A stretch of 33,842 bases of DNA, taken from the NCBI GenBank assembly GCA_017556585.1, contig JAFYMP010000103.1, forward strand, positions 1 to 33,842, given 5' to 3'. A model generated the notes under the pieces. That model worked only from the letters and a program-made list of their open reading frames with translations, was not told the origin of the DNA and ran no database searches. The DNA comes from Bacteroidaceae bacterium. GTDB taxonomy: Bacteria > Bacteroidota > Bacteroidia > Bacteroidales > Bacteroidaceae. The position numbers were made by a program, and so were the translations under genes. This document shows, one piece after another, positions 1 to 33,842 of this stretch (its first letter is position 1; each line of letters starts with the position of its first letter).

Positions 1-1570
1 CCAACTGTTTCAATTTGATAGCAAATGGTGAAAAACGGCGATTAAATCCCACTGTCAGAGTAACACCTTTGGGAGCATTTTCATACACCTCTTTAATTTC
101 CGCAAGTTCTTCCTTATTCAAGCATAGTGGTTTCTCCACAAAGACACTTTTGCCGGAACGCAATGTTTCCAACACAATCTTTGCATGAAGATTATGGCGC
201 GTAGTAATAATTACCATATCTACCTCGTTATCGTTCAAAATCTCATAATAATCTGATGTAGCACATTCAGCACCTGCTTTCTTTGCCAATATTTTGGCAT
301 TGAGTCCACCTGCACTTGCTATATATTTGATTGTAGCATCAGCCTTTTTCAATGCCGGGATTACCGTACTGGAAGTATAGTTACCGGCACCAATAATGCC
401 TATTTTACCATTGCCGGCCTTAAACGATGCACCTTCTATAGTCACCACACGCTCTATGCTCATTTCATCAGGATACTTCAAAATAGAGGCGATAGAACCA
501 TGCTTGCGCATATCTCCATAAATCTCTATGTAATCTTTCAGTTCTACCTCTTCGGTTATTAGGGACTTCACATCCAATCCACCGGTAGAGATAGCATGAA
601 GGATTGTTTCAAAATTACGTTTCTCGGTCCAACGAACATAAGGTAATGGATAATCATGCCCCTTATTCTCATACTCTTCATCATAACGTCCTGCACCATA
701 GGAGCAAGAGACCTGGAAAGAGAGTTCCTTCTTATAAAAATCGTCTCGACGAAGATTAAGCCCTACCACACCAACCAGAATGATACGACCACGCTTGCGA
801 CACATCTCACAGGCTTGATGCATCACCTCATCAGTCTTTGCAGATGCCGTAATGATAACACCATCTACACCAATGCTATTTGTCACTTCTTCTACAAATT
901 TTACCGGATCGACACCTTTTCCGGGATTAATTGCCAGCACACCTTTCGAAGCAGCCATATCAACCTTCTCCTGGTCAAAGTCTATACCAATTACCCGGCA
1001 TCCATTGGCCATCAGCAATTGACTTACTACCAAACCTATCAAACCAAGTCCTGTAACAACTACAGTTTCGCCCAGCTCGGGTTTAAACAAACGTATTCCT
1101 TCAAGACCTATGGAACCTATTACCGTAAATGCGGCCTCTTCATCTGAAACATTATCAGGCACCTTAGCTACCAGATTCTTAGGTACACATACATACTCAG
1201 CATGATTACCATTTGAAGCTACGCGGTCACCTACTACAAATTCCGTCACCCCCTTACCTACTGCTATTACACGTCCCACATTACAGTAGCCTAATGGAAG
1301 TGGTTGACCTAATTTATTAAAAACGGCTTCCAAAGTTGGTTGAATGCCATCTGTTTTCAACTTATCTAACACCTGTTTAACCTTATCAGGCTGCTGACGG
1401 GCTTTATCAATAAGATTTGCCTTACCGAACTCTACCAACATACGCTCGGTACCAAGCGACACCAATGAACGAGTAGTCCTGATAAGCACACAGCCTGCTT
1501 TTACATTAGGAACGGGCACTTCTTCCAAAATAGTAGCACCTGATTTCAGGTCTTGAATTATCTGCTTCAT
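1..1570 (-). CDS. Two-domain oxidoreductase (zinc-type alcohol dehydrogenase + Gfo/Idh/MocA), 3' end outside window
   Basis: I translated this reading frame by hand; it starts MKQIIQDLKSGATILEEVPV at 1570 and stays open to position 1, so about 523 codons are visible and the C-terminus is missing. Residues 1 to about 360 are a medium-chain dehydrogenase: a GroES-like part with GYCNVGRVIAVGKGV and GDRVASNGNHAEYV, then a nucleotide-binding part with VVVTGLGLIGLVVSQLL. From about residue 390 a second Rossmann domain begins (GKIGIIGAGNYTSS) and runs to EKPLCLN, typical of Gfo/Idh/MocA sugar oxidoreductases. Proteins with this fusion are known from bacterial polysaccharide loci, often beside a heparinase II/III protein, as here (48-base gap). 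A role in making or modifying a nucleotide sugar or glycan residue is inference; the substrate is unknown. Last visible gene of the polysaccharide operon. Confidence 0.88.
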   Translation of the reverse strand, partial: MKQIIQDLKSGATILEEVPVPNVKAGCVLIRTTRSLVSLGTERMLVEFGKANLIDKARQQPDKVKQVLDKLKTDGIQPTLEAVFNKLGQPLPLGYCNVGRVIAVGKGVTEFVVGDRVASNGNHAEYVCVPKNLVAKVPDNVSDEEAAFTVIGSIGLEGIRLFKPELGETVVVTGLGLIGLVVSQLLMANGCRVIGIDFDQEKVDMAASKGVLAINPGKGVDPVKFVEEVTNSIGVDGVIITASAKTDEVMHQACEMCRKRGRIILVGVVGLNLRRDDFYKKELSFQVSCSYGAGRYDEEYENKGHDYPLPYVRWTEKRNFETILHAISTGGLDVKSLITEEVELKDYIEIYGDMRKHGSIASILKYPDEMSIERVVTIEGASFKAGNGKIGIIGAGNYTSSTVIPALKKADATIKYIASAGGLNAKILAKKAGAECATSDYYEILNDNEVDMVIITTRHNLHAKIVLETLRSGKSVFVEKPLCLNKEELAEIKEVYENAPKGVTLTVGFNRRFSPFAIKLKQL

Positions 1571-1618
1571 ATATAATATACGTTTTATTCACAAAATTAA
1601 TGATAAATATTCACACAT

Positions 1619-3220
1619 CTATTGAAAGTCAGCAATAATCGTACGCAAAGTACTATCGAACGTTACTTGAATACATTGCGAGGAACTCAGAATATTATAC
1701 TCCTCGGCCACTTCCATCTGAACAATATCTATAGCGCAGCTGTTTTCAAAATAAAACGATGCACAATCTGTGACGATTGCATTGTCTGATACGTCCAACA
1801 CCTGTACTTCAGGAGCTAAATGAAAATATGCCACTGCACTACGAATATGTCCTCCCGACACAGTATCAATTACCTCCATTCTATCTTCTCTACAGATATA
1901 TTGACGCAAGCATGTTACACCTTTATTATTATATCCGTTATGGCTCATTGAACAGGAGACAGAAGTATCGTCCAAAATATTGACATTCGCACGTTGAGCA
2001 CAACGAAACGCGCCCCACACTTTAGAAGAATTCCCGCCATCCACTACTACCGCATTGTGCGCCATTGTAGAACGTTCATAGTTGCGCCGTTCACAATTAT
2101 TGTATGTAGAAGTACCCGTATCCACCAACAACGCACGATTCCTTACCCAAAGCAAAAAATTTGAAGTGTCGGCATGTGCATGACCTAAATTATAAGAAAC
2201 ACCGAGAGGAGCTATATCTATAATGGTCTCATAAGCAGAACGTGTTATATGACGATATCCGGAAACATTCAGTTCTCCTTTATGCCACTCTATATGTAAA
2301 CTATTTGCATACTCTCGCAACACTGATGGTGAAAAGACTACTCCGTTCGCTGCATCGTTGAGCAGAGGTAATGTATCATTGGCCACTACAATTGCATCGA
2401 GCCAGGCGAGCATTTCCGAAGCCTTACCATACAAAAACATCTTTGTAGTCTCCAATTCAACAAACAGACTATTATCAGTTACCGATAGAAGGTTACAACA
2501 ATCGAGCAGGCGTTCCAATATTACACAATGATACATCGGGCTTAATTCAAAATGAGCTCCATCGGAAAGAATCTGCTCTTTCAGTTGGCTCACTACTATA
2601 TGCTTTGCTTTCTGCCAAAAATCAGCATCACGAAAATATATAGCCGCAAAAAGCAAAGAGAAACCATTTTCAAGATAATGATTGGCCAACAAATGACGCT
2701 CGGTACGTTTACTCAACAGTTTATATTGTGAATAAAGAGATGTGTCAATCTTTTTCATTTGTTCGAAAGACAATTCCTCAATGTGTAAAGAGACAAACTT
2801 TATCCAGTTAATTCCGCGTAGTGATATCGGATATGGGTCATTTGCTATTTGATTGTCAGCAATATCATCAATAAAACGTTCAATCCAACCATAACCATCT
2901 GTTACACTCATACCAGGCTGTAACAAAAAGTCCATATAGTTCAGATTATATCGCCAAAGTTCTCCCTGCGAACAATCATCCCATTTCCCATTAAAACGGT
3001 GTGTGAGATTCAAAAGACAGAATACATTGTCACCTTCATAAGACACAGGTTTCTTTGGGTAATCTTTCAATTCTACAGGATTTCCCTTTTTGTAGCAGGT
3101 GTAATCGGTCCTTAGCGATAAGAAACGTGTTACTTTTGCGGCTATTTTATAATATATCTGAAAGAATAGTTGTTCTCGTTTCAGATATTTCAGAGTATGA
3201 TAATATAACGATAAGGACAT
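1619..3220 (-). CDS. Heparinase II/III family protein (polysaccharide lyase-like)
   Basis: About 533 residues from the ATG at 3220. The frame is open to an ATG at 3262, but that would overlap the GT4 gene by 38 bases; the start at 3220 lies 4 bases after the GT4 stop and fits the operon better. The N-terminal half is alpha-helical, as in the alginate-lyase-like toroid, with DGAHFELSPMYH at residues 220-231. The C-terminal half has LGHAHADTSNF (345-355), VDTGTSTY and MAHNAVVVDGG, where the His and Tyr expected of heparinase II/III lyases lie. No clear signal peptide is visible, although the N-terminus is basic and aromatic. The family cleaves uronic-acid polysaccharides by beta-elimination. 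In a Wzx/Wzy cluster it could trim or release the polymer, or be involved in uronate modification; this is inference. It is followed by the two-domain oxidoreductase. Confidence 0.85.
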   Translation of the reverse strand: MSLSLYYHTLKYLKREQLFFQIYYKIAAKVTRFLSLRTDYTCYKKGNPVELKDYPKKPVSYEGDNVFCLLNLTHRFNGKWDDCSQGELWRYNLNYMDFLLQPGMSVTDGYGWIERFIDDIADNQIANDPYPISLRGINWIKFVSLHIEELSFEQMKKIDTSLYSQYKLLSKRTERHLLANHYLENGFSLLFAAIYFRDADFWQKAKHIVVSQLKEQILSDGAHFELSPMYHCVILERLLDCCNLLSVTDNSLFVELETTKMFLYGKASEMLAWLDAIVVANDTLPLLNDAANGVVFSPSVLREYANSLHIEWHKGELNVSGYRHITRSAYETIIDIAPLGVSYNLGHAHADTSNFLLWVRNRALLVDTGTSTYNNCERRNYERSTMAHNAVVVDGGNSSKVWGAFRCAQRANVNILDDTSVSCSMSHNGYNNKGVTCLRQYICREDRMEVIDTVSGGHIRSAVAYFHLAPEVQVLDVSDNAIVTDCASFYFENSCAIDIVQMEVAEEYNILSSSQCIQVTFDSTLRTIIADFQ

Positions 3221-3224
3221 AGTA

Positions 3225-4262
3225 CTATGACAATGATAAATATAGACGCAATACCTCTTCATCTACACGTATCTCCGGGTTATATACAACCCGTTTCCTC
3301 TCAAGTATTAAAGGATAGACCTTTTTAAATAAATCATCTGCATCGCCCGTTTTATACAATACAGCCTCTTTTGGTCTTGTACAAACATCGCTGGCCACTA
3401 CGGGAGTACCAAATTGAAGTGCCTCCTTTACTGAAACGCCCTCCATATCTGACATTGTGGCACGTATAAAGAGATCTGTATGTGACCATACTTCGAAACC
3501 ATTTACCGGAGAATTTACTATAAAACAGAAATAATCCGAAAGCCCCAATTCATCGATTCTCGACAAACATTTGCCAAAATAATCATTATCAAATATTTCA
3601 GAGATACAAAATACCATTCCTACATCTAACCGTTCTTCGTTAATCAGACGGTTCATCAAATGAATCAATTGGTCTATACCATACAAATCGCCAAATACAT
3701 TGTTTATTACCCTATGGGCATTAGACGAAATTGTATATTCATGTTTACTGATAAAATCCTCTATTTCTGTTGTCAGGCCTTTCATTTCACCCTCTTCAGG
3801 TGCCATATAGGTTGGCAACAATACTATTTTTTTCTTATTAATATCATATTTCTCGCAAAGCAGTTCAGTGTAAGTGGGATCATTGAATATAATGTACTTT
3901 ACACAACTAAACAGCCGGTTAATCACTTTACGTTTCCAGCCGTCAAGCAGTACAATACGACGATTATGAAGCGTAAGTACTATATGGTGTTTCCTGCCAA
4001 AAATATAGAGCAAAAACAACAGATAAAAATTAGTAAACTGAGCATGAATAATTTTCTTGCCAACAAATGGCAGTTTCAAGAACTCCCATAGCCTATTCTT
4101 AACGCTTATTACACATTGGGTTTCATATCCCGACTGTGCAAAATCACGCATTACTACATCATTATCTTTAGCATGCATTTTTTCTACTAAACGCTTGCAA
4201 TATATCGATATTCCTCCTATTGGAGGCGGATAAAAGCCCCATATTTCCTTTTTCATCGTCAT
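3225..4262 (-). CDS. Glycosyltransferase family 4 (GT-B fold)
   Basis: 345 residues. The N-terminus carries the glycine-rich acceptor loop seen in GT4 enzymes (YPPPIGGISIYCKRL, from residue 11). The C-terminal half has the nucleotide-sugar-binding region DMEGVSVKEALQFGTPVVAS (272-291), where Asp272 and Glu280 sit at the EX7E spacing, with Asp in place of the first Glu. It should add one sugar to the lipid-linked repeat unit on the cytoplasmic side of the membrane; donor and linkage cannot be read from sequence. Its ATG overlaps the stop of the upstream GT2 gene by 4 bases (ATGA), which indicates translational coupling. A second in-frame ATG two codons in is an equally possible start. Confidence 0.88.
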   Translation of the reverse strand: MTMKKEIWGFYPPPIGGISIYCKRLVEKMHAKDNDVVMRDFAQSGYETQCVISVKNRLWEFLKLPFVGKKIIHAQFTNFYLLFLLYIFGRKHHIVLTLHNRRIVLLDGWKRKVINRLFSCVKYIIFNDPTYTELLCEKYDINKKKIVLLPTYMAPEEGEMKGLTTEIEDFISKHEYTISSNAHRVINNVFGDLYGIDQLIHLMNRLINEERLDVGMVFCISEIFDNDYFGKCLSRIDELGLSDYFCFIVNSPVNGFEVWSHTDLFIRATMSDMEGVSVKEALQFGTPVVASDVCTRPKEAVLYKTGDADDLFKKVYPLILERKRVVYNPEIRVDEEVLRLYLSLS

Positions 4263-5197
4263 ACAAAATAGGTATTATCAATAACCAATGCCTCGAAATC
4301 CTCTTTACTAACTCCTTCTTTTATACGAGCATCTTTCCACAAGCGCTTCATTAGAACCAATGTTCTTGATAAAGAGTGAGATGACATATAAAAATGCTTT
4401 ATACAAAACGGCAAATTAACCAAAGCCCATGTATAATAGAAGAGTCCGGACTTATTAATACGGATATCTATAAATCTATTCAGATAATGCATATACACCT
4501 TACCCAATCCATACATTTTATTGCCGGAAGCTCCCACCTTATGATAAATCAGCGAGTTGAGTACACACGCCATCTGCACTTTCTGTTTTTTCATACGTAG
4601 TGACAGTTCAAAGTCCTCTTCGCCAAAAAAGAAACGCTCTGTAAGAAGTCTATTCTGTTCATCAAGTAGTTCCGGGTAAAAATACAATGCACAGCCGGTT
4701 ACAAATGAAACAGACAAATGGTCTGTCTCCCTCACTGCCATATCCGGTTGTTCTGAACAATAGTATTTACGGAAACCAAACAATAGTTTACCTCCACAAT
4801 TCCATACTTTCTGTTTATCGTAAAAATAATTAATCTTAGGAGTAAGTATCCGATATTGGGGGTTGCGTTTGGAAAAAGCCTGCAAAGAGACAAGAAAATC
4901 AGGGCTTACCTCGGTATCATTATTGAGTAGCAGATAGCTGTCGGGTGTATCCTGACCTGCTACAGCTATTCCCTTGTTATTACCACGAGCAAAACCATAA
5001 TTTCTATCCAAAGCTATTAGCCGTGCATCAAGTTTCTTATGCTCCCCTATCCATGTTTCAATTCGGGATACAGAATCATCTGACGAACCATTATCGACAA
5101 CATAGATGCGAAAATCGCCATCTGCCTTCATCAACGAATTTAGACAGGCCAGCGTATCGTCAGCTCCATTCCAATTCAATACAATAATTGCCGTCAT
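4259..5197 (-). CDS. Glycosyltransferase family 2 (rhamnosyltransferase-like)
   Basis: 312 residues from the ATG at 5197. The frame is open to 5272, but the GT-A core begins only at MTAIIVLNWNGADDTLACL, and 5197 gives a 4-base ATGA overlap with the flippase gene, so I take that start. VVDNGSSDDS (33-42) and the DXD-like NNDTEVSPDF (from 92) mark the nucleotide-sugar and metal site. GEEDFELSLRMKKQ in the second half is the ED-motif region usual in this group. It is a likely inverting transferase acting on the lipid-linked repeat unit. The C-terminal segment (VNLPFCIKHFY) is hydrophobic and may touch the membrane. Donor sugar unknown; rhamnosyltransferase-like is a family resemblance only. Confidence 0.88.
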   Translation of the reverse strand: MTAIIVLNWNGADDTLACLNSLMKADGDFRIYVVDNGSSDDSVSRIETWIGEHKKLDARLIALDRNYGFARGNNKGIAVAGQDTPDSYLLLNNDTEVSPDFLVSLQAFSKRNPQYRILTPKINYFYDKQKVWNCGGKLLFGFRKYYCSEQPDMAVRETDHLSVSFVTGCALYFYPELLDEQNRLLTERFFFGEEDFELSLRMKKQKVQMACVLNSLIYHKVGASGNKMYGLGKVYMHYLNRFIDIRINKSGLFYYTWALVNLPFCIKHFYMSSHSLSRTLVLMKRLWKDARIKEGVSKEDFEALVIDNTYFV

Positions 5198-6444
5198 ACA
5201 CGTTTGTTTATACGATACAAACTTAAGATACAAAGCAAAAATAATAATATTTCTGCTAAAGACATAGCCCATGCAGCTATTTTTACTCCATAGAGTGGCA
5301 AAAACGACAACATGAATAAAACGCTGAATACCCCAACAATCATCACAGACCTGAAGAAATATCGTTGTCCATTCATATTTATCAATCCCACAATACCTAC
5401 TAGATAGTTAATCTCTCCAAATAAGATAACCAATGTCATGATGCGGACTAATGGTATTGAATCTGTATAACCTTCACCACACAAAATATCCGTTATCTGT
5501 GGAGCAAATATATACACAAATGCCGTAATAATTATAACGACTACTGAAAATGGCAGTGCTATTTTCTTGAGCAACGCAACATTTTCATGCAGACTTTTAT
5601 TCTTAAAACGCAGGCTCAGATGTGGGAATAATGCCTGTGCAGCAGGTGATATTATTGACTGGAACCCTTTTACCACTTTTTCTGCCGCAGAATATATTCC
5701 TACTACTTCGTCTGTTACGAACTGTTTAAGGATTATAACATTGGCATTTCTATATAAATTCATGCCAAAAGTTGAACCGAACACCTCTTTTCCCTCTTTT
5801 AGTTGTTGTTTAACATCTCCCCATTTAACTCTGTGCAAACGTATATTAAATTGCTTATATACCAACATTATGCTAAGAATACCGGACAACAGATATCCAC
5901 AGGAATTCAATAAGATAAGTAGATAATAATCATTTGTTTCATGAATAAAAACAAATATCAGTATAGTAAACAGAATCTTAGAAGAGGCATTAACTATCGT
6001 CATATACTTCATTCTTTCCAAGCCTTGAAAAAGCCATACAGGTGTAAAGATATCGCCCAAAACCATTCCCAGACTAAATACAAACATCAAAGTTCCTATC
6101 TGGTCTTTGAAAATCCAACGATTAAACAAAAACAATAGTACTGTAATAACCGTGGCTATCAAAGATTTTCCTGCTATTACCGAGTTGAATATATTTGATA
6201 CGGCTTTACTATCTGTACGAGATTGAGAGATCTGTTTTGTTGCAGAAAAATTGAATCCATACGTACTAAACATTATTACGTATTGCGCTATTGCATATAT
6301 ATATGAATATGCACCATAATTCTCCGTACCAATTATTCTTAGAATGTATGGCAATGTTACGAAAGGCAACAATACATTCAAGCCATTCAGTATGGATAGA
6401 GAGAAGAAATTCTCAATCTGTTGTTTATACCTACTTAATTGCAT
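5194..6444 (-). CDS. wzx: Wzx-type polysaccharide flippase (MOP superfamily)
   Basis: 416 residues, nearly all hydrophobic segments in the 12-14 helix pattern of the oligosaccharide flippases. The start MQLSRYKQQIENFFSLSILN followed by NVLLPFVTLPYILRIIGTENYGAYSY is the family's characteristic first helices and loop (compare RfbX/Wzx). It should move the undecaprenyl-linked repeat unit across the inner membrane. The gene overlaps the end of the polymerase gene upstream by 14 bases and the GT2 gene downstream by 4 bases. The assignment as flippase is firm from fold and context; wzx is used as a functional name because sequences diverge widely. Confidence 0.9.
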   Translation of the reverse strand: MQLSRYKQQIENFFSLSILNGLNVLLPFVTLPYILRIIGTENYGAYSYIYAIAQYVIMFSTYGFNFSATKQISQSRTDSKAVSNIFNSVIAGKSLIATVITVLLFLFNRWIFKDQIGTLMFVFSLGMVLGDIFTPVWLFQGLERMKYMTIVNASSKILFTILIFVFIHETNDYYLLILLNSCGYLLSGILSIMLVYKQFNIRLHRVKWGDVKQQLKEGKEVFGSTFGMNLYRNANVIILKQFVTDEVVGIYSAAEKVVKGFQSIISPAAQALFPHLSLRFKNKSLHENVALLKKIALPFSVVVIIITAFVYIFAPQITDILCGEGYTDSIPLVRIMTLVILFGEINYLVGIVGLINMNGQRYFFRSVMIVGVFSVLFMLSFLPLYGVKIAAWAMSLAEILLFLLCILSLYRINKRV

Positions 6445-7690
6445 GATTCGAACTAATTTGTGGTTCTTTACTGAATATCAATGAATCTGCAAACCATAAA
6501 ATCAAGACTATGACAGGTAGTTCAAAAACAATCAAATGGAAATAGTAGAATTCGAACCATCCCATAGCCAATAATCCACATTCAAAAAAGTATATGGTGT
6601 ACATATATATATTATTCCATTTCAAAGCCAACAATCTTAAAATGTACATAATAGTACTGGACAACAATATATACCATATAAACTGCCAACCATTAGTATA
6701 TATGAACAAAGTTCCAAAAAAAGTGCGCACATTTGTTAAATTGATACCTGAATGAAAATAATATGGATTTATTGGACTTACTAATTCACCGCTACCTGTA
6801 ATTACATTTATCAGGTTAATAACAGGTGCCCACAAAATCTCAAATTCACCAGAATCGGGAAAGCCTAACTGCATATCTATACTTAATCCATAGGTACCAC
6901 TAACCAAATAATGAGAAAAGTGTTCAACAACATAAGTAAACATCTCTGAAGTTACCTCATCTTTATTTGCAGCAATCATAGGTAACACCAGATATGCGAA
7001 TATAAAGATTAAGAATCCTCCAAATAACAGATACAGAAAAAAAGAGAGTTTTAACTGTACTTTTCCGGTAAATAATCTCAATGACATACCTGCCACGATA
7101 GGTATAATAATCCACCCCTTGACATTATAACATATACTTACAAAACAGAACATCAGTATTATAACCCATAGCCACACACTCTTTTTATCTACATAATAGA
7201 CTGCCATAATCAACAAAGGAATTGTTAAAATACGCAGATGTCCCCACAAACCTTGCCCTGCATAATTCAAGCCAAAATCATCTGAACCTATATAGAAGTT
7301 GGTGGTTCCCATAAAGCTATAAGTTCTATACACAAAGAGAAGACACAATAGAACAGACAGCCATATCAAAAAAGGTGGCATTGTGCGCTCCTGGATTGTA
7401 TTATTGCTTAATTTTATATCTGTTTTTTGAGTAATAAATGCTAACGACAGACTGGGTATAGCAAATATCAAAAGACCTACTATCCAAAATATAATGCTGG
7501 GATAGTAAAATTCAACAAAACCTAATCGGCCTGACAAGACTAATGACAGTATAAGTATTATTATATATGGCAGCATCAGAAAATTAAGAGGAGTGTAAAC
7601 AGTTCTCCAGGCTTTGATTTCCAGATAACAAAGCACAACTACCTCTATGAAGAAAGTTATCAGTATAAGTATATTGTGAAAACTACCCAT
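6431..7690 (-). CDS. wzy: Wzy-like O-antigen/oligosaccharide repeat unit polymerase
   Basis: 419 residues with about ten to twelve predicted membrane segments and one longer periplasmic loop (roughly residues 245-330, from NKDEVTSEMF to the segment around FFGTLFIYTNGW). No soluble domain is present. Wzy polymerases have little sequence conservation, so the call rests on topology plus position between the flippase gene and the chain-length gene, where the pathway needs a polymerase. It would join repeat units at the periplasmic face. The N-terminus MGSFHNILILITFFIEVVVL is itself the first helix. It lies 29 bases after the Wzz-like gene. Confidence 0.8.
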   Translation of the reverse strand: MGSFHNILILITFFIEVVVLCYLEIKAWRTVYTPLNFLMLPYIIILILSLVLSGRLGFVEFYYPSIIFWIVGLLIFAIPSLSLAFITQKTDIKLSNNTIQERTMPPFLIWLSVLLCLLFVYRTYSFMGTTNFYIGSDDFGLNYAGQGLWGHLRILTIPLLIMAVYYVDKKSVWLWVIILMFCFVSICYNVKGWIIIPIVAGMSLRLFTGKVQLKLSFFLYLLFGGFLIFIFAYLVLPMIAANKDEVTSEMFTYVVEHFSHYLVSGTYGLSIDMQLGFPDSGEFEILWAPVINLINVITGSGELVSPINPYYFHSGINLTNVRTFFGTLFIYTNGWQFIWYILLSSTIMYILRLLALKWNNIYMYTIYFFECGLLAMGWFEFYYFHLIVFELPVIVLILWFADSLIFSKEPQISSNHAIK

Positions 7691-7719
7691 AGAGCAAAAA
7701 TATATAATACTTCTGATTA

Positions 7720-8778
7720 CTATTTATCTATAATACGGTCCTTTAGTATTATCCAAAAAGCTGTACCAAAAAAAGCAAGGAAAACATATAACAATCCCAT
7801 CATCATCTTTTTTGGGGAAGATGCTTTATATGGAAGAATCGGAGGCTCCACAACCACCACCACAGGAGTACTTTCCAACAGTTTTGAACGAGTTATCTCT
7901 AATTGTTGTGCCAATTGATTATATACATTGAATGCTACCTCCTGTTCATTCTGGAGTCTGTCCATTTCTATCTGATATTGCATCTTTGTTATATTCTGAT
8001 GCTTATCATAATACTCTGCATACGCCTGCTTGGCTTTTAAATATTTTGACTGCGATTCACTAAAGATTCTTTCAGTCTGTTCATAATCTGATTTTGCCTT
8101 TGCGGTTCTGTAATCCTTTATATATTCTTGCAGTTTATCAGAAACTACCTGAGTCATTTTTGCTGCCACATGAGGATCCTGCATTGTAACAGATAAAGTT
8201 ATAACACTTGTTCCCTTATCTACGTTTACACCTATTTTTTCATTTAGTGAACGCATAACCAACTGCTGGCGTCTTGATAGAATATAATTATTATTTTTAA
8301 CAGATGGTAAAACTGAATCTACAGAAAGGTTGTTCTTCATTTTTTGTATCATTTTACCAGGTGCTCCAATTATTGAAATCCACCAAGGATCTCTCTGATA
8401 CTCCTTAATGTATTCATATAAGGTAACATTGATTGTATCTCTTTTATATTTCGCAGCAACTTCTGTTTCCAAAAGTTCACACAAAAAAGGAACAGACGAA
8501 ACAATTTGAGGGTATAATTCGGGATATAAAGCATCTTCACTTCCAGAACCCAAATCTATTCCCGCCATAGAAGCTAAAGAACTAATTGAACCAGACATAG
8601 ACATTCCTGATGAAAATTCAGGAGCTAATACTACTGTCGAAGTATATTCTTTAGGAATACTATAAGCTACTATTATGGAAAGCAAACCACCAATAAAAAC
8701 ATTAATTATCAGGCGTTTGCGTTTACTCCACAACAACATAACAATTGAGATAATATCTCTTAGACCATTATTCTCCAT
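7720..8778 (-). CDS. Wzz/chain-length determinant-like polysaccharide co-polymerase
   Basis: 352 residues. A short cytoplasmic N-terminus leads to a membrane helix (LIINVFIGGLLSIIVAYSI), then a large periplasmic part that includes a long coiled coil (about 220-300, rich in Q, E, K and A) and a second helix near the C-terminus (MMMGLLYVFLAFFGTAFWII) preceded by a proline-containing stretch (PPILPYKASSPKK). This is the Wzz fold. There is no fused tyrosine kinase domain and no Walker motif, so it is the short type, unlike Wzc. It should set polymer length together with the polymerase and the SLBB export protein, whose gene ends 5 bases upstream. Confidence 0.9.
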   Translation of the reverse strand: MENNGLRDIISIVMLLWSKRKRLIINVFIGGLLSIIVAYSIPKEYTSTVVLAPEFSSGMSMSGSISSLASMAGIDLGSGSEDALYPELYPQIVSSVPFLCELLETEVAAKYKRDTINVTLYEYIKEYQRDPWWISIIGAPGKMIQKMKNNLSVDSVLPSVKNNNYILSRRQQLVMRSLNEKIGVNVDKGTSVITLSVTMQDPHVAAKMTQVVSDKLQEYIKDYRTAKAKSDYEQTERIFSESQSKYLKAKQAYAEYYDKHQNITKMQYQIEMDRLQNEQEVAFNVYNQLAQQLEITRSKLLESTPVVVVVEPPILPYKASSPKKMMMGLLYVFLAFFGTAFWIILKDRIIDK

Positions 8779-8783
8779 CTCTC

Positions 8784-11270
8784 TTATCTAAACAGGTTCA
8801 ACAATGCTATTACAACTGTTGCCAACGATGCTGACGTTGAACTTAAACTGAGAACTTCTGATGTAGTCATACCATCACGTTCACTCTTTGAAGGCACCAC
8901 TATTTCACAACCAGGCTGGATCAGTTTTGATGATGCTTTTCTGGCTCTTGCCACAGAACCGTTCATATATATAACGTACGCTTTACTCTTTTTTGCACTT
9001 TGAGTATAGCCACCGGCCTTATCTACATAATACTTAAGACGCTTGCCCTGGTTGTATGATACTGTATTTGAATACATCACTTCACCATTCATTTTTACAG
9101 TATTTGTAAATGCAGGAACTACAATACGATCACCGTTTCTCAAAGTTATATCTTCATCGCTGCCCGGTTTGTCCATAGCCTTCTGCAGATCTATACCTAC
9201 ATAGAATGTTGTTGCCATATCGATTGATTCTATAGCCAGTGAATCATCGGCAGCAATTATCTTGGCAAGATCCTTCATACGCATACGCTCTTCTTCAGTC
9301 ATAGTGCGTTCCAGACGTGCTCCTTCAGGATATGCTTCGGATGTAAACAGACCTGCACGAACAATCAAATCGCTGAGACGTTCGTTGTTTGTTTTTAGTG
9401 AATAGTTACCCGGGAAGAGCACTTCACCATCTACAATTACACGTTTAATCTCCGTATTACCCGGACTCTTGCGAACATATATTTCATCAAAAGGTTTCAG
9501 GGTAAAATTGTTATCCTGAATTTTCAGTTTTTCATCTATACTGAAAGAGAATATCTCTGATATGGTATCTGATGCAGAAACTGCATTTTTATTGTTTGTC
9601 TTACGTACCACATCAACCTTTGCAATAGAAGCCGTCTCCTTCAAACCACCTGCCTGCAGAATCAGATCCTCAATCTGCATATTATCGGCATACTGGTATT
9701 TGCCGGGGAAGAGTACTTCGCCATATATATGCAATGTCTGTACCTCTCTTACGTCGAACAGGCTTGGTATAAACAGAACATCACCGTTACGCATCTCTAT
9801 ATCGGCAGTTTCACCTTTCAACAAAGCTTCAATATCAACAGCCTGATTGCTTAAAGTCTTATCCGGGTTAGTTCTGCTCAGCAATGCACGTCCCATAAAT
9901 GCATCCTCGCGAACACCACCTGCAAATTCAACAGCTTTCAGCACACTGTTTATTGCATCGTCTATCTGGAACTGACCTGGACGATAAACAGCACCACGCA
10001 CTTCGGCCATATTTGCAAATGTTGTCTGGATGGAATCCACATAAACTGAATCACCATCAGCCAGCAAGAATGATGCCTGCTGGTCTGTAGCAACAGTAAA
10101 TATCTGACGTTGTTTTTCGCCCATTCTTATTACGCGGATATCCTTTTTGTATGCATCTGCAGAAAGTCCGCCTGCATATTCCACCAGATTCTGCAGTGTT
10201 TCTGTAGATTTCATCTCATAAAGCATTGGGCGACGTATGCTACCCTCTATTACCACCATCTGCTTGTATGGTGAAACTATAATTACATCATTATCAGTAA
10301 GACGTATATCCTTGGACAACTTACCATTCTGCAAATAGTCATAAATATCAATTGATGCTATCTCCTTGTTATTTCTGTAAAGCTTAACATCACGCATTGT
10401 ACCTAAATCATTTACACCACCTGCCATATACAGTGCATTGAAGATGGTTGCAAATGATGAAAGCACGTAAGTTCCGGGATTTTCCACTTCGCCCATAACA
10501 TTTACCTGAATAGAGCGTGCCTGACCAAGTGTCAGACTTATCTGTGAACTATTGTTTTCTTCATTCAGACCTGCATCTATCTGTGAAAAGACACGTTTGA
10601 TATGTTTATTTGCTTCAGCAACAGTCATTCCATTCAGATAGACAGGACCTAAGTTTTCCACCATAATATTACCATCGGGCGATATAATTTCACGCACAGT
10701 CATCTGGGAAGCGCCCCATATATCGATAATAACTTCATCGCCTGCACCCAGTTTATAGTCGGCAGGAGTAGCTATATTTACAGATGGTTCAAATGTCAGA
10801 TCCTTGTTCTGGAAAATGCTATGACCATAAATTTCACGTTTCAATGGCATAAACGACTGTTTCAGAAGATACATTGAATCTACAAACAGGAACATGGATT
10901 CATTATACATCAGCTGAAGTTTTTCCTCTTCAGACATTTTGGTTTCAGCCAATCTGTCATCCTCTGTTTGAATAAGATTAAGAGATGATGTACTATTGTT
11001 TCTGGTACGTGACTGAGAATTTGTTGCTTCCGCCATTGTCATTCCCAAAACACCGGTAGATTTCTGCTTTTCATACTTTTCACGCAGAGACTGTAACTGC
11101 TGGATAGAGACTCCCCTGCGATTGAGTTCATACACAATCTGTTCCTGAGAAACGCCTTTCTCCTGTTGTTCAGCTACAAACTGAATAATTTTATCTTCTG
11201 ACATCTGTGCAGATAGAGTCAGAACAGCTGAACATACCAGCACAATCGACAAAAACAATCTCTTTATCAT
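8784..11270 (-). CDS. Outer-membrane polysaccharide export protein with six SLBB repeats (Wza-like)
   Basis: 828 residues from the ATG at 11270. The frame is open to 11303, but that would overlap the priming transferase gene, and MIKRLFLSIVLVCSAVLTLSAQ is a clean signal peptide start. After a helical N-terminal region (MSEDKIIQFVAEQQEKG) comes a poly_export domain (DYKLGAGDEVIIDIWGAS). Six SLBB repeats follow, recognisable by the G-E-V-x-x-P-G-x-Y pattern: VMGEVENPGTY, VIEGSIRRPMLYEM, VRGAVYRPGQF, YGEVLFPGKY, VDGEVLFPGNY and MNGEVMYSNTV. The C-terminus has a hydrophobic stretch (TSASLATVVIALLNLF). It should form the export channel. It is much longer than Wza (about 380 residues), as is usual for Bacteroidales homologues. 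No lipobox is visible. Confidence 0.92.
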   Translation of the reverse strand: MIKRLFLSIVLVCSAVLTLSAQMSEDKIIQFVAEQQEKGVSQEQIVYELNRRGVSIQQLQSLREKYEKQKSTGVLGMTMAEATNSQSRTRNNSTSSLNLIQTEDDRLAETKMSEEEKLQLMYNESMFLFVDSMYLLKQSFMPLKREIYGHSIFQNKDLTFEPSVNIATPADYKLGAGDEVIIDIWGASQMTVREIISPDGNIMVENLGPVYLNGMTVAEANKHIKRVFSQIDAGLNEENNSSQISLTLGQARSIQVNVMGEVENPGTYVLSSFATIFNALYMAGGVNDLGTMRDVKLYRNNKEIASIDIYDYLQNGKLSKDIRLTDNDVIIVSPYKQMVVIEGSIRRPMLYEMKSTETLQNLVEYAGGLSADAYKKDIRVIRMGEKQRQIFTVATDQQASFLLADGDSVYVDSIQTTFANMAEVRGAVYRPGQFQIDDAINSVLKAVEFAGGVREDAFMGRALLSRTNPDKTLSNQAVDIEALLKGETADIEMRNGDVLFIPSLFDVREVQTLHIYGEVLFPGKYQYADNMQIEDLILQAGGLKETASIAKVDVVRKTNNKNAVSASDTISEIFSFSIDEKLKIQDNNFTLKPFDEIYVRKSPGNTEIKRVIVDGEVLFPGNYSLKTNNERLSDLIVRAGLFTSEAYPEGARLERTMTEEERMRMKDLAKIIAADDSLAIESIDMATTFYVGIDLQKAMDKPGSDEDITLRNGDRIVVPAFTNTVKMNGEVMYSNTVSYNQGKRLKYYVDKAGGYTQSAKKSKAYVIYMNGSVARARKASSKLIQPGCEIVVPSKSERDGMTTSEVLSLSSTSASLATVVIALLNLFR

Positions 11271-11280
11271 AAATCTTAAT

Positions 11281-11934
11281 TTAAAATTTCTTACCACTAA
11301 CAATTGACAACACTGTCTTTACAATAATCTTCAAATCCAGCATCAGAGATCTGTTATCAAGATAATCCAGATCGTATTCCAAACGTTTCAGCATCTTATC
11401 CATTGTATCGGTGTATCCGTTGTAGATAGTTGCATACGATGTTATTCCGGGACGCATCAAATATACGTAGTGATAATCGTCTGTCTCTCTATTGATTTGA
11501 TCTATAAAATACTGACGTTCAGGACGTGGTCCTACAAAAGACATGTCGCCCTTCAAAACATTCCAAAGCTGTGGAAGTTCATCTAAATGATGAGCACGCA
11601 GGAAGCGTCCGAATGGAGTCAAATGTCTGTTTCTCTCCTCTTCAAGACGTGGAATACCATCTGATTCTGCATTGACATGCATTGTTCTGAACTTGTATAT
11701 CATAAATGGCTTTCCTTTGTAGCCTATTCGCTCCTGCTTGAATATTATCGGTCCATCATCAAAGAGTAATACTATAGAAAATATCAACATCAATGGGGAG
11801 AGCAAAAGCAGCCCCATAAAGGAAAACACTATATCAAAAGTACGCTTCAGGAATCTCTGAGACTTTGACATCGCATCAAAATGTTCTTTCTCTTTTCGAT
11901 TACCCTTATAGCTGTTTATCTTGTAATTCTGCAT
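11281..11934 (-). CDS. Undecaprenyl-phosphate sugar-1-phosphate transferase (priming enzyme)
   Basis: 217 residues. One membrane helix (about 33-56, FDIVFSFMGLLLLSPLMLIF) is followed by the catalytic domain with the hallmarks of the bacterial sugar transferase family: KQERIGYKGKPFMIYKFRTM, HHLDELPQLWNVLKGDMSFV and GPRPERQYF. It transfers a sugar-1-phosphate from a UDP-sugar to undecaprenyl phosphate and so starts the repeat unit. The protein is the short, single-helix form without the long N-terminal membrane region of WbaP. It is the first gene of the polysaccharide operon, with about 145 bases of leader after the predicted promoter. No NusG-like (UpxY) antiterminator gene is seen upstream; the next gene upstream is fabD on the other strand. 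Confidence 0.93.
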   Translation of the reverse strand: MQNYKINSYKGNRKEKEHFDAMSKSQRFLKRTFDIVFSFMGLLLLSPLMLIFSIVLLFDDGPIIFKQERIGYKGKPFMIYKFRTMHVNAESDGIPRLEEERNRHLTPFGRFLRAHHLDELPQLWNVLKGDMSFVGPRPERQYFIDQINRETDDYHYVYLMRPGITSYATIYNGYTDTMDKMLKRLEYDLDYLDNRSLMLDLKIIVKTVLSIVSGKKF

Positions 11935-12030
11935 AATATTTCTGTTACATATAGTAAACGAAGAATGGCTGTAAAAATTGTATATACATCCTAAAAAACC
12001 ACAACTTCTTAAAGTATCACCAAAAAACCG

Positions 12031-12038
12031 TACCTTTG
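12031..12038 (+). promoter_or_regulatory. Predicted -7 box of the fabD promoter
   Basis: TACCTTTG is an exact TAnnTTTG box. No good TTTG lies at the right distance upstream, so support is from the -7 element and position only. It would give a leader of about 85 bases before fabD, overlapping the opposing polysaccharide promoter. Confidence 0.5.
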
Positions 12039-12084
12039 CAACGCAATTCGGTTATTGGTTATGCCATTTCCGCCTAAAATTGCG

Positions 12085-12116
12085 CAAATTTAGTGAAATA
12101 CAGTATAATAAACAAA
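12085..12116 (-). promoter_or_regulatory. Predicted promoter of the polysaccharide operon
   Basis: Read on the minus strand, TTTG (12116-12113) and TAAATTTG (12092-12085) are 20 bases apart. This matches the Bacteroidales -33 TTTG and -7 TAnnTTTG consensus. The predicted start near 12078 leaves a leader of about 145 bases before the priming transferase gene. The box lies inside the fabD leader, and a CGCAATT/AATTGCG inverted repeat (12042-12048, 12078-12084) sits at the predicted 5' end. Confidence 0.6.
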
Positions 12117-12127
12117 TACATTTAAAA

Positions 12128-12991
12128 ATGAAAGCATTTGTATTCCCGGGTCAGGGTGCCCAATTCTCAGGAATGGGTAAAGACCTTTATGAACAACACG
12201 ACATTGTGAAGCGACTTTTTGAGGAGGCAAACACTATTCTTGGTTTCGATATAACAGGAATAATGTTTGAAGGTAGTGATGAGGATTTACGTCGTACAGA
12301 TATAACTCAACCGGCGGTATTTATTCATTCTGTAGCTGTTGCACGCGCCATGGGCAACGATTTTCAGCCGGATATGGTTGCAGGTCATTCGCTTGGTGAA
12401 TTTTCTGCTCTTGTAGCAGCAGGCGCTCTATCTTTCAGGAGCGGTCTTGAACTTGTGGCAAAACGTGCCAACGCAATGCAAAAAGCATGCGAAATGGTAC
12501 CAGGTACTATGGCAGCCATAATCAATCTTGAAGATGAAAAGATTGAAGAGATATGCAAATCACTCTGCGAACAGGGTTTGACTGTAGTTCCAGCCAACTA
12601 CAACAGTCCCGGACAGGTTGTAATTTCAGGTTCCAGAGAGGCAATTGATGCTGCATGTCCATTAATGCTGGAAGCTGGTGCCAAACGTGCATTGCCATTG
12701 GTTGTTGGCGGAGCTTTCCATTCACCACTTATGACTCCTGCTAAAGACGAATTGGCAAAAGCTATTGCAGAGACAGAATTCAGCAATCCAATCTGCCCAA
12801 TCTATCAGAATGTAGATGCCCTGCCTCACACCAATGCAGAAGAGATTAAACAGAATCTGGTCACTCAGCTTAATTCACCTGTTCGCTGGACACAGAGCGT
12901 TCTGAATATGGTTGCAGACGGTGCAGAAGAATTTACAGAATGTGGCCCGGGTACAGTATTGACAAACCTTATCAAGAGAATCCGTAAATAA
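12128..12991 (+). CDS. fabD: Malonyl-CoA:ACP transacylase
   Basis: 287 residues from the ATG at 12128. The frame is open further upstream, but the family begins exactly at MKAFVFPGQGAQFSGMGKDL. The catalytic serine is Ser88 in VAGHSLGEFSALVAAGAL, and the His partner is His198 in GGAFHSPLM; the conserved Gln of GQGAQ is residue 9. Length is normal for FabD. It charges acyl carrier protein with malonate for fatty acid synthesis in the cytoplasm. The rest of the fab genes are not in the window. The next gene, a GH13 enzyme, starts only 2 bases after its stop, so the two are probably co-transcribed. Confidence 0.96.
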   Translation: MKAFVFPGQGAQFSGMGKDLYEQHDIVKRLFEEANTILGFDITGIMFEGSDEDLRRTDITQPAVFIHSVAVARAMGNDFQPDMVAGHSLGEFSALVAAGALSFRSGLELVAKRANAMQKACEMVPGTMAAIINLEDEKIEEICKSLCEQGLTVVPANYNSPGQVVISGSREAIDAACPLMLEAGAKRALPLVVGGAFHSPLMTPAKDELAKAIAETEFSNPICPIYQNVDALPHTNAEEIKQNLVTQLNSPVRWTQSVLNMVADGAEEFTECGPGTVLTNLIKRIRK

Positions 12992-12993
12992 TT

Positions 12994-14664
12994 ATGGACA
13001 AGATTGTCATATACCAGATATTTACTCGTCTGTTTTGCAACAATAAAAGCGAACTTGCATACAACGGAACAATAGAAAGCAATGGTTGCGGAAAGCTGAA
13101 TAGTTTTAATAATCATATTCTTGAAACCATTCGCAAACAGGGAGTTACACACATCTGGTTTACAGGAGTTATAGCCCACGCTTCACGTACCGATTACAGC
13201 AATAATGGTATTCCAACCTCTCACCCTGCCACTGTTAAAGGTAATGCCGGTTCTCCGTATGCCATAAGAGACTATTTTGACATAGATCCCGATTTGGCAG
13301 AGAACGTAAGATGCAGAATGAAGGAATTCACAAATCTGATAGAACGTGTTCACAATAACGGCATGAAGTTCATTATGGATTTTGTACCTAACCATGTAGC
13401 ACGTGAATACAAGTCTATAAAACGACCAAAAAAGTACGATGACTTGGGAGAAAATGACAACAGGAACTACCATTTTGACAAGGATAACAATTTCTACTAT
13501 ATGCCTGGCGAAAAGCTTGCAGGTGCAATAGACTGGGATGGTTATGTGGAAGAACCTGCCAAAGCAACAGGTAATGACAAATTCGATGCCTACCCCAACC
13601 TATTTGATTGGTATGAAACCGTAAAATTGAACTATGGCGTAGATTATTCATCTCACACGACACATTTTGACCCAATCCCAAATACTTGGCTGAAAATGCG
13701 TGACATACTACTCTATTGGGCAGACAAAGGCATAGATGGATTCCGTTGCGACATGGCAGAAATGGTTCCTGTAGAATTTTGGCACTGGGCTATAGAAAAG
13801 GTCAAAGACAAATATCCTAACATTATTTTTATAGCAGAGATTTATAATCCGGGTTCTTACAGTTCTTACATAAACTACGGACACTTTGATTATATATACG
13901 ATAAGGTAGGAATGTACGATACACTACGTGCAGTTACTACAGGTTCACAGTCGGCAACAGCCATAACATCTTGTTGGCAAAACAGTGGTGAAAACGGTGA
14001 AAAGATGTTGCATTTTATGGAGAACCACGATGAACAGCGTATAGCATCTGATTTCTTTGCCGGAAATGGCATTAAAGGACGTCCCGCTATGGTTGTATCG
14101 GCTTGTATAGACAAATGTCCTATTATGTACTACGCAGGCCAGGAACTTGGCGAAAAAGGAATGGATAACGAAGGATTCAGTGGTATTGATGGTAGAAGCA
14201 CCATCTTTGATTATTGGGCACCCGACACACTGAGCAGATGGTATAAAGATGGGATACTTAACGACAACCATCTTACAAGAGAAGAGATAGATCTTAAAGT
14301 ATTCTATAGCAAACTGTTTAATATATGTTGCACAGAACAATCCATCTCTAATGGTCTCTTTTTCGACTTGATGTATGTAAATCAAGATTCACCTTGCTTT
14401 GATGCTCACAAAGAGTATGCTTTTTTAAGAAAGCAGAATGACGAAATGTTGCTGATTGTAGCCAACTTCGCCGACAAAGCGCAACAATCGCAGGTAGTGA
14501 TACCTGAACATGCATTCAGCTATCTACAAATAGGAAACAGAGGCAGAGTAAATGCTGTAGAACTGTTCACAGGACAAAATGTAACTATAGATTTACAACC
14601 AGATGCACCTATCAATGTGCAGATTCCTGCAAATGGCGCTATAATACTTAAATGTAAGGTATAA
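12994..14664 (+). CDS. GH13 alpha-amylase family glycoside hydrolase, cytoplasmic
   Basis: 556 residues with the four GH13 conserved regions in order: MDFVPNHV (128-135), GIDGFRCDMAE (246-256, nucleophile Asp253), FIAEIYNPG (279-287, acid/base Glu282) and FMENHDEQR (341-349, Asp346). The start MDKIVIYQIFTRLF is the first barrel strand of the family, and there is no signal peptide or lipobox, so it acts in the cytoplasm, probably on storage glycogen or imported malto-oligosaccharides. It is therefore not a SusG-type surface amylase. The C-terminal 80 residues form a beta-rich domain C. No susC/susD genes are nearby. Exact substrate and product are not readable from sequence. Confidence 0.93.
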   Translation: MDKIVIYQIFTRLFCNNKSELAYNGTIESNGCGKLNSFNNHILETIRKQGVTHIWFTGVIAHASRTDYSNNGIPTSHPATVKGNAGSPYAIRDYFDIDPDLAENVRCRMKEFTNLIERVHNNGMKFIMDFVPNHVAREYKSIKRPKKYDDLGENDNRNYHFDKDNNFYYMPGEKLAGAIDWDGYVEEPAKATGNDKFDAYPNLFDWYETVKLNYGVDYSSHTTHFDPIPNTWLKMRDILLYWADKGIDGFRCDMAEMVPVEFWHWAIEKVKDKYPNIIFIAEIYNPGSYSSYINYGHFDYIYDKVGMYDTLRAVTTGSQSATAITSCWQNSGENGEKMLHFMENHDEQRIASDFFAGNGIKGRPAMVVSACIDKCPIMYYAGQELGEKGMDNEGFSGIDGRSTIFDYWAPDTLSRWYKDGILNDNHLTREEIDLKVFYSKLFNICCTEQSISNGLFFDLMYVNQDSPCFDAHKEYAFLRKQNDEMLLIVANFADKAQQSQVVIPEHAFSYLQIGNRGRVNAVELFTGQNVTIDLQPDAPINVQIPANGAIILKCKV

Positions 14665-14689
14665 AACCTTGTTAAGTTCTATAAAATTT

Positions 14690-14723
14690 AGAAGCCTGCA
14701 AACTTTTCAGTATGCAGGCTTCT
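14690..14723. terminator. Bidirectional terminator hairpin between the GH13 gene and carB
   Basis: An 11-base perfect stem (AGAAGCCTGCA at 14690-14700 and TGCAGGCTTCT at 14713-14723) with a 12-base loop lies between two convergent genes. On the minus strand it is followed by TAAATTTTAT, so it fits best as the carB terminator; on the plus strand the T-tract is poor. Confidence 0.75.
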
Positions 14724-14745
14724 ACTCATTAATATCAGTTCAGAA

Positions 14746-17700
14746 TTATTTGAATTCATCCCAACTCTTAATTGGAATATCGTTCACATCGAGAGTACAG
14801 AATGCATTGATAAAGGCATCTGCCAATCTTGCATTTGTGATAAGAGGAATATTCAAATCTACTGCTGCACGGCGTATCTTGTAACCATTTGATAACTCAT
14901 GCTGTGTAAGATCCTTTGGAATATTAACCACCATATCTATCTCCTTATTATGCAACATCTCTAATGCCTGTGGGTGCTGTCCCTCTTCACTTGGCCAATA
15001 AACGCGTGTGTTCTGCACACCATTTTCTGTCAAGTATTTAGACGTACCACCTGTTGCATATAGAGTATATCCCTTTTCGCCCAACAGTTTTGCAGCATCA
15101 AGCATATCTGCTTTCTGTTTTGCAGAACCTGTTGAAAGCAGGATATTCTTTGCAGGAATACGATGACCAACTGATAGCATTGATTCAAGAATTGCATAAC
15201 GTGAATCATCGCCCAAACAACCTACTTCACCGGTAGAAGCCATATCTACACCAAGTACAGGATCGGCTTTCTGCAAACGGTTGAATGAGAACTGTGAAGC
15301 TTTGATACCCACATAATCCACATCGAACAAACTCTTTTCAGGCACCTCTACTGGAATACCCAACATAACCTTTGTAGCTATTTCAATAAGATTGATTTTC
15401 AAAACCTTACTTACAAATGGGAAGCTACGGGATGCACGCAAGTTACATTCAATAACTTTAATATCGTTCTCTTTTGCAAGATACTGAATATTGAAAGGAC
15501 CGCTTATATGAAGTTCTTTTGCAATCTGACGGCTTATACGTTTAATACGTTTTACTGTCTCAACATATAGTTTCTGTGGTGGGAACTGAATTGTAGCATC
15601 ACCTGAATGCACACCCGCAAATTCAATATGTTCACTTATAGCGTATGCAATTATCTCACCATCCTTTGCAACAGCGTCCATTTCCACCTCTTTAGCGTGT
15701 TCAATAAAGCGGCTTACAACTACAGGATGCTGTTTAGATACATCGGCAGCCAACTGCAAGAAACGTTCCAATTCATCCTGATTGCTGCATACATTCATGG
15801 CAGCACCTGAAAGAACGTATGAAGGACGTACCAAAACAGGGAAACCTACTCTATCTATAAATTCTTTGATGTCGTCCATTGATGTCAACTCACTCCATTC
15901 CGGCTGATCAACACCAATTCTGTCCAACATTGCCGAGAATTTCTCTCTGTCTTCTGCGTTGTCAATACATTTGGCAGATGTACCCAGAATAGGAACATTC
16001 ATACCATCCAGACGCATAGCAAGGTTGTTTGGAATCTGTCCACCGGTTGATACAATTACACCGTATGGATTTTCCAATTCTATAACGTCCATTACACGTT
16101 CAAACGACAATTCATCAAAGAACAGACGATCACAAACGTCATAGTCGGTAGAAACTGTTTCCGGATTGCAGTTAATCATAATATTTCTGTAACCCTCCTT
16201 ACGCACTGTATTCAATGCCTGAACACCACACCAGTCAAATTCTACAGAAGAACCAATTCTGTATGCACCCGATCCAAGTACTATGATAGACTTCTTGTCG
16301 TTCATAAATGGTATATCGTGAGCACAACCATTATAGGTCATATACAGATAGTTGGCCTGAGCTGCATATTCACCACCCAAAGTATCAATCTGTTTAACGT
16401 ATGGAAGAACGCCTAACTCTTTACGCAAGTTACGAATTTCCAGGATACCCTGTTCTGAACCCACTTTCTGTTCAATACCTATAGCACGAGAAATCTGGAA
16501 ATCGGAGAAACCGGCACGTTTCGCCTTTTTAAGCAGATCTTTGCTAAGATTTTCAATACCGTTTACAGCGTGCAATTCAGCTGATATATCTGTAATTTTC
16601 TTCAAACGATTCAAGAACCACTTATCAATTTTTGTAAGTTCATAAATCTTGTCTATTGAATAGCCACTTTCAAGAGCCTGACTGATAGCAAACATACGCT
16701 TATCTGTTGGTTCTTTCAGAGCCTGATCCAGATTCTTGAATGTAAGTGTCTTATTTTCAACAAAACCGTGCATTCCCTGGTTAATCATACGGATACCCTT
16801 CTGAATAACCTCTTCGAATGAACGACCTATAGACATAACTTCGCCCACAGATTTCATACTTGAACCAAGTTCTTTATCAACACCATGGAATTTTGAAAGG
16901 TCCCAACGAGGAATCTTACAAACCACATAGTCAACAGATGGTTCAAAGAAATCTGTTGTAGTCTTTGTTATTGAGTTCTTCAATTCATACAGGCTGTAAC
17001 CCAATCCCAATTTACAAGCCACAAATGCAAGTGGATAACCGGTAGCCTTTGAAGCAAGAGCCGATGAACGGCTAAGACGGGCATTAACCTCAATTACACG
17101 ATACTCTTCAGACTGTGGATCGAAAGCAAACTGAATGTTACATTCACCTACTATGCCCACGTGACGAGCTACACGTGTACCTATTTCACACAGTTTCTGA
17201 ACTTCGTGTGCAGTCAGTGTCTGTGTTGGAGCAACAACAATACTTTCACCGGTATGAATACCTAATGGATCGAAGTTCTCCATACTACATACTATGATGC
17301 AGTTATCATTTTTATCACGAACAATTTCAAATTCAATTTCCTTCCAGCCCTTCAAACTCTTCTCTACAAGAATCTGTGGTGAGAAAGCAAAAGATTTTTC
17401 GGCCAACTTGTTCAATTCTTCTTCGTTATCGCAGAAACCCGATCCAAGTCCGCCAAGTGCGTATGCTGAACGAATAATAACAGGATAACCCAACTCTTTT
17501 GCAGCCGCACGAGCATCTTCCATACTCTCTACAGCATGTGATTTAATGGTCTCTACTCCTATTTCATCAAGACGTTCAATAAAGAGTTCGCGGTCTTCAG
17601 TATCCATGATAGCCTGAACCTGAGTACCCAAAACCTGAACATTATATTTTTCAAATACACCTGCCTGATACAGAGATACACCGCAGTTCAATGCTGTCTG

Positions 17701-17976
17701 ACCACCAAATGCCAACAAAATTGCATCCGGACGTTCCTTTTCAATAACTTTCTCTACAAAGAACGGAGTAACAGGAAGGAAATATACCTTATCGGCTACA
17801 CCTTCACTAGTCTGCACTGTTGCAATATTCGGGTTGATAAGAACAGTTTCTATGTTCTCTTCTTTCAGAGCTTTTAATGCCTGAGAACCTGAATAATCGA
17901 ATTCACCTGCTTCACCAATCTTTAGGGCACCAGAACCCAACAGAAGCACTTTGTTTATCTTATTTATATCGGCCAT
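14746..17976 (-). CDS. carB: Carbamoyl-phosphate synthase large subunit
   Basis: 1076 residues, the normal length. It starts MADINKINKVLLLGSGALKI and has two homologous ATP-grasp halves. Recognisable signatures include GGQTALNCGVSLY, VIRSAYALGGLGSG and ESIVVAPTQTL in the first half, and VLGSGAYRIGSSVEFDWCG, VSTGGQIPNNLA and LVRPSYVLSGAAM in the second. The last ~140 residues are the allosteric MGS-like domain (YTLYATGGTSKYL). It makes carbamoyl phosphate from bicarbonate, ammonia and two ATP for pyrimidine and arginine synthesis. It begins 7 bases after carA. All main catalytic features look intact, so it should work with free ammonia even if its CarA partner cannot release ammonia from glutamine. 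Confidence 0.97.
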   Translation of the reverse strand: MADINKINKVLLLGSGALKIGEAGEFDYSGSQALKALKEENIETVLINPNIATVQTSEGVADKVYFLPVTPFFVEKVIEKERPDAILLAFGGQTALNCGVSLYQAGVFEKYNVQVLGTQVQAIMDTEDRELFIERLDEIGVETIKSHAVESMEDARAAAKELGYPVIIRSAYALGGLGSGFCDNEEELNKLAEKSFAFSPQILVEKSLKGWKEIEFEIVRDKNDNCIIVCSMENFDPLGIHTGESIVVAPTQTLTAHEVQKLCEIGTRVARHVGIVGECNIQFAFDPQSEEYRVIEVNARLSRSSALASKATGYPLAFVACKLGLGYSLYELKNSITKTTTDFFEPSVDYVVCKIPRWDLSKFHGVDKELGSSMKSVGEVMSIGRSFEEVIQKGIRMINQGMHGFVENKTLTFKNLDQALKEPTDKRMFAISQALESGYSIDKIYELTKIDKWFLNRLKKITDISAELHAVNGIENLSKDLLKKAKRAGFSDFQISRAIGIEQKVGSEQGILEIRNLRKELGVLPYVKQIDTLGGEYAAQANYLYMTYNGCAHDIPFMNDKKSIIVLGSGAYRIGSSVEFDWCGVQALNTVRKEGYRNIMINCNPETVSTDYDVCDRLFFDELSFERVMDVIELENPYGVIVSTGGQIPNNLAMRLDGMNVPILGTSAKCIDNAEDREKFSAMLDRIGVDQPEWSELTSMDDIKEFIDRVGFPVLVRPSYVLSGAAMNVCSNQDELERFLQLAADVSKQHPVVVSRFIEHAKEVEMDAVAKDGEIIAYAISEHIEFAGVHSGDATIQFPPQKLYVETVKRIKRISRQIAKELHISGPFNIQYLAKENDIKVIECNLRASRSFPFVSKVLKINLIEIATKVMLGIPVEVPEKSLFDVDYVGIKASQFSFNRLQKADPVLGVDMASTGEVGCLGDDSRYAILESMLSVGHRIPAKNILLSTGSAKQKADMLDAAKLLGEKGYTLYATGGTSKYLTENGVQNTRVYWPSEEGQHPQALEMLHNKEIDMVVNIPKDLTQHELSNGYKIRRAAVDLNIPLITNARLADAFINAFCTLDVNDIPIKSWDEFK

Positions 17977-17983
17977 AGTCTAA

Positions 17984-19048
17984 TTAGAGTTTTGAGATAA
18001 AATCATCGTAGATAAAACTTACATCGGTATCAATCACATCCGATTCTGAATGGAACATAGTGCCCACCCAAGGTTTACGAGTGTGATATATACCCTCTAC
18101 AGAACCGTCGTGCAAGTTCTTCATATAGACCTTCCAGTGACCTACTATAGATTCCTCTCTTATTGCATAGTTATGATTCTGAGTTGTAATATAACAACGA
18201 TCAGTACCTGCCAACTGCACAGGTTGATTATGTGTATGATGACCAAACTTTAGTTTGTATGTATCCATACCTGCAGCAAGTCCAAGCAACAGACAACCCA
18301 TATCTATGCCAAGTACAGGCTTCTCAGACTTATCTGCCATTGCCTTCTGAATGATAGCGATAGTTTCACCGCAATAACTTGGGTTACCAGGACCGTTACT
18401 GATAAATAGTCCATCGTAATCCATCGAAGTAAAATCGTAGTTCCATGGCACGCGAACCACAGTTACATCCTGCTGCAACAAACAACGCAATACACTGGCG
18501 CGTATTCCACAATCCAATACTACCACTGTCTTTTCCTTACCCGGCTGGTATGTTATAGGTTCTGTGCAGGAAACCTTACTTATAAGATTTGTGTAAGAGT
18601 ACTCTGCTGGTTTTGGCATATCTTCAAACACTACTCTGGCTGCCATACAACCGTGTAATCTGATATGTTTAGACAATTCGCGAGTATCTATACCACTGAT
18701 ACCTACCACTTTTTCACGAATCATCCAATCTTCCAATGACTCTTTGGCATTCCAATGACTATAATATTCGCTATAGTCACTTACTATAAGAGCATTAACG
18801 TGAATATGGTCGCTTTCTGCATTTGTAACCAAGCCATATTCATCTTTCTCCATAGGTTGAACACCATAATTACCAATCACAGGATAGGTCATTACCAGTA
18901 ACTGTCCGTCTGACGAAGGGTCTGTCATAAGTTCCGGATAACCGGTCATACTTGTGTTGAACACCAATTCGCCACTTGTAGGCTGCTGATAACCAAAAGC
19001 TTCACCTTCAAAGCAGGTGCCGTCGGCTAAAATAAGTGATACTTTCAT
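17984..19048 (-). CDS. carA: Carbamoyl-phosphate synthase small subunit, catalytic cysteine replaced
   Basis: 354 residues aligning end to end with CarA. The N-terminal domain has VFNTSMTGYPELMTDPS and GISGIDTRELSKHIR; the class I glutamine amidotransferase domain has FISNGPGNPSYC, KFGHHTHNQPV and TTQNHNYAI. The nucleophile elbow is abnormal. The family has GICxGxQ; here it is GIDMGCLLLGL, so the catalytic Cys is Asp249 (codon 18304-18302), the following His/Asn is Cys252 and the Gln is Leu253. His333 and Glu335 remain (FHSES), but the usual HPEASPGP is otherwise lost. The frame is clean, so these are substitutions and not a frameshift. Glutaminase activity should be lost or much reduced, while the subunit may still bind CarB. 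Its ATG overlaps the stop of the purF-like gene by one base (TAATG). Confidence 0.93.
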   Translation of the reverse strand: MKVSLILADGTCFEGEAFGYQQPTSGELVFNTSMTGYPELMTDPSSDGQLLVMTYPVIGNYGVQPMEKDEYGLVTNAESDHIHVNALIVSDYSEYYSHWNAKESLEDWMIREKVVGISGIDTRELSKHIRLHGCMAARVVFEDMPKPAEYSYTNLISKVSCTEPITYQPGKEKTVVVLDCGIRASVLRCLLQQDVTVVRVPWNYDFTSMDYDGLFISNGPGNPSYCGETIAIIQKAMADKSEKPVLGIDMGCLLLGLAAGMDTYKLKFGHHTHNQPVQLAGTDRCYITTQNHNYAIREESIVGHWKVYMKNLHDGSVEGIYHTRKPWVGTMFHSESDVIDTDVSFIYDDFISKL

Positions 19049-20928
19049 TATTTATTGTATTGTTCGTAATAATCTATAAATGCTTTATTCACAAGCAGAG
19101 TTCCGCCCGGTGTGGGGAAATCGCCGCTGAAATACCAGTCACCCGGATGATTTGGACACGCTTTATGCAAACCGTCCAATGTCTGATATACAATCTTAAC
19201 TTCTGCCTTTACATTTGGAGGAGTAAGCAGTTCCACTATCTTATCTGAAATCTCCTCTTCTGTAAATGGAGCATAAATCTCCTTCACGCAGTTCACACGC
19301 TCTTCCGGAGCCTTGGTAAGTTGCTCTCTACACTTGCAATATACATCAGTAACAAGATGCCACAAACCACGTTCTTCAAGCAAGGCCAATGCAGCCTTGA
19401 AAGCTATAAAATGATCCATGCTTGACATATCTATACCATAATAGTCCGGATAACGAACCTGAGGCGAAGAAGATACTATTACTATGCGTTTTGGCGACAA
19501 TCTGTCAAGTATGTAGATAATACTTTCACGCAGTGTTGTACCACGTACTATACTATCATCAATAATCACCAAATTATCTACATTCTTTTCCAGGCTGCCG
19601 TATGTAATATCATATACGTGAGCAGCAAGTTCGTTACGGCTATTACCCGCAGTAATGAATGTACGCAGTTTGATATCTTTCCATGCCACCTTTTCATTAC
19701 GTACTCTTTTAGACAGAATACGTTCTATATCTTCTGCTTTTGGAAAATCTCCCAATGCCTTGATATCTTCAATCTTTTTCTTGTTCAGATACTGCTCAAA
19801 GCCTTCAACCAAACCGAAAGAGGCCACTTCGGCAGTATTTGGAATGAATGAGAATACTGCATGATCCACATCGTTGTCTATAGCCTTTAAAACAGGTTCT
19901 ACAAGCTGACGTCCCAACTCTTTTCTTTCAAGATAGATATCGGTGTCATTTCCGCGGCTGAAATAAACACGTTCAAAAGAACAAGAGAGCATGGCTTTTT
20001 GTGGAATAATCTGTTTCAGGCGCATCTCTCCCTTTTTGTTGATAAGGATAGCCTGACCGGGTTGCAATTCGTGAACTTTATCAGCTTCAACATTCAACGA
20101 TGTCTGAATAGCAGGACGTTCCGATGCTACAACAATTATTTCTTCATCCTTGTACCAGAATGCAGTTCTTATGCCCCATGGGTCACGTATAGCAAAAGAT
20201 TCGCCACTACCGGTAATACCACCTATTACATAGCCGCCATCCCAAACAGGACTTGATGTAGCAAGCACATTTGCCATATCTACATTATCGTCTATAAAGT
20301 TGGTAATTTCAACACCCTGCAATCCCTTCTCTTCTGCTATTTTAAACACTCTTTCCACCTCTCTGTCAAGACGATGTCCAACCTGCTCCAACATAAAATA
20401 GCTGCTGGTATAGCTTCTTGGATGCTGTCCTTTCGAGATTATCTCCTGAAAGACTTCGTGTTCATTTGTTATAGTAAAGTTACCGCACAGAGCCAAATTC
20501 TTGGCACGCCAGTTATTTCTTCTCAAAAATGGATGAACATCCGATATAGAGTTGCGTCCACCTGATGAATAGCGTAAATGACCAAGATAAAGATCTCCTA
20601 TAAACGGATAGTTTCTCATTATAAATTTATCGCTGGCCAGCTGTTCAGGTGTAGCCTTAGCCAATTGCGATTGAATTCCATCAAAAATCTCACTGATGGC
20701 ACCCGCTCCCAATGCTCTTTCGCGATACATATAGTCCTCACCCGGATTTGCAACAAGTTTAACAGCTGCTATACCGGCACCCTCCTGACCACGATTCTTC
20801 TGCTTCTCCATCATAAGATAGAGACGACTCAAACCATACTGAATGGAGTTATACTTCTTTCTATAATGGCTCATAGGCTTAAGAAGCCTTACCATTACCA
20901 TTCCGCAATTATGCCTCAACGGTTCCAT
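19048..20928 (-). CDS. PurF-like amidophosphoribosyltransferase (long form)
   Basis: 626 residues. The N-terminal class II (Ntn) glutaminase has its nucleophile as Cys8 after a short propeptide (MEPLRHNCGMVMVRLLK), plus RGQEGAG (46-52), GHLRYS (116-121) and LCGNFTITN (147-155). The C-terminal phosphoribosyltransferase domain has the PRPP loop VIIDDSIVRGTT (454-465) and SSSPQVRYPDYYGIDM. It is about 120 residues longer than typical PurF (470-505). By family it converts PRPP and glutamine to phosphoribosylamine, the first step of purine synthesis. Long homologues beside carA and carB are, as far as I recall, common in Bacteroides; whether another PurF exists in this genome is not visible. As first gene of a coupled operon with a CarA that lacks its cysteine, its glutaminase site looks intact. 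Confidence 0.88.
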   Translation of the reverse strand: MEPLRHNCGMVMVRLLKPMSHYRKKYNSIQYGLSRLYLMMEKQKNRGQEGAGIAAVKLVANPGEDYMYRERALGAGAISEIFDGIQSQLAKATPEQLASDKFIMRNYPFIGDLYLGHLRYSSGGRNSISDVHPFLRRNNWRAKNLALCGNFTITNEHEVFQEIISKGQHPRSYTSSYFMLEQVGHRLDREVERVFKIAEEKGLQGVEITNFIDDNVDMANVLATSSPVWDGGYVIGGITGSGESFAIRDPWGIRTAFWYKDEEIIVVASERPAIQTSLNVEADKVHELQPGQAILINKKGEMRLKQIIPQKAMLSCSFERVYFSRGNDTDIYLERKELGRQLVEPVLKAIDNDVDHAVFSFIPNTAEVASFGLVEGFEQYLNKKKIEDIKALGDFPKAEDIERILSKRVRNEKVAWKDIKLRTFITAGNSRNELAAHVYDITYGSLEKNVDNLVIIDDSIVRGTTLRESIIYILDRLSPKRIVIVSSSPQVRYPDYYGIDMSSMDHFIAFKAALALLEERGLWHLVTDVYCKCREQLTKAPEERVNCVKEIYAPFTEEEISDKIVELLTPPNVKAEVKIVYQTLDGLHKACPNHPGDWYFSGDFPTPGGTLLVNKAFIDYYEQYNK

Positions 20929-20966
20929 CTATCTTTTACTTTATATTAGTTACCAATTTTACAAGT

Positions 20967-21003
20967 AAAAAAAAAAAAGAGAATATGCAATACGCAGACT
21001 CTC
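20967..21003 (-). terminator. Intrinsic terminator inside the leader of the purF-like operon
   Basis: On the minus strand, a 10-position stem (21003-20994 with 20988-20979; one mismatch, one G-T pair) has a 5-base loop and is followed directly by twelve T (20978-20967). It lies 39 bases before the purF-like start and after the predicted promoter, which is unusual for a terminator unless it controls read-through. Confidence 0.75.
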
Positions 21004-21005
21004 CT

Positions 21006-21086
21006 TCAAAAAAACAGGGACAATTGTTGCTTACAAACAATATCACTTCTATGCATTGTAAATATGTCCATCTGTTTCTGTTTCAT
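21006..21086 (-). CDS. Possible 26-residue leader peptide, Gln-rich
   Basis: An ATG at 21086, about 4 bases after the predicted transcription start, opens a 26-codon frame that ends with TGA three bases before the terminator stem. The peptide begins MKQKQMDIF and ends KQQLSLFF; four of 26 residues are Gln (positions 3, 5, 20, 21). An ORF of this length can occur by chance, and no ribosome site is visible. It is listed because its position and Gln content match a leader-peptide attenuator for a glutamine-using operon. Confidence 0.25.
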   Translation of the reverse strand: MKQKQMDIFTMHRSDIVCKQQLSLFF

Positions 21087-21096
21087 AATTCGAATG

Positions 21097-21104
21097 CAAA
21101 ATTA
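21097..21104 (-). promoter_or_regulatory. Predicted -7 box for the purF-like/carAB operon
   Basis: TAATTTTG on the minus strand is an exact TAnnTTTG box; no clear TTTG lies at the right spacing upstream. It gives a leader of about 160 bases. A weaker box, TAAAATTG (20961-20954), lies after the terminator and could be a second promoter directly before the gene. Confidence 0.45.
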
Positions 21105-21193
21105 CTCTTTTTATTTTAATATTATCACTGTAGTAAAAAATTGTTTTCAACAATATCATAAAAAATTTCTATCTTCGCAGTCGAAATCAAAAA

Positions 21194-21268
<75 letters not shown>

Positions 21269-21272
21269 CAAT

Positions 21273-21291
21273 GCCGAAGACGGGACTAATC
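21273..21291. repeat. Antisense copy 1 of the tRNA-Thr 3' end
   Basis: GCCGAAGACGGGACT (21273-21287) is the exact reverse complement of tRNA positions 21253-21267, only 5 bases after that segment, so the two can fold into a 15-bp hairpin. The following AATC is shared with copy 2. Confidence 0.85.
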
Positions 21292-21300
21292 GTTTCCTAT

Positions 21301-21334
21301 ATTGGTTTGCTCCGCAAACGTCCTTCGGACCAAT
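21301..21334. repeat. Nested hairpin element between the tRNA-tail copies
   Basis: ATTGGT (21301-21306) pairs with ACCAAT (21329-21334). Inside are two small hairpins, TTTGC/GCAAA (21306-21310 with 21314-21318) and GTCC/GGAC (21320-21323 with 21327-21330), sharing end bases with the outer stem. This forms a compact three-stem structure flanked by the 18-base direct repeats. Confidence 0.5.
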
Positions 21335-21354
21335 TAATTATCCATGGCTCTACG

Positions 21355-21373
21355 ACCGAAGACGGGACTAATC
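21355..21373. repeat. Antisense copy 2 of the tRNA-Thr 3' end
   Basis: ACCGAAGACGGGACTAATC matches copy 1 at 18 of 19 bases (shared CCGAAGACGGGACTAATC at 21274-21291 and 21356-21373), 82 bases apart. It ends 9 bases before the stop codon of the transporter gene. Confidence 0.8.
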
Positions 21374-21381
21374 CCCACCAA

Positions 21382-22278
21382 CTATTTTTTGCGGGAGTCT
21401 TTCCAGATTTCGTAGCTGTTCATCAGATTCTGCCAGATAATGTATGCTGTAGGTGCCAAAGTTGACATAGGTGTAAGATATGCCATTGCCAGCCATATAG
21501 CCACTCCGGTGTTCTTTTGGCCCATCATCTGTCTGCCGGCAACCATATCGCCATATCTCGTACCTAATTTTCGTCCCAAAGTAAACTGAATGATACAGAT
21601 TATAAGCGCACCTGTAATCATAATAACCTCCATTATATAGTTACTGCTTCCCTGAATTATTATGGTGTGTATGGTAGAACCAATCAGAACCATCATACAT
21701 ACTGCCCAAAGATAGAATGAAACCGGCTGCAGTTTTTTTACAACTTCAAAACCTTTAGGTGTGTATCTCTTCATAAACAGAGATACTACAATTGGCAATA
21801 TAAGTATCAAGAGTGTGCTTTTTGAGATTTGCAGGAATGAGGTTATAAATGTAATATCAGATTCGGGCATAATCAAGCTGAAAAACAGCGGAGCAAGCAA
21901 TGCAACTACTGTATTACTGATAAGCACGTATGTGGTCATTACAGTTACATTTGCGCCCAACAGACCTCCCACAACAGGCGACGCTGTAGCTACAGGCGCA
22001 AACACGCAAATCATCAACCCTTGTGCCAATTCTTCGTTTATAGGACGTAAAACCAAATAAACTGCTACTCCCACTAAAATCTGAAAGAGCAACAAAATGC
22101 CGTGCATTTTATGCACCTTGATCTCTTTTATTGAAATCTTGGAACAGGTAAAGAACATCATACCGAATAGCAGATATGGAACCAAGAAACGGTATGATGA
22201 CAAAAAGTTATGAAAAAGCAACCCCGCCACTATTGCGGCGGGTAATGTATAGCTTCTAAGTTTTTTCTCGCTTATCAT
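21382..22278 (-). CDS. Bile acid:sodium symporter (BASS/SBF) family transporter
   Basis: 298 residues with eight to ten hydrophobic segments. FAPVATASPVVGGLLGANVTV (about residues 93-113) corresponds to the conserved crossover region of the BASS family, and a second conserved segment, MMGQKNTGVAIWLAMAYLTP, lies near the C-terminus, as in the inverted-repeat fold. The name reflects the family; bacterial members carry diverse organic anions and the substrate here is unknown. It follows the beta-barrel gene by 21 bases on the same strand and probably shares its transcript. Its stop codon is close to a tRNA-tail repeat; no U-tract terminator is visible after it. Confidence 0.85.
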   Translation of the reverse strand: MISEKKLRSYTLPAAIVAGLLFHNFLSSYRFLVPYLLFGMMFFTCSKISIKEIKVHKMHGILLLFQILVGVAVYLVLRPINEELAQGLMICVFAPVATASPVVGGLLGANVTVMTTYVLISNTVVALLAPLFFSLIMPESDITFITSFLQISKSTLLILILPIVVSLFMKRYTPKGFEVVKKLQPVSFYLWAVCMMVLIGSTIHTIIIQGSSNYIMEVIMITGALIICIIQFTLGRKLGTRYGDMVAGRQMMGQKNTGVAIWLAMAYLTPMSTLAPTAYIIWQNLMNSYEIWKDSRKK

Positions 22279-22299
22279 ATATTATAATAAGGTGCCTTA

Positions 22300-25173
22300 T
22301 TAACGTCTGTAGCGGTTATTACCGGAACGTCCATAACCACCACGACCATAGTTATTGTCTTCCTCTTCGTCTTCCTGAACAAGTTTACCATTAAAGATAT
22401 TCAACTTATAGACAAAGTGAACCATGAAGTACTGGTTGATTGAATTATATTCACTCTCACTGCGACTGGTTGCTCCAACCCACTGTGAATAGTTCTTACG
22501 CTGTCCCAAAAGGTCGAAAGCCTGAACAGATATAATTGCAGATTTATTCTTCAGGAACGCTTTTGAGAGTTCAGCATTGATGATAAGTTCATCTGTATTG
22601 TATGTATCATCATCGTAACCACGGCGACTGGTATTGAATACGTCGTACATCAAACGAATATCCCATGGGAATACCACAACACCGTATGCACCAAAGTTAA
22701 AGTTCCAGTTGTCTATTACAGAATTTCTGACATCGTTTGTAGAATGGTTCAAAGAGGCATTACCAAACAGAGTCAATTCAAACTTTTCATCACGGAAAGA
22801 AGCTTGAATATTCTGTCTTGGACTTAACGATTTTGTTACAGCCTTATGCGTCTCATTATTCTGATATAGGAACCCTACCTGATTAGAATAGTTCAGATTA
22901 GTAAACAAGTTAAAGGTAAATCTTCTGTCAGGCAGAGCAAAGTTTCCACCTATCATACCTGATGTATTCCAGTTACCATCAATATTTTCCGGACGTGTTG
23001 TAGATCCACCGGTTATTTCGTTATATTCCACACGGTTACTAATGCTGTTATTTGTTCTGCGATAGCTGAGGTTAGTCATAAAACTACTCTCTTTATCAAC
23101 ATTAAATGTATGGAAATTAAATTGAGTGTTAAATGTAAATGATGGTTTCAAATTAGGATTACCCTGTGTGATATACAGCGGATTACTATTATCGGTAATA
23201 GGCAACAAGTTTGTCATTGAAGGCTGCGAACTTGAACCGTTTACGCGGAAACGCATCTCAGTATGTTCTGTAAACATATAACGGAAATCGAATGTAGGAT
23301 TCCAGTTAAATACGTTCTTTGTTAAAGAATAATGCTCTTTCTGAGTGTATTCCAAACGTGTCTGTTGTGGTTGCAGACGAATACCGGTATTCAAACGGAA
23401 CTTCTCTCTGTTTATTCTGAAGCTAATCTGTGCATCGTGACGGAATGTAGTATAGCTGGCATATTTACTCAAAGTTGAGTCCATATACTCCTGATAGTTA
23501 TCAGGTTTTTCCATAAAGCCATAACCCATATCATCAAAAGCGTATGTCTGACGGTCATTTTCATTCCAGTTGTAGTTAAAACGATAGCTCAACTGCAAAA
23601 AGGCCTTGTCAAACAGAGGTTCTGAATACATAGCCTGTGCGCTATATCCATAACTGTTTGATGGAGTGTATGTAAAACGATTACGTACGTTCAGAGAGTC
23701 CCATACATAATATTCTGTAGTGTTATATGAATAACTCTCGCTATTACCACGGTTAAAATCACCTGAGAGACGTACGGTGATATTTCTACCCTCATCGTTC
23801 AAACGACGGTTAAACTGGAGAGATCCACCACCTGACATATTATCGCTATTGCTTGTAGAACGTCCGGTATTACGGTTTACAAAGATTGAATCATATTTGG
23901 ATTTATATTCATCTTCTTCCATATCGTAAAGTGGATCATCCATAAATTCGTACGGATTACTATTGAAGGTAGCCGATGCACTCTCTGAATTACTACCGGA
24001 TTTAGATGTATTGAAATAAGGTCTGATAATGATATTTGTCATTGTATCAGGTCTCCACTCTATATAGAAATTGGTACGGAATCTATCTGAATTATCTGTA
24101 TTTCTACTAAAACTGTTTGAGAAGGTACTTGTAGCACCATAGAAATATTCAGAATTACTTCTTGTGTTATAGTCGTTTGCTCTGTGACCTACGCTAACGT
24201 TACCATTAACTTCAATCTTTTCATTCTCGTATGAATAACTTGCAGACAGATCCTGATAAGTATTCTGTCCGTAGTTACCGCCCCACTGACGACCGCCATT
24301 ACCTATACCCTGGTCAATTACGTTACTTGCACTTGCATAAAGGGTAAACTGATTATGATCTGTAAAGCGGTTTGCCATAATCTGACCATTATAGAGGCTG
24401 TTTTCTCCATAATCAGAACCATACGCAACATCGTATGTATTCAACAGGCCACCCTTCATCTCCTCTTTAGTTTGAAGGTCAAATACAGTCTGCTCTTCAC
24501 CATCATCTATACCTGTTATACGCGCCAAATCGCTCTTCTTTTCGTATGTCTTCAAACGATCAATCACATTTGCAGGAAGATTCTCCAAAAGAGTTGTAAT
24601 ATCGTCACCCAAATACTCCTTACCATTGATAAGTATCTGAGTAACAGCCTTACCATTAACAGTCATGTTTCCATCGGAATCAATATCTACACCCGGAAGT
24701 TTCTTTATAAGTTCTTGAACGCTGGCGCCTTCTGATAGTCTGTATGCAGCACTGTTAAACATAATAGTATCTTTTACAGCCTGCACCTTTGGTACTTCTG
24801 CAGTAATGGTAGTCTCTGCCAACAGATTAGCATCACTTCTCAATTCAATATCTTCCATTACTATGTTACGGGCAGATTTTCCGGTAATATTAAGCGGAAT
24901 TTCACTGGTAATATATCCTATATATGAAACTCTGACTACGTATTTTCCATTTTTAACACTGGTTGCAGAGAATTTACCATCCATATCGGTAACAACGCCT
25001 TTAGCTTGTGTACTATCCGGAAGAGACAAAATTTGAACCGCTGCAATAGGAAGAGGTTCTCCGTTTTCACCATCAATAATGGTACCCGATACATTGTGAT
25101 TATTCACATTTTGTGCGAATGTTGCAAAAGGTAATGCAATAAGAACAAATAAAATCAAATAAATCCTTTTCAT
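22300..25173 (-). CDS. Outer-membrane beta-barrel protein, TonB-dependent receptor-like, with N-terminal carboxypeptidase-regulatory-like domain
   Basis: 957 residues. The signal peptide MKRIYLILFVLIALPFATFA is followed by a carboxypeptidase-regulatory-like beta-sandwich (about 28-110, VSGTIIDGENGEPLPIAAVQ), a plug-like region (about 125-220, with ELIKKLPGVDIDSDG and GKAVTQILINGKEYLGDDI) and a long barrel rich in aromatic and Asn/Ser residues. This is the layout of the Bacteroidota OMP_b-brl_3 type; no SusD partner is adjacent, so it is not a standard SusCD pair. The last ~26 residues, after the final strands, are acidic and then Gly/Arg-rich (VQEDEEEDNNYGRGGYGR), an odd extension past the barrel end. 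The cargo is unknown. The next gene on the strand is a BASS transporter. Confidence 0.88.
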   Translation of the reverse strand: MKRIYLILFVLIALPFATFAQNVNNHNVSGTIIDGENGEPLPIAAVQILSLPDSTQAKGVVTDMDGKFSATSVKNGKYVVRVSYIGYITSEIPLNITGKSARNIVMEDIELRSDANLLAETTITAEVPKVQAVKDTIMFNSAAYRLSEGASVQELIKKLPGVDIDSDGNMTVNGKAVTQILINGKEYLGDDITTLLENLPANVIDRLKTYEKKSDLARITGIDDGEEQTVFDLQTKEEMKGGLLNTYDVAYGSDYGENSLYNGQIMANRFTDHNQFTLYASASNVIDQGIGNGGRQWGGNYGQNTYQDLSASYSYENEKIEVNGNVSVGHRANDYNTRSNSEYFYGATSTFSNSFSRNTDNSDRFRTNFYIEWRPDTMTNIIIRPYFNTSKSGSNSESASATFNSNPYEFMDDPLYDMEEDEYKSKYDSIFVNRNTGRSTSNSDNMSGGGSLQFNRRLNDEGRNITVRLSGDFNRGNSESYSYNTTEYYVWDSLNVRNRFTYTPSNSYGYSAQAMYSEPLFDKAFLQLSYRFNYNWNENDRQTYAFDDMGYGFMEKPDNYQEYMDSTLSKYASYTTFRHDAQISFRINREKFRLNTGIRLQPQQTRLEYTQKEHYSLTKNVFNWNPTFDFRYMFTEHTEMRFRVNGSSSQPSMTNLLPITDNSNPLYITQGNPNLKPSFTFNTQFNFHTFNVDKESSFMTNLSYRRTNNSISNRVEYNEITGGSTTRPENIDGNWNTSGMIGGNFALPDRRFTFNLFTNLNYSNQVGFLYQNNETHKAVTKSLSPRQNIQASFRDEKFELTLFGNASLNHSTNDVRNSVIDNWNFNFGAYGVVVFPWDIRLMYDVFNTSRRGYDDDTYNTDELIINAELSKAFLKNKSAIISVQAFDLLGQRKNYSQWVGATSRSESEYNSINQYFMVHFVYKLNIFNGKLVQEDEEEDNNYGRGGYGRSGNNRYRR

Positions 25174-25242
25174 TTTATAACTAAGTAATTGACTGTCAAT
25201 TCAATAAGTAAACCAAGCATATACAAGCCTAATTTTCGGGTG

Positions 25243-25250
25243 CAAAATTA
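25243..25250 (-). promoter_or_regulatory. Predicted -7 box for the beta-barrel protein gene
   Basis: TAATTTTG on the minus strand matches TAnnTTTG and lies 70 bases before the start codon. A -33 element at proper spacing is not evident. Confidence 0.4.
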
Positions 25251-25335
25251 CATTCTTTTTTTCAATTTTAACCCATTCAATACATTAACAAATGCTAATT
25301 CTTAACAATTAAACTAATTATTAAAAATTAATACT

Positions 25336-25343
25336 TACATTTG
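25336..25343 (+). promoter_or_regulatory. Predicted -7 box for the corrinoid protein gene
   Basis: TACATTTG matches TAnnTTTG exactly, 27 bases before the ATG at 25371, giving a leader of about 20 bases. No cobalamin riboswitch fits in so short a leader. Confidence 0.5.
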
Positions 25344-25370
25344 TAACAGAATTAAATTACTTTTCAAACA

Positions 25371-26003
25371 ATGAACTTACAAGAACTTACAGATGCTATT
25401 GTTGCAGGCGACATGAACAAAGCCGTTGCAATGTCACAGCAAGCTATTGAGGGTGGTTTTGAACCTCAGGCCATCATAAGCGATTACTTAATCAAGGGTA
25501 TGGAAATAATTGGTGCCAGATTTGGAGAAGGTAAGGCTTTTGTTCCTAATCTGCTTATGTCTGCACGTGCTATGAAAGGATGCTTGGATTATCTCAAACC
25601 TTTAATGAAAGGCGACACAAGTATTTCATACGGTAAAGTGGTAATTGGTACAGTTAAAGGCGATTTACACGATATAGGCAAAAACCTTGTTGCTTCAATG
25701 TTTGAAGGCTCTGGTTTTGAAGTTGTAAATTTAGGTATCAACGTAGAAGCTTCAAAGTTTGTAGAAGAGGTTAAGAATCAGAATGCAGATATTCTATGTC
25801 TGTCAGCGCTGCTAACTACTACTATGAATTATATGACCGATGTAATCAAAGCTGTAGAAGAGGCCGGCCTGAGAGACAGCATCAAGATTATGGTTGGTGG
25901 TGCTCCACTAAATGAAACATTTGCAAAAGAGATAGGCGCCGATGCTTATACTATAGATGCAAACGAAGCTGTTATAGTAGCTAAAAAACTATTAGGCAAA
26001 TAA
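25371..26003 (+). CDS. Corrinoid (B12-binding) protein of the methyltransferase type
   Basis: 210 residues. Residues 1-80 form the helical cap domain (MNLQELTDAIVAGDMNKAV, FVPNLLMSARAMKGCLDYL). Residues 88-210 form the Rossmann-like B12 domain with the DxHxxG signature, VKGDLHDIGKNLV (His100 is the lower cobalt ligand), then LSALLTTTM (144-152) and MVGGAPLN (174-181). This is the MtbC/MttC/MtmC-like group that carries a methyl group between a substrate-specific methyltransferase and a second acceptor enzyme. No methyltransferase, reductive activator or B12 transporter is next to it, so its partner must be elsewhere. It stands alone between a divergent gene and a terminator. Confidence 0.93.
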   Translation: MNLQELTDAIVAGDMNKAVAMSQQAIEGGFEPQAIISDYLIKGMEIIGARFGEGKAFVPNLLMSARAMKGCLDYLKPLMKGDTSISYGKVVIGTVKGDLHDIGKNLVASMFEGSGFEVVNLGINVEASKFVEEVKNQNADILCLSALLTTTMNYMTDVIKAVEEAGLRDSIKIMVGGAPLNETFAKEIGADAYTIDANEAVIVAKKLLGK

Positions 26004-26025
26004 GTTCAAAACCTTATAAACAGAC

Positions 26026-26060
26026 TAAAGCCGGCCTGATACATTCAACAGCCGGCTTTA
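26026..26060. terminator. Bidirectional terminator between the corrinoid and GH2 genes
   Basis: TAAAGCCGGC (26026-26035) and GCCGGCTTTA (26051-26060) form a 10-bp perfect stem with a 15-base loop between convergent genes. The A/T ends of the stem supply a short T-tract in both directions. Confidence 0.75.
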
Positions 26061-26072
26061 ATTGTATTTGCA

Positions 26073-28580
26073 CTATTTTATGCGCAGTGTAACATAATGA
26101 TTTTTTAGTCCTGGCGATGTAGCAGTAATTCTTGCTCCACCCTCTTTACCCTGATTCTGAACAACCACAAGACACTTACCATAGAAAGCTTTTCTATGAT
26201 CGGCCTTAAACCTCTCCATTGAGATAGGGCTGCCATTATCCACACCGGCTATAAATGCCGGGCCTTCCATAGAGAAATGAACTAAATTATCGGCATTCGG
26301 ACATAGATTACCATCTTTATCGAGAATCTCTACCGTTATAAACGACAAATCTGTACCGTCTGCATTGATAATCTTTCTATCTGCAGTCAGACGCAACTGA
26401 TACGGTTCACCAGCAGTGTTTATTACCTGCTCTTTAACTATCTTTCCGTTTTTTCTTGACACAGTCTTAATAGTACCGGGAACATATTTAACACGCCACA
26501 TCACATGATAACTACCATCGGTTTTGCTTCTTGTGCCTTGAGACTCTCCGTTTATAAAGAGTTCCACTTCGTCAGCATTATTGTAATAAGCCCACATATC
26601 TATCTCTTGACCCAATTCCCAGTTCCAATGCGGGAAGAGATGCAGCACAGTTTCATCCGTCCATACAGACTGATACATATAATAGATATCCTTGGGGAAT
26701 CCGGCCAAATCAACTATGCCAAAATATGAGCTACGTGCCGGCCAACCGTATGGAGTTGGTTCGCCAATATAGTCAAATCCGGTCCAAATAAACTGTCCGC
26801 TTATAAAGTCATAGTTTTCCACATAATTCAATGTCGTTTCGTGATGACTACCCCAAGGTGTTCTACAATTATCGTATGAAGAACAGGAATAAGATGGATC
26901 ATAGTAAGGTCTATCCCATCTTGGCGGACAAATTACGGGAATATCACTTGGATTCTTATAGAAACCGCGAGTCATAAGCGCCGAAACACTCTCTGTTACT
27001 ATAAATGTCTTTCCCGGAAAGTTTTTAGGAACATCAAGAAAGTTTGCTTCGTGATAATTAAACCCTATCATATCAAGGGCATTCGATTGAAAAAGATGAT
27101 TATACGGATTTGGTTCGTTACAACCGGCAGTGACAGGTCTGGTAGGATCCAAAACGCGTGTCATATCTGCAAGTTTCTTGGTAAGCAACGCATTAACAGA
27201 CATAGATTCGCCCTCTTTGGCAAGCATCTCGGCGCTATGACCAAAATTCAAAATCATATTTGCCTCTTCCAGACTAAGTGTATCGGCATTTGCATCGCTC
27301 CACTGCTCAAGAACTTCGTTACCTATACTCCATATAAATATTGAAGGATGATTTCTATCGCGCATTACAAGATCTGTCAAATCACGCTCATGCCATTCAT
27401 TAAAATAGAGAGAATAGTCATAGCGTGTTTTTCTTTTACGCCACATATCGAATGTTTCATCCATAACCACAAAGCCCATTCTATCACATAAATCAAGCAA
27501 TTCCGGAGCTGGTGGATTATGAGAACAACGAATACCATTACAACCCATCTGTTTCAGTATTTCAAGTTGGCGTTCTATTGCGCGAGTATTGACAGCAGCA
27601 CCTAAACATCCTAAATCGTGATGCATACAAACGCCATTTATCTTCACTTTTTCTCCATTAAGGAAAAATCCCTTTTCTGCATCAAACTCAAAATAACGAA
27701 TACCTGTTTGAGTAGTATAATCATCAACTACTTCTCCATCTATTACCACCTGAGTTAACAAAGTATAGAGATAAGGATTATCTATTGACCATAATTTGGG
27801 ATTTTCCACTGCAAGCACCTGTTCTACATCGGCTTTGGAATTTGTCTCTATTGTCAATGTGGATAATGTTTGTGCTACCGTTCTTCCTTCTGCATCTAAA
27901 AGCAATGAATGCAGTTCCAATTCATTTTTCTGTTTACTATCATTTCTAACTGTAGTTTTAACAGAAACAGAAGCCTCTTTTTCAGAAACTACAGGAGTAG
28001 TAACATACGTTCCCCACAAATCCACATGCACTGGATTCACTACAGTAAGCCATACATTTCTGTATATACCACAACCCGAATACCATCTGGAATTTGGCTG
28101 TTCGGCATTATCTACTCGAACTGCCACAACATTCTCTTCACCGTATTTAAGATATGGCGTCAAATCATAACGAAACGAAATATATCCGTATGGACGTTTT
28201 CCTAAAAGTGTACCATTTATATATACCTGGGAATTCATATAGACCCCGTCAAAATCTATATAAACCTTTTTACCCTGATAAGATTCATCTGCTACAAAAG
28301 TTTTTCTGTACCAGCCCACACCGCCCGGTAAAGCTCCGCCACCTGTTCCTGATGGATTATTGGGAGAAAAATCGCCCTCAACAGCCCAATCATGAGGCAG
28401 ATTCAGAGTTCGCCAATTTGTGTCGTCCAATGATTCCTGCGCACCATTATCCATATCACCAAGATAAAATTTCCAATCATTGTTGAACGAATTCACACTG
28501 CGTATATGCATTTTTCCATCTGTACAAGATGTCAAACAGAAAAACAACGACATTACCGCACAATAAAACATCCTTCTCAT
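26073..28580 (-). CDS. Glycoside hydrolase family 2 lipoprotein (beta-galactosidase-like)
   Basis: 835 residues from the ATG at 28580; the frame is open to 28607, but the lipoprotein signal begins here (MRRMFYCAVMSLFFCLTSC, lipobox LTSC with Cys19). The order is sugar-binding jelly roll (WYRKTFVADESYQGKKVYID), Ig-like domain, TIM barrel, then C-terminal beta domains of the DUF4982 type. The barrel has VKINGVCMHHDLGCLG, the acid/base Glu422 in SIFIWSIGNEVLEQW and the nucleophile Glu530 in TFIVTESVSALMTRG. It is anchored to a membrane and removes a terminal beta-linked sugar (galactose or glucuronate by family); which one cannot be told. No SusC/SusD-like pair is beside it, so it is not in a typical polysaccharide utilisation locus within this window. 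Confidence 0.93.
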   Translation of the reverse strand: MRRMFYCAVMSLFFCLTSCTDGKMHIRSVNSFNNDWKFYLGDMDNGAQESLDDTNWRTLNLPHDWAVEGDFSPNNPSGTGGGALPGGVGWYRKTFVADESYQGKKVYIDFDGVYMNSQVYINGTLLGKRPYGYISFRYDLTPYLKYGEENVVAVRVDNAEQPNSRWYSGCGIYRNVWLTVVNPVHVDLWGTYVTTPVVSEKEASVSVKTTVRNDSKQKNELELHSLLLDAEGRTVAQTLSTLTIETNSKADVEQVLAVENPKLWSIDNPYLYTLLTQVVIDGEVVDDYTTQTGIRYFEFDAEKGFFLNGEKVKINGVCMHHDLGCLGAAVNTRAIERQLEILKQMGCNGIRCSHNPPAPELLDLCDRMGFVVMDETFDMWRKRKTRYDYSLYFNEWHERDLTDLVMRDRNHPSIFIWSIGNEVLEQWSDANADTLSLEEANMILNFGHSAEMLAKEGESMSVNALLTKKLADMTRVLDPTRPVTAGCNEPNPYNHLFQSNALDMIGFNYHEANFLDVPKNFPGKTFIVTESVSALMTRGFYKNPSDIPVICPPRWDRPYYDPSYSCSSYDNCRTPWGSHHETTLNYVENYDFISGQFIWTGFDYIGEPTPYGWPARSSYFGIVDLAGFPKDIYYMYQSVWTDETVLHLFPHWNWELGQEIDMWAYYNNADEVELFINGESQGTRSKTDGSYHVMWRVKYVPGTIKTVSRKNGKIVKEQVINTAGEPYQLRLTADRKIINADGTDLSFITVEILDKDGNLCPNADNLVHFSMEGPAFIAGVDNGSPISMERFKADHRKAFYGKCLVVVQNQGKEGGARITATSPGLKNHYVTLRIK

Positions 28581-28606
28581 TACATTATCATTTAGAATTA
28601 CAAGCA

Positions 28607-28639
28607 CGAAGATACTAAAAAAAGCAATTTAAGGTTCAA
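28607..28639 (-). promoter_or_regulatory. Predicted promoter of the GH2 gene
   Basis: On the minus strand, TTG (28639-28637) and TATCTTCG (28614-28607) are 22 bases apart. The -7 box deviates from TAnnTTTG at one base, but the same octamer lies before the tRNA gene. The promoter is embedded in the purU terminator, leaving only about 20 bases of leader. Confidence 0.4.
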
Positions 28640-28660
28640 GAAACCAAAAATTGCTTTTTT
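28617..28660 (-). terminator. Intrinsic terminator after purU
   Basis: On the minus strand, AAAAAAGCAATTT (28660-28648) pairs with AAATTGCTTTTTT (28630-28618), with an inner GGTT/AACC pairing and a short loop; the 3' arm ends in a run of T. Placed 18 bases after the purU stop. Confidence 0.8.
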
Positions 28661-28678
28661 CATTCTTAAGTATTTCTA

Positions 28679-29530
28679 TCAATCAAACACTACTGTTTTA
28701 TTCTTATAGACCAGAATCTTATGCTCTATATGTTTCTGAACAGCATGAGAAAGTACAATCTTCTCTAAATCCTTTCCTTTGTTCACCAAAACAGCCGGCA
28801 TATCCTTATGTGAAATATTAACCACATCCTGGCAAATAATAGGACCTGCATCCAGTTCGGCTGTAACATAGTGACTGGTAGCGCCAATAATTTTTACGCC
28901 TCTTTCAAATGCAGCCTGATAGGGTTTTGCTCCAACAAACGCAGGCAAGAATGAGTGATGTATATTTATTATTCTGTTTGGATATTTGGCAATCATTCTA
29001 TCACCAATTATCTGCATATATCTTGCCAACACCACAAAATCAATATTTTGTTCTTCCAAAAGCTGCATCATAGCAGTCTCCTGTTCCAATCTATTCTCTT
29101 TAGTGATAGGATATATATAATAAGGTATTCCAAACATCTCTGCCACATGCTTCATGTCAGGATGATTACTTACTATAAGAGGCACCTCTACATTCCATTC
29201 ACCTGCGCTATACCTGGAAAGCAAATCGAATAGGCAATGCGACATTTTTGATACAAATATCGCCATACGTGGTTTCTTATCGCTGAAATAGAGACTGAAA
29301 TCCATATCGTATTTAGAAGCATACAAAGTGCGGAAATAATCGGCAATTTTATCTTTAGGAATAAGGAAGCCATCTATCTCCCACTCTATTCGCATAAAGA
29401 ACACATTTTCTACCCTATCCACAAACTGTGCCAAATAGACAACATTTCCTCTGTTCTCTGTTATAAAGTTTGTTATATCTGCTATTATGCCCGGTTTATC
29501 GGGACAATGCAAAAGCAATGTTACGGTCAT
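28679..29530 (-). CDS. purU: Formyltetrahydrofolate deformylase
   Basis: 283 residues, the normal length. Residues 1-85 form the N-terminal ACT domain (LLLHCPDKPGIIADITNFI) and about 88-283 the formyltransferase-like domain, with VSKMSHCLFDLL, INIHHSFLPAF (188-198) and GATSHYVTAELDAGPIICQD (216-235, Asp227). It hydrolyses 10-formyl-THF to formate and THF, supplying formate for purine synthesis and balancing the one-carbon pool in the cytoplasm; the ACT domain is the regulatory part in the family. It follows the DUF3078-like gene by 18 bases and is followed by a strong terminator, so it is the last gene of that transcript. Confidence 0.95.
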   Translation of the reverse strand: MTVTLLLHCPDKPGIIADITNFITENRGNVVYLAQFVDRVENVFFMRIEWEIDGFLIPKDKIADYFRTLYASKYDMDFSLYFSDKKPRMAIFVSKMSHCLFDLLSRYSAGEWNVEVPLIVSNHPDMKHVAEMFGIPYYIYPITKENRLEQETAMMQLLEEQNIDFVVLARYMQIIGDRMIAKYPNRIINIHHSFLPAFVGAKPYQAAFERGVKIIGATSHYVTAELDAGPIICQDVVNISHKDMPAVLVNKGKDLEKIVLSHAVQKHIEHKILVYKNKTVVFD

Positions 29531-29548
29531 TATATAGTCTATTAAATG

Positions 29549-30880
29549 TTACCAAGAATAGTTAAAGTTCAAAGTCAGGAACTCTTTAAGCTGGCTATAT
29601 CCTAAATCGGCGTCACGTTTTACGCTATCGTCAAAGCGCCAATGCATAAAGAACTGAATTGAGAAGTATTTACTCAGCTGATAATCCAATGTATTTTCCA
29701 CATTAGCCTCAACATGTTCAAAACCTGTAAAATAGTTAGCTTTGGTAGTCAGTTTAAAGTCTTTCAGGAATTTCCAGGTAAGGTTTGCATCTACTCTGGA
29801 ACCTATTGTATATTTAAACTGCTTACCCTTTTCTATACCATATCTGGTAGCCAGATCAACTTCGCTTACATATCTGCAATCGTATGACAATGGTGACAAC
29901 TGAACTGAAAGAGTCAAATCATTATTCTTGAATTTCGGTTTGTAATCCATACCTATTGACAACGATCCATACACCGGAGCAAAGAACTTGGATTTCAGAT
30001 TATCATTATTATCTCTAACCGGCATAAACTGGGTATTACCTTGTAACTGAGCAGAATAGTACCAATTTTCTATAGCTCTCAAACCATACTTTGAAGTAAT
30101 ACGCAACTGGTCTTGGTTGGTTTTTAAGGATTTTACCTTCTCGCCATCCTTCATCTCTTCTGTAGTCACATAACCAAGTTTCATTTCAAGTTTGTTATCC
30201 AAAGTTGTATGGTTCTTTGCATAGTTTGCCTGAACAGTAACCTGACCTAATACAGAGTGGTTATTATCACCGCCCTTATACCAGTTATCAGAAAAATAAC
30301 TCTGAGTATATTTACCTTGGAAATTACCAAATACTTTCCAATATTTTGGCTTTAATGTTACCAATTCCGGAACTGCAGTATCTTTATTCACATCTACTGT
30401 AGCTATTACCTCTTTTTTTATACCTACAGCTGCATCTTGAGTAACTGCATTAGGAGCCTTAACACTCATCAGTTCTTCTTCTGTTATCTCCACAAGTTCC
30501 GGATGCTCCATATACATTCTAACCAGCGCCTGATTAATATGTCGAATCAACGCATCATCTACAGAATCCACTTTCTCTACCGGAAGAAGTTCTGCATCCG
30601 TTACAGCTGCTGCCGCCTGTTCAGGAACTATAGCATCGTCTATTGCCGAATTATATAGAGCCAAAGGCATAAACAGACGAAAATAGAGAGGATTGTCTGA
30701 AATATCCTGAACATCCAATTCTTCTGCATATTCCACTGCCAAAGAGTCAAACCAGGCGAGCACCTCTTCTGAAGACATCTTCACTGAATCTACTACTATT
30801 AAGTCATTTTTGGTAGGAGTCTGCGCAAAGATTGCTACAGACATCACCAACAAACAGAATGATAAAAAAGATCTTTTCAT
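29549..30880 (-). CDS. DUF3078-like exported beta-barrel protein
   Basis: 443 residues with signal peptide MKRSFLSFCLLVMSVAIFAQ. Residues 20-175 are a Bacteroidales-type N-terminal region, including a helical stretch (EEVLAWFDSLAVEYAEEL). From about 180 the protein is a run of amphipathic beta-strands: YWKVFGNFQGKYTQSYFSDN, NWYKGGDNNHSVLGQVTVQA, LDNKLEMKLGYVTTEE. It ends in an aromatic C-terminus (FLTLNFNYSW), typical of an outer-membrane barrel. The NWYKGGDN region is the DUF3078 hallmark as I know it. Function is not established; the cell envelope is inferred. A TAAATTTG promoter box lies 24 bases before the start, and purU follows. Confidence 0.82.
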   Translation of the reverse strand: MKRSFLSFCLLVMSVAIFAQTPTKNDLIVVDSVKMSSEEVLAWFDSLAVEYAEELDVQDISDNPLYFRLFMPLALYNSAIDDAIVPEQAAAAVTDAELLPVEKVDSVDDALIRHINQALVRMYMEHPELVEITEEELMSVKAPNAVTQDAAVGIKKEVIATVDVNKDTAVPELVTLKPKYWKVFGNFQGKYTQSYFSDNWYKGGDNNHSVLGQVTVQANYAKNHTTLDNKLEMKLGYVTTEEMKDGEKVKSLKTNQDQLRITSKYGLRAIENWYYSAQLQGNTQFMPVRDNNDNLKSKFFAPVYGSLSIGMDYKPKFKNNDLTLSVQLSPLSYDCRYVSEVDLATRYGIEKGKQFKYTIGSRVDANLTWKFLKDFKLTTKANYFTGFEHVEANVENTLDYQLSKYFSIQFFMHWRFDDSVKRDADLGYSQLKEFLTLNFNYSW

Positions 30881-30903
30881 TTGGTTATTTTTTTAATCGA
30901 CTG

Positions 30904-30911
30904 CAAATTTA
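30904..30911 (-). promoter_or_regulatory. Predicted -7 box for the DUF3078-like gene
   Basis: TAAATTTG on the minus strand, an exact TAnnTTTG match 24 bases before the start codon. No TTTG at the expected -33 position is seen. Confidence 0.45.
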
Positions 30912-30929
30912 CGTTTTTTTGTTCTAATA

Positions 30930-30961
30930 TTTGATAATATCGAAAACAATATACACCTTTG
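30930..30961 (+). promoter_or_regulatory. Predicted promoter of the two exported-protein genes
   Basis: TTTG (30930-30933) and CACCTTTG (30954-30961) are 20 bases apart, close to the Bacteroidales consensus with one mismatch at the first base of the -7 box. It gives a leader of about 35 bases before the ATG at 31003. Confidence 0.5.
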
Positions 30962-31002
30962 TACCAATAATCAGAATTTTATCACCTAAAGCCTATGAGC
31001 CT

Positions 31003-31476
31003 ATGAGAAAGTTTATTTGTTCTTTAATCTTGCTGATTGCTGCATCTACGCTAACCGTATCAGCACAAAACACTTTAACCATCCACCAGAAAGATGGAAA
31101 GGTATTTGGTTATGGTTTTTCAGAAAAGCCGGTAATAACCTACACAGAGACCGATTTAGTATTGACAACAAGCAAAGCTGTTGTTGAATATCCCTTATCG
31201 GCAGTTTCAAAAATCACATTCACAGATAGTGAGACCGCTGTTTCTGAAATACAATCAGAAACCAAATCTCCTATTCTGCAGTTAGACAACTACACCGTTT
31301 ATATTTCGGGAGCAGAAGCATCACAGCTGGTATCTTTGATAGATACTAATGGTAAAGTACTATCCACTTACAAAACTGATGCCAATGGTAGTGTTTCGTT
31401 CAGCATAACAGAACTGCCGGAAGGTATCTATATTATCAAGACCAAATCATTAACCTGCAAAATTTCCAAACTATGA
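31003..31476 (+). CDS. Small exported protein with a T9SS-like C-terminal sorting domain
   Basis: 157 residues from the ATG at 31003; the upstream ATG at 30931 would place 24 non-signal residues first and lies in the promoter. The signal peptide is MRKFICSLILLIAASTLTVSA. Residues 22-80 contain a short beta region (LTIHQKDGKVFGYGFSEKPV, then AVSKITF) that recurs in Bacteroidales surface proteins. The last ~75 residues look like a type A T9SS sorting domain: VSLIDTNGKVLSTYK, a G-x-V-S-F-S-I strand, and LPEGIYIIKTKSLTCKISKL. The mature part before this tail is very short, so the protein may be little more than a carried tail. Its stop overlaps the ATG of the next gene (ATGA). Confidence 0.75.
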   Translation: MRKFICSLILLIAASTLTVSAQNTLTIHQKDGKVFGYGFSEKPVITYTETDLVLTTSKAVVEYPLSAVSKITFTDSETAVSEIQSETKSPILQLDNYTVYISGAEASQLVSLIDTNGKVLSTYKTDANGSVSFSITELPEGIYIIKTKSLTCKISKL

Positions 31477-33452
31477 AACAGATAACCAATTTTTTAATGC
31501 GCTTTGTATTCACCATAGCACTGCTATTTGGTAGTGCATCTGTATGGGCACAATACTATATGGATGTTACAACAAAGGATGGTGAAAGAATATTAATTCC
31601 TGTAACAAATGTAGATAGCGTACGCATAATCAGCGAATCTGAATACAATACTCCAAGCGGTTCCCATAATGGGTATGAATATGTAGATTTAGGACTTAGT
31701 GTCATGTGGGCAACTTGTAATGTAGGCGCCAACAGTCCGGAAGAAGGTGGCGACTATTTTGCTTGGGGCGAAGTAACTCCAAAAGAGACATACACCAACG
31801 AAAATTACAAGTTTCTATCAAATAATATTATAACCAAATATTGTTCAAGCTCTGACCAAGGAATAGTGGACAATAAGACAACCCTTGACAAATGTGATGA
31901 CGCAGCACGCTATAATATGGGTGGTAGCTGGCGTATGCCTACACTATCTGAATATGAAGAACTGGTAAATAATTGTTCTTGGTCCTATATAACACGTAAT
32001 GGTGTAGAGGGTTACAGAGCATTTAGCAGAATAAATGGCAATAGTATATTTTTCCCCATAACAGTTACTCCGGATAACATGGTAGCCGATTATTGGTCAA
32101 GCACCCTTTATGAAAGCTACCCAATCGCAGCATATATGTTACGCAACTATAACAATTCTGGGATTGGCGCTATTCAACGCTATATATCAGGTTCTGTGCG
32201 TGCAGTTTACTCTGCCACTACAAACATTCCTACTACAATGACACTCACTTTTGATGCCAATGGTGGTTCAGGAGATATGTCATCAATTACTATATGGTCC
32301 GATGACAACAGCCATAGTGTAGCAATACCATATAACATTGATATCATTGTTCGCAAAAATTATAAATTCATAGGTTGGAACACTGCATCAGACGGAAATG
32401 GTATTTCATATAACGATGGTGATTCAATTGAAATAACTCAAGACATCACACTATATGCCCAATGGGAAGAATTGGTTCCTTTAGACGAAGCATTTTATCT
32501 GGCTCTTGATGGTAAAACGGTTAAGTTAACAGAATCACTTGGCTCACAAGCTGAAACATCATACGGTGCACTTGTTAATGTAATGAATAAAGAAGATATT
32601 CCTACTGAAAAGATAGAACAGATGGGAATGGTAAATTTCAATTTTGAAGATTACATTTGCTTACAGTTAACATACAATTGGTATGGTTTTGGGCTGGATT
32701 GCAAATACTATATTTTCATAAATAGATATGATTATTCTGTATTTGCTCCGGCACAATTTGTTGCTGACATAGATGAAGACTTAGTAACATCCTTATTGGG
32801 TAGCAATTATGGCCCGGGTAAATTCCAGTTTGCGAATTTCGAAGGAGAGCTTGACTCCCAGACAAACACACTTACATTCCAGAATTTAGCAGGTATCACT
32901 GTTAGTGCAGGTAATGCAAATTTTGGTACAGACTACTACAAAATAGAGTTTGAAGAAGAGGCTCAGTCTCCTTTAGAGGCTTTCTTTACATCTCTTGACG
33001 GTAAAACTGTTAGAATGACAGAATCTGTTGGTAGTGAATATGAAGCTGCGTATGGTGCTTTGGTAACTCTGCTTTCGGAAGAAGATATAATAAATGCAGG
33101 TGTAGTTCAGGATGGTTTTACTGCTGCTGATTACATTGGTCTGAGACTTACCTATAACTGGTATAGTTATGGTGTAAACTGTAATTACTGCATTTATATT
33201 AACAAAAAAGATTATTCGGTTTCTGCTCCATCCCAGATTGTTGGTGATGTAAGTGCAGAGATAATTTTGAACTACATTTTTGGCACAGACTATGGACCAG
33301 GTAATTTCCAGTTTGCCAATTTCACTGGAGAATTTGACACCGAAACCAATGTGCTTACGTTCCAGTATGATGCATACATAAATGTTAGTGTAGGTACAGG
33401 ATCGTTTGGTGTTGACTATTATAAAATAGAATTTGGAGAAATTATAGAATAG
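31473..33452 (+). CDS. Exported multidomain protein: FISUMP, InlB-type repeat, two novel tandem repeats
   Basis: 659 residues with signal peptide MKQITNFLMRFVFTIALLFGSASVWA. Residues 66-247 are a FISUMP/fibrobacter-type domain (YEYVDLGLSVMWATCNVGA, GGSWRMPTLSEYEELV, ADYWSSTLYE). Residues 256-331 are a Listeria-Bacteroides InlB/Flg_new repeat (LTFDANGGSGDMSS, GWNTASDGNG, ITLYAQW). Residues 336-494 and 500-655 are two similar repeats, each with LDGKTV, TES.GS, YGAL, LTYNWY, DYSV.AP, YGPG.FQFANF.GE, TLTF/VLTF and DYYKIEF. I do not recognise the repeat family. There is no LPXTG motif, lipobox or C-terminal sorting tail, so surface attachment is unclear; it may rely on its smaller, translationally coupled neighbour. 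Function unknown. Confidence 0.85.
   Translation: MKQITNFLMRFVFTIALLFGSASVWAQYYMDVTTKDGERILIPVTNVDSVRIISESEYNTPSGSHNGYEYVDLGLSVMWATCNVGANSPEEGGDYFAWGEVTPKETYTNENYKFLSNNIITKYCSSSDQGIVDNKTTLDKCDDAARYNMGGSWRMPTLSEYEELVNNCSWSYITRNGVEGYRAFSRINGNSIFFPITVTPDNMVADYWSSTLYESYPIAAYMLRNYNNSGIGAIQRYISGSVRAVYSATTNIPTTMTLTFDANGGSGDMSSITIWSDDNSHSVAIPYNIDIIVRKNYKFIGWNTASDGNGISYNDGDSIEITQDITLYAQWEELVPLDEAFYLALDGKTVKLTESLGSQAETSYGALVNVMNKEDIPTEKIEQMGMVNFNFEDYICLQLTYNWYGFGLDCKYYIFINRYDYSVFAPAQFVADIDEDLVTSLLGSNYGPGKFQFANFEGELDSQTNTLTFQNLAGITVSAGNANFGTDYYKIEFEEEAQSPLEAFFTSLDGKTVRMTESVGSEYEAAYGALVTLLSEEDIINAGVVQDGFTAADYIGLRLTYNWYSYGVNCNYCIYINKKDYSVSAPSQIVGDVSAEIILNYIFGTDYGPGNFQFANFTGEFDTETNVLTFQYDAYINVSVGTGSFGVDYYKIEFGEIIE
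32478..32954 (+). repeat. Tandem repeat copy 1 (residues 336-494 of the FISUMP protein)
   Basis: A coding repeat of about 159 residues, near 50% identical to copy 2 by eye. It has a 4-residue insertion near residues 378-381 relative to copy 2. Confidence 0.75.
32970..33437 (+). repeat. Tandem repeat copy 2 (residues 500-655 of the FISUMP protein)
   Basis: Second copy of the repeat. Strongest shared blocks are LTYNWY, YGPG.FQFANF and DYYKIEF. It ends four residues before the stop codon. Confidence 0.75.
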
Positions 33453-33492
33453 TAGTTTTCAAAGCTACTATATAAGAGCCGTTTTTTACACG

Positions 33493-33531
33493 ATGTTCCA
33501 AGGGCTAAAACATTTTTAGCCTTTGGAACAT
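33493..33531. repeat. Long 18-bp palindromic hairpin
   Basis: ATGTTCCAAGGGCTAAAA (33493-33510) pairs with TTTTAGCCTTTGGAACAT (33514-33531), with one G-T pair and a 3-base loop. No T-tract follows, so it is not a typical terminator. It lies 41 bases after the last large gene. Confidence 0.7.
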
Positions 33532-33546
33532 TACTATTATGTGAAT

Positions 33547-33587
33547 AATGTTTACCTTTCAGTTCTAAATTTACAAGGGTAAACATT
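33547..33587 (+). terminator. Possible terminator hairpin
   Basis: AATGTTTACC (33547-33556) pairs with GGTAAACATT (33578-33587) around a 21-base loop, followed by TTTAATTAG. The large loop and short T-tract make it a moderate candidate. Confidence 0.45.
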
Positions 33588-33602
33588 TTTAATTAGATAA
33601 CA

Positions 33603-33719
33603 GTGGATAAAAGAAGTTATTTTGGATTGGTATTAGTAGGTCTTTTGCTTATAGTTATAACCTTACTAATGGGTAACTTTCGTTTGGTTATTTTTAAATT
33701 GCCTGTAGAATTTCACTAG
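33603..33719 (+). CDS. Possible small membrane protein, GTG start
   Basis: A 38-codon frame from GTG to TAG with the charged start VDKRSYF, one hydrophobic stretch (GLVLVGLLLIVITLLMG) and a polar end (FKLPVEFH). The composition looks like a real single-pass membrane peptide. There is no ATG start or clear ribosome site, and the frame is short enough to be chance. Confidence 0.3.
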   Translation: MDKRSYFGLVLVGLLLIVITLLMGNFRLVIFKLPVEFH

Positions 33720-33842
33720 TGTCCAAAAGATTTTTTAAAATTAATTTGTAACTTATTTATATATAATTAGATACATATAAAGAAAACGCGTGTCGATTTG
33801 AATTGATTTTGCAATTTTGCAGATTGTACTAAAACCAAATAA
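33720..33842. other. AT-rich end of window, no gene seen
   Basis: I see no long frame and no exact TAnnTTTG box in these last bases. The whole stretch 33453-33842 holds only the two hairpins and the 38-codon frame. The run TGTCCAAAAGATTTTTT at 33720 resembles a mobile-element end only loosely. Confidence 0.5.

Follow-up and report, generated by a model that had tools for sequence, protein, structure and literature searches.

A Bacteroidaceae clade in which a carbamoyl phosphate synthetase, in many genomes the only one found, has lost its glutaminase cysteine and probably uses free ammonia

From what source does a carbamoyl phosphate synthetase (CPS) take its nitrogen when its glutaminase subunit has lost the catalytic cysteine? 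The question is raised by the stretch of DNA analysed here (the window, 33,842 nucleotides from a Bacteroidaceae genome), in which a purF-like gene (20928-19048), carA (19048-17984) and carB (17976-14746) form an apparent operon on the minus strand, with carA and carB as separate genes. The CarA of the window passes TIGR01368, the curated model of the glutamine-hydrolysing CarA, with 378.4 bits against a cut-off of 307.35. Elsewhere in the window, positions 3225-11934 hold an apparent polysaccharide export and glycosyltransferase cluster, judged from translations alone. The features of the locus and of the glutaminase site are as follows.

14746..17976, minus strand: carB, CPS large subunit, 1076 residues (TIGR01369, 1520 bits)
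17984..19048, minus strand: carA, CPS small subunit, 354 residues, glutaminase site lost; intact frame; matches TIGR01368, PF00988 and PF00117
19048..20928, minus strand: PurF-like protein, first gene of the apparent operon, overlapping carA by one base; 115.7 bits (purF cut-off 350)
18281..18310, minus strand: nucleophile elbow GIDMGCLLLG, read as GGC ATA GAT ATG GGT TGT CTG TTG CTT GGA
18302..18304, minus strand: Asp249, codon GAT, equivalent to Cys269 in the alignment with E. coli CarA
18290..18295, minus strand: Cys252-Leu253, equivalent to E. coli His272-Gln273; Cys and Leu each in 32/32 distinct genus sequences
18170..18172, minus strand: Asn293, equivalent to E. coli Gly313; Asn in 32/32 genus sequences, Gly in 153/156 intact CarAs
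18044..18052, minus strand: His333-Ser334-Glu335, equivalent to E. coli His353-Pro354-Glu355; His and Glu kept, Pro replaced by Ser in 32/32 genus sequences
18032..18034, minus strand: Ile339, equivalent to E. coli Gly359; Val or Ile in 32/32 distinct genus sequences, Gly in 155/156 intact CarAs

Cys269 and His353 are named catalytic positions of E. coli CarA (PMC6245113). Reading the minus strand and aligning it to E. coli CarA (NC_000913, the reference for residue numbering) places Asp249 (GAT, 18304-18302) at the nucleophile, as the initial annotation had proposed, and confirms its assignment of Cys252 and Leu253 to the positions of His/Asn and Gln. The annotation was also right that His333 and Glu335 (E. 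coli His353 and Glu355) are retained and that the frame is clean, since all 354 residues lie in one intact open frame. In copies fetched from other genera of the family the elbow reads GIC[ML]G[NH]QLL, and Gln occupies the position of E. coli residue 273 in 153 of 156 aligned intact CarAs. We take Gly313 to be a glutamine-pocket position and Gly359 an ammonia-tunnel position; the roles of all compared positions other than Cys269 and His353 are our assumption. A further position has changed from Tyr48 in E. coli to Ser46 in the window, and the adjacent Ser45 (E. coli Ser47) is kept. This change and those at Gly313, Pro354 and Gly359 are additional to the ones named in the initial annotation. 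Because His333, Glu335 and, in the window, Ser45 persist, the glutaminase site is not wholly erased.

The loss extends well beyond the window. Among 37 genomes searched in the window's genus, 34 contain an orthologue at 65-100% identity, and the elbow is readable in all but one of them, which is truncated at a contig end; in these 33, the nucleophile position holds Gly in 29, Asp in two, Glu in two and Cys in none. A sequencing error or frameshift is thereby ruled out, as the site is lost in 33/33 genus copies from separate genomes. The initial annotation had raised the question whether a clade shares the change; loss of the Cys is indeed common to the whole clade, whereas the specific Asp249 recurs in only two of the 33 copies. 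All 156 other aligned CarAs keep Cys269, His353 and Glu355. Of these, 57 come from other genera of the family (228 family genomes gave a match) and 60 from the order's other families (171 order genomes gave a match); 23 are second copies from the two genera discussed here and 16 are distant sequences. At a threshold of 1e-20, a CarA match is absent in 122 of the 289 order genomes with completeness of 90% or more and contamination of 5% or less (124/295 overall), so CPS may be missing or distant in many Bacteroidales. Among the matches listed from the open-access literature (with few subscription journals), no title or opening of an abstract mentions a bacterial CarA without its Cys.

A sister genus, g30, presents the same loss in two further forms. 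Eight of its 15 genomes contain only a separate Cys-less CarA, five contain a Cys-less CarA fused to CarB together with an intact carA, and two contain an intact carA only; one of the three matches in G163 is a fragment too short to reach the elbow. In the Cys-less g30 copies the catalytic His is replaced as well, by Ala in the separate form and, in the fused form, by Asn or in one case Cys. The position of Gly359 holds Arg in 5/5 separate copies and is still Gly in the three fused rows that reach this column, and two separate copies (L170 and L214) have Asn at position 252. Fusions involving an intact CarA also occur in the order: L146, L148, L150 and L160, from other genera of the family, join an intact-site CarA to about the first half of CarB (948-1001 residues), and L134 (1452) and L151 (1567) are CarA-CarB fusions with intact elbows. 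In the order search, the CarAs of G451, G318, G483, G516, G587 and G398 lie in long open frames of 1448-1481 residues, a length that matches a CarA-CarB fusion.

The codons at the nucleophile site indicate the order of events. They are GGN in 28 of the 32 distinct genus sequences, GAT in two and GAA in two, and TGY in the intact copies; Asp is one step from Gly, so the exchange of Cys for Gly probably came first and the Asp of the window later. With the active-site columns removed, the CarA tree places the Cys-less CarAs inside the vertical line of the family, and the stem branch of the genus is long (0.75 changes per column). Because long branches meet at this point, we set the CarA tree aside for the question of one or two losses and turned to CarB, which does not contain the trait. 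In the CarB tree (LG+G4 without a mixture model), the CarBs of the Cys-less CarAs form one clade with support of 100/99 (13 of 49 rows), and a quick CarB tree of 21 rows agrees on one clade. Two separate losses in the two genera are therefore not favoured; the Cys-to-Gly change probably happened once, in the ancestor of both. In the CarA tree and the quick CarB tree, the intact second copies of the two genera group apart from these in a clade of their own. The placing of g30 on CarB is odd, with the fused copies sister to the window's genus and the separate copies branching below, which may reflect transfer or a wrong genus label. Two divergent CarBs, 62-63% identical to that of the window, form a clade of their own in the CarB trees: L207:9681-12911 (G014), beside which no carA was found, and L129:5704-9069 (G106), which adjoins a carA-carB pair.

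The Cys-less CarA is under purifying selection. Its median dN/dS in the window's genus (simple Nei-Gojobori estimate, pairs with dS of 0.1-1.2) is 0.063 for the GATase domain and 0.073 overall, with 0.06-0.12 for g30. Constraint is stronger in the intact second copies (0.037 versus 0.073 overall); the intact family CarAs give 0.066 overall and 0.162 for the GATase domain, from a small number of pairs. No internal stop occurs in any genus CarA match listed. Intact CarAs have 74 columns with 97% invariance or more, and 22 of these are changed in at least one Cys-less group. In the window's genus the changes fall at the glutaminase site, with 10 of 24 columns there changed versus two of 49 elsewhere (Fisher p = 1.3e-4, with the Cys column excluded and with site segments of our own choosing). 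As a control, the intact second copies show changes in none of the 24 glutaminase-site columns. The Cys-less groups of g30 follow the same trend (p = 0.05 and 0.07). The partner subunit has been preserved: in 21/21 CarBs paired with a Cys-less CarA, the catalytic residues are kept at every listed position that is invariant in 44 other CarBs; two positions on the residue list used are variable in both groups of CarBs.

Many relatives carry a second, intact carAB alongside the Cys-less one, and others, one of them rated 100% complete, are without it. An intact carA is present in 20 genomes of the window's genus. In 15 others (G000, G001, G005, G012, G013, G015-G023 and G034), a Cys-less CarA was found without any intact CarA; among these, completeness reaches 100% in G018, 98% in G016, 97% in G021, 96% in G023 and 90% in G001. 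Each of the 15 has one CarB, the two matches in G005 being one gene in two frames. In that genome (contig L100) carA is whole, and both carB and the PurF-like gene are broken across two reading frames, a sign of assembly error or decay. The initial annotation had proposed looking for a second carA; none was found in the window's own genome, which is 82.8% complete. Single gene absences are weak, because both genera are represented by draft genomes, most of them 76-98% complete. Only an intact CarA was seen in G004 and G014 of the genus and in G065 and G241 of g30, so the Cys-less copy can be absent where an intact one exists; G009 showed neither. In G002 an intact carA was not seen, but a carB of the intact kind and gltBD are present in pieces at contig ends. 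Mere divergence of a spare copy is ruled out as the whole story, because the Cys-less CarA belongs to the vertical line of the family and no other CarA was found in 15 genus and eight g30 genomes.

The presence of an intact CarA goes together with glutamate synthase. Around the intact second carAB of the window's genus the gene order is gltB-gltD-dapF-dapL-carA-carB, often with glmS or purF next, and some g30 genomes have guaA and pyrG downstream of it. A strong glutamate synthase match was found in 19 of the 20 genus genomes with an intact CarA and in six of seven in g30. In G035, gltB is in two frames. No strong match was found in any of the 15 genus or eight g30 genomes with a Cys-less CarA only, G018 containing broken pieces alone. 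In G202, G265 and G065 of g30, gltB and carA are on different contigs, and the co-occurrence is therefore not only a matter of one operon. Left out of these counts were weak matches of about 20-25 bits, mostly just over the cut-off and in frames of about 500 residues, which occur in nearly all genus genomes and in 13 of 15 g30 genomes; we took them to be other proteins of similar fold. The pieces in G018 (L283:44-1634), one of them with stops, are 55-97% identical to a relative's whole copy, and the glutamate synthase gene of this genome appears to have been lost recently. The consumers of carbamoyl phosphate are present whatever the CarA: at least two carbamoyltransferase-family matches occur in 36/37 genus and 15/15 g30 genomes, with one in G012, which has only a Cys-less CarA. 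The two matches per genome fall into two score classes, from which we infer one enzyme for pyrimidines and one for arginine. In the genomes with a Cys-less CarA only, the enzyme containing it is the only source of carbamoyl phosphate that was found.

We propose that this CarA is probably a glutaminase-dead subunit kept for structure, and that CarAB makes carbamoyl phosphate from free ammonia, bicarbonate and two ATP. Ammonia is the suggested substrate because CarA is dead but selected, CarB is intact and no other CPS was found. The initial annotation had likewise suggested a CarA without glutaminase activity, serving as a structural or regulatory subunit, with ammonia coming from elsewhere, and had named vertebrate CPS I as the precedent; the clade-wide loss of the Cys, and a second carA not having been found in the window's genome, lend support to that suggestion. 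The Cys-less glutaminase half would be inactive, and CarA would still dock on CarB and stabilise it. NH3 would reach CarB from solution through a side entrance, an idea put forward for human CPS I. High ammonium in the gut may have made glutamine use dispensable. Many relatives with glutamate synthase carry a second CarAB that is presumably glutamine-competent; the lack of glutamate synthase in genomes with a Cys-less CarA only fits life at high ammonium. E. coli CPS variants with a blocked or perforated tunnel have lost glutamine use and are normally active with external ammonia, as cited in PMC4655335. The same paper describes human CPS I, in which the catalytic Cys is a Ser, as using ammonia and gives a separate ammonia entry path as a proposal. 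In E. coli, ammonia use is said to need very high, likely unphysiological concentrations (PMC6245113). Rumen ammonium is given as 4-70 mM (PMC5552732), and the nearest named records come, by their titles, from yak rectum, sheep and water buffalo stomach, and deer and horse faeces. An ammonia-dependent CPS at rumen ammonium is thus plausible.

Several other explanations have to be weighed against this proposal. Glutamine might still be hydrolysed by a relocated nucleophile, either Cys252, which is present in 32/32 genus sequences together with the retained His333 and Glu335, or Asp249 itself. We regard this as scarcely credible: most of the clade has Gly as the elbow residue and Asp occurs in two of 33 genus copies only, the Cys-less g30 copies are without the catalytic His and two of them (L170 and L214) have Asn at 252, the intact CarA L253 has a Cys at 252 next to the normal nucleophile Cys, and the positions of Gln273, Gly313 and Gly359 are changed as well. 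It is also highly unlikely that CarA is now useless and decaying, with CarAB dispensable and carbamoyl phosphate obtained from elsewhere or its products taken up. The long CarA stem of 0.75 changes per column, a dN/dS above that of the intact second copies, the split carB of G005 and the order genomes without a CarA match at 1e-20 (124/295), in which CPS is possibly missing, would agree with decay. Against it, the genus matches listed have no internal stop, median dN/dS is 0.06-0.12, CarB is conserved, two carbamoyltransferase-family matches are retained, and in G018 gltB decayed while carAB stayed.

A reuse of the altered site, which would bind another ligand and make CarA mainly a regulator of CarB, could account for new residues that are identical in 32/32 genus sequences (L253, N293, M331 and S334), as a reused pocket would show. 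We know of no ligand for the altered site, and the changed residues differ largely among the three Cys-less groups, a pattern more in keeping with loss than with a single new pocket; reuse seems unlikely to us. Equally improbable is that another amidotransferase, above all the upstream PurF-like protein, hydrolyses glutamine and hands the ammonia to CarB. The PurF-like gene overlaps carA by one base and was found in 12 of the 15 genus genomes with a Cys-less CarA only. The N-terminal Cys and the DD of a PRPP-type motif are conserved in all 44 aligned relatives, in which a Cys replaces the Asn of the PurF NGN. However, the PurF-like gene adjoins intact CarAs in many family genomes, and is therefore no compensation for the loss of the Cys. 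A match is absent in 24 of the 37 genus genomes searched, among them G018 (100% complete), G013 (83%) and G034 (79%), which have a Cys-less CarA only; as a general ammonia source the PurF-like protein is thus not favoured. The tunnel position Gly359 is moreover Val or Ile in the genus and Arg in the separate g30 copies, although those fused copies that extend to it still have Gly. For the lineage of the window itself, the PurF-like amidotransferase is a possible ammonia supplier.

The wider reading, which we hold to be reasonably likely, is that the only CPS of a bacterial lineage turned ammonia-only independently of vertebrate CPS I, within a wider move away from glutamine nitrogen suggested by the failure to find a whole glutamate synthase in the same genomes, and that the fusion in the sister genus reproduces the domain plan of vertebrate CPS I. 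The clade looks like a natural exception to glutamine as the physiological nitrogen donor, a role that a review gives for E. coli, and like a second, independent switch from glutamine to ammonia alongside that of vertebrates. Several stages coexist in it: loss of the Cys alone, loss of both Cys and His, and fusion of the dead CarA to CarB, as well as genomes that have an intact back-up copy and genomes in which none was found. This makes testable what role a glutaminase subunit plays after losing hydrolysis, and whether ammonia-rich habitats remove the need for it. As the curated model names the protein glutamine-hydrolysing, the nitrogen source given for carbamoyl phosphate, the common precursor of arginine and pyrimidines, is probably wrong in the annotation and metabolic models of these gut bacteria.

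Among known systems, vertebrate CPS I (human CPS1, PDB 5DOT/5DOU) is alike in that a glutaminase-like domain is kept but, judging by its residues in our clade, dead. The nucleophile Cys is replaced in both, by Ser in vertebrate CPS I and by Asp, Gly or Glu in the window's genus, and Leu at the position of Gln273 is common to human CPS1 and the CarA of the window. In contrast to the single polypeptide of vertebrate CPS I, carA and carB of the window are separate, with fusion in only five g30 genomes, and the enzyme of the clade is bacterial and biosynthetic. Because intact bacterial relatives surround the clade, we take its loss to be independent of that in vertebrates. We did not file the enzyme under CPS I (EC 6.3.4.16), a class that has N-acetylglutamate as its essential activator, since the window's enzyme does not have the single-chain form and its ammonia use is presumed. 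Human CPS I as the best PDB match of both subunits lends no support to the proposal, as the intact family CarA L111 finds the same match with 393 bits, versus 283 for the window.

The bacterial glutamine-dependent CPS (CarAB, CPS II; E. coli) is alike in genes, gene order, domains, CarB catalytic positions and CarA model score. Compared with E. coli CarAB, the window's enzyme is without the glutamine-hydrolysing Cys and much of the pocket, and has a bulkier residue in place of the tunnel Gly359. At that position, the E. coli CarA variant in PDB 1M6V has Phe, which we take to block the ammonia tunnel, and the window has Ile; unlike the CarA of the window, 1M6V is a laboratory mutant with its Cys intact. 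The carbamate kinase-like CPS of Pyrococcus is likewise a microbial source of carbamoyl phosphate without a glutaminase, according to PMC6245113 and PMC6022934. It differs in having an unrelated amino-acid kinase fold, with neither CarA nor CarB, whereas the clade described here has kept both.
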